A stretch of DNA of 44,921 bases, from positions 1-44,921 of the IMG/VR virus record IMGVR_UViG_3300036846_000225; one strand, 5' to 3'. The stretch comes from a virus. Below are positions 1 to 44,921 of this stretch, piece after piece; position 1 is the stretch's first letter, and the number at the start of each line of letters is the position of its first letter. The notes below the pieces were generated by a model that did no database searches, was not told where the DNA came from, and saw only the letters and a list, made by a program, of their open reading frames with translations. The position numbers and the translations under genes were made by a program.

Positions 1-1717
1 CTTGAAGCATCTGATAAAGCACCTTTTCGATGGTGCGCCGGTTAAGCCCGACCTGCGACGCGACCTCGGCGGGGGTCATCGGCCACTCGGCGTTCTCGCG
101 GAAGTGCGCCAGGATTTTCCGCCGGGTCTCGGTCGCCTGATGGTCGCCGGGCGCGCCGAGCGTGCGCCACAGGCACAAATCCTTGTCGAAGGTCATGGCG
201 ATCTCGAATTCCTCGATGTCCCGCCCGCGCCCTTTCAGCACCGTCGAGCCGTCGCCCTGGCGCTCTAGGACGAGCACCCCGTCGCAGCCGCCGGTCAGGC
301 CATTCGTCCCGCTGATGCTTTCCAGATAGTCATCGGCGACGGTCTTGCGGGTGTGGTGGATCAGGACAATCGCCACCCCGTGCTTACTGGCGAGCCGCTG
401 CAAGGTCGTCGCCGACCGGTAATCGTAGCTGTATGGGTCTTCGTCGCGGACCCGGTCGGGCCGGATGTAATTGAGCGTGTCGATCACCACCATCCGCGCC
501 TCGGGGTGCTCGACGATCCACGTCTCAAGCGCCTCTTCGCAGCCGTGGCCGAGCCGGGGCAGGTCGTCGCCGAACCACACCGTCAGGCGCTCCGGCGGAC
601 CTCTGCGCTCCTGGCAGACCCGGTGCAGCCGGTCCTTCATCCGCCGGGTGCTGTCTTCGAGCGCGGCGTACAGCACGTCGCCCGCGATGCAGCGCCGGTC
701 GCCGAGCGTGAAGCCGCCATAAGCGACCGCGCAGCACAGGTCGAGCGCCAGCCAGCTTTTGCCGCGCTTGGGAGCTCCGGCGATCAGGGTCAAGCCCTCG
801 GCGACGATGTCCGGCACCGCGAACTTGATCGGCGCGAAGGTCATCGACCATAGCTCGGCGGCGGTGTGACCGCGCGCCGGTGGACCGGATCGCAGGCTGG
901 TGATCCGCGCCGGGTCGTTGCCCTCCGCCATCCAGTCGACCACGTCCCCGCCGACCGGCAGGCCGGGCAGGTTGACGATCCGGACCTGCGCCACATCGCA
1001 TAGGTTCGCCTCGACCTGATCGGCATGGTCGCGGCCCGGCTTGTCGTTGTCCGCCAGGATCACCAGGGTCGCGCCGTGGAACCACTGCGCGAAGTGCTTC
1101 GGCCACTTGCCCGCGCCGCCGGGGCTACACGTCGCCGGGATGCCCTTGGCCCACAGCGCCAAGGCTGCCTTCTCGCCTTCGACGATGACGCCTTCCTGAT
1201 CCTTGCCGAGCGCTTCGAGGAATTCCGGCAGCCGGAACGGCACCTTCCGGCTCTCGTGGATGCCGCCCCATTCCCAACCACCCGACCCGTCCGGTCGCTG
1301 TTGCAGGAAGCGCTTCGGGTTGAACCGGTTGACGAGCAAGACCGGCGCGCCCTCGGCGTCGATGTAGGTATATTTCGCGACGATCTCGCCCTTCGGCGGG
1401 TGCTTGCCGTTGCTCTTGCCGTTCGGCTTGTCGTGGCCGTTCGGCTTCCACGGGTCGAGCCCGACCATCGACCGGACGTAATCCTTGAGCATCGGCGGGT
1501 CGTCGTCGGCGAGGCAAAACGATTGGACGCGGAAACCTGCCGAGGCGCTGTCGTCGAAGCGCACGAGCAGGCTGTCGTCGGCGAGGCTGTGGCCGGGACC
1601 GGGGCAGCGGATGCAGTCGGCACCGTCTTCGTCGCGCTCGATCCGACCGTGCAGCTTGTGCGCCCAATCGCTGATCGAATGTCGGAACGTGCCGCCGTAT
1701 CCGTTCTCGTCAGCCAT
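1..1717 (-). CDS. Primase-helicase (Toprim + RecA/DnaB-like ATPase), 3' end cut by window edge
   Basis: An open frame of 572 codons from ATG at 1717 has no stop before base 2, so the C-terminus lies outside the window. It starts with a short Cys/His segment (CIRCPGPGH, about residues 37-45) like the zinc-binding part of phage primases. A Toprim domain follows, with EGEK at 180-183 and the metal-binding DND at 223-225. A RecA/RepA-type ATPase comes next, with Walker A GAPKRGKS at 314-321 and a Walker B-like MVVIDTL. The last visible residues (GLNRRTIEKVLYQML) look like a winged-helix end. The expected role is priming and unwinding DNA at the phage fork. It is the last gene of a minus-strand unit behind the RuvC-like gene (17-bp gap, AAGGG as ribosome site). 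Confidence 0.9.
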   Translation of the reverse strand, partial: MADENGYGGTFRHSISDWAHKLHGRIERDEDGADCIRCPGPGHSLADDSLLVRFDDSASAGFRVQSFCLADDDPPMLKDYVRSMVGLDPWKPNGHDKPNGKSNGKHPPKGEIVAKYTYIDAEGAPVLLVNRFNPKRFLQQRPDGSGGWEWGGIHESRKVPFRLPEFLEALGKDQEGVIVEGEKAALALWAKGIPATCSPGGAGKWPKHFAQWFHGATLVILADNDKPGRDHADQVEANLCDVAQVRIVNLPGLPVGGDVVDWMAEGNDPARITSLRSGPPARGHTAAELWSMTFAPIKFAVPDIVAEGLTLIAGAPKRGKSWLALDLCCAVAYGGFTLGDRRCIAGDVLYAALEDSTRRMKDRLHRVCQERRGPPERLTVWFGDDLPRLGHGCEEALETWIVEHPEARMVVIDTLNYIRPDRVRDEDPYSYDYRSATTLQRLASKHGVAIVLIHHTRKTVADDYLESISGTNGLTGGCDGVLVLERQGDGSTVLKGRGRDIEEFEIAMTFDKDLCLWRTLGAPGDHQATETRRKILAHFRENAEWPMTPAEVASQVGLNRRTIEKVLYQMLQ

Positions 1718-1734
1718 CGGCCCGACCCTTGAAC

Positions 1735-2256
1735 TTAAGCGCTGGTGCGCGCCTGTCGCACCGGCAATTGATTGAACCCGTGCAGCCCGATCAGCGCCGC
1801 CTCGGCCCTGCCGTGGTCCTTCGCCCGCGACCACTGCGCGGCGAACCTCGGAAAGATCGCCGACGCCCGCAGGCGCGACGCATCCTTGTCGCCGGTCACC
1901 CGCAGCGACCGCTTCCAGTGCGCCGCCGTGGTGATCTCAATCGGGACGAAGTGCGCCGCCAGGACCCCGCGCACGATGCCGAGCCCGAGCCAGAACGTCG
2001 CCGCCCCGACCCGCCCGTTCTGCGGGCGCACGCCGCCCTGCTCGATGATCGCGGCGGTGACGGGCTCGTCGGCGGGACCGAGCCGGGCGTCGATCTCGCG
2101 GGCGAGGGCGAACCCGTCGACGTGGCTGCGCTTGCCGACCCGCAGCACCGGCATGTCGAGGCATTCGAGCTCGATCACGAAGCCATCGGCGGCGATGGTC
2201 AGGAACGCGAGCGCGCCCGTCGCGCCAGGGTCGATGCCGATGACCCGCACGGGCAC
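1735..2256 (-). CDS. RuvC-like Holliday junction resolvase
   Basis: The 173-residue product begins VIGIDPGATGA, the first strand of the RuvC/RNase H fold with catalytic Asp9. AAIIEQ (about residue 70) supplies the second acidic residue. KDHGRAEAALIG near residue 150 matches the C-terminal acidic motif of RuvC-like nucleases. Length fits RuvC (about 170). It would cut branched DNA made during phage recombination, repair or packaging. It sits between the HTH regulator (4-bp gap) and the primase-helicase on the same strand. Family assignment is firm; true junction specificity is inferred. Confidence 0.85.
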   Translation of the reverse strand: MPVRVIGIDPGATGALAFLTIAADGFVIELECLDMPVLRVGKRSHVDGFALAREIDARLGPADEPVTAAIIEQGGVRPQNGRVGAATFWLGLGIVRGVLAAHFVPIEITTAAHWKRSLRVTGDKDASRLRASAIFPRFAAQWSRAKDHGRAEAALIGLHGFNQLPVRQARTSA

Positions 2257-2260
2257 GGGC

Positions 2261-2521
2261 TCAGCCCCGCCCGTTGCGGCTCGCGACCGACGAGCTCAGT
2301 GGCGGGTGTGGGGGGACGTGACCGCTGCGCTCCAGGCGTTCTGCTGTCGCGATCATCTTGTCACAGATGGGAAGGCCCTGCTGCGTCCAGCCGCGCAGCA
2401 TGTAGGAGCGCACGGTCGACGCGGGTACGTCGGCCTCCTGCGCGAACGGCTTGAGCCCGTACCGCTCAACCACGCGACCGACCAACGCCATCCGCTCGGA
2501 AACTGTCTGCATGGGTCGCAT
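2261..2521 (-). CDS. Small helix-turn-helix regulator, Cro/repressor-like
   Basis: 86 residues. A lambda-repressor-type HTH is visible at about residues 22-50 (GLKPFAQEADVPASTVRSYM, then LRGW), and the tail is Pro/Ser-rich and probably disordered. It is the first gene of the minus-strand replication unit and diverges from the plus-strand early operon. That is the classic place for a Cro- or CI-like switch protein. The start may instead be Met4 at 2512, since no strong ribosome site separates the two choices. There is no peptidase or dimerisation domain, so a Cro-like or replication-control role is as likely as a lysogeny repressor. Confidence 0.7.
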   Translation of the reverse strand: MRPMQTVSERMALVGRVVERYGLKPFAQEADVPASTVRSYMLRGWTQQGLPICDKMIATAERLERSGHVPPHPPLSSSVASRNGRG

Positions 2522-2562
2522 TGGATACGCTCAAAAACGTGTGGATGAAACGCGAAAGCTCG

Positions 2563-2573
2563 CATTGACAATG
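2563..2573. promoter_or_regulatory. Possible operator, palindrome CATTGACAATG
   Basis: A perfect 11-bp odd palindrome (CATTG-A-CAATG) lies in the only gap between the divergent HTH gene and the early operon. It contains TTGACA on plus and TTGTCA on minus, so a dimer bound here would cover both possible -35 boxes. No good -10 is visible at 17 bp on plus, so the promoter itself is not proven. Confidence 0.35.
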
Positions 2574-2622
2574 GCTGAATACAGGGGCGAACCTTCGCGC
2601 GTTTAGCAAGGGAGACAAACCG

Positions 2623-3003
2623 GTGGTAGACGACGCCGTGCGTGACGTAACGCTGTTGATGATGGTGCGCCATATGCCCGAGGATAACTTTATGTCGCTA
2701 TGCGAGCGCGTGCTCAATGCTAAGGGTTTAACCCTAGGTAGCGATGAAAGCTTAGCTCACCAGCGGACATCTATGGACACTGGTGGACACGAGCGGACGA
2801 CCTGCATGATTTGCGGCGAGACCATGCCGAGGCTGCCGCTGACCACCAGGGTCGAGGCCATCGCCGGTCTGACCGCGTGTAAACGCTGTGTGGACGCGGC
2901 GCTCATGGCGTTGTTCTCAAGCCAGTCGGAAGCCGACCCGCTGGTCTCTCAACTGTCCGTGATATTGCGCCGCCATCGGCGCGCGGCTGGCAAGGCAGCC
3001 TGA
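2623..3003 (+). CDS. Hypothetical protein with CxxC...CxxC zinc-finger-like motif
   Basis: 126 residues. The GTG start at 2623 is supported by AAGGGAG about 8 bp upstream. The C-terminal half holds CMICGET and ACKRCVDAA, spaced about 26 residues apart, which suggests a four-cysteine zinc site. The N-terminal half has no recognisable domain and is less GC-rich than the rest of the operon; an internal ATG at 2773 is an alternative start. It is the first gene of the plus-strand early operon, directly before the ERF gene (3-bp gap). A regulatory or recombination-accessory role is possible, but the function is unknown. Confidence 0.6.
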   Translation: MVDDAVRDVTLLMMVRHMPEDNFMSLCERVLNAKGLTLGSDESLAHQRTSMDTGGHERTTCMICGETMPRLPLTTRVEAIAGLTACKRCVDAALMALFSSQSEADPLVSQLSVILRRHRRAAGKAA

Positions 3004-3006
3004 CCG

Positions 3007-3669
3007 ATGACCGACGACCCGACCCTCACGACCAGCCCCGATATCGCCGCGCTCGCGAAGGCGCTGCCGAAGGCGCAGGCGGCGATCAGTAAGGTCACCA
3101 AGGATGCCGCCAACCCGCACTTCAACGCGAAATATGCCAGCCTGTCGGAGATCGCCGACGCGGTGCTGCCCGCGATGAACGGGGCCGGGATCACCGTCTT
3201 GCAGCCGGTCGCCACCGACGAGCAGGGCGTGCAGGTCACGACGATCCTGTTGCACGAGAGCGGCCAATGGTTGAGGTCGACGCACTGCATCCCGGTCAGT
3301 CGCCGGGACGCGCAGGGGTACGGCTCGGCGCTCAGCTATGCCCGCCGCCAAGCCCTGCAATCCCTCCTGACCGTCGCCCCGGCTGGTGAGGACGATGACG
3401 GGGAAGGCGCGGTCGGGCGTGGGAGCGGCGGCGGCGCAAAGCCGCCGCTGCAACCCCCCAAACAGCCCGAGCGCCCGACGCTGGAAAAGCGCGCGGCGCA
3501 CCTCAAGCGGACGATGACCGACGTCACCACCCTGCGCGATCTGACCCGCGCATGGGACCTGTCGAAAGACCTGCGGGCCGAGCTCGCCGGGACCGACGCC
3601 AACGCCGCCGCCGAGCTCGATGCGCTGCATGAGCGCCGCAATGCTGACTTGATCGGGGGTGCCGGGTGA
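3007..3669 (+). CDS. erf: ERF-family single-strand annealing protein
   Basis: 220 residues. The N-terminal 125 match the ERF family: NPHFNAKYASLSEI near residue 37 and GYGSALSYARRQALQSLLTV near 100, followed by the acidic EDDDGEG. A Gly/Pro linker and a separate charged C-terminal helical part follow. ERF proteins coat and anneal ssDNA in phage recombination or circularisation. A partner lambda-exonuclease-like gene (7223-7864) and NinB lie in the same operon, giving a complete Red-like pathway. Confidence 0.92.
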   Translation: MTDDPTLTTSPDIAALAKALPKAQAAISKVTKDAANPHFNAKYASLSEIADAVLPAMNGAGITVLQPVATDEQGVQVTTILLHESGQWLRSTHCIPVSRRDAQGYGSALSYARRQALQSLLTVAPAGEDDDGEGAVGRGSGGGAKPPLQPPKQPERPTLEKRAAHLKRTMTDVTTLRDLTRAWDLSKDLRAELAGTDANAAAELDALHERRNADLIGGAG

Positions 3670-3869
3670 CCGAGACCGAAGTGACCCGCGCGATCCGGGT
3701 CGGGATCGTCCTGGCGGTGACCGACTTGCTCGGCGCAGGGGTCGCCCTGGCGCTCAGCCGGGCCACCAGCGCCCGCGAGCGGGAGATGCTGACCGATGTC
3801 CAGTCGGCGCGCGAGAAGCTGCTGCTCGACCTCGCGGCGATGCGGGCGGGCGGCGGGGGGTCGACCTGA
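3666..3869 (+). CDS. Small hypothetical protein with one hydrophobic segment
   Basis: 67 residues from a GTG that overlaps the ERF stop (GTGA), so translational coupling is likely. Residues 10-30 (IRVGIVLAVTDLLGAGVALA) are hydrophobic enough for one membrane pass. The rest is a charged helix ending in a Gly run. No family recognised. The alternative is a soluble helical protein. Confidence 0.55.
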   Translation: MTETEVTRAIRVGIVLAVTDLLGAGVALALSRATSAREREMLTDVQSAREKLLLDLAAMRAGGGGST

Positions 3870-4162
3870 TGCCGATGGGCGGACACATTTGGTTTCGACA
3901 CCCCGGCGAGGACGTCTCACGGTGCCTGACCTGCGGCGCGGTGCGGAACGCCGACGCGCCCGCCTGCGTGCAGCCGCCGACCGGCACGGACGCTTATCGG
4001 GCGCTGCTCTCGGGACTGACCGGGCTCGGCGAGAGCGCCTTCGAGCCGCGCGAGTGGAGCTTCCTTGACGGGCTCACATCCTGGCGCGGGTCGTTCACCG
4101 CCCGGCAACGGCAGTGGCTCGACGAGCTCGCCGCCAAGCACGCGGAAAGGGCCTCGTGGTGA
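3869..4162 (+). CDS. Hypothetical protein with putative zinc-binding Cys cluster
   Basis: 97 residues. The start ATG overlaps the preceding stop (TGATG). HIWFRH, then CLTCGAVRN and a further Cys in APACVQPP, form a possible Zn site in the first 40 residues. The C-terminal half (FTARQRQWLDELAAKHAE) is a helix often seen in phage DNA-metabolism proteins. Function unknown; the tight operon with recombination genes points to DNA metabolism. Confidence 0.65.
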   Translation: MPMGGHIWFRHPGEDVSRCLTCGAVRNADAPACVQPPTGTDAYRALLSGLTGLGESAFEPREWSFLDGLTSWRGSFTARQRQWLDELAAKHAERASW

Positions 4163-4326
4163 AGGGCAAGCCGCTCCCGCCGGTCGCCGACATCCAGCGT
4201 GCGCGGATGCTGCGCGCCTGCGGCTTCAAGATCGCCGACGTCGCCAAGGAGCTCGGGCGCTCGGAGACGTGGGTTTGGCGATGGACCGCCGCGCCGAAGC
4301 CCACAGCCGGTCGGGGGATGACCTGA
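4159..4326 (+). CDS. Small HTH protein (resolvase/Hin-type helix)
   Basis: 55 residues, GTG start overlapping the previous stop. Almost the whole protein is one helix-turn-helix: ADIQRARMLRACGFKIADVA then KELGRSETWVWRWT, as in the C-terminal DNA-binding part of resolvases. There is no catalytic domain. It could be a small DNA-binding regulator. The longer frame from 4114 would overlap the upstream gene and is less likely. Confidence 0.6.
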   Translation: MKGKPLPPVADIQRARMLRACGFKIADVAKELGRSETWVWRWTAAPKPTAGRGMT

Positions 4327-4808
4327 TGGCGACCCGCTATGCACAGGACACCAGCGTCTCGGTCGAGAGCTCGCGCAACGAGATCGAGCGCACCCTGATC
4401 CGCTACGGCGCGACCAGCTTCGGCTACCTGACCGAGCCGAAGTCGGCGCGGGTCGCCTTCGCGCTCGGCGGGCGGCATATCCGCTTCCATCTGCCGTTAC
4501 CGAACCGCGACGCCGAGCAATTCCAATTCGCCACGCAGGGCGCACGCGGGCGGCAGCCGCGCACCGCCAGGGCTGCCGAGAACGCATGGGAGCAAGCCTG
4601 TCGCCAGCGCTGGCGGGCGCTGCTGCTGATCATCAAAGCCAAGCTCGAAGCTGTCGCCGCCGGGATCACCACCATCGAAGACGAATTCCTGGCGCACACG
4701 GTGCTGCCGGACGGGTCGACGGTCGGGGAGTGGGCGAAGCCGCAGCTTGAGCAAGCCTACCTCAAGAACTCGATGCCGAGCCTGATGATCGAGGGGCCGA
4801 GGTCATGA
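4326..4808 (+). CDS. Conserved phage hypothetical protein
   Basis: 160 residues, ATG overlapping the previous stop. The central and C-terminal parts (RWRALLLIIKAKLEAVAAGI, EDEFLAHTVLPDGSTVGEW) are a pattern I recognise from uncharacterised proteins in early regions of alpha- and gammaproteobacterial phages. It has no catalytic motif and no membrane segment. The next gene starts 4 bp before its end, so it is translated within the operon. Role unknown. Confidence 0.75.
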   Translation: MATRYAQDTSVSVESSRNEIERTLIRYGATSFGYLTEPKSARVAFALGGRHIRFHLPLPNRDAEQFQFATQGARGRQPRTARAAENAWEQACRQRWRALLLIIKAKLEAVAAGITTIEDEFLAHTVLPDGSTVGEWAKPQLEQAYLKNSMPSLMIEGPRS

Positions 4809-5176
4809 CCACGATAGTCGGGATGGATCGAGGGCAACTGGTCGCCGCTGCGGAGCGCGAAGCGGCCATGCGCGAGCGCCTCTATCCGAAGTGGGTTGCC
4901 GCCGGGCGGATGACCGAGGCTCAGGCTGCTTACGAGATGACGGCTATGCGCCTGATCGCGCGGGAGCTTGCCGAGCTCAACAAATCCCGCCGCGCCTTGG
5001 GAATAAACCAGTCGATCCCGAAGGCCGACCTCGACTTCGTTCGGAGCCTCGGCGACTTCGACCTGACGATGCTGCTCTCGGAAATTCACGATCACGGCTG
5101 GCCGTCCGCCCGTGACCTGATCCCGGCGATCCGGCAGTCGATAGCCGAGGCTGGACCCGAAAGGCCGAAGGCATGA
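4805..5176 (+). CDS. Hypothetical helical phage protein
   Basis: 123 residues, ATGA overlap with the preceding gene. The first half contains EREAAMRERLYPKWVAAGRM and TEAQAAYEMTAM, a helical repeat-like segment common in small phage early proteins. The second half is acidic with no motif. It overlaps the methyltransferase gene downstream by 4 bp. Function unknown. Confidence 0.65.
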   Translation: MTTIVGMDRGQLVAAAEREAAMRERLYPKWVAAGRMTEAQAAYEMTAMRLIARELAELNKSRRALGINQSIPKADLDFVRSLGDFDLTMLLSEIHDHGWPSARDLIPAIRQSIAEAGPERPKA

Positions 5177-6144
5177 GCGGCACCGAAATCACCATCCCCA
5201 ACCATCTCGCCGGGTTCGCGGTCGGCACGCCGATTTACGACCGAATGTGCCTCGCCATCGCCGAAGCCGAGCGGATCGACGAGGTGAAAGACATCCTCGA
5301 CAAGGCTGCCGCTTACGCCGAGTACGCCCGCCGCGCCAAGAACCTCGAAGCCGAACGCGCCGCCGAGAATATCCGGGTGCGGGCCTCGCGCCGGACGGGG
5401 CAGCTTGACGACGAGATCAAGCTCCTGCGCGACAAGCGCAGCCAGGGCGGCGACCTGAAATCGGCTCCCCGGCGCGGGGAGCCGATCCAGCCGTCGCCCT
5501 ATAAGCAGATGCTCGTCGATACCGGCCTCACCACTCAGGACATGAGCCGGTTCCGCAAGCTCGCGGCGATCCCCGAGCCGGTGTTTGAGGCTGCGCTCGC
5601 CGCGCCCATCGCGCCGACGACGCGCGGGCTGATCAAGGAAACCAAGCACCGCACGGCCTTCACGGGCGAAAACGAATGGTACACGCCCGCGAAATTCCTC
5701 GACCTCGTGCGCGAGGTGGTCGGCGAGATCGACCTCGACCCGGCGAGCCACGAGCAGGCGCAGGGTGTGGTCCGTGCAGCCCGGTATTTCACCGCCGAGG
5801 ACGACGGGCTCGCGCAGCCGTGGACCGGTCGGGTGTGGCTCAATCCGCCCTATGCGCAACCGCTGATCGCCCAATTCGTCGACAAGCTGGTTGCCGAGGT
5901 TCAGGCCGGTCACGTCGCGGCGGCGATCCTGCTCACACACAATTCGACAGACACCGCGTGGGGGCAGGCGGTTTTGCGCGCCGCCGATGCGGTGTGCTTC
6001 ACGACTGGTCGGATTGCCTTCGCTAATCCAGAGGGCGAGCTCGCCTCACCGACGCAAGGGCAGATGTTCAGTTACTTCGGGGCCGACCCTGCGCACTTCG
6101 CCGATGTGTTTGCCACCAGCGGCACGGTGCTGCGCCATGCCTGA
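5173..6144 (+). CDS. Phage N6-adenine DNA methyltransferase with N-terminal helical domain
   Basis: 323 residues. The C-terminal 165 carry the phage Dam pattern: NEWYTPAKFLDLVREV, DLDPASHEQAQ, and the catalytic NPPY (about residue 224). THNSTDTAWGQ and a final ATSG region follow. The N-terminal 140 residues form a separate charged helical domain (YDRMCLAIAEAERIDEVKDI and similar) that also occurs as a stand-alone protein in alphaproteobacterial phages. Likely role: methylating phage DNA to evade restriction or mark replication. It is one of two methyltransferases in the window; the other is at 43562-44866. Confidence 0.88.
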   Translation: MSGTEITIPNHLAGFAVGTPIYDRMCLAIAEAERIDEVKDILDKAAAYAEYARRAKNLEAERAAENIRVRASRRTGQLDDEIKLLRDKRSQGGDLKSAPRRGEPIQPSPYKQMLVDTGLTTQDMSRFRKLAAIPEPVFEAALAAPIAPTTRGLIKETKHRTAFTGENEWYTPAKFLDLVREVVGEIDLDPASHEQAQGVVRAARYFTAEDDGLAQPWTGRVWLNPPYAQPLIAQFVDKLVAEVQAGHVAAAILLTHNSTDTAWGQAVLRAADAVCFTTGRIAFANPEGELASPTQGQMFSYFGADPAHFADVFATSGTVLRHA

Positions 6145-6676
6145 AAGCAATGGATACAACCCGATCCGATATGTCTGCGGGCGCGATGGCGGCTGCTTTC
6201 TTGAGACCCGAAAGCCGAAGATCGAACTACTCGCCCACTTGCTCCCCGGCAAATGCGCCTTCACCGATGTCGATATGTTCACCGAGCGGCGCGGCAGATC
6301 GCTCGTTTGCGAGTGGAAGGCGGCTGGCAACGGTCAGCGCCCGAGCGTGAGCACCATCGAGAGAGCGCAATATCGCGCGCTCCAAGGGCTCGCGATGAAC
6401 CCGCTGGTCACTGTGTTTGCGGCGGTGGGCGACCACCAACAGATGCGCGCAAATTGGATCACCGCGATCCTCCCATTTCGACCCGCCCCCGAGTGGCTTC
6501 GCTGCGCGCCGAGCCAATATGACGCACTCGTCAGGCGGTGGGGCATATGGGCGAGCGCGCAACCCATGCCGACGCCTGCGGATGTCGAGCGGATGTGCGT
6601 CCTTGATCCGTTCCCGCTCCACTTGAGCCGCGAAAAGCAGGCCCCTCTTCAATTATGGATAGAGGATCGCCGATGA
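6137..6676 (+). CDS. Putative PD-(D/E)XK-type endonuclease
   Basis: 179 residues, ATG at 6137, overlapping the methyltransferase stop by 8 bp. FTDVDMFTERRGRSLVCEWK (about residues 38-57) has the D...ExK arrangement of the PD-(D/E)XK fold. A downstream helix (ERAQYRALQGL) and the central strand VTVFAAVGD fit too. Its base composition is visibly less GC-rich than its neighbours. It could be a Holliday or flap nuclease, or a DNA-repair nuclease. The family call rests on motif spacing only. Confidence 0.55.
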   Translation: MPESNGYNPIRYVCGRDGGCFLETRKPKIELLAHLLPGKCAFTDVDMFTERRGRSLVCEWKAAGNGQRPSVSTIERAQYRALQGLAMNPLVTVFAAVGDHQQMRANWITAILPFRPAPEWLRCAPSQYDALVRRWGIWASAQPMPTPADVERMCVLDPFPLHLSREKQAPLQLWIEDRR

Positions 6677-6939
6677 CCCGCCGCATCGACTTTCAATCGA
6701 AGCTGACGGCGCTGGTCGGGCGCGAGGCGGCGGCTGCCTACGACGAGCCCGACCGGCTGGCGATGCTGGTCGAGTGGCTGTGCCGGTCGCTCGGTTTCGT
6801 GGTCGCGATGGCCTGTCGCGGCGACGCCGACCGGATCGAGGAGAGCCTCGCCGTCGCGGCGAAGCAGGCGCAGGTCGCGGCGTTCTCTAAAGCGCCGTTC
6901 GCGCGGATGGCGATGACCGAAAGGCGGGTCGGACCATGA
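6673..6939 (+). CDS. Small hypothetical protein
   Basis: 88 residues from ATG 6673, which overlaps the preceding stop (ATGA); an ATG at 6655 is less well placed. The protein is a single helical domain (FQSKLTALVGREAAAAYDEP, then RLAMLVEWLCRSLGFVVAMA) with a hydrophobic middle, perhaps a helix pair rather than a membrane span. No family recognised. Confidence 0.6.
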   Translation: MTRRIDFQSKLTALVGREAAAAYDEPDRLAMLVEWLCRSLGFVVAMACRGDADRIEESLAVAAKQAQVAAFSKAPFARMAMTERRVGP

Positions 6940-7226
6940 CCGACGCCGCCGTCCTCTTTGTGAAGCCGGGCGCAGTGAAGCCGTCCGACAAGGCCGCGCT
7001 GCGCAAAGCGGGGATTGTCGTGGTTGAAGTCTCCGATCCGTTCGCGGTGCGCCTCGTGCGCGCCGAGAGCGTGCTCGGGGCTGGCGCGGAGCTCCCGCGC
7101 GGCGATCTCCTGCGGGCGCTGGCGAAGGGCTGCGAGGCTGGCGATTACAAGGTCCACGCAGCGGTGACGCGGGCGATCAGTGAGGCGATCCGGCACCGCT
7201 ACGACGAGACGGAGACAAGCTCATGA
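6936..7226 (+). CDS. Small hypothetical protein
   Basis: 96 residues, 4-bp overlaps on both sides. It alternates short strands and helices (AVLFVKPGAVKPSDKAAL, GIVVVEVSDPFAVRLV), suggesting a compact alpha/beta fold. No catalytic motif. It directly precedes the exonuclease-like gene, so a recombination accessory role is possible but not shown. Confidence 0.62.
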   Translation: MTDAAVLFVKPGAVKPSDKAALRKAGIVVVEVSDPFAVRLVRAESVLGAGAELPRGDLLRALAKGCEAGDYKVHAAVTRAISEAIRHRYDETETSS

Positions 7227-7864
7227 TCGAGCAACGGACCCCGGAATGGTATGCGCAGCGGCTCGGCAAGGCGACCGCCAGCCGGATCGCGGACATCATC
7301 GCCACGACCAAGACCGGGGTCTCGCAGATGCGGGTCAATTACGCCGCCGAGCTCATCGCCGAGCGGCTGACCGGCAGCCTGACGCCGAACTATGTGAGCG
7401 GTCCGATGCAGTGGGGGATCGACAACGAGGAGGCGGCGCGAGCCGCCTACGCCGACCGCTGCGGGCTGCTCGTGGTGCCCGCCGAATTCATCGACCACCC
7501 CGAGATCATGTGGGCCGGGGCGAGCCCCGACGCCTACGTCGAGACCGATGGGCTGGTCGAGATCAAGTGCCCGAACACCGCGACCCATATCGACACCCTG
7601 CTCGGCGGCAAGATCGAGCCGAAGTACCTGACCCAAATGCAATGGCAGATGGCTTGCACCGGGCGGCTGTGGTGCGACTTCGTCAGCTACGACCCGCGCC
7701 TGCCGATGCGGATGCAGTTGGCGGTGCAGCGGGTGCCGCGCGACTTGTCGCGCATCCTTGAGCTTGAGGGCGAGGTCCGGTCGTTCCTGGCGGACGTAGC
7801 CGAGCGCACCGAGCGGCTGTCGGCGATGTACGGGCCGGTCGGGGGCGAGGAGATCGCCGCATGA
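7223..7864 (+). CDS. YqaJ/lambda-exonuclease-like recombinase
   Basis: 213 residues. It starts EQRTPEWYAQRLGKATASRI, the hallmark of the YqaJ viral recombinase family. The active-site segment is GASPDAYV...LVEIKCPN (about residues 97-117), the D...ExK of the lambda exonuclease fold, followed by YLTQMQWQMACTG. It would degrade 5' ends to expose ssDNA for the ERF protein at 3007-3669. The pair makes a Red-type recombination system, with NinB three genes on. Confidence 0.92.
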   Translation: MIEQRTPEWYAQRLGKATASRIADIIATTKTGVSQMRVNYAAELIAERLTGSLTPNYVSGPMQWGIDNEEAARAAYADRCGLLVVPAEFIDHPEIMWAGASPDAYVETDGLVEIKCPNTATHIDTLLGGKIEPKYLTQMQWQMACTGRLWCDFVSYDPRLPMRMQLAVQRVPRDLSRILELEGEVRSFLADVAERTERLSAMYGPVGGEEIAA

Positions 7865-8163
7865 GCTATTGCCAATGGTCCGAGGGCGACGTCCACGCCT
7901 TCGCCAGCACGGCGGGCGGCTGGATGACCTGCGTCGCCGCGCGCAGGCCGCTCAACGTGCCGCGCGACGCCGGGGCGCGGATGCTGGTCAACGCCCGATA
8001 CGAAGAGATCGACCTGCCCTTCGCGGGCTGCGACTTCCACGACGACCGGCTCGAAGACTTCGAGGCCCGGCTCTACCTGCTCAAGCGGGTCGGCTTCGTC
8101 ATCCCCGACCGGGCCTTCGAGATGATCGCACAGGAGCGCCGTGAGGCGTCGGCGGGGTCGTGA
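7861..8163 (+). CDS. Conserved phage hypothetical protein
   Basis: 100 residues, 4-bp overlap with the exonuclease gene. It begins SYCQWSEGDVHAF and contains GGWMTCVAARRPL and GCDFHDDRLEDFEARLYLL. The Cys/His content suggests metal binding but no fixed pattern is visible. It lies between the exonuclease and NinB genes, so a link to recombination is likely by context only. Confidence 0.65.
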   Translation: MSYCQWSEGDVHAFASTAGGWMTCVAARRPLNVPRDAGARMLVNARYEEIDLPFAGCDFHDDRLEDFEARLYLLKRVGFVIPDRAFEMIAQERREASAGS

Positions 8164-8166
8164 GCC

Positions 8167-8556
8167 ATGCCGCAAGCCGCGATCCGCCTGCTCGGCCCCA
8201 ACACCCGCGAGAAGGCCGCGACGTGGTGTTGGAACGCCGACCCCGGCACGCTGGTCATCTTCCAACCCCGCGACAAGCGCACCGTCGCGCAGAACGCCGC
8301 GATGTGGGCGGCGCTGACCGAGATCGCCGAGCAACTGCCCTGGCACGGGCAGCACCTTCCCGCCGACGACTGGAAGCTGCTGTTTCTGGCGAACATGGAC
8401 CGGGGGTCGCGGATGGTGCCCGCGCTGGATGGGCGCGGCTTTGTGAATTTGAACGTGTCGTCGAGCGCTCTACGAGTGCGGGAATTCGCCGAGCTCCTCG
8501 ACAGCATTTACCGGTTCGCCGCCGACCACGAGGTCGTGCTGCGGACCACGAGTTAG
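8167..8556 (+). CDS. ninB: NinB-family recombination protein
   Basis: 129 residues, close to the NinB length (about 145). RDKRTVAQNAAMWAALTEIA (about residues 37-56), QLPWHGQHLPADDWKLLF and a C-terminal helix ending in FAADH match the NinB (lambda Orf) family. Such proteins bind ssDNA/SSB and replace RecFOR in Red recombination. Its presence completes the ERF-exonuclease-NinB set. Confidence 0.88.
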   Translation: MPQAAIRLLGPNTREKAATWCWNADPGTLVIFQPRDKRTVAQNAAMWAALTEIAEQLPWHGQHLPADDWKLLFLANMDRGSRMVPALDGRGFVNLNVSSSALRVREFAELLDSIYRFAADHEVVLRTTS

Positions 8557-8568
8557 GGGACGGGATTG

Positions 8569-8865
8569 ATGCAGAGTGCAAAAGAACCCGGCAGGGCCAA
8601 GAGCAAGCCCGTCGTGGTCGAGCGGTTCGCTTACACTATGGACGAGGCCAGCGTCGTGCTCGGGATCGGGCGGTCGAGCCTTTACGAGCTCATCCGTGAC
8701 GGTGAGCTCACGCCCTTCAAGCTCGCCGGTCGCCAGCACATCCACCGGGACGACCTCAAAGCCTGCGCCGACCGCGCTTATGAGCGGGCGCATAGACATC
8801 CGCCGGGAGAGGCTGATCGTCATTCGACGCGACCGGATCGCAGAACGTCGACCAAGCCGACATGA
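8569..8865 (+). CDS. Excisionase-like HTH (MerR/HTH_17 type)
   Basis: 98 residues from ATG 8569, with AGGGGA 10-15 bp upstream. RFAYTMDEASVVLGIGRSSL, YELIRDGELTPFKLAGRQHI and HRDDLKACADRAYERA form the winged helix typical of phage excisionases and HTH_17 proteins. The C-terminal 25 residues are basic and Pro-rich. The gene ends 110 bp inside the convergent integrase gene, fitting a recombination directionality factor. A plain transcription regulator is the alternative. Confidence 0.75.
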   Translation: MQSAKEPGRAKSKPVVVERFAYTMDEASVVLGIGRSSLYELIRDGELTPFKLAGRQHIHRDDLKACADRAYERAHRHPPGEADRHSTRPDRRTSTKPT

Positions 8866-10168
8866 CGCCGCGCCGGGGCGCGCTCGGCATGGTCCGCGCG
8901 TAAGCCCGGTCGCTCTGATCCTTCTCGACGTGCGCGATGCACATCAGCACGAGGCTCTTCGACCAGCGGAAGTCGGTCATCTCTTCGCCGTCGATCACCA
9001 GCGGGCGACCGTCGTCACCGATCTGCGGGCGCGTCTGAGCGCGAGCCCAATCGGTGAACAGGGTCCGGAAGCCGTGGATGGTTTCCTTGTCGCCCGGCGC
9101 GGCGTCCTCGTCGCGGAAGCCGAGGGTCGCCAGCACATCGAGGATCGTCCCGTCGTCAAAGAACTCGTCCTTGAGTGAAGCCCGCGACGGGAAGATCGGC
9201 GCGTCGTCGGTCTTCGGCGGCGCGAGGAAGCGCGCCCGGTCGATCACCCGGATCATCTGCGGCGTGAGCGGCACCTCGAAGTGGGTCACCGACTTGTCGG
9301 CCCCTTTCATGTCGCCTTTCATTTCGGCGCGCGGGATCGCCAGGACGTTCCGCTCGCGGTCGACGTAGGACCAACGCAGTTGGGTCACCTCGGTCGACCG
9401 GAGCGCGGTCAGGATGATCAACTCGACGACAAGGAACGTCAGCGGGTCGCCGCAGTCGTTGCGGCCCCGGCGCAGCGCCGCCAGGAGCGCCGGGAGGTCT
9501 TCGATGGAGACCGCTTTCCGGTGCCGCTTCTCAGCGAGCTCGCCGACCATGCGGCGCAGGGTCTTGAGGCTGCATGGGTTCGCCCAATAGGGGTCGGTGA
9601 TCTTCCGGTCTTCGCGCGCCATGCGCAGGAACCGGGAGACGTACTTCGTCGCCTCGGTGATCGCGCCGCGCTTGTGCCAGTGGGGCCGCAGCGCCTCGGC
9701 GAGACCCTCGGTGGTGATCTCGTGCGGCTTGAGATCGGCGAGTGGGCCAAGCAGGGTCACGCCGTAGCGGATCGCGGCGGCGTAGCTGCGCGGGTTCTTC
9801 GGCATGTCGGCTTTCAGCCCGAGCACATACTGCCGATAGGTCGGCGCGCTGTCGGCCTTGAGCCGCGCCAGTCGGGCCGCGCTCTCATCCTTCTCGCGCT
9901 CCTGCTTCGGGCACTTGTTGTCCTTCACGAGCTCGGCGGCGGCGTGGCGGGCGCTGATCGCGCGGGAGAGCCCGAACGCCGTCGAGAACGGCCCGAGCGG
10001 GAGATAACGCTCTTTCGCATCGCCCGGCATCGTGTAGCGGAATTCCCAAATCCGCGACCCGCCGCGCACCACGCAGCGGAGGCCAGGAACCCCAACGACC
10101 GGGTGCTTTCCGGGTGGAAGTTTGGCGATATCGACGGGCGGTTTGATGGTGATTTTAACGGTCGGCAA
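8756..10168 (-). CDS. int: Tyrosine recombinase / phage integrase
   Basis: 470 residues. It has an N-terminal DUF4102-like arm-binding part, a SAM-like core-binding domain (about 115-200), then the catalytic domain. Catalytic residues are visible: Arg in LTALRSTEVTQL (about 258), His-x-x-Arg in IHGFRTLF (about 363), His in CIAHVEKDQ and the nucleophile Tyr in DRAYART (about 423). A basic tail follows (KRGRRRL). It catalyses integration and excision. Transcribed towards the early operon, its last 110 bp overlap the excisionase-like gene. Upstream lies a repeat-rich non-coding stretch that probably contains attP. Confidence 0.93.
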   Translation of the reverse strand: MPTVKITIKPPVDIAKLPPGKHPVVGVPGLRCVVRGGSRIWEFRYTMPGDAKERYLPLGPFSTAFGLSRAISARHAAAELVKDNKCPKQEREKDESAARLARLKADSAPTYRQYVLGLKADMPKNPRSYAAAIRYGVTLLGPLADLKPHEITTEGLAEALRPHWHKRGAITEATKYVSRFLRMAREDRKITDPYWANPCSLKTLRRMVGELAEKRHRKAVSIEDLPALLAALRRGRNDCGDPLTFLVVELIILTALRSTEVTQLRWSYVDRERNVLAIPRAEMKGDMKGADKSVTHFEVPLTPQMIRVIDRARFLAPPKTDDAPIFPSRASLKDEFFDDGTILDVLATLGFRDEDAAPGDKETIHGFRTLFTDWARAQTRPQIGDDGRPLVIDGEEMTDFRWSKSLVLMCIAHVEKDQSDRAYARTMPSAPRRGVMSAWSTFCDPVASNDDQPLPADVYAPAHKRGRRRL

Positions 10169-10198
10169 CGGTGTCTTTCCCTCGGTTTAGGTGTCCCA

Positions 10199-10225
10199 AA
10201 ATGCCCCCGAATTTGCCCCCGAATG
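10199..10225. repeat. Direct repeat R1 near integrase
   Basis: AAATGCCCCCGAATTTGC followed by CCCCGAATG. The unit itself is a tandem of TGCCCCCGAA(T). It matches R2 at 10413-10439 with two mismatches and lies 30 bp upstream of the integrase start. Such TGCCCCC tandem repeats are plausible arm-type integrase sites; this is an inference. Confidence 0.55.
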
Positions 10226-10292
10226 AAAGGTCACGGGTATGGACGCATATGGACGCTTAAGGCCCTATTTTGGGCATTTCCCCCTTAGAGAG

Positions 10293-10310
10293 CAAGGGGA
10301 ACACCCCTTG
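10293..10310. terminator. Hairpin CAAGGGG-AACA-CCCCTTG
   Basis: A perfect 7-bp stem with a 4-base loop in the non-coding region upstream of int. No T-tract follows on either strand, so it may be a protein-binding inverted repeat in the att region rather than a terminator. Confidence 0.3.
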
Positions 10311-10412
10311 TCCCTCTCGGTAGACGCGCTACTGGAACCGTTAACCGGTAGCAGACCGATTTACTCAATCAAACCAACGAATTAACCTTATCTCGATGGG
10401 GTGTTGTGCTAC

Positions 10413-10439
10413 AAATGCCCCCGAATTTGCGCCCGAGTG
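10413..10439. repeat. Direct repeat R2 near integrase
   Basis: Second copy of the 27-bp repeat (AAATGCCCCCGAATTTGC then GCCCGAGTG). Its right end runs into a TGCGACA box (10438-10444), the same heptamer that begins most promoter elements of the cassette array. The distance to R1 is 214 bp. Confidence 0.55.
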
Positions 10440-10491
10440 CGACAATCTGTCATCCCCGCCCCGCCGGAGCCACCCTCACGAGCATGAGGGG

Positions 10492-10577
10492 TGCGACAGA
10501 ATGACATGCGCTTGCATTTTGTGCTTGCAGGATGTGTGTGCATCCCATACAAGGGTCTCAACAACGGAGACACGCAC
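10492..10577 (+). promoter_or_regulatory. Cassette promoter P1
   Basis: TGCGACAGAA at 10492, then 33 bp downstream the -35 TTGCAG (10525-10530), a 17-bp spacer and the -10 TACAAG (10548-10553). The leader TCTCAACAACGGAGACACGC runs to the ATG at 10578, with GGAGA as ribosome site. A second TTGCA lies exactly 13 bp before the -35 (10512). The spacer has a short GGATG/CATCC inverted repeat. Confidence 0.8.
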
Positions 10578-10781
10578 ATGACCGCCGCCGCCCTGAAAGT
10601 CACCCGCATCAACACTGGCGTTTATGACGTCCGCGCCAACGACCAGGGCTTCGAGCTTGAGCGCTTCCCTGATGGTAGCTGGCTGCTGTTTGAAACCCGC
10701 CAGGGCAAGAGCCGGGAATACCTCAACGACTTCGCCACGAAGCGCTGCGCCCTGGCGGCGCTCGCCCGCAGCTTCGCCTAA
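10578..10781 (+). CDS. Small hypothetical protein, first cassette gene
   Basis: 67 residues, ATG at 10578 behind promoter P1 and its GGAGA ribosome site. The sequence alternates strands and a C-terminal helix (VTRINTGVYDVRANDQGFEL, WLLFETRQGKSREYL, FATKRCALAALARSFA), like a small beta-sheet domain with one helix. I do not recognise a family. It is followed after 30 bp by a gene with its own GAGAGACAC leader. Confidence 0.7.
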   Translation: MTAAALKVTRINTGVYDVRANDQGFELERFPDGSWLLFETRQGKSREYLNDFATKRCALAALARSFA

Positions 10782-10811
10782 CCCAACCGCAAACGAGACC
10801 ACGAGAGACAC

Positions 10812-11171
10812 ATGACCCACGACAACCACGACCACGACACCGACGCCAAGATCGACCGCTGGCACGACGGTTACTTCGCGCACACGGAATGGAAGGTCTA
10901 CGACTGCGACAAGACCTATCAGGCGGCGTGCAAGGAGCCGGAGGCGGCTGCCGCCCTCGCGGGCTTCTACGGCCCCGGCGCGACCATCAAGCACGGTCAC
11001 GACGTGATCGTGTGGCGTGAGGGCTCCGAAGGCTTCCCGGCGGGCGAGAGCTACGACCGGTGCGCCGAGGTGATGCAGGCCCGCAAGCTCGCGGCCTATC
11101 ACGCCGGTTACGACCGTATCCACGGCGCGGGCGCTGCGGCTGCGCTCCTGGCTCGCCGGGGGGCCGCGTGA
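10812..11171 (+). CDS. Hypothetical protein, His/Asp-rich N-terminus
   Basis: 119 residues; the leader CACGAGAGACACATG supplies the ribosome site. The first ten residues (MTHDNHDHDT) are His/Asp-rich, which may bind metal. Two similar-looking helical stretches later have the pattern Y-A/H-G-Y-D/C (KIDRWHDGYFAHTEW, LAAYHAGYDRIHG). No known domain. It ends with the stop overlapping the next start (TGATG). Confidence 0.65.
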   Translation: MTHDNHDHDTDAKIDRWHDGYFAHTEWKVYDCDKTYQAACKEPEAAAALAGFYGPGATIKHGHDVIVWREGSEGFPAGESYDRCAEVMQARKLAAYHAGYDRIHGAGAAAALLARRGAA

Positions 11172-11443
11172 TGCAGGGCGACTGGATCAATTGGGGCTCG
11201 AAGGCGATGCGCGAGCTCAAGGCGCACCCGCTGGTCGAGGAGGTCGAGGGCGAGGGCATGGACCCCGGTCGGTTCTTCGTCCACCTCGTCGACGGGCACA
11301 CATGGGTCGACCACTACGGCGACCGGAACCCGCAGAACGTCGAGCACAGCCGCAGCTTCGGCGGGGCTGTGGAGGCGCTCAAGGCGGTCAAGCGGGCCGT
11401 CCCCTGCATCTGCACCGACTGCGAGAAAGCCTGCCCGAAGTAG
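11171..11443 (+). CDS. Small hypothetical protein with C-terminal Cys cluster
   Basis: 90 residues, ATG overlapping the previous stop. The body looks like a small alpha/beta domain (GRFFVHLVDGHTWVDHYG). The last 15 residues carry CICTDCEKAC, four cysteines in ten residues, which would suit a zinc or Fe-S site or an inter-chain cluster. Third gene of the first cassette. Function unknown. Confidence 0.65.
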   Translation: MQGDWINWGSKAMRELKAHPLVEEVEGEGMDPGRFFVHLVDGHTWVDHYGDRNPQNVEHSRSFGGAVEALKAVKRAVPCICTDCEKACPK

Positions 11444-11445
11444 GG

Positions 11446-11546
11446 TGCGACAAAACAGCATATGCACGCACGAGACGCTTGCACTCGTGCGTGCAGGCGT
11501 TTAAACACTGTCTCAACAACAACGCACCAACAAACGAGACAGACAC
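11446..11546 (+). promoter_or_regulatory. Cassette promoter P2 with 12-bp inverted repeat
   Basis: TGCGACAAAA at 11446; -35 TTGCAC at 11479-11484 (33 bp on), 17-bp spacer, -10 TAAACA at 11502-11507. A perfect 12-bp inverted repeat, TGCACGCACGAG (11463-11474) and CTCGTGCGTGCA (11484-11495), brackets the -35. The CA-rich leader ends in ACGAGACAGACACATG. The element begins 3 bp after the preceding stop. Confidence 0.82.
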
Positions 11547-11939
11547 ATGACCAAGCCCACCGCCTACTTCGTCGCCACCTTCTCGGACGGCAAGACCCTC
11601 GCCCGTAGCAGTGACCGCCGCGCCTACGCCTTCGCATGGAAGACCGTCGCCGCTGACGGTCAGTTTAGCGCCGGGTTCGCTGGCACCGAGGCGCTCGCCC
11701 GCGCCGCCGCCGAAACCAATGCAAACCAGTGGGCCGGTGTTGCGGACTTTAAGCGCATCACCACCCGCCCGCGTGGTGGGGCAACCCCGCAATTCTTCCG
11801 TTGGCAAGCCGAGCGCCTGCGCGACGCTGGCGGCAAGGCTGCCTATCTCGCCAAGGTGACCGCCGCCCGCGCCACGATCCGCACCTTCGTCGCGCCGGTC
11901 GTCGAAGTGGACCGCGCGACGTGGGAGGCGGCGCGCTAG
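11547..11939 (+). CDS. Hypothetical cassette protein
   Basis: 130 residues, only gene behind promoter P2. It starts with a beta-like segment (YFVATFSDGKTLARSSDRR), then helices rich in Ala/Arg. The N-terminal pattern (strand with FSDG, then S-x-R-x-Y-x-x-A) looks like small phage and plasmid proteins of unknown role. No catalytic residues are evident. Monocistronic, since the next promoter starts 8 bp after the stop. Confidence 0.65.
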   Translation: MTKPTAYFVATFSDGKTLARSSDRRAYAFAWKTVAADGQFSAGFAGTEALARAAAETNANQWAGVADFKRITTRPRGGATPQFFRWQAERLRDAGGKAAYLAKVTAARATIRTFVAPVVEVDRATWEAAR

Positions 11940-11946
11940 TCGCCCC

Positions 11947-12033
11947 TGCGACAAAATGGTCGGCTGCACACATCAGCGCTTGCAAGTGTGTGTGCAGCCG
12001 TTTACACATGGTCTCAACAACGGAGACACACAC
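11947..12033 (+). promoter_or_regulatory. Cassette promoter P3 with 12-bp inverted repeat
   Basis: TGCGACAAAA at 11947; -35 TTGCAA 11980-11985, 17-bp spacer, -10 TACACA 12003-12008. A perfect inverted repeat, CGGCTGCACACA (11961-11972) and TGTGTGCAGCCG (11989-12000), flanks the -35. The leader TCTCAACAACGGAGACACAC ends at ATG 12034. Confidence 0.82.
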
Positions 12034-12384
12034 ATGAACACCCTCGAAACCCTGCCGGTCGAAGTCCGGTTCGCTTGGATGCAGCGCGACGTCGACCGCC
12101 TGCGCGACTGGCTCGCCAATGAGGCCGACGTTCGCGACGGCGTTTTCTACTGGCAGTCGAACGGTCGCCCGGTCCCGCCGTCGAGCTTCAAGGAAGCTTT
12201 CGTCGCCCTGCCTGCCGGTCAACAAGCCGCGCACGACGCTGACCAGCGCGCCGCAATCGCCGAGTACCGCGAGGCGCGCAAGGACTGGAAGCCGAGCGCC
12301 GAGGAGATGTACGAAATGCGCGCCGCCTTCGGCACAGGCAAGACGGTCGTCGACATGATCACCGGGCAGAAGGTGCGGCTGTGA
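12034..12384 (+). CDS. Hypothetical cassette protein
   Basis: 116 residues; ATG 12034 follows the GGAGACACACAC leader. Mostly helical and charged (MQRDVDRLRDWLANEADVRD, ADQRAAIAEYREARKDW). A short GTGKT-like string (AFGTGKTVVDM, near residue 101) resembles a Walker A loop but lacks the surrounding strand and the protein is too small, so it is probably chance. The next gene starts 4 bp before its stop (GTGA). Confidence 0.65.
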   Translation: MNTLETLPVEVRFAWMQRDVDRLRDWLANEADVRDGVFYWQSNGRPVPPSSFKEAFVALPAGQQAAHDADQRAAIAEYREARKDWKPSAEEMYEMRAAFGTGKTVVDMITGQKVRL

Positions 12385-12677
12385 GGACGCCGTACCCCCA
12401 CCGCGCCGGATCGAGCGCCGCCGCGTGGCGGGCTCACATTCTCGACGTCCTGGCTTGGAAGGCCGAGCGCTACGGCGCGCCGGTATGGGATACCAACGCC
12501 GCCGACCTCGGGGCTCGCGGTCAGGTCGCGCTCGCCGCGCTGGTCGCCGAGGGGCTCGTGAGCTCCACCCGCCGGGGCGAGCTCATGCCGTCTTACCAGG
12601 GCACCGACTACTTCGGGCGCGGCAGCGGGTGGGTCAACGCCCGGCACGTCGAGCACATCAGGATCGAGGGGGCCTGA
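12381..12677 (+). CDS. Small protein, possible winged-helix fold
   Basis: 98 residues, GTG start overlapping the previous stop. AAWRAHILDVLAWKAERYG then GARGQVALAALVAEGLVSST and RRGELMPSY follow the helix-helix-wing order of a winged HTH. It could be a transcription regulator of the cassette array, but the DNA-recognition helix is not distinctive. The gene ends 2 bp before promoter P4. Confidence 0.5.
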   Translation: MRTPYPHRAGSSAAAWRAHILDVLAWKAERYGAPVWDTNAADLGARGQVALAALVAEGLVSSTRRGELMPSYQGTDYFGRGSGWVNARHVEHIRIEGA

Positions 12678-12679
12678 CC

Positions 12680-12774
12680 TGCGACAAAATGGATAGTGCG
12701 TGCAGTTTGTGCTTGCACATTCTGACTGCATCCCGCACAAGGGTCTCAACAACAACGCACACACGGCAACCGAC
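12680..12774 (+). promoter_or_regulatory. Cassette promoter P4
   Basis: TGCGACAAAA at 12680; -35 TTGCAC 12713-12718, 17-bp spacer, -10 CACAAG 12736-12741 (weaker than the others). A GTGCA lies 13 bp before the -35 (12700), like the tandem sites in P1, P6 and P7. Short inverted repeats TGCAGT/ACTGCA (12701-12706, 12725-12730) and TGTGC-TT-GCACA are present. The leader is TCTCAACAACAACGCACACAC. Confidence 0.75.
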
Positions 12775-13035
12775 ATGACCCGCCACCCCTACGAAGACGA
12801 CCGGCAGAGCGACATCAGCCACAACCGCCGGATGGCTGCCGAGGCCCGCACGATTGCCCGGCTTGAGCGCCAGGAGCGCGCAGCCGCCCCGCTGATCGGC
12901 GAGCTCCAAGGCGAGACCGGGTTCCGGTACTACATCAACATCCGCGACCGGGACGGGCGCATGACCGGCAAGATCAAGGAGAGCCGGTCGTACTTCGAGC
13001 TCGTCGAGTACCTCGCCCGCAACAACTACATCTAA
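12775..13035 (+). CDS. Small hypothetical cassette protein
   Basis: 86 residues. A charged N-terminal helix (HNRRMAAEARTIARLERQER) leads to a beta-rich part (GFRYYINIRDRDGRMTGKIK) and ends ELVEYLARNNYI. It resembles a small nucleic-acid- or protein-binding module but no family is recognised. A strong GC hairpin follows its stop (13042-13069), probably ending or slowing the transcript. Confidence 0.65.
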   Translation: MTRHPYEDDRQSDISHNRRMAAEARTIARLERQERAAAPLIGELQGETGFRYYINIRDRDGRMTGKIKESRSYFELVEYLARNNYI

Positions 13036-13041
13036 CCCTCA

Positions 13042-13069
13042 CGGGTCGGGGCCTCGACGCTCCGGCCCG
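13042..13069 (+). terminator. GC-rich hairpin after 12775-13035
   Basis: An 11-bp stem (13042-13052 with 13059-13069, two G-U pairs as RNA) with a CUCGAC loop, 7 bp after a stop codon. No U-tract follows, so it may be a pausing, processing or Rho-assisted site rather than a full terminator. The next gene (13099) has a ribosome leader but no promoter of the array. Confidence 0.5.
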
Positions 13070-13098
13070 CAACAACCCTAGGCAACCGAGAGACACAC

Positions 13099-13239
13099 AT
13101 GACCTACCTGCAACGCCAAACCGCCGATTACGTCGGGGCGCTTCTCTGCCTCGCCGCCGAGCTCACCGATCAGCCGTCAATGGCCCGGCTGATGGTCGCG
13201 ATCTACTTCCACACGCCCGGCGACAGGTTCGACGCCTGA
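13099..13239 (+). CDS. Very small hypothetical protein
   Basis: 46 residues from ATG 13099 after the leader CGAGAGACACACATG, one of the best matches to the leader seen at most cassette genes. The product (TYLQRQTADYVGALLCLAAE, then MARLMVAIYFHTPGD) is one or two amphipathic helices. Its stop overlaps the next start (TGATG), which supports translation. Function unknown. Confidence 0.6.
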   Translation: MTYLQRQTADYVGALLCLAAELTDQPSMARLMVAIYFHTPGDRFDA

Positions 13240-14000
13240 TGCCCGCCGCGCTCAAACTCCGGAAGCCCTTGCACCCCAAGGGCGACCGCAACCGCTACTG
13301 CGGCCCGTCCGCGATCTCGATCCTGACCGGGATGGGGACCGGCGAAGCCGCCCGGCTGATCCGCAAGGTCAGCGGCGCAGAACAGGTCAAGGGGACTTCG
13401 CCGGTCGCGGTGATGATGGCGCTCGGGCGCTGCGGCATCTTTTCGACGCGCCGCGCCACGCTGACGGGCAAGCCGACCTTCGCGCAGTGGCTCAGCGCCA
13501 CGCACGGCAAACGAGGCGGGCGGGTCTTCCTGCTGATCGCCGGGAACCACTTTCAGGTCGTCAGCGGCAACCGCTACGCCTGCGGGCGCACGAACGATGT
13601 GGTCGGGATCGACCACCCGAGCGTGAAGCGCCGGGCGCGGGTCGAGCGGGTGATCGAGGTTCACGCGCCCGAGGGCGTCACGATCCCGCAGGAGGCCCGC
13701 AAACCGCCGCCTAGCGCCCAGGCCCGCGTCAAGGCGTCAGCCCGCTACAGGGCGCAGAAACTGGCCCGCGCGTGGGGTCTGAGGATCGACCGCGAGCACG
13801 ACGGCTGCGGCTACCTATGGTGGGTCTACGGACCGGACGGCGTGTACGACGAAGACGGCGAGGATGACCCGTGCTGCGGCGCGCACTCCTGCACCGACTG
13901 GAGCGACGTGATGCAGTGCGTCACCGCCTACGTCGAAGACTTAACCGAGCGCGGCCTGTCGCCCGCCACCATCACCAGCAACGAAGGACACACCCAATGA
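13239..14000 (+). CDS. Putative papain-like cysteine peptidase fold protein
   Basis: 253 residues. RNRYCGPSAISILTG puts Cys21 at the start of a helix, and FLLIAGNHFQVVSGN puts His104 on a strand. That Cys...His order and spacing fit C39/papain-like or transglutaminase-like folds. I recall similar NRYCGPxA proteins as unannotated phage products. The C-terminal part (about 160-253) has WGLRIDREHDGCGYLWWVYG and a Cys-rich DDPCCGAHSCTDW, perhaps a second domain for metal or substrate. No signal peptide, so cytoplasmic. Possible roles are cleavage or modification of a host protein; activity is not proven. Confidence 0.55.
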   Translation: MPAALKLRKPLHPKGDRNRYCGPSAISILTGMGTGEAARLIRKVSGAEQVKGTSPVAVMMALGRCGIFSTRRATLTGKPTFAQWLSATHGKRGGRVFLLIAGNHFQVVSGNRYACGRTNDVVGIDHPSVKRRARVERVIEVHAPEGVTIPQEARKPPPSAQARVKASARYRAQKLARAWGLRIDREHDGCGYLWWVYGPDGVYDEDGEDDPCCGAHSCTDWSDVMQCVTAYVEDLTERGLSPATITSNEGHTQ

Positions 14001-14269
14001 CCACCAACGCCGACAACTTCCGCGCCCGCGTCGCCGACCAAGCCTGGGAGCGCGGGATCACCGCCATCGACTTCGCGACCCGGCTCGGGGCGCGGCAGCT
14101 TTCCGACCAACCTTGCGAGGCATGGTCCGGCGAGGGTGAAGGGTTTCCCTGGCGCTTTCCGGACGGCAGCGTCGCCATGATCCGGGGCGACGGCCACGAG
14201 GTCGGGGTCCAGAACCGGAGCATCTCGGCGCGCATCGCACGCCAGTACGCCGGGGCCGACGCGCAATGA
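13997..14269 (+). CDS. Small hypothetical protein
   Basis: 90 residues, ATGA overlap with the peptidase-like gene. The middle (SGEGEGFPWRFPDGSVAMIR, GDGHEVGVQNR) looks like a small beta domain as in phage proteins that sense or bind nucleotides, but no family is recognised. It overlaps the next gene by 4 bp. Confidence 0.62.
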   Translation: MTTNADNFRARVADQAWERGITAIDFATRLGARQLSDQPCEAWSGEGEGFPWRFPDGSVAMIRGDGHEVGVQNRSISARIARQYAGADAQ

Positions 14270-14916
14270 AGCCGGTCGCCACCATCGAGGTCCCGCCGAA
14301 AATGCGGCTGCTCGCCAAGGACGCACGCGGCTACCCTGTGCCCTTCATCGTGCAACGCGATCTCACCGGGCGGGCGTTCTTCGTGATCAACGATACCGTG
14401 AAGGTCAACAAGACCGCCCGGCAAAAGCTGTGCGGCATCTGCGGACAGAAGTTGGAGCGCGACATCTGGCTGGTCGGCGGTCCCGGCGGCGCGTTCCACG
14501 AGGCCGGGGCGTTCATCGACGGGCCGATGCATAAAGCCTGCGCGACCTACGCGCTCAAGGTCTGCCCCTACATCGCCGGGCGCTACTCGAAACGGATCGA
14601 CGCCACGCTCGCCAAGCACGGCAAGTGGCCCCCGCACATGCGGATGCTCGCCGAGGAAAGCATGATACCCGAACAACCGCCGTTCTTCGTCCTGGCGCGC
14701 ACCCGGCGGGTCGCCTTCGAGGTCAGGCCGCAAGGCACCCACCGCTTCGCGCCCGAGCGCCCCTGGCTGGCTGTGGAATTCTGGCGGCGTGGGATCGAGA
14801 TCACCGAGCCCGAGGCGCGCGATCTCCTGGCGGCGTCGGAGCGATGGGGGTGGACCGCCGACGACCTGATGCATTGGCCGGTCGGGGGTGTGGCAAAACA
14901 GCAAGCGCATACATAG
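14266..14916 (+). CDS. Zinc-binding-like hypothetical protein
   Basis: 216 residues. LCGICGQKLERDIWLVGGPG and then GPMHKACATYALKVCPYI give CxxC...HxxC...C, a pattern I recognise from uncharacterised proteins of phages and high-GC bacteria (CWVCG...HRDCAEY type). It probably binds zinc. The last ten residues (GGVAKQQAHT) are read through the upstream box of promoter P5, so the coding end and the promoter overlap by about 28 bp. Function unknown. Confidence 0.65.
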   Translation: MKPVATIEVPPKMRLLAKDARGYPVPFIVQRDLTGRAFFVINDTVKVNKTARQKLCGICGQKLERDIWLVGGPGGAFHEAGAFIDGPMHKACATYALKVCPYIAGRYSKRIDATLAKHGKWPPHMRMLAEESMIPEQPPFFVLARTRRVAFEVRPQGTHRFAPERPWLAVEFWRRGIEITEPEARDLLAASERWGWTADDLMHWPVGGVAKQQAHT

Positions 14917-14977
14917 GTGCTTGCAAACGTGTGTGCGAGCCTCTAGATACGCTCTCACACAGCAACGAAAGACACAG
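14889..14977 (+). promoter_or_regulatory. Cassette promoter P5
   Basis: Diverged box TGTGGCAAAA (14889), -35 TTGCAA 14921-14926 (32 bp on), 17-bp spacer, -10 TAGATA 14944-14949. An imperfect inverted repeat, CGCATACA (14906-14913) and TGTGTGCG (14930-14937), pairs 7 of 8. The leader ends AACGAAAGACACAGATG. The first part lies inside the end of the upstream gene. Confidence 0.72.
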
Positions 14978-15190
14978 ATGACCGACGCCGATCTCAAACG
15001 CTTGAACCTGACCGCCGACACGGTGCTCAAGGCCGCGCAAGGCCGGTGGGAGCCGTGGAAGGCTGTCGCCGCACTGGTGAGCGCCGCCGCCGCCTTCATG
15101 GCCGCAGGCGCGGCGATCTACGCCATCGGGCAGCACAACGGGGAACGCAACCCCGTGGCTATCCACAGCGCCCCACCTCCGGCGCGCTGA
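14978..15190 (+). CDS. Small single-pass membrane protein
   Basis: 70 residues. A charged N-terminal helix (LKRLNLTADTVLKAAQGRW) is followed by one membrane segment (VAALVSAAAAFMAAGAAIYA) and a short polar tail. It is the first gene behind promoter P5 and comes two genes before the superinfection-immunity protein. It might take part in the same surface-exclusion function; that is inference. Confidence 0.68.
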   Translation: MTDADLKRLNLTADTVLKAAQGRWEPWKAVAALVSAAAAFMAAGAAIYAIGQHNGERNPVAIHSAPPPAR

Positions 15191-15495
15191 TGCCCCGCAA
15201 TTCCAGCCTCGCTCCGACCGGCATCGAGGTCCGCACCACGCCATCCGACATTTCGGTGATCTTCGATCTCGACGGTCGGACCTACATCGCCACCTTCACC
15301 GCGCAGACCCGCTGGCTCTACCGGGTCGCGGTGCTCAAGCACACCGCCAAAGGCACGACCTTCTGGCAGGAGCTCGGCGCAGGCGCGACCCTGGCGCGGG
15401 TCGCCGCCCTGGCTGCCGAGCACATCGCCACCGACCCCTTCCGCACCGACGCCGAGCTCTGGCGCGCTGTCGCCGCGCGGTACACCACCCGCTGA
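15190..15495 (+). CDS. Hypothetical cassette protein
   Basis: 101 residues, ATG overlapping the previous stop. The sequence reads as a beta-rich domain (GIEVRTTPSDISVIFDLDGR, TYIATFTAQTRWLYRVAVL) with a C-terminal helix. No membrane segment or catalytic motif. No family recognised. It sits between two membrane-protein genes in the P5 cassette. Confidence 0.62.
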   Translation: MPRNSSLAPTGIEVRTTPSDISVIFDLDGRTYIATFTAQTRWLYRVAVLKHTAKGTTFWQELGAGATLARVAALAAEHIATDPFRTDAELWRAVAARYTTR

Positions 15496-15551
15496 CCGCC
15501 GCAACATGATCCACATCACCAACCCTGAAACAATCTGAAAGACCTGACCCG

Positions 15552-15791
15552 ATGTCCCTGATCCTGATCTTCCTTGTCGCGCTCTACTTCCTGCCGACCA
15601 TCATCGCCGCGTTCCGCGAACACTCGCAATTTCTGCCGATCCTACTGCTCGACGTGTTCCTCGGGTGGACACTGGTCGGGTGGGTCGTGGCGCTGGTGTG
15701 GTCGGTGACCAACCAAGACCCGAAAACGGTCTACGTGACCCACCTCCCGCCGCAGCCGACCGGCAAGCGAAACCCCTACGACCAAGTGTGA
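15552..15791 (+). CDS. Superinfection immunity protein (T4 Imm-like family)
   Basis: 79 residues with two membrane segments (LILIFLVALYFLPTIIAAF and LLLDVFLGWTLVGWVVALVW). The LPTIIA...H and FLGWTL-GWVVALVW signatures match the superinfection immunity family (PF14373). T4 Imm blocks DNA injection by related phages at the inner membrane. In a temperate phage this would protect a lysogen, which fits its place in the promoter-array region. The tail has PPQPTGKRNPYDQV. Its actual exclusion range is unknown. Confidence 0.88.
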   Translation: MSLILIFLVALYFLPTIIAAFREHSQFLPILLLDVFLGWTLVGWVVALVWSVTNQDPKTVYVTHLPPQPTGKRNPYDQV

Positions 15792-15799
15792 TAATCCGG

Positions 15800-15907
15800 C
15801 GCGAGCTTGCAGGCAATGCTTGCAACTATGTGAGCACCGCTTTACACGCCGATCAACACAAGGGGCTGCGAAGGGCAGCCCCGCCGCAAAACACGAAAGA
15901 GACGACT
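15800..15907 (+). promoter_or_regulatory. Cassette promoter P6
   Basis: -35 TTGCAA 15820-15825, 17-bp spacer, -10 TACACG 15843-15848. No TGCGACA box is seen. A TTGCA lies 13 bp before the -35 (15807), making an almost perfect inverted repeat TTGCAGGCA-A-TGCTTGCAA (15807-15825). The spacer contains ATGTGAGC, shared with the hairpin at 40277-40294. The leader is longer and ends GAAAGAGACGACTATG. Confidence 0.72.
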
Positions 15908-16414
15908 ATGAGTGAAGCGACTGAGATCACCACCTACACCAACCGCAGCAACGCCGCCCGCGCCGCGCGGGTCGCGCTCGGCGGCGACAAGATCAGCGGG
16001 GTCCACTTCCGCGTGACCGAGATCGACGCCGACAAGTTTGCCTGGGAAGTACTCGCCCAGGACGCACCCGCCGCGCCGGAAGACCCGGCGGCGGATGCGC
16101 CGACCGCCGCGCCACAGGCCGACGCTCCGAAGGCGAAGGCGGCGAAGCCTGCCAAGACCGCGAAGGCGAAGGGCGAGCGCAAGATCGCCGACAACGGCGA
16201 CGGTCTGCCGAAGGGCAAACTCGGTCAGGTGATCGGCATGATGCAGCGACCCGAGGGCGCGACCAACGCGCAGATGCAGGCCGCGACGGGCTGGCAGCCG
16301 CACACCGTTCGCGGGGCCATCGCGGGCGCGATCAAGGTCAAACTCGGCCTGTCGGTGACCGCTGAGAAGACCGACGCCGGGCTGGTTTACCGGATCGCCA
16401 AGGTCGCCGCCTGA
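15908..16414 (+). CDS. DUF3489-domain protein
   Basis: 168 residues. An N-terminal small domain (TYTNRSNAARAARVALGGDK and following) is joined by an Ala/Pro/Lys-rich linker (about 65-100) to a C-terminal DUF3489 domain: KGKLGQVIGMMQRPEGATNA, TGWQPHTVRGAIAGAI, KVKLGLSVTAEK, GLVYRI. DUF3489 resembles a winged helix and is common in alphaproteobacterial genomes and phages, so DNA binding is likely. It is the only gene of the P6 cassette and a candidate regulator of the array. Confidence 0.88.
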   Translation: MSEATEITTYTNRSNAARAARVALGGDKISGVHFRVTEIDADKFAWEVLAQDAPAAPEDPAADAPTAAPQADAPKAKAAKPAKTAKAKGERKIADNGDGLPKGKLGQVIGMMQRPEGATNAQMQAATGWQPHTVRGAIAGAIKVKLGLSVTAEKTDAGLVYRIAKVAA

Positions 16415-16422
16415 CCGGAAGG

Positions 16423-16528
16423 TGCGACACCCACGCGACACCGCTGCTTGCAAAGAATGCTTGCAGCGGTGTTTGCGTATGGTGTAAACAGGTTCTCACG
16501 TTCAAACGCACACGAGAGACCTGACTTC
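16423..16528 (+). promoter_or_regulatory. Cassette promoter P7 with 10-bp inverted repeat
   Basis: TGCGACACCC at 16423, -35 TTGCAG 16461-16466, 18-bp spacer, -10 TAAACA 16485-16490. A perfect inverted repeat, ACACCGCTGC (16438-16447) and GCAGCGGTGT (16463-16472), and tandem TTGCA sites 13 bp apart (16448, 16461). The leader ends CACACGAGAGACCTGACTTC before ATG 16529. Confidence 0.78.
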
Positions 16529-17215
16529 ATGCCCTCCACCGAAACCAAAGCCCCCGCCGCCGCGACCAGCGCGATCCGCTTGCGCGAGGACTGGCTCAAC
16601 CAACTCGCCGCCGCCTTCATGATCGAGATGACCGCGCGCTGCGGCCTGACCTTCCCCCCCGTCCGAGTGACCTGCGGCTTCCCGAGCCGGGGCGGCGAGA
16701 TGGGCGGCAAGACCCGCGTGCGCGGTCAGTGCTGGTCGGCGGAAGCCTCGGAAGACAAGCACGCCGAGATTTTCATCAGCCCGGTCGAGGCGGACATCCC
16801 GACCATCGCCGCGATCCTGGCGCACGAGCTCACGCACGCCGCGATCCCCGAAGCCGGGCACGGCAAGCCGTTTCAGATGGTCATGAAAAAGCTCGGGCAC
16901 GTCGCGCCCTTCACGAGCGCGGTGCCGACCGCCAGCTTCGTCGAGTGGACGCAGCCGCACCTCGACCGGGTCGGCAGTTACCCGCACGCGATGCTGGTCG
17001 CGATGCGCGCGGTCGCCGCGCCCAAGAAACAGACCGCCCGCATGATCAAGGCGACCTGCGACTGTGACGGCTGCGGCTACACGGTGCGCCTCGCCCGCAA
17101 GTGGATCGTCGAAGTCGGCGCGCCGATCTGCCCGAAGCACCTCGTGCCGATGACGGTCGAGGGGCTCGACGACGAGCTCGGCGATGGCGACGCGGTGCCG
17201 GAAGGGGAGGGCTGA
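16529..17215 (+). CDS. SprT-like zinc metalloprotease
   Basis: 228 residues. The active site AHELTHAAIPEAGH (about residues 98-111) has HExTH plus a third His eight residues on, as in SprT/Spartan-like families. A C-terminal zinc ribbon follows: CDCDGCGYTVR ... APICPKH (about 175-210). Length and order fit SprT-like proteins. Spartan-type enzymes cut DNA-bound proteins; here the target is unknown, perhaps DNA-protein adducts or a host regulator. Single gene of the P7 cassette. No signal peptide. Confidence 0.85.
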   Translation: MPSTETKAPAAATSAIRLREDWLNQLAAAFMIEMTARCGLTFPPVRVTCGFPSRGGEMGGKTRVRGQCWSAEASEDKHAEIFISPVEADIPTIAAILAHELTHAAIPEAGHGKPFQMVMKKLGHVAPFTSAVPTASFVEWTQPHLDRVGSYPHAMLVAMRAVAAPKKQTARMIKATCDCDGCGYTVRLARKWIVEVGAPICPKHLVPMTVEGLDDELGDGDAVPEGEG

Positions 17216-17221
17216 GCCGGG

Positions 17222-17332
17222 TGCGACAAAACGATAGCTGCACGCACACATCGCTTGCAAGTGTGCGTGCAGGCGTTTAAACATCCTCTCAACACCGGGG
17301 CGCACCGCCCCGCACCACACAGGACCGACCCG
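17222..17332 (+). promoter_or_regulatory. Cassette promoter P8 with 12-bp inverted repeat
   Basis: TGCGACAAAA at 17222; -35 TTGCAA 17255-17260 (33 bp on), 17-bp spacer, -10 TAAACA 17278-17283. Perfect inverted repeat CTGCACGCACAC (17238-17249) and GTGTGCGTGCAG (17261-17272) around the -35. The leader departs from the usual one after TCTCAACA and ends CACACAGGACCGACCCGATG, with AGGA as ribosome site. Confidence 0.82.
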
Positions 17333-17530
17333 ATGTACGCCTCTTACGAAACCTGCCCCGTCACCTTCGCGAAGCGCCTGACCGGCGAGACCTTCGCCAC
17401 GCTCGGCGAGGCGGTGATCTTCCACACCTACGCGGGCGGCTTCGCTGAGATCGACGCCGACCACGACGCGGCTGACGTCTTCACGCGCGGCGGCGTGGTG
17501 CTCGGCATCGAGCGCGCTGCCAATGCCTAA
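17333..17530 (+). CDS. Small hypothetical protein
   Basis: 65 residues behind promoter P8. CPVTFAKRLTGETFATLGEA and VIFHTYAGGFAEIDADHDAA suggest a small beta-alpha domain; the short first part (YASYETCPV) holds one Cys. No family recognised. It overlaps the next gene by 8 bp. Confidence 0.62.
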   Translation: MYASYETCPVTFAKRLTGETFATLGEAVIFHTYAGGFAEIDADHDAADVFTRGGVVLGIERAANA

Positions 17531-18062
17531 CCTATACGATTGGGAGGCGGTCAGCCCGACGACCGGCGAGCGCCGGTCGGGCGGCGCGGTCACCCGCGAC
17601 GAAGCCCGCCGGGCTGCCGAGCAGGCCAGGGCCGAGCTCGGGCTCGACACCGTGATCCGGGTGACCCACCCGCGCGGGGCCGTGTGGACCGCCAGGATCG
17701 CCGGATGGGCGAAGGGCGGACGCGGGTCGACCTTGGTTTGGGAGCCGGAGGCGCTGACCCCACGCAAGCACCAGCCCGCCCGCGAGCCCGCGCCACGGTC
17801 GGTGCCGAACGCCGCGCAGCGGGCCGAGCACGCCCGCCGCATCATGTGGCGCAGGCTCGACGAAGCCCGTGCGCTGCACGACCGGATCGAGGCCGGTCAC
17901 GCCTTCGCTTGGGAGCCTGTCAGGCTGACAAATCTGATCCGCGAGGCGCGCACATACAGCCGCGCTGCTCGGGCCTTAATGCCGCGCCGCGAGTGCTTGC
18001 AAATCGGTGCTTGCGGCTCTACATACAGCATTGCAAACAACCAAAGGAACACCGAGATATGA
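17523..18062 (+). CDS. Hypothetical basic protein
   Basis: 179 residues. The N-terminal 60 look like a small domain (YDWEAVSPTTGERRSGGAV ... VIRVTHPRGAVWTARIAGW). A Pro/Arg linker and a basic helical C-terminus (AEHARRIMWRRLDEARALHD) follow. The last 22 residues are read through promoter P9, so this end may be incidental. The stop overlaps the next ATG. Confidence 0.6.
   Translation: MPNLYDWEAVSPTTGERRSGGAVTRDEARRAAEQARAELGLDTVIRVTHPRGAVWTARIAGWAKGGRGSTLVWEPEALTPRKHQPAREPAPRSVPNAAQRAEHARRIMWRRLDEARALHDRIEAGHAFAWEPVRLTNLIREARTYSRAARALMPRRECLQIGACGSTYSIANNQRNTEI
17995..18058 (+). promoter_or_regulatory. Cassette promoter P9 (internal to upstream gene)
   Basis: -35 TTGCAA 17997-18002, 17-bp spacer, -10 TACATA 18020-18025, with a second TTGC 14 bp after the first. 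No TGCGACA box. The leader ATTGCAAACAACCAAAGGAA gives an AAAGGA ribosome site before ATG 18059. It lies wholly inside the end of the 17523-18062 reading frame. Confidence 0.6.
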
Positions 18063-18283
18063 GCTCCGCCACTGCCGCCGCGAAAAAGCCCGTCCAGAGG
18101 CCCTCACCGACCTCCTCGAAGGTGTCGGCGGTGCAGATTGTCACCCGCGTCACCGATGCCAACCGGGAGCGCGTCAAGGCGCTCGCCGCGCGGGAGGGTC
18201 TGACGATCCAGCAACTCGGCGTCTACGCTTGGAGCCTCGCGCTGCAAGAATACGGCGAGCAACCGCTGCCGGATGCCGAATGA
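18059..18283 (+). CDS. Small protein, possible ribbon-helix-helix regulator
   Basis: 74 residues. After a Ser/Pro/Lys-rich N-terminus, VSAVQIVTRVTDANRERVKA, LAAREGLTIQQLGVYAWSLA and LQEYGEQ give one strand followed by two helices, the order of an RHH (Arc/MetJ-type) domain. It has its own promoter of the array (P9). If it is an RHH dimer it is a candidate for binding the array's inverted repeats. Strength of the fold call is modest. Confidence 0.5.
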   Translation: MSSATAAAKKPVQRPSPTSSKVSAVQIVTRVTDANRERVKALAAREGLTIQQLGVYAWSLALQEYGEQPLPDAE

Positions 18284-18801
18284 ACCGGACATCAGAGCAA
18301 CTCGCCGACGAGATCGCCGCGCGACACGCCGACTATTTCCGCAAGAACCCCAAGGGCGAGATCGTGCAGACCTGCTTGATTGAGCCCGAGGAGGGCGAAG
18401 ACTTTTACTTGATCGAGTGCCCTTGGGGATCGAACCCGCAGCGCATGATCGTCCTATCAGCGCTGCGTCAGGCGATGATCCAACTGAGCGCCGCGCGTTA
18501 CGCCATTTGGAGCGAGGTGTGGTTGCTCAAAAAGCCCGCACCGGAAGGTCAGACCGTGGAAGACGCCATCGCCGAGCACGACGCCAGCTATACGCACGGC
18601 GACATCGCCGCCGACCCTGCGCGGATCGAGGCGGTGTTCACGCTGGTCGTTGAGGGGAAAGGGCGGGTGATCACCCGCACGCAGCGGATCATCCGGGGCC
18701 GCAATGGCGGCGTGCGCAAGCTTGAGCCCATCGAGGGCGATGACATGCAGAACTTCGGCGGGGCGCTCGCCGACCTGATGCCAGAACGGACGATCAATTG
18801 A
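18280..18801 (+). CDS. Hypothetical protein
   Basis: 173 residues, overlapping neighbours by 4 bp on both sides. Two parts are visible: helix-rich N-terminal (EQLADEIAARHADYFRKNPK) with strands, and a C-terminal section EAVFTLVVEGKGRVITRTQR and IIRGRNGGVRKLEPIEGDD. Composition is less GC-extreme than its neighbours. No family recognised. Confidence 0.62.
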   Translation: MNRTSEQLADEIAARHADYFRKNPKGEIVQTCLIEPEEGEDFYLIECPWGSNPQRMIVLSALRQAMIQLSAARYAIWSEVWLLKKPAPEGQTVEDAIAEHDASYTHGDIAADPARIEAVFTLVVEGKGRVITRTQRIIRGRNGGVRKLEPIEGDDMQNFGGALADLMPERTIN

Positions 18802-18998
18802 GCCGCGAGCCCGACTGGATCGGCTGGACCGGCATGATGTCGACCCTGACAATCGGCGGGTTACCGAGCTTCGCGACCGAGACAGAGACCGAGGAACAGG
18901 TGATCGCCAGCGCCGTGCTGTTCTATCAGACCGGCGCATACGCCTTCCATCCGCACATCGAGATCATCCAGTTTGTGAAATTGGAGCGGTCTGAATGA
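18798..18998 (+). CDS. Small hypothetical protein, TTG start
   Basis: 66 residues from a TTG that overlaps the previous stop (TTGA); no ATG or GTG is available near the overlap. Contains SREPDWIGWTGMMSTLTIGG and TEEQVIASAVLFYQTGAYAF. Overlaps the next gene by 4 bp. Function unknown. Confidence 0.55.
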   Translation: MSREPDWIGWTGMMSTLTIGGLPSFATETETEEQVIASAVLFYQTGAYAFHPHIEIIQFVKLERSE

Positions 18999-19336
18999 GC
19001 GGGCGTGCTCGACTGGTCAAATGGTTCGGGGTCTTCAATCTCGTGTTCGCGGTCGGCTGGTGCGCCGCGTGGTTCCTGACCGCGATGCGCGTGTGGGCCG
19101 GTCACCATCTGAGCCTCGGCGGCGCGCTCTTCGTGTCGGTGATCTGGATGCCGGTCGGGGTCGCCAACCTGCTCGTCGTGAACTGGTCGATGCGCGAAGA
19201 CCTCAAGGAGCTCGCGAAGATCAGGGTCGAGCTCGACACCGAGGTCGCCCACTTCCGCGCAGCCGCCGGGCACTTCATGGCGACGTATGGCGGGCTGATC
19301 GACGCCTATCCGCCGCAGCCGCCGTCGATGCACTGA
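18995..19336 (+). CDS. Two-pass membrane protein
   Basis: 113 residues. Two hydrophobic segments (about 10-30, GVFNLVFAVGWCAAWFLTA; about 42-62, GALFVSVIWMPVGVANLLVV) are followed by a charged cytoplasmic helix (SMREDLKELAKIRVELDTEV), possibly a short coiled coil. It could be an exclusion or holin-like protein; position among accessory genes favours the former. No family recognised. Confidence 0.62.
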   Translation: MSGRARLVKWFGVFNLVFAVGWCAAWFLTAMRVWAGHHLSLGGALFVSVIWMPVGVANLLVVNWSMREDLKELAKIRVELDTEVAHFRAAAGHFMATYGGLIDAYPPQPPSMH

Positions 19337-19956
19337 TGGTCGACCCGCTCGCCAGGATGAAGGCGAAGCGCATGGCGAAGATCAACGCCGCGCTGCCGCC
19401 GGGCCGGTCGTGCGACGGCTGCGACCTGTGCTGCACGGCACCGGGTATCAAGGAATTCCACAAGCCGCCGGGCGTGCCCTGCGACAAGCTAATCGGGGCA
19501 GCGGGCCGGTCGTGCTCGATCTATGCCGACCGCCCGCGCGTCTGCCGGGAATTCTTCTGCATCTGGCGCATCGACGAGAAGCTCCTGCCGGAATGGATGC
19601 GGCCCGCCGACTGCGGCTTCCTGCTCGCGGTCAACGACCTCGACGTGTGGCCGGGCGTGGTCACCGTCCACCCCGATCCGGCGCGGCCCCTGGCGTGGCA
19701 AACGCTGTGGCATCAGACCGCCTTTGCGACCATCGCCGAGCGCTGGAATTGCCTTATCGCCATCGGCCAATCGCCGGGCACGTCGTACATCTTCACGCCC
19801 GACGCCTCGCGCTTCGAGGTCGCCAAGCACCCCGAGCTCGTGCGCAACGATGGCTTCGTCGGCGCGCCCGACTTCTGCTTCGGGCCGGATCAACGCCCCT
19901 TGCGCCAACAGATGCGCGAGACGCATTTCAGTTGGGGGATCGCGCCGCCGAAGTGA
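19336..19956 (+). CDS. YkgJ-family cysteine cluster protein (first of two)
   Basis: 206 residues. CDGCDLCCTAPGIKEF, GVPCDKL, GRSCSIYADRPRVCREFFC give at least eight Cys in the first 75 residues, the YkgJ/CxxCxxxCC family signature. These proteins probably bind zinc or an Fe-S cluster. The C-terminal 130 residues (DCGFLLAVNDLDVWPGVVTV and on) are not part of the core family. Start overlaps the previous stop (TGATG). Role in the phage is unknown. Confidence 0.8.
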   Translation: MVDPLARMKAKRMAKINAALPPGRSCDGCDLCCTAPGIKEFHKPPGVPCDKLIGAAGRSCSIYADRPRVCREFFCIWRIDEKLLPEWMRPADCGFLLAVNDLDVWPGVVTVHPDPARPLAWQTLWHQTAFATIAERWNCLIAIGQSPGTSYIFTPDASRFEVAKHPELVRNDGFVGAPDFCFGPDQRPLRQQMRETHFSWGIAPPK

Positions 19957-19963
19957 GGACCGG

Positions 19964-20416
19964 ATGACCACCGTGCTCGACCGCCGCCAGCCTCGGCGAC
20001 ATCCCGCCGTCGCCAGCCTGCCGGAGTGCGCGACCTGTCCCGGTCATTGCTGCAAGAACGACACCATCATTTTGCATCCCGAGTTTGGGGATGTGGTGTC
20101 GACCTACGACACCGAGGCGACGACGCACCCGATGACCGGCGAGCTCGCGCACATGCTCAAGCACAAACCCAACGGGGACTGCATCTATTTCGGGGAGGTG
20201 GGGGGTGTGGGGCGCTGCACGGTCTATCAGCGACGACCGGCGATCTGCCGCAGCTTCGATTGCGGCCTGTCTTACGCGAAGCTCCCGCGCGAGGAGCGTC
20301 GGCGGCTGGTGCGGGCCGGGCTCGCCTCGAAGGCGGTCTTCGACCAGGGGCGCAGGGTGCAGGAGCGGCGAGCCCGCGAAACCGGGGCGCTAGGACGCTC
20401 GCCTAGGCCCCTTTGA
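19964..20416 (+). CDS. YkgJ-family cysteine cluster protein (second of two)
   Basis: 150 residues. CATCPGHCCKNDTIILHPEF at about 20, then GDCIYFGEVGGVGRCTVYQR and RPAICRSFDCGLSY give the full YkgJ pattern, with a basic C-terminal helix. It follows the first YkgJ gene by 7 bp, with GAGGA as ribosome site. The two share the motif but little else, so this is an old duplication or separate capture. Last plus-strand gene before the convergent late block. Confidence 0.82.
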   Translation: MTTVLDRRQPRRHPAVASLPECATCPGHCCKNDTIILHPEFGDVVSTYDTEATTHPMTGELAHMLKHKPNGDCIYFGEVGGVGRCTVYQRRPAICRSFDCGLSYAKLPREERRRLVRAGLASKAVFDQGRRVQERRARETGALGRSPRPL

Positions 20417-20418
20417 GC

Positions 20419-20448
20419 CGGTCGCGGCTAGGGCAGTGGCCGCGACCG
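20419..20448. terminator. Bidirectional hairpin between convergent operons
   Basis: Perfect 10-bp stem CGGTCGCGGC (20419-20428) and GCCGCGACCG (20439-20448) with a 10-base loop. It sits 2 bp after the plus-strand stop and 24 bp from the minus-strand stop. The position is ideal for terminating both units, although no T-tract follows. Confidence 0.6.
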
Positions 20449-20471
20449 CTCGAAGGCCGTCCTGCGGCTTC

Positions 20472-20969
20472 CTAGGGGATTGGCTCGGGCGCGCCGGTCG
20501 GGGTGATTGTCCCGGCGACCGCTTCGCCCGCGACGACTTCGACATCGAGCGTGGTGATGATCTCGCGGGTGCCGTCCCCGAGATCGGCGTCGGCCCTGGC
20601 GACGACCTGCGTCGTGCCGAGCGTCTTGGCCTGCACCGTGGCGTGGGTCGTGTCGTCGTCGCTGTCGGTGAACACGTCGACGATGTTCGGGTTGGCGCTC
20701 TCCCAATGGATCGCGCCATCCACCGAGGCCGGGTTGCCCTCGGCGTCGACGTAGCTGATCGAGAGCTTGGTCTGCATCCCGTCCGGCAACACATAAGCCA
20801 TTGTTGGTCCCTTCGCTGTGAACGCGAAGCCGCCGTCGAGCCTCGCTGTGACTAGGGCGACCGGTCCCGGCGGCTCGGGCGGTTGGGGGTGCTCCGGATC
20901 GAAGACCACCAGCTTGAGCGGGGTGACGAACCGGAGATTGATGTCGTGCCTGTGGTGAATGCGGAGCAT
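20472..20969 (-). CDS. Ig-like (BIG2-type) virion protein
   Basis: 165 residues from ATG 20969. From about residue 57 on, the text (MAYVLPDGMQTKLSISYVDA, AIHWESANPNIVDVFTD, ATVQAKTLGTTQVVARAD) is a bacterial Ig-like fold as in decoration or tail proteins. An internal ATG at 20801 has a better ribosome site (GAAGGGA) and would give a 109-residue pure Ig protein. The N-terminal 56 residues may thus be a separate small reading frame. Last gene of the late block. Confidence 0.65.
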   Translation of the reverse strand: MLRIHHRHDINLRFVTPLKLVVFDPEHPQPPEPPGPVALVTARLDGGFAFTAKGPTMAYVLPDGMQTKLSISYVDAEGNPASVDGAIHWESANPNIVDVFTDSDDDTTHATVQAKTLGTTQVVARADADLGDGTREIITTLDVEVVAGEAVAGTITPTGAPEPIP

Positions 20970-20976
20970 GGGGGTA

Positions 20977-21417
20977 TCAACCGACTGTAACCGTCCACGT
21001 CACGTTGAGCGTGTCGCCCGCCGCCTTGTTGATCACCGCGAAGGTCGTGCGCGCCAGCATGTCGCCCGCCGCCGCCGCGTTGAAGAGACCGGCTTCGGTG
21101 AGCGCTCCGGTCCCGACCCCCGGCCCGAGGCTGGCGGTGTAGGTCAGCACCGCACCCGCCACCGCCAACGCGACCGCCGTGCGCGACCCGGCGACCTCGG
21201 CCCCGAGCGTCGTGTCGCCCGCCGCTGGCGCGGTCGCTCCGGTGCCGACCGCTGCGTTGCTCATCGCGTTCTTGGCGGGCGCGGCTTTCATGCGATCCGC
21301 GACCACCGCCTTGCCAGAGGTCACCACGAGGTTGTCGATCTCGCGGCGCTCTCGGTTGCCATCGGCGCGGATCAATTCGAGCCGCAGCCGTCCGGTCAGG
21401 TTGACGACATCCTGCAT
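20977..21417 (-). CDS. Phage tail-region structural protein
   Basis: 146 residues. The pattern VGTGATAPAAGDTTLGAEVA ... SLGPGVGTGALTEAGLFNAA ... DTLNVTWTVTV is one I know from conserved tail-end proteins next to fibres in siphophages. Beta-rich, no membrane segment. The ribosome site GGAGA lies inside the remnant of the LamG gene immediately upstream. Probably a fibre-associated or distal virion protein. Confidence 0.7.
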   Translation of the reverse strand: MQDVVNLTGRLRLELIRADGNRERREIDNLVVTSGKAVVADRMKAAPAKNAMSNAAVGTGATAPAAGDTTLGAEVAGSRTAVALAVAGAVLTYTASLGPGVGTGALTEAGLFNAAAAGDMLARTTFAVINKAAGDTLNVTWTVTVG

Positions 21418-21419
21418 GG

Positions 21420-21503
21420 TTAGGTCTCCGGGAAGGGTGTGATCGGCGGCGTGAAGTTGGCGGTGTAGCGGGCTGCGCCCTTGGTGATCCGCAACTCATC
21501 CAA
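21420..21503 (-). pseudogene. C-terminal remnant of a LamG/concanavalin-like tail protein
   Basis: The 84-bp stretch reads LDELRITKGAARYTANFTPP then ITPFPET and a stop. This is the very conserved last strand of LamG-type domains in phage tail proteins. It is out of frame with the Gly-rich fibre gene, whose stop (21496-21498) falls inside the same codons, and it has no start. It also carries the ribosome site of the next gene, which may explain why it was kept after an exchange. Confidence 0.7.
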
Positions 21504-22356
21504 CGGTGAGCGTCCCGTTTGCCGTGAAGGTGTGGATCGTATTTCCGCCGCTCGTGGTGATGGTTCCCCCGGTCGCCTTCGCGGCTCCGGGGTAACTGAT
21601 AATCAAAATTCCGTCTTTCCCGTCCGCCCCGTTAGTTCCCGAGGTACTTCCCGCATAGCCGCCACCTCCGACCACGTTATTCGGGTTCCCTAATTGGCTG
21701 TCTCCGCCTTGGCAGTAAGTCGCGGACGCTCCGCTAATGGCGCTTGTGATCCCCGCGCCCCCCGGCGCACCTCCGGGTCCGCCTATATAACCCGACCCCA
21801 CGCCGCCCGCGCCGCCGCCGCCCCCCGCGATGTTTGAGCCGGTCGTCCCGCCGCCCCCGGCAAAACCTTGTCCCGCCGTTCCGGCTCCGGGGGTTGTCGC
21901 CCCATTCGAGCCGCCAGAACCCGAGCCGCCCGCTCGCCCGTTTGCGCCGCTAGGCGGACCCCCGCCGCCGCCAACTGAGGTCAACCCCGCGAATGTGGAG
22001 TTTCCACCGTTCGCGCCATAGATCGGATTATTGAGAGCCCCCACGCCGCCCGCGCCAATCGTGACGGGATATGATCCAGTGCTCAAGGCGAGCCCCGAGC
22101 CGGTGAGACAGCCGCCCGCGCCGCCGCCGCCCCCCGCGCCGCCATTGGCCCCGCCGCCGCCGCCGCCGCCCGCCGCCAGGAGATAGGACACGAGCAAGGG
22201 GATGGACACACCCACGGCGTCGCTCATCGCGACGCTATCGACCGGCGCGAGGCTGATCTGCCGCGCCAGCGTCAGCGCGTCGCCCATCGCGACGCTGTCG
22301 ACCAGCGCCAGAGCGACCGGCGGCGGGCCGTGCGGATAGAACCCAATCGGGCGCAT
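21496..22356 (-). CDS. Glycine-rich tail fibre protein
   Basis: 286 residues. The first 55 hold two copies of a DSVAM-x-DA repeat (LVDSVAMGDALTLARQ, PVDSVAMSDAVGVS), then a long polyglycine region with GGGGGAGG runs (about 60-230). It ends in YPGAAKATGGTITTSGGNTI followed by HTFTANGTLTVG. The HTFTANGTLTV motif is typical of Gly-rich adhesins in phages and bacteria. Such polyGly-II lattices form receptor-binding tips. GC is lower than around it. The C-terminus is abrupt, and a LamG remnant follows in another frame. Confidence 0.8.
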   Translation of the reverse strand: MRPIGFYPHGPPPVALALVDSVAMGDALTLARQISLAPVDSVAMSDAVGVSIPLLVSYLLAAGGGGGGGANGGAGGGGGAGGCLTGSGLALSTGSYPVTIGAGGVGALNNPIYGANGGNSTFAGLTSVGGGGGPPSGANGRAGGSGSGGSNGATTPGAGTAGQGFAGGGGTTGSNIAGGGGGAGGVGSGYIGGPGGAPGGAGITSAISGASATYCQGGDSQLGNPNNVVGGGGYAGSTSGTNGADGKDGILIISYPGAAKATGGTITTSGGNTIHTFTANGTLTVG

Positions 22357-22359
22357 CGG

Positions 22360-24264
22360 TCAGTGACCGTAAGGGTGATGTGTTGGCGGCGGCGGGGGTG
22401 GCGGCGGAGCCTTCTTGAAGTCGGCGGCGACCAACACCCGCCCGGTCGCGAAGTCCCAATTGTTCGACGTCAAGGTCGGGACGGTCGTGTCGCCGCTCGA
22501 CTGATTGTGACCGTAGCCTTCCGATCCTGGCTCTAGGACGTTGCCGCCAATCGACAGGATCGAGCCTGCGCCATAGGCGATGACGCAGCCGACGACGCCA
22601 GGGTTGGCCGGGTTATTGTTCACCGCCGTCAGGCCGATGATCACGTTGCCGCTAATCACCGTCGTCGTGTAAGCGCCGATGCTTTCGACGCCCGTCCACC
22701 CGGAACCCCAAGGCGGCACGTTCGGCTGACCGTCCTGGCTGATGTCGATCATGTTGCCTTGGACCGTGAACGAGCACGAACCGGTCGGGGCTGAGAGCTT
22801 GACGAATTGGGTTAGCTCGACGTGCTGGTTGGGCGACGGGTTGCAGCCGCCTCCGCTGACGTAATTGTTGGTAAAGGCGACGTGCGCGCCGCCGGGGTTG
22901 TCGAAGCCGACTGACCCGATGATGTTCGGTTGGTTCTTGTAGCGGCAGTGATCCGACGTGAAGTCGCCCGCGCCCATGAACCACGACCCGCCGTCGTAGA
23001 GGCAATACAGCGTCTTGACGACTAGGGCGGTGTTCGCGGCCTGAATGTTGCCGTTGGTGTCGCACGGGAAGATGACGCCGTTCGACGTGTCGCAGTCTTG
23101 CAGGATGAAGGTCCCGGCGGTCGCCGGGCTGCTGTTGTAGACGTGGATCGGCGGCGCACCCTTGAACTTGTAATTCGAGACCACCGTCGTCGCGCCCGCG
23201 CCGAACCACGCCACATCGGCCCACAGCGCGCCATCGTTGCCGATCAGGAAAAACGGGTTGAGGTAGGCGTCGATTGCGCCCGCCCAAACGCCGTTGGTGT
23301 AGCCGCTACGCGGGCCGGTCCCGCCGTTCCGGAGGTCATAGACCGCCTGCAATCCCGCCGTGACGATGGACGCCGGATAGGCGGGAGGGCTGCCGACGGT
23401 GGCGGCGACGAGATCGCCGACCAGCACCCACACGTCGAGTGCGACCTGCGTCAGCGTCGCGCCGGAATAGAGCCCGCTCAGCCCGAGCTTGCCGCCCGCG
23501 CTGTAGAGCGTGACGCCCGCGCCCGCCGAGAATGCCGTCTGTCCCGCGCCCAATTGCACGATGTCGATCCGGGTCCGGATCGGTAGCGGCACCGCCGAAT
23601 TGGGCGGCACGACGATCCAGTTATCGGCGGTGTTGTTCGGGAGAATGAGCGCGCCCCGGTCGCCGACCGTCAGCGTATAGGTTGGGTCGACCGGGCGGGT
23701 CAGTTGGTAATAAAGGCCGACCGTTTCCTTGCCATCGAGCGCCGCCTGCTGCGCGATGCTGACCGGCTTGTTGGCGTCGCTGGTGTTGTCGACGTTGCCG
23801 AGCCCGAGGTTGCCGCGCGAGGTCGGCGCGCTCGCGACATCCGACAGGTTGTTGGTCGCCAGCATGTCGCCGGAGCCAGGACCGCTCGGACCCGCCGGAC
23901 CGGGATCGCCTTTCGGGCCTTGGATACCCTGCGGACCTTGCACCCCTTGCGGACCCGCAGGACCGCCGGGCGTGCCGGGATCACCTTGCGGACCCGTGGG
24001 GCCGGGAACACCCTGCGGGCCGGTCGCGCCAGGAGCGCCAGCCGGGCCAACTGCGCCCTGCGGACCCATCGGGCCGGGATCACCTTGCGGACCGCCGGAC
24101 GGGCCTTGCGGACCCGGCGGGCCTTGGATGCCTTGCACCCCTTGCGGACCCTGCGGGCCGGTCGATCCGGCAGCCCCCTCCGGACCCTCCAGACCTGTCG
24201 TCGCGAAGACATCGACGATCACGACCGGCGAGGTGACGACGTCCAGAACTTCGGTATCGCTCAT
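22360..24264 (-). CDS. Collagen-like tail fibre with beta-helix-like C-terminus
   Basis: 634 residues. Residues 25-128 are Gly-x-y collagen-type repeats ([20 protein letters not shown] and so on). They are followed by the standard fibre joint [20 protein letters not shown]. The rest is beta-rich, with repeated T/V/N-rich turns ([20 protein letters not shown]) suggesting a beta-helix, perhaps a polysaccharide-binding or cleaving surface. It ends with a polyproline and His tail ([15 protein letters not shown]). Likely the main receptor-binding fibre. Confidence 0.85.
23875..24190 (-). repeat. Collagen-like Gly-x-y coding repeats
   Basis: Tandem 9-bp-unit coding repeats (GGxCCTxxx type) in the fibre gene, with several near-identical blocks around ACCTTGCGGACC. 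They are prone to length change and recombination with the GIDGKDG repeats of the gene at 34711-35802 only at the protein level; the DNA is different. Confidence 0.7.
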
Positions 24265-24662
24265 GGCTGCAAACCCCGCTCAAAGCCGACCGGCTGGTCG
24301 CGGCTCGTACTGAGTGCGAGCGGGCTGCCGGTGCTGTCGGTGATGTCGCCGGTCACCTTCACGGGACCGGCAAGGATGGTCATGATCCGACCCGTTTGAT
24401 CGGTGAGTTGCAGGTCCCACCGCCCGCTTGCCGGGACGGTGCGCGACGCGGTCGGCGTCAGGGTCGCGTCGATGATGTTGCCGGTCACCACGAGATCGAG
24501 CGGAACGATGATCGTGCCGCCAGGGCGGTCGCGTATCTCCGCCTTCACCGCGTACAGCCTGAGATCGACCGGCACCGTCTTCGCCGCGTCGCCCCACAGG
24601 ACGAAGGTCCATGTCGAGGTGTCGCCGCGATAGATCGCGAGCGGGAAAGTGCCGGGCATCAT
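24261..24662 (-). CDS. Tail-associated hypothetical protein (baseplate/fibre adaptor-like)
   Basis: 133 residues, ATGATG start with GGAGG upstream. [37 protein letters not shown] and [14 protein letters not shown] are an arrangement I know from conserved proteins between the tail tip and fibres. They resemble N-terminal domains that join fibres to baseplates. The stop overlaps the fibre start by 4 bp, so both are co-translated. Confidence 0.72.
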
Positions 24663-24696
24663 TGCGCGGCCTCCATGCGTGTAAACGGGTTTAGAC

Positions 24697-27663
24697 CTAG
24701 CGCTTGAGCTCGGTCAGCACGACCTCGGTGCGGTTGATCTGCGACGAGCCGCTGCCGCCGGTCCCGGTGTGCGTGAGCAGATAGGTGTGCGCGCCCGCGC
24801 CGGGCCGGTGCGCGAACGGGAAGCTAAGGCCGGTGCCGCCCCAACTGCCGGGGCACCAAACCGAGCCTTGCGTGATCACCGTGCCGTCGCAGTAGAGCCG
24901 GAACAGGGTGCCCGCCGGGCTGCTGGTCAGCGTGGCGATCTCGCCATAGACGTCGATCAGGTGATCCCCGCCGATGCTGGTGTAATTGAATTGAAGGTCG
25001 TTCACCTCGACGTTGGGCGTGTTGGTCACGCCGCTTCCGGGGGTGACGACCGTCGCGGTCACCGCGCCGCCGATGATCATGTTGGCGGTGATCGTGTTGG
25101 CCTTGATGTCGTCGGCTTGGAAGTTGGTGGCGATCACCTTGCCGCCGACCACCGCCAGCGGGAACACATTCGACGTCCCGTCCGAGAAGCCGATCTCTCC
25201 GGCGATGAAGGCGATGCTCGACACGCCGCCGCCCGCCGCCAGCTTCATCCCGGCGACCTCGCCGCCCGCGTTCACCGATAGGACGTACTGCGCATTCAGC
25301 CCGTTGACCGACTGTTGCAGCGTCGTGATCGACGACGTGTGCCCGTCGACCGTGGTCGAGACGTTGCTGATCGAGGTGGCGTTGGCTTGGTCACCGCTGA
25401 CCCGCGCGCTCTGCTCGGTCGAGATCGCGGCGGTGTTGTTGTTGATCTTGGTTTGCAGGCTGGTCTTGTAGTCGCCCCATGTCGTCGAGCCGTCCGCGAA
25501 GAGCGTCGTGTCGGAAAGCTGGAAAGCCGAGCCATTCGGCATCAGCGACCCGATCAGGTCGATCCGGGTCTTCGAGTAGTTGGCGCTGTCGCTCACCGGG
25601 AGCAGGTCTTGCGCGGTCTGCGCCGCCTGATCCGCCGTCTGCTGTCCGAGGTCGGTCGTCTGATTGAGTTGGTCGACGAGCTCTTGCGGGGTCTGCCCGC
25701 CGATGTCGGTCACCCCACCCGAGACCAGCGTGCCGACCGTCACCAGCCCGAGATCGAGCCCGGTGATCCCCTCGACCAGCCGGACGGTCTTGTACCTGAC
25801 CCGCACGTTATAGGTGCCGCCGGGGATTACCGCCCTGATCTCGATCCGGGTGGCGTTGGCCGGGGCCGTCGTGGTCATCCAGTCGCCGAAGGTCGGCGTG
25901 GCGTCGAGCTCTAACCGGATATCGACGAGCACGTTGGACACGTTCACGTCGTCGACGTGGCCGGTGACGATGATCGCCGGGACCTGACTGCCGTCCGTGC
26001 CCGACAGGATGCCGCCGGTCGCGGTCCACGAGCCGGTGTCGGGGTCATACACCTTGGTCGGATCGACCGGGGTCAGGCTCGGGATCGGCGGCGGGTTCGG
26101 GGTCTGCCCGAGCGCATAGGCGTGTTTGCTCGGGGTCTCCGACCGACAGGTGAGCGTGACGGTGCCGGTCGTCGCGTCGATGTCGCGGGTCTCGACCATG
26201 AGCTCCTGTGCGCTCATGCCGTACTCTGGCTCGGTGACCGAGATCACGTCGCCAGGGATCAGCGCGCCGAAGGCCGGGCCGACCGGCAGGGTGACCGGCT
26301 CGAATTCGCGGGCGTCGAGAATGTCGTAGCAAGCGAGCTCGGCAGCCTGCTTCGCGTCTTGCACCAGGGCATACGTCCCGCCCTTGCTGCGGAGCTCGCC
26401 GTCCGCCGTCACATACTCGTCGACCGTCACCGCGCCGCCCGGCACCATCTGCCAGCCGTTCGCCTCGCTGCGGTAGGTCGGGATCATCTGATTAAAGCGA
26501 TCTTTGCGGCCCTTGCTGCCGGTGATCGCGGCGCTGCCGATGATGTCCCGCCCGGTCAGGCTGGCGACCACGGTGCGGGGTGTACGGACCACGCAGGAGA
26601 TCAGCCCGCCGAGCCGGATCGGCTCGCCGCCGCCAGCTTGCAGGATCGTCGTCAGCACATCCCACTTCGGATCGGACGACAGGATTTCGCCGCCGACCGT
26701 CCACGCATTCGCCTCGCAGACCCCGGCACCCTCGGCGAAGGCGTTGATGTCGAGGGCTTGGATCGGCGCGCCGATCCCGAAGGTGAGCTTGCCGTTGTCG
26801 CGCCGCCCGATGCAGTAGGTCAGGGCTTGCAGGAAGGGGTTGTCGTACCCGGCATGACCCCACGTCGTCTCGTCGTCCCACCGCTGCGAGCCGGTGCCGC
26901 CGACCGTGTCGTCGGCGCGCGGGTCGTAGACCGGCGGTCCCCGGATCACCCATGTCGGTTTGGGGATGCCGGAGGGAAAGGCGCTGGTCGCGTAAATCAG
27001 CGTCCACCACGAGCAGGCGACCCCGCTGGTCAGATGGTCCGGGGTCCACTCGGCAGCCCACCCGGCAGGGAAGCCCGGCGGCTGCATGTAGGCGGGTTCG
27101 GGCTTGAGCCCACGGGTCCACCGGATGTCCATCGACCCGCCGAACGGCGCGGGGCCGGTGATGTCGCCGCCGCTGGTGATCCCGTCCCCGTTCATGGTGC
27201 AGATTTGGTCGTTGCAAGCGAAGCTCTCGACCGCGTCGATGGGGCCACCGCTGAGCGCCACGAGGTAATAGATGTGCGCGTTCTTGTCGTTCGCGCCGGT
27301 CGTGTTGGCATGGATGATCTTGCCCGCCGTGCCGGTGCGCCCGAGCGTCAGCGGCACGCCCGAAGTCGGGTCCGCCTGAAAGTTGACCTGCGTGCCCGCC
27401 GCGCCCTGACCCACGCTGCGGGCCGAGGGCGTCAAGGCAATGGATGCGCCAAGCGCAACGGTCCCCCATGCTGAGATTGCCGCCAGCGGGCCGGATGCGC
27501 CGACCAGCGCCCCGGCGAATTCGCCGATTGTCGCCGCCGCCATCGCCGCCGCCTCGCCGAGCGTGGCTCCCGCCAGGAACGCGCTCGCGACCGGCAGCGC
27601 GACGACCGCAAGCGCGATGACCCCGACCGCGATGGCTACTTTCGCCACGGCATCACGCTCCAT
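24697..27663 (-). CDS. Tail tip / host specificity protein (J-like)
   Basis: 988 residues from ATG 27663; a GTG at 27705 would extend it but sits deeper in the previous gene. N-terminal hydrophobic segments (VAIAVGVIALAVVALPVASA) are common in tip proteins. Then a large beta-rich body (TLGRTGTAGKIIHANTTG, WDDETTWGHAGYDNPFLQAL), a fibronectin-like part and a coiled-coil C-terminus (IDLIGSLMPNGSAFQLSDTT). It ends in a jelly-roll-like stretch. It occupies the site of lambda gpJ, downstream of the peptidase gene. Confidence 0.85.
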   Translation of the reverse strand: MERDAVAKVAIAVGVIALAVVALPVASAFLAGATLGEAAAMAAATIGEFAGALVGASGPLAAISAWGTVALGASIALTPSARSVGQGAAGTQVNFQADPTSGVPLTLGRTGTAGKIIHANTTGANDKNAHIYYLVALSGGPIDAVESFACNDQICTMNGDGITSGGDITGPAPFGGSMDIRWTRGLKPEPAYMQPPGFPAGWAAEWTPDHLTSGVACSWWTLIYATSAFPSGIPKPTWVIRGPPVYDPRADDTVGGTGSQRWDDETTWGHAGYDNPFLQALTYCIGRRDNGKLTFGIGAPIQALDINAFAEGAGVCEANAWTVGGEILSSDPKWDVLTTILQAGGGEPIRLGGLISCVVRTPRTVVASLTGRDIIGSAAITGSKGRKDRFNQMIPTYRSEANGWQMVPGGAVTVDEYVTADGELRSKGGTYALVQDAKQAAELACYDILDAREFEPVTLPVGPAFGALIPGDVISVTEPEYGMSAQELMVETRDIDATTGTVTLTCRSETPSKHAYALGQTPNPPPIPSLTPVDPTKVYDPDTGSWTATGGILSGTDGSQVPAIIVTGHVDDVNVSNVLVDIRLELDATPTFGDWMTTTAPANATRIEIRAVIPGGTYNVRVRYKTVRLVEGITGLDLGLVTVGTLVSGGVTDIGGQTPQELVDQLNQTTDLGQQTADQAAQTAQDLLPVSDSANYSKTRIDLIGSLMPNGSAFQLSDTTLFADGSTTWGDYKTSLQTKINNNTAAISTEQSARVSGDQANATSISNVSTTVDGHTSSITTLQQSVNGLNAQYVLSVNAGGEVAGMKLAAGGGVSSIAFIAGEIGFSDGTSNVFPLAVVGGKVIATNFQADDIKANTITANMIIGGAVTATVVTPGSGVTNTPNVEVNDLQFNYTSIGGDHLIDVYGEIATLTSSPAGTLFRLYCDGTVITQGSVWCPGSWGGTGLSFPFAHRPGAGAHTYLLTHTGTGGSGSSQINRTEVVLTELKR

Positions 27664-28121
27664 GCGGCGAGGGCGAGGGTGATCTTGGCTTGGATGATCG
27701 AGCACGCGCCGCGCTCGGCCTGCTCGGTGAACCCGAGCACCCGGCTATTCCCGAGCGCGACCGTGATGCTGTCCCACCCGTCCTCGGAACCGGGGAAGGC
27801 GATCAGGTCGCCCGGCAGCGCGGCGAGCGGGGCGATCCGCTTGAGTACCTTGAAGCTGTCCACCGCCTCGACCATCGAGCTCAGGCCCTCGGCTTTCAGC
27901 GCGCGGCGCGCGGTGCGTTCGCTGGCGTAGTTGCCGAACCGTGACAGGCTGACCCGGTGACCGGCGGTCTTGGCGACGAAGAGCGCCAGCTTGGCGCAGT
28001 CGGCGTCGCCCCATTTGAACCCGACGCCTTGGAACTTCTTGAGCGCGGCTTGTGCGATGGCGACCCGGCGCACCATGATCGGCAGCGGGCCGGTCGGCGG
28101 CTCAAGTTGGGGGACGAACAT
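27636..28121 (-). CDS. DUF6950/NlpC-like tail cell-wall hydrolase
   Basis: 161 residues. FKWGDADCAKLALFVAKTAG (about residues 36-54) places a Cys after D in the DC motif, as in NlpC/P60-like and DUF6950 tail proteins, and PGDLIAFPGSEDGWDSITVA gives the following strands. The catalytic His is not obvious; it is often replaced in DUF6950. In lambda-type tails the gene before J encodes a peptidase that opens the wall. The C-terminus overlaps the tip gene by 28 bp. Confidence 0.75.
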   Translation of the reverse strand: MFVPQLEPPTGPLPIMVRRVAIAQAALKKFQGVGFKWGDADCAKLALFVAKTAGHRVSLSRFGNYASERTARRALKAEGLSSMVEAVDSFKVLKRIAPLAALPGDLIAFPGSEDGWDSITVALGNSRVLGFTEQAERGACSIIQAKITLALAAWSVMPWRK

Positions 28122-28719
28122 ACAGGGTGTCCTTGACGACCGCCGGTACGGGCAGGTCTTGGCCCCACGGCAGCGCGCGGTTGATGTCCGTCACGAACTC
28201 GAAGCCGGTCTCGCCGGGCCACGCGGCTTGGTGATAGGCATTCGTCAGCCGCACCGCGTCGTCGTTGTCGAACAGCCGCTCCCACACCGACACGCAATCG
28301 AGCTCAAGCGTGCGGAGGCCCTGACCCACGGTCAGCACGCCTTGGTCGACCTCGCCGGAGAACACCAGCACCGGAGCGTCGAGCCCGCCGCCGGTCGTCC
28401 GGTCGAGCGCGGCGATCCACAGGAACACCGACCGGCCCTGCATATCCTGCCCGGCGAGCTCGGCGGCGGCGCTGGCGGTCTTCGGGTTGAGCGTCACCCG
28501 CAGCGACGGCGCGGTGCTCCCCATGCCGTCGTTGACGGCGTCCAGCGCCGCGAGCACCCCATAGGTCGGGTCGTCGCCGACGTAGGTCTTGCCGTCGATG
28601 GTCACCAAGCCGGAGCCGACGAGCAGGCGCAGCCAGCCGGAGGCGAGCTCGATCTCGACCCCGGCGAAGAGCAGGATGTTGGGGCCGTCGAACTGAGCCC
28701 GCAGCGAGACGTCGTTCAT
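28102..28719 (-). CDS. Tail tip-complex protein (DUF2163-like)
   Basis: 205 residues. LLFAGVEIELASGWLRLLVG, SGLVTIDGKTYVGDD, TLNPKTASAAAELAGQDMQG, GRSVFLWIAALDR and a middle region GEVDQGVLTVGQGLRTLELD match conserved proteins upstream of the tail peptidase in alphaproteobacterial phages and GTA-like tails. Beta-rich. Overlaps the peptidase gene by 20 bp. Confidence 0.7.
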   Translation of the reverse strand: MNDVSLRAQFDGPNILLFAGVEIELASGWLRLLVGSGLVTIDGKTYVGDDPTYGVLAALDAVNDGMGSTAPSLRVTLNPKTASAAAELAGQDMQGRSVFLWIAALDRTTGGGLDAPVLVFSGEVDQGVLTVGQGLRTLELDCVSVWERLFDNDDAVRLTNAYHQAAWPGETGFEFVTDINRALPWGQDLPVPAVVKDTLYVRPPT

Positions 28720-28722
28720 GGG

Positions 28723-29280
28723 TCAGGCGTTCTCGGTGATCGTGAAGCTGTGGCTGACGAAGCGAAAGAACTCGACGCCCCACGCGGGCGCGTTGTCGGT
28801 GAAGCCCTCAAGGATCGGGGCCACGAATTCGAGCGGCGTGGCGCTCAGCGCGGCGCGCAGGAGCGGGGTCACGGTGATCACGTTGCCCGCCGCCCCGGTC
28901 ACCATGTGAAGGTAATGCCGACCGCCAGCTTGGAACGAAAACCACGCGCCCACGACCGGCACCGAGCCGGTCAGGGTGATCGTCGCGGTGCCCGCCGTGC
29001 CGGTCCCGGCGACCCCGGTTAGGTTGCGCATGTCGACGATGGTCTGCGGCATCACCAGCCCGACCGTGTCGCCCGCCGTGTCGGCTTGCAGCGGCACCGC
29101 GAGCCACTTGGCGGCGCAGTCCGGATCGAGCGTCGGGAGCCCGATGTCGGCGGCGTAGCGGGTGCCGGGCCGGGTGATCCGCTGCGTCGGTCCGCCGAGC
29201 GACGACACGAGGTCGCCGCCGTAGCGCACCAGCTTCGGATTGACGGTCGTGCCGCGCGGCAGGGTCGGCAGTTGGATCAC
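28723..29280 (-). CDS. Distal tail-like structural protein
   Basis: 185 residues from GTG 29280, which overlaps the tape-measure stop (GTGA). The longer frame to 29412 would lie in the tape-measure gene and reads as low-complexity. LPRGTTVNPKLVRYGGDLVS, GGPTQRITRPGTRYAADIGL and GAWFSFQAGGRHYLHMVTGA suggest the beta-rich fold of distal-tail or baseplate-hub proteins. Position after the tape measure agrees. Confidence 0.7.
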   Translation of the reverse strand: MIQLPTLPRGTTVNPKLVRYGGDLVSSLGGPTQRITRPGTRYAADIGLPTLDPDCAAKWLAVPLQADTAGDTVGLVMPQTIVDMRNLTGVAGTGTAGTATITLTGSVPVVGAWFSFQAGGRHYLHMVTGAAGNVITVTPLLRAALSATPLEFVAPILEGFTDNAPAWGVEFFRFVSHSFTITENA

Positions 29281-31646
29281 CGGAGGCTTCTCCCGCTTGC
29301 CCGCGCGAGCTCGATGGGCACCGCCTGACGGCTGGCCTGCAACGCGCCGATCCCCGCCGAGGCGGCGGCGCGGTCGGCGTAAGCCATCATGGTCCGCGCC
29401 GCCTGCTCCCAAATCACCGCGCCCCGGTTGTCGAAAACGATGGTCGGCGCGCCGTAGCCGCCGCCGCTCATGCCGATTTGGCGCAGGCTGTTGTTGGAGA
29501 TCACCCGCGACCCGCCCGGCAGGCTCACGAGCTCGGGGCCTTTCTCGCCGACCAGCGACAAGCCACCCGCCGACCCGGTCAGGTCACCGGCAGCGTGCGG
29601 CGTGAACAGCGTCGACAGGAGCGCCGCCGTGGGCTTGGTGACTTGCTGCTCGATGAACGCTTGCACCATGTCCTCGGCGATCTTCTGAAAGATCGACTTC
29701 GCGACATCGGTCAGCTTGCCGCCCTCGACGACCGCCTTGGCGAAGCCCGTGGCGAGATCGTTGAGCCCGCCAGCCGCCCAATCCTGCATGGCGGTGTCGA
29801 GGTTGCCGATCCCGTCGACGTACTTCTGCAATGGGGTTTCGAGCGCCTTCGCCTGCTCCTTGGCGGCGTCGGCCTGCTTCTGATCGGCCTGATCGCGGGC
29901 GACCTGCGCCTTGTTGACCGCGTCCTGCAACGGCTTGAGATCGCTCGCGCCTCGCCTTTCCGCGTCGGCGAGCCGCTGCTTGGCTTCCGCGAGCGTGGCG
30001 TCGAGCAGGATGCGCTCGGCGGCTTGTTGCTCTTGCAGGGCGCGGGTCTGATAGGCCGCGCGATCATCTGTGCTGTTGGTCAGGTTTGCGAGCGCGTTGA
30101 GGTGATCGGCGTCGGCTTGGAGCGCGCTGGCATTGATGTCGGCAACCGCCTGTTGGTGCGCGAGCTCGACGTTGAGTTGGTCGGCGAGCCGCTGCTTGTC
30201 GACGAGCATCTTCTTGTCGACGGCGAGTTGCTCGACGTTGATCTTCGCCTGCTCAAGTTGGACGATCTGCGCGTCGGCGGTCTTGTCGAGACCTTTGGCC
30301 TGATCTTCCTTGGCCTTGGCGATCTTGGCGTTGATATCGCCGATCTGCTTGGCGCGCTCGTCGTCGATGGCTTCCTTTTCCAGCGTCGCCCGCAGGTCGA
30401 GATTGTCGGTCAGGGCGGCTTGCGCGTCGGTGAGGGCCTTGAGGGTGCTGGTGTAAGCATCATTCGCCGCCTTGGTGTCGACGACCGTCTGATCCTTGGG
30501 GCCTGCCTTGGCGGGCTTCGGCGGCACGATGCCTTTCGGCGCGCCCTGGTCGGCCTGCTTGAGCTCCTCGTTGTACCGTTTGACGTCTTCCTCATCGCGC
30601 TTTTTCACCAGCGCGTCGCGCTGCGCCTGCTCACTCTTGATAAGGTTCGCCGTCGCCGGACCATAGTGGCCGTGATCGAGCTTTTTCTGCGACGCAATCG
30701 ACGCATCGAGCAGGTCGATTTGCTGTTGAATAGGCCGGGTGTTGGTGATCGCCGCCAGGAACCCGAGCGCCGCGAGCGTGGCTTGGTTGAAGGCGGTTTT
30801 GACGGCGATCAGCGTGTCGGCGTACTCGACAAAGGTCGCCGACTTCTGCGCCTGCATGACGTCGTCGAGCGCCTTGAGTTTCGCTGCCGCCTCCTCGGCC
30901 TTCTGAATGGTGCTCTCGCTCATGACGACGCCGAGGCTCTCGGCTTCGCCCGCCATCTTCGCGAACCCCGCCGCGCCCTTGTCGAGCATCGGCAACAAGT
31001 CCTCGACGCCGAGCTTCTTGGCGATAGCTGCCTTCTCGGCGGCGCTGCCCGCGTTGGCGATCCGGTCGGCGATCAGCGGGAACAGGTCTTCGAGATCGTG
31101 GTAGCTCTTGAGTTGCTCGGGCGTGATCTTGAGCGCGTCGGCGAACACCACCGCCAACTGCTTCGCGCGGGGCAGGTTGCCTTGCACCGCGCCGACCGAC
31201 GCATTGAGCGCCTTGAGCGCCTGATCCGCCGACCCGACATCGACCTCGCTCTGCCGGGCGGCGTAGTTGAATTTCTGGATGAAGTCAGTCGAGACCCCGA
31301 TGGTCGCGGCGAGCTTGCCGATCCCGGCGGCATAGTCGACCGCCTTCTCGGTCTGCTCCATCGCCAGCGCGAAGCCGCCCACCGCGACCGCCGCCGTGAC
31401 CCCGACCGGCCCGAGCGCGCCGAGCGCCGCCCCAAACACCGGGATCGACTTCGCCGCTTCGCCGATGTGCTCGGTGAGGCTAGTGAGGCCCGCCTCTGCC
31501 GCGCCGAACAGGCCCTTGCCCGCCCACGCGCTCTCGATGTCCTTCGCGGCCTTCTTGTTCGCGTTGACGGCCTTGAGAAGCCGTTCTTCGAGCGCCTGAA
31601 TGTTGGCGGTGAAGACCACCTCCAACCGGTCGATCTCGGTGCTCAT
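29277..31646 (-). CDS. Tail tape measure protein
   Basis: 789 residues. An N-terminal segment with helices and hydrophobic stretches (about 65-110, GAALGALGPVGVTAAVAVGG) is followed by long coiled-coil regions (about 330-640, repeated ADQLNVELAHQQAVADINAS type). The C-terminal motif (AAGDLTGSAGGLSLVGEKGP, ELVSLPGGSRVI) is typical of the tape-measure end. At about 0.15 nm per residue a tail near 120 nm would be expected. Confidence 0.92.
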   Translation of the reverse strand: MSTEIDRLEVVFTANIQALEERLLKAVNANKKAAKDIESAWAGKGLFGAAEAGLTSLTEHIGEAAKSIPVFGAALGALGPVGVTAAVAVGGFALAMEQTEKAVDYAAGIGKLAATIGVSTDFIQKFNYAARQSEVDVGSADQALKALNASVGAVQGNLPRAKQLAVVFADALKITPEQLKSYHDLEDLFPLIADRIANAGSAAEKAAIAKKLGVEDLLPMLDKGAAGFAKMAGEAESLGVVMSESTIQKAEEAAAKLKALDDVMQAQKSATFVEYADTLIAVKTAFNQATLAALGFLAAITNTRPIQQQIDLLDASIASQKKLDHGHYGPATANLIKSEQAQRDALVKKRDEEDVKRYNEELKQADQGAPKGIVPPKPAKAGPKDQTVVDTKAANDAYTSTLKALTDAQAALTDNLDLRATLEKEAIDDERAKQIGDINAKIAKAKEDQAKGLDKTADAQIVQLEQAKINVEQLAVDKKMLVDKQRLADQLNVELAHQQAVADINASALQADADHLNALANLTNSTDDRAAYQTRALQEQQAAERILLDATLAEAKQRLADAERRGASDLKPLQDAVNKAQVARDQADQKQADAAKEQAKALETPLQKYVDGIGNLDTAMQDWAAGGLNDLATGFAKAVVEGGKLTDVAKSIFQKIAEDMVQAFIEQQVTKPTAALLSTLFTPHAAGDLTGSAGGLSLVGEKGPELVSLPGGSRVISNNSLRQIGMSGGGYGAPTIVFDNRGAVIWEQAARTMMAYADRAAASAGIGALQASRQAVPIELARASGRSLR

Positions 31647-31798
31647 CGCCCGTACTTCTCAAGCATGGCGTCGTGCTCCTCGGGGGTCGGGGGACCAATC
31701 GACGTGTCGGGCGCGGTGTTGGCTTCGATCCAGCCGTCGCGGGTCGCGAGGAATTCCCATAGGGACATCTCGTCGACCTGCCGGGGCGTGAAGCCCAT
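31643..31798 (-). CDS. Small tail assembly chaperone-like protein
   Basis: 51 residues: MGFTPRQVDEMSLWEFLATR, DGWIEANTAPDTSIGPPTPE, EHDAMLEKYGR. TPRQVDEMSLWEF is the standard start of the small second chaperone just before the tape measure in GTA-like and HK97-like tails. It overlaps the upstream gene by 1 bp (TAATG) and the tape measure by 4 bp (ATGA), so it is translationally coupled. It corresponds in position to lambda gpGT. Confidence 0.82.
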   Translation of the reverse strand: MGFTPRQVDEMSLWEFLATRDGWIEANTAPDTSIGPPTPEEHDAMLEKYGR

Positions 31799-32280
31799 TA
31801 CGCCGCCTGCTCCGTAGTAGTTGGCGAACCGGAGTTTTCCTCGGGGGAGGGCGTCGCGTTGGTTGTCGTTGACGGCTCCCCTACGGTCTCCCCCACGGGT
31901 TCATCTTCCGGCCCGCTGAGCGACACGAGCACGATCTCAAGGGCGAGCGCGAGGTTCTCCAAGAGCGGGCGCTCGTCGTGGAGCTCGCGCACGATCCGCC
32001 CGGCAAGCGTCGGCTCGGTGCCGCCGCCGATCAGGCCGCGATACAGCACCTCGCGGATATCATCGACCCGCCACCGACCCGCACCGCCTGCCGCGAGCAG
32101 GTCGATCAGACCGGCATTCGGCATGGCGCGGCGCACCGCCGCCCAAGCCGCGATCCGTTGCGCGATCTCGCCGGGACCCGCGTCGCAGGTCTCTTGGATT
32201 TTCCGCCACTCGCCGATCCCGAGCCGAAACGTCCGCTCTTCGCTGCCCCACTGCTTGACGAGGGTCGCGCCCCGGCTCAC
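31798..32280 (-). CDS. Tail tube chaperone, GTA-type (Phage_TAC_11-like)
   Basis: 160 residues. MSRGATLVKQWGSEERTFRL, GIGEWRKIQETCDAGPGEIA match the GTA/Phage_TAC_11 chaperone pattern (short strand, then W/L-x-x-I/L-E...G). VDDIREVLYRGLIGGG follows. The tail (about 122-160) is acidic, Thr/Ser/Pro-rich and probably disordered. It sits between the tail tube gene and the small chaperone. Confidence 0.82.
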   Translation of the reverse strand: MSRGATLVKQWGSEERTFRLGIGEWRKIQETCDAGPGEIAQRIAAWAAVRRAMPNAGLIDLLAAGGAGRWRVDDIREVLYRGLIGGGTEPTLAGRIVRELHDERPLLENLALALEIVLVSLSGPEDEPVGETVGEPSTTTNATPSPEENSGSPTTTEQAA

Positions 32281-32738
32281 GGGCCGACCGCCGTGACGAT
32301 GATCTCACCATCCGAGACCATCGCGAGGGTCGCTTCCATTTTGTTCCCACGGTCGCCCGTGATCTCGAACGATGTGAGGTGGAAGGGACCGGCGAAGACC
32401 ACGCCGCCATCGGTCGCCGGAACGTCGACGGTGACTTGGCAATTCCGCGACAGCGGGTCGGCGAGGTAGTCGGCGAAGACCTGCACGTCGGGCGTGTTGA
32501 GAATGCCCGCGCCCGCCAGCGCATAGCTCAGCGACACCTTCTCGCGCGCCAGCCAGCCGACGAGATCAGGATCGTCGCAATCGGGGATGTTGAAGTCGTT
32601 GGTCGCCGCGTCGCCCTTGATCGAGCGGGCTGCGTTCACGGTGCAATAGGCCGTGAAGACCTCGGGCGATCCACCGTCGCCGATGGCGATGACGAGCTTT
32701 ACGCCACGCGCATATTTCACAGGGTTAGGGGTCGCCAT
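32277..32738 (-). CDS. Major tail tube protein
   Basis: 153 residues, GGAGG ribosome site 10 bp before ATG 32738. KLVIAIGDGGSPEVFTAYCT, VNAARSIKGDAATNDFNIPD, CDDPDLVGWLAREKVSLSYA, and the closing strands (TLAMVSDGEIIVTAVGP) fit the TP901/GTA-type tail tube. It builds the non-contractile tube. The next gene overlaps by 4 bp. An untranslated gap of 52 bp precedes it, unlike most neighbours. Confidence 0.88.
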   Translation of the reverse strand: MATPNPVKYARGVKLVIAIGDGGSPEVFTAYCTVNAARSIKGDAATNDFNIPDCDDPDLVGWLAREKVSLSYALAGAGILNTPDVQVFADYLADPLSRNCQVTVDVPATDGGVVFAGPFHLTSFEITGDRGNKMEATLAMVSDGEIIVTAVGP

Positions 32739-32790
32739 AGCGCAGCCTCCGGGGGTTAGGTCTGTCGGGGAGCGGGTCGCGGCGACCGGG

Positions 32791-33213
32791 TCAGGCGGTA
32801 GCGGTCAGCGCGTAATGGAAGGTCAGGACGGCATGGGTCGAGCCGTCCGGATCGGTGAGGTGCCGAGTGTCGATGAACAGGGCGTCGACCACGTCGAAGT
32901 CGACGACCGTGAAGGTGTCGGGGTCGCCGAGCAGGTCGCGGATCAGGCCCGCCATCTGCCGGGCCAACTGCACCCCTGGCGGGTCCGGTCGGGTCCAGAT
33001 GTGGACGACCGCGTAAATCTCCGAGCCCGAGGCGCAGTCGGTGTCGTCTTGCAGCACTTGGTCGTCGCCGATCCGGATGAAGGGCAGCGTCGCGTTTTGC
33101 GGCACCACGCCGTAAATCCTAGCGCGCAGGTCGGGGAACAGATTGCCGAGCTCGACCGAGCCCCGCAGCACGGCATCCTGCGCGGTGTGGAAGGCGGCGG
33201 CGGGATCGGCCAT
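32791..33213 (-). CDS. Tail completion / terminator protein (DUF3168)
   Basis: 140 residues. AFHTAQDAVLRGSVELGNLF, LRARIYGVVPQNATLPFIRI, GDDQVL...VHIWTR match DUF3168, the family that closes the head-proximal end of the tail (gpU-like). It starts 3 bp after the stop of the previous gene. Confidence 0.88.
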   Translation of the reverse strand: MADPAAAFHTAQDAVLRGSVELGNLFPDLRARIYGVVPQNATLPFIRIGDDQVLQDDTDCASGSEIYAVVHIWTRPDPPGVQLARQMAGLIRDLLGDPDTFTVVDFDVVDALFIDTRHLTDPDGSTHAVLTFHYALTATA

Positions 33214-33216
33214 CGG

Positions 33217-33651
33217 TCAGTCCCCACCACCCGACGCCATGCCTGCGGCAATCGTCTTGATCATCGCATTGCCGACCCGCCGGGTCCGACCCCGCCAGCG
33301 CCGCGACTGCACCCGCTTCGCCGGATACCAAAACGGCTTGCCGGGGACGTGCTCGCCGCCCTTGTTCCGGTGCCCCGTTTCGAGGTGCATTGGGTACTTG
33401 TGCGCCGCGTCGCCAATCGAGACCGCCGTGCCGACCCGCCCGCTCTGCGCGATCACGATGCTGTCGGCGAGGTGACTGTCCTCGGTGCCGCGCGGAATGA
33501 TGCTCTTCACCAGGGCCGCGAATTCCTCGGCGTTCTTGGCGTTCGCCGCCCTGAGCTTTTCCTCGAACACCGGACCGCCGAGCTTCAACAGCTTCGCGGT
33601 CAAATCTTCGAGCCCCTGCACCTTGGCGCTGATCGCGACATCGTTGGTCAT
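33217..33651 (-). CDS. HK97 gp10-like tail-completion/head-tail joining protein
   Basis: 144 residues from ATG 33651, with a 4-bp overlap to the upstream adaptor gene. VQGLEDLTAKLLKLGGPVFE at the start and the conserved MHLETGHRNKGGEHVPGKPF further on, then WYPAKRVQSRRWRGRTRRVG, match the HK97 gp10 family. The longer frame to 34251 is read in another frame of two other genes and is discarded. Confidence 0.87.
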   Translation of the reverse strand: MTNDVAISAKVQGLEDLTAKLLKLGGPVFEEKLRAANAKNAEEFAALVKSIIPRGTEDSHLADSIVIAQSGRVGTAVSIGDAAHKYPMHLETGHRNKGGEHVPGKPFWYPAKRVQSRRWRGRTRRVGNAMIKTIAAGMASGGGD

Positions 33652-34019
33652 GGCGGGGTGTCCCCGGCGCGGCTGCGGATGCCGAACACGGTGACCATCG
33701 TCAGGAGCTCGTCGACCTGCATCACCGTGATATCGAACGCCCACCCGAGCCACACGACCCGCCAATCGCTGTCGATGGTCGCGGTGTTGAGGTCGAGCCG
33801 CATGGTCACCTCTATCGGCTGGATGCCGACCCGCCGCTCGTCGCTGACGATCTCGCCTTGCTGCGCCCGCTTGATCGGCTGCGCGACCACCCGCGCCGCC
33901 GAGGTGAACACGTCCACCCAAGGTCCGAGCGGGTCGCCGTTGAGGTCGTCCGAGCGCTGTTGCAGCGTCACGGTCTGCCGAAGCTGACCGGCGAGCGCGG
34001 GGTCGCGCTTTTGCAGCAC
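33648..34019 (-). CDS. Head-tail adaptor / head closure protein
   Basis: 123 residues, GTG start with GAGGG upstream. LAGQLRQTVTLQQRSDDLNG, DPLGPWVDVFTSAARV and a closing beta part (VVWLGWAFDITVMQVDELLT) fit the SPP1 gp16-like head closure family. Located between the small unknown at 34023 and gp10. Confidence 0.85.
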   Translation of the reverse strand: MLQKRDPALAGQLRQTVTLQQRSDDLNGDPLGPWVDVFTSAARVVAQPIKRAQQGEIVSDERRVGIQPIEVTMRLDLNTATIDSDWRVVWLGWAFDITVMQVDELLTMVTVFGIRSRAGDTPP

Positions 34020-34022
34020 AGC

Positions 34023-34199
34023 CTAGCCCTCGTGATGCTGCCGGGCCGGGGTCTCGATCTCCTCGGCGTCGCCCGCCTCGACGAGCAGGTCGCCCCACTC
34101 GCGTTTGACGGTGTGCTCGCCGCCCTTGAGAAACTGCACGGCGATGTTGCGGGTGTCGGGCGGCACCAGCCGCCGATCCCGCAGGACGCGGATGCGCAT
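34023..34199 (-). CDS. Small head-region protein
   Basis: 58 residues from ATG 34199. The product (MRIRVLRDRRLVPPDTRNIA, VQFLKGGEHTVKREWGDLL, VEAGDAEEI) looks like a small beta-barrel with an acidic end, a type often found between the connector and the head closure protein. Its stop is 3 bp before the next GTG. Exact role is unknown. Confidence 0.7.
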   Translation of the reverse strand: MRIRVLRDRRLVPPDTRNIAVQFLKGGEHTVKREWGDLLVEAGDAEEIETPARQHHEG

Positions 34200-34219
34200 G
34201 GTCTTCGATCCCTTCGAGG

Positions 34220-34714
34220 CTAGGCGAGCGCCGGGTCGCGGTAGCGCTCAAGCACCCGGCACATTTGATCCGACAGGAGGTCGTCGCCGGGCGTCCGCCC
34301 GTCGTACAGCGCGGTCAGGAGGATCAGCACGACCCCCTTGATCATGACCGGCGCACTGGTCTCATCCCACGGGCTTTGCGGCACCCGCAGCGGCGGCGGT
34401 GGGCCGGGCGGCGGACCGAAGTCGCCGCCCCATCCGACATCGGGCAGCCAGCCGCCGCCCCACCAGTCGCCACCATCGCCGCCCATGCTGCCGTCGCGCG
34501 ACGAGCGCCACCGCGACCGCGCCCGCCGCAGCGGGTTCACGACCGGATTGTCGGTGACGTAGTTTCCCGAGCCGGGAGCCTTGAGATAGTCGACCACGAT
34601 GTCGCTTGCCTGCTCGGCCTTGAACAGCACATCGGCGAGCTCGTCGGGGGTGATCGCCGCCGCCGATAGCCGAAGCTGCCGCAGCGCGTCGTCCTGGCTG
34701 ACAAGCAGGGTCAT
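34220..34714 (-). CDS. Head-tail connector protein (gp6-like) with Gly/Trp/Pro insertion
   Basis: 164 residues from ATG 34714 (ATGA overlap). LLVSQDDALRQLRLSAAAIT, ADVLFKAEQASDIVVDYLKA and the ending VVLILLTALYDGRTPGDDLL, MCRVLERYRDPALA are the connector helices of the gp6 family. Between them is an unusual insertion rich in Gly, Trp and Pro (GDWWGGGWLPDVGWGGDFGP, PPGPPPPLRVP), about residues 75-115. Confidence 0.85.
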   Translation of the reverse strand: MTLLVSQDDALRQLRLSAAAITPDELADVLFKAEQASDIVVDYLKAPGSGNYVTDNPVVNPLRRARSRWRSSRDGSMGGDGGDWWGGGWLPDVGWGGDFGPPPGPPPPLRVPQSPWDETSAPVMIKGVVLILLTALYDGRTPGDDLLSDQMCRVLERYRDPALA

Positions 34715-35802
34715 CGCGGGCCTGCGAAGTCTTTGCCGTCGCGACCGCGCTTGACCGCCAGGGTCCACGCGCCGCCCTCGGTCTCCGGTCGGCTCTGCGT
34801 GGTGTCGGCGGCGCACACGAAGACCGACCCGCCGAAGGTCACCGCGTCGCCGCGCACATAGTCGGTCTCGGGCTTGTAGACGCCGCGATAGATCATCACC
34901 GGGAAGTCGAGCTCGAAGGTCTGCGCGATCTCGCCGCGCTCGAATTTCAGCCGCAGGGTGCGACCGTCTTCACCCATCTCGACATCGAGATCGTCGAACC
35001 CGAAGCCAGCCGGGCCGGGGTCTCCGGGTTTCCCATCGACCCCGTCCCGACCGTCAGCGCCGAGCTTCCCATCGGCACCATCCTTGCCGTCGATCCCGTC
35101 CTTACCGTCGACGCCATCCTTGCCGTCGATCCCGTCACGCCCAACCACCTCGCCGACCCGCTGGCTCGTGCCGTCCGCGAAGGTCAGCACGAGCGTTCCT
35201 TGCCGGTCGATCAGCGCCTCACCGAGACTGCGCGCCTCGATACCCTCTAGCCGGGCCTGTAGCGGCGCGAGAGCGGCTTCGACGTCCGTGGCGCTCCCAT
35301 CGGCCCCGGCAGGGCCAACCGGCCCCTGTGGGCCAACCACGGGGCCGAGCTCGCGGGTCGTGCCGTCACCGAGCGCGATCACCAAGACCCCATCGGTCAG
35401 CGTGGCGTCGAGCATGGCGCGGCAGTCCAGCGCGTCGATGCGGCTGTCCAAGAGCGCCAGGGCTATCGGGTCGGCATCCGCCCCGCGCTCGCCCGGCGCA
35501 CCGTCCTTGCCGTCGATCCCGTCGATCCCCGGCGCACCGTCCTTGCCGTCGATCCCGTCGACGCCCGCCGGTCCCGTGTCGCCATGCAAGCCGACAGGAC
35601 CCTCCGCGCCGAGCACCACGCCGAGGTTGCGCACCGACCCGTCGCCGAAGGTCAGGATCAGCCCGCCCTCGCGGTCGATCAGCGCCGAGCTCACCGTGCC
35701 CGCCATCAGCTTCGCGGTGAGCTCGGTCTCAAGCCGTGTAAACATCGTGCCGAGCCGCTGCCCCATCTGCGAGAGAAGCCCGTCGAGATCACGCTGCTGC
35801 AT
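34711..35802 (-). CDS. Collagen-like protein with carbohydrate-binding-like C-terminus
   Basis: 363 residues from ATG 35802; it overlaps the portal gene by 14 bp. Longer frames run in the portal gene. Residues 75-115 and 215-270 hold collagen-type repeats GIDGKDGAPG, and two copies of a beta unit (LILTFGDGSVRNLGVVLG, LVLTFADGTSQRVGEVVG, a third LVIALGDGTTRELGPVVG) are spaced between. The C-terminus (YRGVYKPETDYVRGDAVTFG, SVFVCAADTTQSRPETEGGA, WTLAVKRGRDG) looks like a CBM5/12-type carbohydrate-binding module. Probably a head or neck fibre. Its place between portal and connector is odd. Confidence 0.8.
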   Translation of the reverse strand: MQQRDLDGLLSQMGQRLGTMFTRLETELTAKLMAGTVSSALIDREGGLILTFGDGSVRNLGVVLGAEGPVGLHGDTGPAGVDGIDGKDGAPGIDGIDGKDGAPGERGADADPIALALLDSRIDALDCRAMLDATLTDGVLVIALGDGTTRELGPVVGPQGPVGPAGADGSATDVEAALAPLQARLEGIEARSLGEALIDRQGTLVLTFADGTSQRVGEVVGRDGIDGKDGVDGKDGIDGKDGADGKLGADGRDGVDGKPGDPGPAGFGFDDLDVEMGEDGRTLRLKFERGEIAQTFELDFPVMIYRGVYKPETDYVRGDAVTFGGSVFVCAADTTQSRPETEGGAWTLAVKRGRDGKDFAGPR

Positions 35803-37228
35803 GGTTAGACGCCTCCATGAAGCTCGCCTCGAAAAGATCGACCAGCCGCTTTTGATCGGCGGGGGTGATCGGCGGATCGTCGGCTTCGGCGGCGGCGCTG
35901 TCGTCCGCGTTGCCGCCGGTCGGCGGGGTGGGCGAGGCTGAGCCTGTGGTCCCTGGCGGGGGTCCCTCGGCGTCGCGCTTGGCGAGCGCTTCGAGGCTGT
36001 AATTCTGTTGCTGCGCGAGCGGGCTGTCGCCGCCCTTGACCGGCGGCAGGTCGAGCTTCCTGCGCGCCTCGTTGGGGGCAAGGATCGCGCCCGAGACACC
36101 GTTCTTAAGGGTGTCCATCTGCGTGATGGTGTCCATGCGGAGCAGGTTGTCGATATCGAACATCGTGCCGATGCCCGCCGCCATTTCGAGCCCTTCGTCG
36201 AGGCAAAGCTCAGCCGCCTCGATCAGCGATTGAAGGCACTGGCTGTAGTATTCGACGTTGAGTGATTGGATGTTGTTGTACGTCGGCATCGCCCCGATCC
36301 CGATCTTGTAGGGCGGGACATGGAACACCGAGCAGATGACGTCGGCGGTCCATTTGAGTTGCTCGATCAGTTGCCCCTCGACCGCCGTCAGCGACATCCG
36401 CTCGTACTTGAGCCCGTCGCCGAGCACCGCCACCCGACCGGCATTCTCGCCGCTGAAATTGTGCTCCCATGCGTCTTTGAGCCGGAGCGCGGTTGCGTCC
36501 GAGATCGCGCCGGGCGCGGTCAGCACGCCGCCCGGCTGCGAGGCGTTCGCAAAGAACTTCGCCGACTGCTTTTGGATCGCCATGCCCTGCGCGGCGGAGT
36601 AGGCGGACGCCCACACCGGCGAGGTCCCAATCAACGGGTGATAGATGGTGTTAAACCGGTCGTGGATGATCTCGCGGGCCGGGACCACCACCGCGTCGAC
36701 GATGCCGTTGAGGCGGCTCCCGGCGACTTGGTAGAACACCGAGCCATCTTCGGAAACCAACGGGTGCGTCAGGTCCGGATTGAGCACCATCAGTTGCACG
36801 ACGACGTTGCGGTTATCGCGGATTTTCAGAATGTAGGCGTTGCCGCGCGTCAGCTTCGACAACATCCAGCTTTCCCAAAACTGGATGCGGTTTTGGTAAT
36901 TGTTCGGCTTGCGGATGACCGGCGAATAAGCCGGGTTGCTGGTCTCCGTCCAAATGCCGTTGGTGTCCTGCGTGACGACCTTCACCCCGAGCTTGGAGAT
37001 GTCGGACGCGATCAGCGTGACGCAGGCGTACACCGCGAAATAAGTGAGGATCGTCTCACGGTCGAGGACGACGTTTTGCTGCCACGCGCCGGGGAAGCTC
37101 TCGAAGATACGCAGCCAGCCGCCACCACCGCGCGAGGGTAGGCCGGGCTCCATGCCGACCGGCATCGCGCCGCTGGTCGCGGGCGTCGCCGCCAGGGGCG
37201 GGCGCGCTCGCAGGAACGGCAGACGCAT
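35789..37228 (-). CDS. HK97-family portal protein
   Basis: 479 residues. AVYACVTLIASDISKLGVKV near residue 67, RGNAYILKIRDNRNVVVQLM, GTSPVWASAYSAAQGMAIQK and FHVPPYKIGIGAMPTYNNIQ are the signature stretches of the HK97 portal. The ring is the head's DNA gate. The C-terminal about 60 residues are Pro/Gly-rich. The start follows directly on the stop of the Pro-rich gene (TAGATG). Confidence 0.94.
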   Translation of the reverse strand: MRLPFLRARPPLAATPATSGAMPVGMEPGLPSRGGGGWLRIFESFPGAWQQNVVLDRETILTYFAVYACVTLIASDISKLGVKVVTQDTNGIWTETSNPAYSPVIRKPNNYQNRIQFWESWMLSKLTRGNAYILKIRDNRNVVVQLMVLNPDLTHPLVSEDGSVFYQVAGSRLNGIVDAVVVPAREIIHDRFNTIYHPLIGTSPVWASAYSAAQGMAIQKQSAKFFANASQPGGVLTAPGAISDATALRLKDAWEHNFSGENAGRVAVLGDGLKYERMSLTAVEGQLIEQLKWTADVICSVFHVPPYKIGIGAMPTYNNIQSLNVEYYSQCLQSLIEAAELCLDEGLEMAAGIGTMFDIDNLLRMDTITQMDTLKNGVSGAILAPNEARRKLDLPPVKGGDSPLAQQQNYSLEALAKRDAEGPPPGTTGSASPTPPTGGNADDSAAAEADDPPITPADQKRLVDLFEASFMEASNHAAA

Positions 37229-37642
37229 CTATCGGCCCTTGGGCTGCGGCGTCGGTTTGGAGATAGGGGAGGGTTTCGGGTCCGCCACGCCGGGTTTGAC
37301 GTCCGCCGTGCTCATGCCGCCGACCGAATGGCCCTCGGGCTTCGGCGGGGCTTCCTGCGCCTTCGGCGGGGCTTCCGGCGGCTTGACGTCCGCCGTGCTT
37401 GCGCCACCAACCGTGTGCGGCGTCGGCTCCGGCGGCTTCGGCGACGGAGGGTCCGGCTGCCGCACCTTCGGCGGCGTAGGGTCCGGCTCGTGCGCCTTGG
37501 CCGGGGTCGGTTTCGGCTTGCGGGCTTGGGGATCGAGCTTGTCGGCGAGCCGGGCATAGCGCGGGTCGTTAGGGCGCTGCCGCAGCGCCGCGACAAAGGC
37601 TTGATCGCGCGTGCTGAGCGCGCGGGTCGGGTAGTTAGGCAT
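37229..37642 (-). CDS. Proline-rich hypothetical protein between capsid and portal
   Basis: 137 residues. After a short helical part (TRALSTRDQAFVAALRQRPN, DPRYARLADKLDPQ) it is Pro/Lys-rich. It has two copies of VGG-x-STADVKP (HTVGGASTADVKP at about 76, HSVGGMSTADVKP at about 105). Disordered and basic, possibly a scaffold, decoration or linker protein. The composition is unusual for this slot. No family recognised. Confidence 0.7.
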   Translation of the reverse strand: MPNYPTRALSTRDQAFVAALRQRPNDPRYARLADKLDPQARKPKPTPAKAHEPDPTPPKVRQPDPPSPKPPEPTPHTVGGASTADVKPPEAPPKAQEAPPKPEGHSVGGMSTADVKPGVADPKPSPISKPTPQPKGR

Positions 37643-37668
37643 CTCAGGAGCTCCGGGCAGAAGAGGAA

Positions 37669-37713
37669 CCCGGCGAGGGCGCTTTTCCGGGGCGGAAATT
37701 TCCCCTCGCCGGG
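37669..37713 (-). terminator. Hairpin after the capsid gene (attenuator-like)
   Basis: Perfect 11-bp stem CCCGGCGAGGG (37669-37679) and CCCTCGCCGGG (37703-37713), loop 23 bases containing a GGAAATTTCC palindrome. It lies between the capsid stop and the Pro-rich gene, so it could reduce expression of downstream genes relative to capsid, as is usual for phage heads. Confidence 0.55.
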
Positions 37714-37730
37714 CCGCGATCAGTGGGTCG

Positions 37731-39725
37731 TTAGACGGCCCACGCCACGCCGGTCAGGACCACCGCCGCCTGCGGGCGGGCTTTGACCCAATTGATCGTC
37801 CGCTCGGCCAGGATGGCGACGCTGTTGGTCTGGAACATCGAGACCATGCCGGTCGCCGGGCCGGTGCCCGCGTGCGCATCGCCGACCGGGTTGTCGACCA
37901 TCTCAAGCGAGGCTTCCTCGGACATCGAGACCCCGAAGCCGCCTTCGTCCGCCAGATAGACCAGCGGCGCGTTGACCAAGATCACGGTGTCGGCGGGGAC
38001 ATAGTCGCTGGCGATCACCGGGAAGCCCATAAACACGCCGCCATTCGGGGTCACGCCAGGGAATTCCGGCGCGCCCGTGATGGTCACCATCAAGGCCAGT
38101 TGCAGCGCCAGCGCGGTCGGCATGATCCACACCCCGCCGGTCAGGGGGTTATTGCCTGCGCGGTAGGCTGCGAAGATCGCCGCGATGTCGGCGCGCACCG
38201 CCGCCGCATCGGTGCCGCTCGACGGGATGCCGACGACGCCGTTGGTGATCGACGCCGGGGAGACCCCGGCGACCGCCGCCTTGGCCGGGTTGATGAAGTC
38301 GATGTCGAGCCGTTCGCGCAGGGCCGAGACGAGACCGTTGCGGATCAATTGGTCGGCGCTCGGGGAACTGTCCCGAATAAGCTCCTTGGTCGCGACCGCG
38401 ATGTTGGCGACCTTGAGCTCGGTCAGTTGGGTCCGCGAGAAGTCGAACTTGGTCAGGGGCTTCGCCTTGCCCTCACCCACCCAATAGCCGAGCCCGCCGC
38501 TGGTCTGCGCGCCGAGCGGGGTCCGGAAGGGCACCGCCTGCAAGGCCGGGATGCCGTTGGTGCCGAACTTCCCGATGATCGTGGTCGGGCGCAGGAACTC
38601 AAGGAACGCCGCGAAGGCGAGCCCGGCAGGGCCGACCAGGGGACCGGCCCACGTCGGATCGGTCGCGGTGCCGCCCGCGATGACCGCTTTGATCATCTCG
38701 GGGAGCAGGCCGTCGTTGGGGTACATTTCCGAGGCGAAGTCGGACGCCTTCTTTTCGCCGCGCGACATCCGCCCGAGCACGATGCACTTGGCGAGCCGCG
38801 CGACGTGCAGCGACGGATCGACCCGCTCAAGCGAGCGCACGACCGGCTCGATCCGCGCCGAGCTCAGACCCTCGTCGAGGATCAGGCCGGACGCGGCTTG
38901 GCCCACCGCCGCCGGAGCCGCGCGGGTCACCGGGGTCGCGGTCCCCGCCTGCGCCCGCTCAAGCGAGTGGAGCCGCTTGAGATGGTTGTCGATGGCGACC
39001 ACCTCGGCGTCGAGCGTGTCGTATTCCTCGGTTTCGGACGCATCGAGCGTTTCGCTGCGTTCGCTGGATTGGCCCATGATCACGACCATCCGCGCGGCCT
39101 TGGTGGCGCGGGTCGCGTTGAAGTCTTCAATCTGTTGGCTGACGGTGCGAGGCATAGCCGCGCCCTTTCGTATCGGGGGTTGAGGAGAGCCCGAGACGCC
39201 GGGAGGGGTGAGCCTGACGACGGGCACGCCTGACGCGGCGCTGAGCCCGATGTCGAAGGTCTTGATGTTGGTGATCGTCGCATCCGCGTTGGCCGGGATG
39301 CTGACCGCCGAGAGCTCCATGATCTCAATCGCGGTAAACCGCAGCCCGCCGGTCCCGGCGATGCTTTCCATGCCGTCTTGCAGCACCCGGAAGCCGATGC
39401 TGACGGCGCGCACGAGACCATTCTTGATCTCGCCCCACGCCGTATCGACCCGATCCTTGAGCGGTCCGGCTTCGGTGATCGTGGGGATCGTCGCCTCGAA
39501 GGCGATGCCCTCATCGGTCGCCTTCTTGAGCCGGACGGTGCCGATGGGCTCGTCGCTGTTGTGCTGGTGCAGCAACGGCAGCGGGTTCTTGAACTTCGCG
39601 CCCTTGGGCTCGACGACGTCACCGAGCCGGTCGGGGGTCGGTGTGGTCGCCCATCCCTCGAAGGTGCGCTTGTCCTGACCGTCGCTGACGGCGCGCACTT
39701 CGAGCATCGCATATGCACGGTGCAT
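37731..39725 (-). CDS. Fused HK97 prohead protease and major capsid protein
   Basis: 664 residues. The first about 170 are a S78 prohead protease: FEGWATTPTPDRLGDVVEPK, the catalytic His in LLHQHNSDEP (about 53), the Ser in VRAVSIGFRV (about 110). From about 200 a helical scaffold-like delta domain follows (QQIEDFNATRATKAARMVVI ... DAEVVAIDNHLKRLHSLERA). The HK97 capsid fold runs from about 330 to the end (FGTNGIPALQAVPFRTPLGA, ITNGVVGIPSSGTDAAAVRA, GFPVIASDYVPADTVI). Self-cleavage would free the shell protein. Fusions like this are known in other phages. Confidence 0.92.
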   Translation of the reverse strand: MHRAYAMLEVRAVSDGQDKRTFEGWATTPTPDRLGDVVEPKGAKFKNPLPLLHQHNSDEPIGTVRLKKATDEGIAFEATIPTITEAGPLKDRVDTAWGEIKNGLVRAVSIGFRVLQDGMESIAGTGGLRFTAIEIMELSAVSIPANADATITNIKTFDIGLSAASGVPVVRLTPPGVSGSPQPPIRKGAAMPRTVSQQIEDFNATRATKAARMVVIMGQSSERSETLDASETEEYDTLDAEVVAIDNHLKRLHSLERAQAGTATPVTRAAPAAVGQAASGLILDEGLSSARIEPVVRSLERVDPSLHVARLAKCIVLGRMSRGEKKASDFASEMYPNDGLLPEMIKAVIAGGTATDPTWAGPLVGPAGLAFAAFLEFLRPTTIIGKFGTNGIPALQAVPFRTPLGAQTSGGLGYWVGEGKAKPLTKFDFSRTQLTELKVANIAVATKELIRDSSPSADQLIRNGLVSALRERLDIDFINPAKAAVAGVSPASITNGVVGIPSSGTDAAAVRADIAAIFAAYRAGNNPLTGGVWIMPTALALQLALMVTITGAPEFPGVTPNGGVFMGFPVIASDYVPADTVILVNAPLVYLADEGGFGVSMSEEASLEMVDNPVGDAHAGTGPATGMVSMFQTNSVAILAERTINWVKARPQAAVVLTGVAWAV

Positions 39726-39774
39726 CGCGAGTGTCCTCGATTTGAGCGCCCTGGCGCGGGCTGCGGGGTTAGGG

Positions 39775-39857
39775 GGTCAGAATGTCGCGGCGTGCAATTG
39801 TGCTTGCAGCCGTGTGTGCAGACGTTTAAACACATTCACACACAACGAGAGACACCC
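39775..39857 (+). promoter_or_regulatory. Cassette promoter P10, inside the late region
   Basis: -35 TTGCAG 39804-39809, 17-bp spacer, -10 TAAACA 39827-39832, a GTGCA 12 bp before the -35 (39792). Upstream TCAGAATGTC resembles the GACAGAATGACA of P1. The leader CACACAACGAGAGACACCC reaches ATG 39858. It is over 21 kb from the rest of the array but has the same strand and structure, so a cassette has probably moved here. Confidence 0.75.
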
Positions 39858-40088
39858 ATGTATCCGATGCTTGAGCAACTTTCGCCCACCACCGTTTCGG
39901 TGCTCGACGGGCTTAACCGCTGCCTCGCGCGGCGCGGTGTGAGCCTTGAGCGGGCCTCGTGGGTCGCCAGCCTGCAACGCAGTGTCGCCGAGGACGTCCG
40001 CGCCGGGCGCTACACGAAAGACCAGGGCGCGGCGCTCTTGCACATCCACCGCGCCTACGGGCGCGAAGGCAAGAAAGCGCTCGCCTAG
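39858..40088 (+). CDS. Small cassette protein in the late-gene block
   Basis: 76 residues behind promoter P10. MLEQLSPTTVSVLDGLNRCL, ARRGVSLERASWVASLQRSV, RYTKDQGAALLHIHRAYGRE form three helices; the protein is basic. No family recognised. It points against the late genes and converges with a small minus-strand gene, the two stops overlapping in TAG/CTA. Confidence 0.65.
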   Translation: MYPMLEQLSPTTVSVLDGLNRCLARRGVSLERASWVASLQRSVAEDVRAGRYTKDQGAALLHIHRAYGREGKKALA

Positions 40089-40255
40089 AACGCGCCCATG
40101 CGTTGCAGGATCATGATCAACCCGATCAGCAAGGCGACCGCCGGGAGCGCCCACTTGGCCCAAGCCAGCGGCGGCGGGAACGGGATGTAATAGGCGATGG
40201 CGCTGACGATCCCGACGACGATCAGCACCACCAGCGCGAACATGAGCACGGGCAT
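40085..40255 (-). CDS. Small two-pass membrane protein
   Basis: 56 residues from ATG 40255 with a perfect AGGAGG ribosome site 5 bp upstream. Two membrane segments: MFALVVLIVVGIVSAIAYYI, and WALPAVALLIGLIMILQRM, joined by PFPPPLAWAK. I recognise the IAYYIPFPPPLAWAK type as a small unannotated phage membrane protein. Position near the head genes makes a holin-like or membrane-anchoring role possible but unproven. Confidence 0.75.
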   Translation of the reverse strand: MPVLMFALVVLIVVGIVSAIAYYIPFPPPLAWAKWALPAVALLIGLIMILQRMGAF

Positions 40256-40276
40256 TCGGGCCTCCTATGCAAAGGC

Positions 40277-40294
40277 GCTCACAGCTATGTGAGC
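40277..40294. promoter_or_regulatory. Inverted repeat GCTCACA-GCTA-TGTGAGC
   Basis: Perfect 7-bp arms with a 4-base centre between the divergent membrane-protein gene and the nuclease-like gene. ATGTGAGC is also found in the spacer of promoter P6. It may be an operator controlling both directions. Two further palindromes lie beside it: TCATTTAATGA (40328-40338) and TCGACGC/GCGTCGA (40346-40359). Confidence 0.45.
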
Positions 40295-40408
40295 AACCTC
40301 GCTTTCGTCACGCATCGTCACTGTCAGTCATTTAATGATCGGCGCTCGACGCGCGTCGACCGTCGCGCCATCGCTTGCAAACCTCTGTTTGATCAGGGAG
40401 CCTTTGCG

Positions 40409-40966
40409 ATGGATAAGCATCCCGGCCTTGGGCCTGCCGACGACTTCCGAGTGTTTTGGCGTGACCGCTGGTATCGCCATGAGACCGAGGTCAGGTGGGC
40501 TTACTTTTTTGGCGAGCTCCGCGTCGGTGCCGAATACGAGCCGACCAGCGTGAAACTCCTCTGTGGCTGCGGACACCGACCGGATTTCTATCTCGGCGCG
40601 CTCGATGCATGGGTTGAGATCAAAGCCGGTCGACCCACGCGCGCCGAGCTCAACAAGGCCAAGGCGCTCGCGCAGGCGACAGGGAAGACCTCAATGGTGT
40701 TTTCTGGCGCGCCTTCACTTCGCCCGCTGTGCTGGCTTTTCCGGGGTTGCGACGGGCGCGAAGTCGGGCCGCTGACCCTCAACGACTGGCTGCCATACGA
40801 CGGCCTCGCGCTATCTAGCGAGCGCGGCCTATTCCTCGTGCAAGTCGGCGGCAGTATCGCCACTCATGGTCACGCGCCGGAGATGAGCGACTTTATCCGC
40901 GAGCTCGTCGCCGCAACTATCCAATTGGCGCTGATGCCCAAAGACCGGCTCCGGTTGGCAGGGTAG
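40409..40966 (+). CDS. Putative PD-(D/E)XK nuclease (plus-strand island)
   Basis: 185 residues from ATG 40409 with AGGGAG upstream. After YRHETEVRWAYFFGELRVGA, the string CGCGHRPDFYLGALDAWVEIKAGRP has D...ExK (about residues 59-71), the PD-(D/E)XK active site as in Vsr-like or RmuC-like folds, preceded by an E in the first helix. ELNKAKALAQATGK and GRPTRA fit. GC is lower than the surrounding structural genes. The pair with the downstream gene, opposite to the late genes, is typical of a moron or defence cassette. Confidence 0.6.
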   Translation: MDKHPGLGPADDFRVFWRDRWYRHETEVRWAYFFGELRVGAEYEPTSVKLLCGCGHRPDFYLGALDAWVEIKAGRPTRAELNKAKALAQATGKTSMVFSGAPSLRPLCWLFRGCDGREVGPLTLNDWLPYDGLALSSERGLFLVQVGGSIATHGHAPEMSDFIRELVAATIQLALMPKDRLRLAG

Positions 40967-40976
40967 GAGGTCCGCG

Positions 40977-41600
40977 ATGCACGACGACGATTATCCGCCG
41001 CCGCCGCCTCCGCCGGACCGAGTGCCTCTTTGGCTCGATTACAATGGGCTCGTGCGGCGCGAAATATGGCCCTTTACCCGCGAAGCCTTTACCCGCATCC
41101 GCCGCAAGCACCCTGGCAAATTAAGACAGGTAAAGCTCGGCAACACTGTCGGTTTCGACGGCTATGAGGTCGGCGATTTTGTCAGGTGGCTCGGCGAACA
41201 AGATGCGTGGGAGGCTGGTGCGCCAGAGCGAAAGCGGGCCGCAGACGAGCTTGAGGCATTCATCCGGCACCAACACGACATCGCAACCAAAGTTGTCCAA
41301 TGGTGCGAGAAGTGGCCGGATGTATTGCAGCGACTAAGTCAGGTTAATTTTCCATTCATGGCTGTTGGTGACGAGGTTTTTCTCGTTGACTTTCAGCCAT
41401 ATAGCGGCGCGGGTTATAGGATTGTTGACCCTGAAAAGGTCACTGCCGACCTTCCAATCTGTCGCCCTCCAGTCACTTTAAGCCCCGTGCGAGTAGTGGA
41501 AAGCTATGATCACTGGCGCATTCGCGCCAGTGATCGAAGCATCCATGTGTTTTTCTACTGCGACACTCTAGGCAATGAGTTTCACCGCATTGACGACTAG
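40977..41600 (+). CDS. Hypothetical protein with HTH-like N-terminus (plus-strand island)
   Basis: 207 residues, AGGAGG ribosome site 6 bp before ATG 40977. It starts with HDDDY and a polyproline, then FTREAFTRIRRKHPGKLRQV, KLGNTVGFDGYEVGDFVRWL, which reads like a winged HTH (excisionase/MerR type). The C-terminal 110 residues (IATKVVQWCEKWPDVLQRLS, VFLVDFQPYSGAGYRIVDPE) match nothing I know. A perfect 12-bp hairpin lies in its last 100 bp. GC is clearly lower. Function unknown, perhaps a partner or regulator of the nuclease. Confidence 0.6.
   Translation: MHDDDYPPPPPPPDRVPLWLDYNGLVRREIWPFTREAFTRIRRKHPGKLRQVKLGNTVGFDGYEVGDFVRWLGEQDAWEAGAPERKRAADELEAFIRHQHDIATKVVQWCEKWPDVLQRLSQVNFPFMAVGDEVFLVDFQPYSGAGYRIVDPEKVTADLPICRPPVTLSPVRVVESYDHWRIRASDRSIHVFFYCDTLGNEFHRIDD
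41508..41535. repeat. Perfect 12-bp inverted repeat inside a coding region
   Basis: GATCACTGGCGC (41508-41519), loop ATTC, GCGCCAGTGATC (41524-41535). It encodes DHWRIRASDR near the end of the island's second gene. As RNA it would be a very stable hairpin about 65 bases before the stop. It may terminate or stabilise the transcript, or be a protein target or element end. Confidence 0.7.
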
Positions 41601-43384
41601 AGAAACATGATCCTGTATTCTTTCTCGCCCTCCGGTCCGCGCTCGCGATCCTTGAGACCGAGCACCATCGCCAGGGCGACCGCCCCGTCGATCCGGAAGC
41701 GCACCTTGGTCTTGTCGAGTTTGCGACCGCCTGCCGGGTCGGTGACGACGACCGCGTTTCCCATGTTCCACGTCAGGACCGGGTTGCCGTTGTGGATCAG
41801 CGTCTCGTGCAGCACCGCCGTCTCAAGCGCGTCGACCGCCGGGGACATATCCTTGAAGCCTTGGCCCCATGAGACCAGCCGCAGCCCGTCGCCCTTCTCG
41901 TCGCGGGCGTCGTGCGCTTGCAGGTCGACCCCGTCGAATTCCCGCAAGAGGTTCTGAATGCCCCACCGGTCGTAGGCCAGCCCGATCACGTCGTACTCGT
42001 CGACGAGCTCGGCGATCTTCTGCGCGATCACCCGAGGGTGGATCGAGCGACCGGGGATCGCGATCAGGTGCCCTTGCTTGGCCCACAGCGTGTAGGGCAC
42101 CCGGTCCCGGCGCTCGTGATCGGCGAGATAGTCCTGCGGCTTCCAGAACCACGCCGCGATCCGGCTCTTGTTCTCGGCGCTGACCGCGACCAGGGCGGTC
42201 AGGTCGGTCTTCGCCGACAGGTCGAGCGCAAGGTAAATCTTCTCGCCGGGCTCCAACGCCGCGTCGCCCTTGCAGGCCAGCCAGTCGGCCCGCGAGATCA
42301 GCGTCGACGACGGATCGACCCGTTGGTTGAGGTATAGGTTGCGGACCTTCGGCTCTTCGGCAGGCAGCCGCTTCGCCTTCGCCATCGCGGTCGCGAGCTC
42401 GTCGAACGACCGGAAGTCGCCGAGCGCCGGGTTGGCCGCGTACCACGCCGTTTCGTCGTCGAGCTCGGCGTCCTCCGGGGCCGCGTACAGATGGCAGACC
42501 GTGGTCGGGTCCGCGCCGCTCAGCCCGTCGTCGATCAGCTTCGAGAGAATGTGCTCCGGGTCGTTGCTCTGCGTGCTGATCGCCAGGAACAGCGGCTCGG
42601 CCCGCGCCGACATCGACGTGTCGAGCACGTCGTACAGGTCGCGGTTCTTGGCCTGCGCGAGCTCGTCGAAGATCACGAAGGTCGGGTTGAGCCCGTGCTT
42701 GGTGCCGCTCTCGGCGCTGAGCGCCCGGTAGAATGATCCGTTGCCGAGGCAGACGATGGTCTTGGTTGAGGGTACGACCCGCAGCCGCGCCACGAGCTCG
42801 GGCTCGGCGTCGACCATCTGCCGGGCCATCTTGAAGACCTGACCGGCCTGCTCGCGGTCGTTGGCGGCGCTGTAAATCTCGCCATTGCGCTCGGCCTCGG
42901 GGCCGACGAGGTGAACCAAAACCAGGGCTGCCGCCAGGAGGGTTTTCCCATTCTTGCGCCCCAACGAGAAGATCGCCCGGCGCACCAGCCGCAGCCCGTC
43001 TTCGTACTGCGGCGCATAGACGTCGACGATAAACCGCCGCTGCCAGCCGCGCAGCTTGAGCAGCCCGCCGACCCCTGCGCCGGATGGGACCGTCAGCCTT
43101 TCGATGAACGCGCAGACCCTTTCGGCTCGTTCGAGATTGCCAGCCTTAGAGGCGCGCCGCCGAACAGGCCCGCGAACTTTCCCTGCTCCCCGGCTTCTTC
43201 GGGCATTTCCAGCCGCGCCCGTGCCGCCGGGCTCATGCCGAGCCGATCCGCCGTCCGCAGGATCACCTCGGCGTGCTTGAGCGAGATGTTCACCGCCGGA
43301 TGGGTCTTGTCGTGGCCGAGCACGGTCTTCTGCGTCATGCCCTCGCGCCCGACCTGCGCCAGGGCGTTTCGGTACTGAACCCAT
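41597..43384 (-). CDS. terL: Terminase large subunit (start codon uncertain)
   Basis: The clear homology begins near 43130 (LERAERVCAFIERLTVPSGA, LLKLRGWQRRFIVDVYAPQY). Walker A-like SLGRKNGKT and the DE box TFVIFDELAQAKNRDLYDV follow, with nuclease-region residues LALDLSAKTDLTALVAVS and a late D in VIGLAYDRWG. It packages DNA into heads. In frame there is no ATG, GTG or TTG between 43384 and the GTG just before the Walker A motif. So either translation starts at 43384 deep inside terS, or uses a non-standard codon near 43140. Its end meets the island gene (convergent, 4-bp overlap). Confidence 0.85.
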   Translation of the reverse strand: MGSVPKRPGAGRARGHDAEDRARPRQDPSGGEHLAQARRGDPADGGSARHEPGGTGAAGNARRSRGAGKVRGPVRRRASKAGNLERAERVCAFIERLTVPSGAGVGGLLKLRGWQRRFIVDVYAPQYEDGLRLVRRAIFSLGRKNGKTLLAAALVLVHLVGPEAERNGEIYSAANDREQAGQVFKMARQMVDAEPELVARLRVVPSTKTIVCLGNGSFYRALSAESGTKHGLNPTFVIFDELAQAKNRDLYDVLDTSMSARAEPLFLAISTQSNDPEHILSKLIDDGLSGADPTTVCHLYAAPEDAELDDETAWYAANPALGDFRSFDELATAMAKAKRLPAEEPKVRNLYLNQRVDPSSTLISRADWLACKGDAALEPGEKIYLALDLSAKTDLTALVAVSAENKSRIAAWFWKPQDYLADHERRDRVPYTLWAKQGHLIAIPGRSIHPRVIAQKIAELVDEYDVIGLAYDRWGIQNLLREFDGVDLQAHDARDEKGDGLRLVSWGQGFKDMSPAVDALETAVLHETLIHNGNPVLTWNMGNAVVVTDPAGGRKLDKTKVRFRIDGAVALAMVLGLKDRERGPEGEKEYRIMFL

Positions 43385-43611
43385 GAAAGCGAATAGACGG
43401 TCAGCACCGGAACATCGGCGGCGGTGTAGAAGCCCGGCGGCATCGCTGCGCACGCCCGCTCCCATTCCTCCGCAGCCGCGCCCGTCAAGAAGGGCGGGCG
43501 CTTACATGGCCCGGTGGGTTCCGGCTCCCTGTCGTTGAGCTTCTGATGGCCGCGATTGCCCTCAAGCCGTTTGAGCTTGGTGGGCTTCGGCTGTGGTCCG
43601 TGAATTCCCAT
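43093..43611 (-). CDS. terS: Terminase small subunit, P27 family
   Basis: 172 residues. The start GIHGPQPKPTKLKRLEGNRG and HQKLNDREPEPTGP is the P27 terminase signature. The helical middle VPVLTVYSLSWVQYRNALAQ and HAEVILRTADRLGMSPAARA follow. It recognises packaging sites with the large subunit. It overlaps the methyltransferase gene by 50 bp. A pac or cos site is expected nearby but is not identified. Confidence 0.92.
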   Translation of the reverse strand: MGIHGPQPKPTKLKRLEGNRGHQKLNDREPEPTGPCKRPPFLTGAAAEEWERACAAMPPGFYTAADVPVLTVYSLSWVQYRNALAQVGREGMTQKTVLGHDKTHPAVNISLKHAEVILRTADRLGMSPAARARLEMPEEAGEQGKFAGLFGGAPLRLAISNEPKGSARSSKG

Positions 43612-44866
43612 CGGCGGGGGTCCTCTCGGCGGCGATCTCGGCGAAGCTGCGCCCGTCGCCGTCGAGCGTCGCGGCCTCGCCCGTGAAGTCCTGCCAGCGC
43701 TGCACCGCGACGTCGCAGTAGCCTGGGTCGATCTCGATGGCGTAGCAGGCCCGCGCGGTCATCTCGGCGGCGATGATGGTGGTGCCCGAGCCTGAGAACG
43801 GCTCGTAGACCGCCTGACCAGGGCTGCTGTTGTTCTCGATAGGCCGCTTCATGCACTCGACCGGCTTCTGCGTGCTGTGCCCGGTCTCGGATTTGCGCGG
43901 CTTGTCGATGTGCCAGAGCGTCGATTGCGTCCGGTCACCCGACCAGTGCCCGGTGCCGCCCTTCGCCCGCACCGCGTACCAGCACGGCTCGTGCTGCGGG
44001 TGGTAGTGCCCCCGGCTGATCACAAGCTGGTTTTTGCCCCAGATGATCTGCGCTCGGACTTCCAGTCCGCTCTCGATCAGGCCCTCGGCGACGAGGTGCG
44101 CCTTGTTCCCCGCGTGCCAGACATAGGCGACGTCGCCCATGAACAGCGCCCATGCCTCGCGCCAGTCCGCCCGGTCGTCGTTGACCACCTTGCCCACCGC
44201 CCGCGCCGAGCGGCCCAGGTCGCTGGTGTGGTTGCGCCAGTCCGCGTCGTACTCGACGCCGTAGGGCGGGTCGGTGACCATCAGGTGCGGACGGACCTCG
44301 CCGAGCACCCGCAGCACCGTATCGGCGAGCGTGCAGTCGCCGCAGACCAGCCGATGCCGCCCGAGCACCCAGAGGTCGCCCGCGACGGTGACCGGCTCGT
44401 CCGGCACGTCCGGCGCGTCGTCCGGATCGGTGAGCCCATCGGTCTCCGGCGGGGCCAGCAGCCTGCCGAGCTCGTCTTCGCCGAAGCCGATCAGGTCTAG
44501 ATCAAAGCCGTCCGCCTCAAGCGCCCCGAGCTCGGCCCGCAGCGTTTCCTCATCCCACCCGGCGGCAAGCGCAAGCTGGTTGTCGGCGATCACATAGGCG
44601 CGCTTCTCGGCCTCGCTCCAACCGGTCGCGATCACCACCGGCACGTCGATGTAACCTAGCGCCTTCGCCGCCAGCACGCGTCCGTGACCGGCGATGATCC
44701 CGCCCGCGTCGTCGATCAGAATAGGGTTTGTCCATCCCCACGCCTCAATCGACCGGGCGATCTGCGCGACCTGCTCCGGTGTGTGCGTCCTGGCGTTGTT
44801 CGCGTAGGGTGCAAGGCTGTCAACAGACCTGCGTGCAGCCGTGTCTGCTGGCCACGCTCGGGACAT
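43562..44866 (-). CDS. ParB-like nuclease domain fused to DNA methyltransferase
   Basis: 434 residues from ATG 44866, GGAGG 11 bp upstream; a TTG at 44884 is an alternative start. Residues 5-120 are a ParB/Srx-like domain (LAPYANNARTHTPEQVAQIA, PILIDDAGGIIAGHGRVLAA). A beta-class methyltransferase follows: TDPPYGVEY at about 196-204, then WHAGNKAHLVAEGL and the SAM loop YEPFSGSGTTIIAAE at about 352-366. It modifies adenine-N6 or cytosine-N4. The fusion is known in prophages, where it sits before terS. It may protect DNA to be packaged. Confidence 0.93.
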   Translation of the reverse strand: MSRAWPADTAARRSVDSLAPYANNARTHTPEQVAQIARSIEAWGWTNPILIDDAGGIIAGHGRVLAAKALGYIDVPVVIATGWSEAEKRAYVIADNQLALAAGWDEETLRAELGALEADGFDLDLIGFGEDELGRLLAPPETDGLTDPDDAPDVPDEPVTVAGDLWVLGRHRLVCGDCTLADTVLRVLGEVRPHLMVTDPPYGVEYDADWRNHTSDLGRSARAVGKVVNDDRADWREAWALFMGDVAYVWHAGNKAHLVAEGLIESGLEVRAQIIWGKNQLVISRGHYHPQHEPCWYAVRAKGGTGHWSGDRTQSTLWHIDKPRKSETGHSTQKPVECMKRPIENNSSPGQAVYEPFSGSGTTIIAAEMTARACYAIEIDPGYCDVAVQRWQDFTGEAATLDGDGRSFAEIAAERTPADGNSRTTAEAHQAQTA

Positions 44867-44921
44867 CGTGCGCAAAGCCTCCAAACGGAAAGGTGTGAAC
44901 CTTAGGACGCTAAAATTGCAC

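What the first reader, a model, noticed from the sequence alone, without database searches (positions are those of the whole stretch)
10492..18058. Array of nine related promoter elements driving an accessory-gene region
Nine intergenic elements (10492, 11446, 11947, 12680, 14889, 15800, 16423, 17222, 17995) share the -35 TTGCAN, a 17-bp spacer (18 once) and a -10 like TAAACA/TACACA. In P1-P4 and P8 a TGCGACA box lies exactly 33 bp before the -35; P5 has a diverged box at 32 bp and P7 one at 38 bp. Most have a CA-rich leader. Each heads one to several small unknown genes. This is the layout of a coordinately regulated cassette regulon, like repeated start-associated elements in some actinophages but with different sequence. 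I do not know a description of this one.
Basis: partly seen in the sequence, partly recalled or inferred. Interest (0 to 1): 0.85.

Follow-up and report, generated by a model that had tools for sequence, protein, structure and literature searches.

The report
Repeated phage promoters heading accessory genes
A temperate bacterial virus (its nearest relatives are phages and prophages of Alphaproteobacteria) carries ten copies of the same small promoter-plus-binding-site module, one in front of each block of optional genes; a related virus has twelve copies with the genes reshuffled, which suggests a shared switch for swappable gene cassettes, much like an element known only from some mycobacterial viruses.

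Summary
The nine elements are real and there is a tenth at 39802, in front of a lone + strand gene inside the - strand structural operon. In leave-one-out scoring, no other position on either strand of the window reaches any of the nine elements scored (P7, with its 18-bp spacer, was not scored). A related phage (IMG/VR 3300036832_000301) has twelve more copies, found with a model built only from this window. The 22 copies share: TGCGAC box; GCTTGCA (-35); an inverted copy of the same half-site (TGYRNGC) at +11 in the spacer; TANACA -10 at +25; CA-rich leader, often ending in a start-associated GAGACACACATGACC. Genes are reshuffled between the two phages; P7/Q8 and P5/Q6 are seams with homologous DNA upstream and unrelated genes downstream. 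No such array turned up in sampled alphaproteobacterial genomes. Best reading: host sigma-70 promoters overlapped by an operator for a trans-acting, probably phage-encoded regulator, heading exchangeable accessory cassettes. The closest known thing is the SAS/ESAS system of cluster K mycobacteriophages: same architecture, different sequence. Regulator and timing are unknown; RHH (18059-18283) and DUF3489 (15908-16414) proteins are candidates. New variant of a known kind.

The parts
10492..10577 (+). Element P1: box 10492, half-site A 10510, B/-35 10523, half-site C at +12, poor -10 (TACAAG), leader to ATG 10578
11446..11546 (+). Element P2: box 11446, B/-35 11477, C at +11, -10 TAAACA at +25; perfect 12-bp inverted repeat 11463-11474/11484-11495
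11947..12033 (+). Element P3: box 11947, B 11978, C at +11, -10 TACACA; perfect 12-bp inverted repeat 11961-11972/11989-12000
12680..12774 (+). Element P4: box 12680, B 12711, weak -10 (CACAAG); heads 12775-14916
14888..14977 (+). Element P5: diverged box, A 14907, B 14919, C at +11, -10 TAGATA
15805..15907 (+). Element P6: A 15805, B 15818, C at +11, -10 TACACG; no box; heads the DUF3489 gene
16423..16528 (+). Element P7: boxes 16423 and 16434, A 16446, B 16459, 18-bp spacer, -10 TAAACA; perfect 10-bp inverted repeat 16438-16447/16463-16472; heads the SprT-like gene
17222..17332 (+). Element P8: box 17222, B 17253, C at +11, -10 TAAACA; perfect 12-bp inverted repeat 17238-17249/17261-17272
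17995..18058 (+). Element P9: B 17995, second GCTTGC 18009, -10 TACATA; heads the RHH gene; ortholog present in G006
39789..39857 (+). Element P10 (new): GCTTGCA 39802, C at +11, -10 TAAACA; heads a lone 76-aa + strand gene inside the - strand structural operon
10803..10815 (+). Start-associated leader GAGAGACACATGA without promoter (others at 13090-13102 and 13987)
15908..16414 (+). DUF3489 protein; candidate regulator; among the relatives compared, ortholog found only in G006
   Evidence: Pfam 4.8e-22; low-confidence model with three helices and two strands in the domain
18059..18283 (+). Probable ribbon-helix-helix protein, 74 aa, under P9; candidate regulator
   Evidence: weak Pfam RHH matches; conserved family; model and fold search
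39858..40088 (+). 76-aa gene headed by P10, no family match
8756..10168 (-). Integrase, left border of the accessory region
   Evidence: PHROG 1, 2.4e-24
2261..2521 (-). 86-aa putative HTH protein (by eye) at the divergent left control region; no family match; upstream region lacks the element

Best explanation
Each element is a host sigma-70 type promoter (GCTTGCA as -35, 17-bp spacer, TANACA -10) whose -35 and spacer are overlapped by an operator made of repeats of one 7-8 bp half-site (TGCNYRCA): copy A direct at -12/-13, copy B being the -35 itself, copy C inverted at +11. A trans-acting regulator, most likely phage-encoded, binds it, probably competing with sigma; TGCGAC at about -65 is a further site of fixed geometry, for a second factor or as part of an activator site. 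Transcription would start about 7 nt after the -10 into a CA-rich leader; in the most compact copies the start codon lies 55-57 nt after GCTTGCA. One regulator could thus switch all blocks of accessory genes together, and the modules also serve as homology seams at which gene blocks are exchanged. Shown: the repeated sequence, its geometry, its position in front of gene blocks, its conservation in a second phage, the reshuffling. Inferred: promoter activity, existence and sign of the regulator, timing, the recombination route.
For: Ten elements far above chance. Twelve more in G006 found with a model from the window alone. Columns at +11 to +18, inside the -35/-10 spacer where sigma needs no sequence, carry 0.65-1.24 bits; GCTTGCA is intact in 20 of 22; A at +28 in 22 of 22. 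TGYRNGC at +11 in 17 of 22. Box at exactly -31 in five window elements and exactly -30 in seven of eight G006 array elements; the double box of P7 (-36/-25) shifts to -35/-24 in Q8. Start codon 55-57 nt after GCTTGCA in P1, P3, P10 and seven G006 elements. No match to the E. coli sigma-70 consensus otherwise in the region. The left divergent control region is not among the element's matches, so the regulator is probably not the putative repressor there. P7/Q8: upstream gene 86% identical, element 78%, downstream gene near the shuffled level; P5/Q6: 72%, 58%, near the shuffled level. Window P4-block genes lie under Q3, Q1 and Q5 in G006. The phage encodes Erf, a RecE-like exonuclease and a RuvC-like resolvase.
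Against: No expression or binding data. -35 TTGCA and -10 TANACA are weak against the E. coli consensus, and P1 and P4 lack a good -10. Half-site C is missing or moved in five elements; A varies by 1 bp. The RHH candidate also occurs in relatives without detectable elements; the DUF3489 candidate rests on two phages. Only G006 was found with a comparable array; the others hold one to four diverged copies or none.
Confidence: 0.6

Rival explanations
1. Plain constitutive promoters, copied by duplication; the box and half-sites are only traces of common descent.
For: Some elements are close copies (P2/P8, P3/P8, P1/P4). Several L016 promoters have TTGAC or TTTCAC in place of B and lack C.
Against: The spacer half-site and a fixed box distance are kept across diverged copies and in a second phage where the distance is shifted by one base throughout; neutral copies should decay in the spacer first.
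Confidence: 0.2
2. Promoter plus stem-loop cassettes (like T4 PeSLs), in which the inverted repeat ends transcription from the previous block.
For: Perfect 10-12 bp inverted repeats in P2, P3, P7, P8 and Q8, with arms that match their own partner better than swapped partners (6.20 against 5.09, sd 0.22, 0 of 300); these elements lie just after stop codons; gene shuffling.
Against: No intrinsic terminator at any element on the + strand, and fewer in the region than in shuffles (2 against 7.3, both on the other strand). Shuffle-normalised folding equal on both strands (mean z -1.29 and -1.35). A 10-bp or longer perfect repeat in only 5 of 22.
Confidence: 0.08
3. The elements are mainly recombination sites (att- or attC-like) and the promoter is secondary.
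For: They sit at junctions of homologous and non-homologous DNA, and the region varies from about 1.7 to 8.8 kb between relatives.
Against: No integron integrase was seen among the annotated genes and the only tyrosine recombinase found is the phage integrase; conserved -10, leader and start distance are not expected of pure recombination sites; homologous recombination by Erf/RecE suffices.
Confidence: 0.07

Closest known systems
SAS/ESAS of cluster K mycobacteriophages (TM4, Adephagia; PMC3203893, PMC11373665)
   Same: Two-tier layout: a start-associated sequence at many starts, and at a subset an intergenic sigma-A-like promoter with 17-18 bp spacing that carries an inverted repeat; heads accessory genes including SprT; absent from the immunity region; regulator unknown.
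   Different: No shared sequence (model R1 finds nothing in the Adephagia segment; GGGATAGGAGCCC absent from the window). ESAS has one long repeat with -35 and -10 inside its arms; here there are three half-sites plus an upstream box. The ESAS arm TGCATACA/TGTATGCA fits the half-site TGCNYRCA, noticed after the fact.
PeSL cassettes of T4-like phages (Arbiol 2010, Comeau 2014, cited in PMC4503421; originals not held)
   Same: Repeated early-promoter modules at junctions of shuffled genes.
   Different: PeSLs pair a promoter with a terminator; no terminator is detectable here.
Cluster A mycobacteriophage stoperators (PMC9283540 abstract)
   Same: Many repeated phage sites for one regulator.
   Different: Asymmetric sites that stop elongation; here the sites overlap promoters and contain an inverted pair. 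Not tested further.
Moron genes with their own promoter (established concept)
   Same: P10 heads a lone gene against the direction of the structural operon.
   Different: Here the promoter module is shared by many genes in one genome.

Membership tests
Cluster K SAS/ESAS | 13-bp GGGATAGGAGCCC at start codons | tested here: not met
   0 copies on either strand; a different start-associated sequence is present
Cluster K SAS/ESAS | Intergenic repeated sigma-70-like promoter, 17-18 bp spacing | tested here: met
   by sequence only:
Cluster K SAS/ESAS | 15-17 bp imperfect inverted repeat, spanning -35 to -10 | tested here: not met
   Repeats of 10-12 bp in 5 of 22, flanking the -35; Adephagia arms for comparison
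Cluster K SAS/ESAS | Sequence similarity to ESAS | tested here: not met
   R1 finds no match in the Adephagia segment L102
T4 PeSL | Stem-loop terminator joined to the promoter | tested here: not met
T4 PeSL | Located at junctions of shuffled genes | tested here: met
Sigma-70 promoter | -35/-10 hexamers at 16-18 bp | tested here: inconclusive
   -10-like TANA[CT] at +25/+26 in most elements, P1 and P4 weak; below the E. coli consensus threshold
Sigma-70 promoter | Transcription start 5-10 nt after the -10 | not testable with these tools
   needs 5'-end RNA mapping
Phage operator of one regulator | Symmetric or repeated site shared by the promoters | tested here: met
   half-site C at a fixed +11 from B in 17 of 22
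Phage operator of one regulator | A cognate protein binds it | not testable with these tools
   candidates only

The most novel reading that the evidence does not exclude
A self-contained promoter-operator-leader module that spreads through a temperate phage genome and its relatives as a plug-in unit, placing any captured gene at once under one dedicated regulator that is not the immunity repressor; this arrangement arose independently in this phage group and in cluster K mycobacteriophages.
Probability: 0.35. Interest if true: 0.75.

Novelty: new variant of a known kind. Interest (0 to 1): 0.6.

Why it matters
The unknown regulator of ESAS-type promoters is an open question in mycobacteriophages (PMC11373665). 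A second, sequence-unrelated system with 22 sites, a defined half-site and two candidate regulators makes the question testable. The element also marks accessory cassettes: genes that follow it in related phages are candidates for host takeover or counter-defence functions.

Tried and rejected
Exact pattern TGCGACAAAA-N19-24-GCTTGCA in viral contigs: nine hits; none showed the -10 and leader, and I took them as chance. GCTTGCA-N4-TGYGTGC-N7-9-TANACA in viral contigs: only G006 and two copies of one unrelated stretch. R1 in 399 genomes of the Sphingobium family and 385 of its class: three weak matches; the strongest was read and is a tandem GTGCTTGCACCT repeat; large batches use stricter filters that lose weak matches. 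Sigma-54 (no GG at -24; checked by eye on P2 and P7 only). RNA hairpin function: raw energies favour the sense strand (p 0.006) but shuffle-normalised z does not. Intrinsic terminators: none at the elements. Rfam: none. attC: no integron integrase seen. Caulobacter phage Kronos, hit by the tail protein: no elements. RHH protein: best PHROG E 0.008, no phage or plasmid tblastn match; model of moderate confidence whose best PDB matches are RHH proteins at insignificant E. DUF3489 model too poor for a fold search.

Full report
Setting. The window is a whole IMG/VR record of 44,921 bp classed as linear with the genes of a temperate tailed phage: AAA_25/Toprim-like replication protein (2-1834 -), RuvC-like resolvase (1735-2256 -), Erf, MTase and RecE-like exonuclease on +, integrase 8756-10168 -, and structural genes on - from about 20.5 to 43.5 kb. 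The array lies between the integrase and the RHH gene. In relatives that interval ranges from about 1.7 kb in L017 (0.87 kb to SprT) through 3.5-4.2 kb to about 8.8 kb in G006, so it is a variable accessory region.

The element. The nine sites are as described, and there is a tenth at 39802. It heads a 76-aa + strand gene (39858-40088) between - strand structural genes. No non-member position in the window reaches the leave-one-out score of any of the nine elements scored; P7 was not scored because of its 18-bp spacer.

A second phage. R1, built only from the ten window elements, finds twelve elements in G006 (59,931 bp; exonuclease 89% identical), one in G011, one in L018 and two in L016. It finds none in the held records of seven other relatives (G007-G010, G012-G014), L017 or the two Sphingobium genomes. 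Sampled alphaproteobacterial genomes gave only isolated weak matches.

Anatomy of 22 elements. GCTTGCA is intact in 20 of 22. Inside the spacer, TGYRNGC, an inverted copy of the same half-site, begins at +11 in 17 of 22. A further direct copy lies at -12 or -13 in many. The -10 follows at +25, then a TCAACAAC-like leader. In the most compact copies the start codon is 55-57 nt after GCTTGCA. TGCGAC lies at -31 in five window elements and -30 in seven of the eight G006 array elements, and the odd double box of P7 is kept in Q8 with the same one-base shift. GAGACACACATGACC-like leaders also precede starts without promoters (10812, 13099, 13997): about seven distinct sites in the array against about one expected in the whole window.

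Inverted repeats. P2, P3, P7 and P8 hold perfect 10-12 bp inverted repeats around the -35, with differing arms. Arms fit their own partner better than swapped partners, but five elements drive this. Strand-normalised folding does not favour RNA and there is no terminator. I therefore read them as a by-product of paired half-sites, perhaps sharpened by template-switch correction; that last step is conjecture.

Reshuffling. Window block P4 (12775, 13239, 13997, 14266) is spread over Q3, Q1 and Q5 in G006; the 14978-like gene (short match only) moved from P5 to Q1. At P7/Q8 the upstream gene is 86% identical, the element 78%, and the downstream gene (SprT or a 73-aa protein) is near the shuffled level; P5/Q6 shows the same pattern more weakly. 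These two elements are thus seams. At P9 and its counterpart both flanks are conserved.

Regulator. The left divergent control region does not match the element, so the regulator is probably not the putative repressor there. Inside the array, each under its own element, are a probable RHH protein and a DUF3489 protein. Among the relatives compared the latter was found only in the two phages with full arrays. Neither is tested.

Comparison. The layout matches SAS/ESAS of cluster K mycobacteriophages: start-associated sequence, a subset with an upstream sigma-A-like promoter and inverted repeat, SprT among the targets, and an immunity repressor judged unlikely as regulator. Sequence and repeat geometry differ, so it works like an ESAS but is not one. 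T4 PeSLs share the shuffling but need a terminator.

Limits. Promoter activity, regulator, sign and timing of regulation are inferred. The host is not known: closest proteins point to Alphaproteobacteria (Sphingobium genomes for SprT; Caulobacter phages for the tail protein; Roseobacter, Erythrobacter and Brevundimonas phages for 13239-14000).

Noticed in passing
L065 16694-16752 and 17618-17676 (relative G008): A nearly identical intergenic stretch with a GACGGGCGGC...GCCGCCCGTC hairpin and an ATGCTCAAC leader stands before two accessory genes: another phage of the group seems to have its own, different repeated start element.
   Followed up: partly
window 40409-41600 +: Two + strand genes against the structural operon, with lower local GC (0.59 at 41-42 kb); the first is weakly like a Holliday junction resolvase (E 1.8e-4). 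A lone GCTTGCA lies at 40373 upstream.
   Followed up: partly
window 2500-2640: Divergent control region conserved in relatives, with CGCATTGACA and GCGAANNTTCGC; possibly the repressor operators of this phage group.
   Followed up: partly
window 13239-14000: 253-aa protein with RYCGPSAISILTG at its start, resembling a C39-like peptidase motif by eye; relatives in Roseobacter, Erythrobacter and Brevundimonas phages; no Pfam match.
   Followed up: partly
L090 4190-6790 (G006 53.9-55.8 kb): G006 has four further elements, two of them divergent, in a second accessory region that the window does not contain.
   Followed up: partly
window 10220-10270 and L017 9280-9375: Repeated TGGACGC motifs upstream of the integrase in both phages, possibly integrase arm-type sites.
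   Followed up: no
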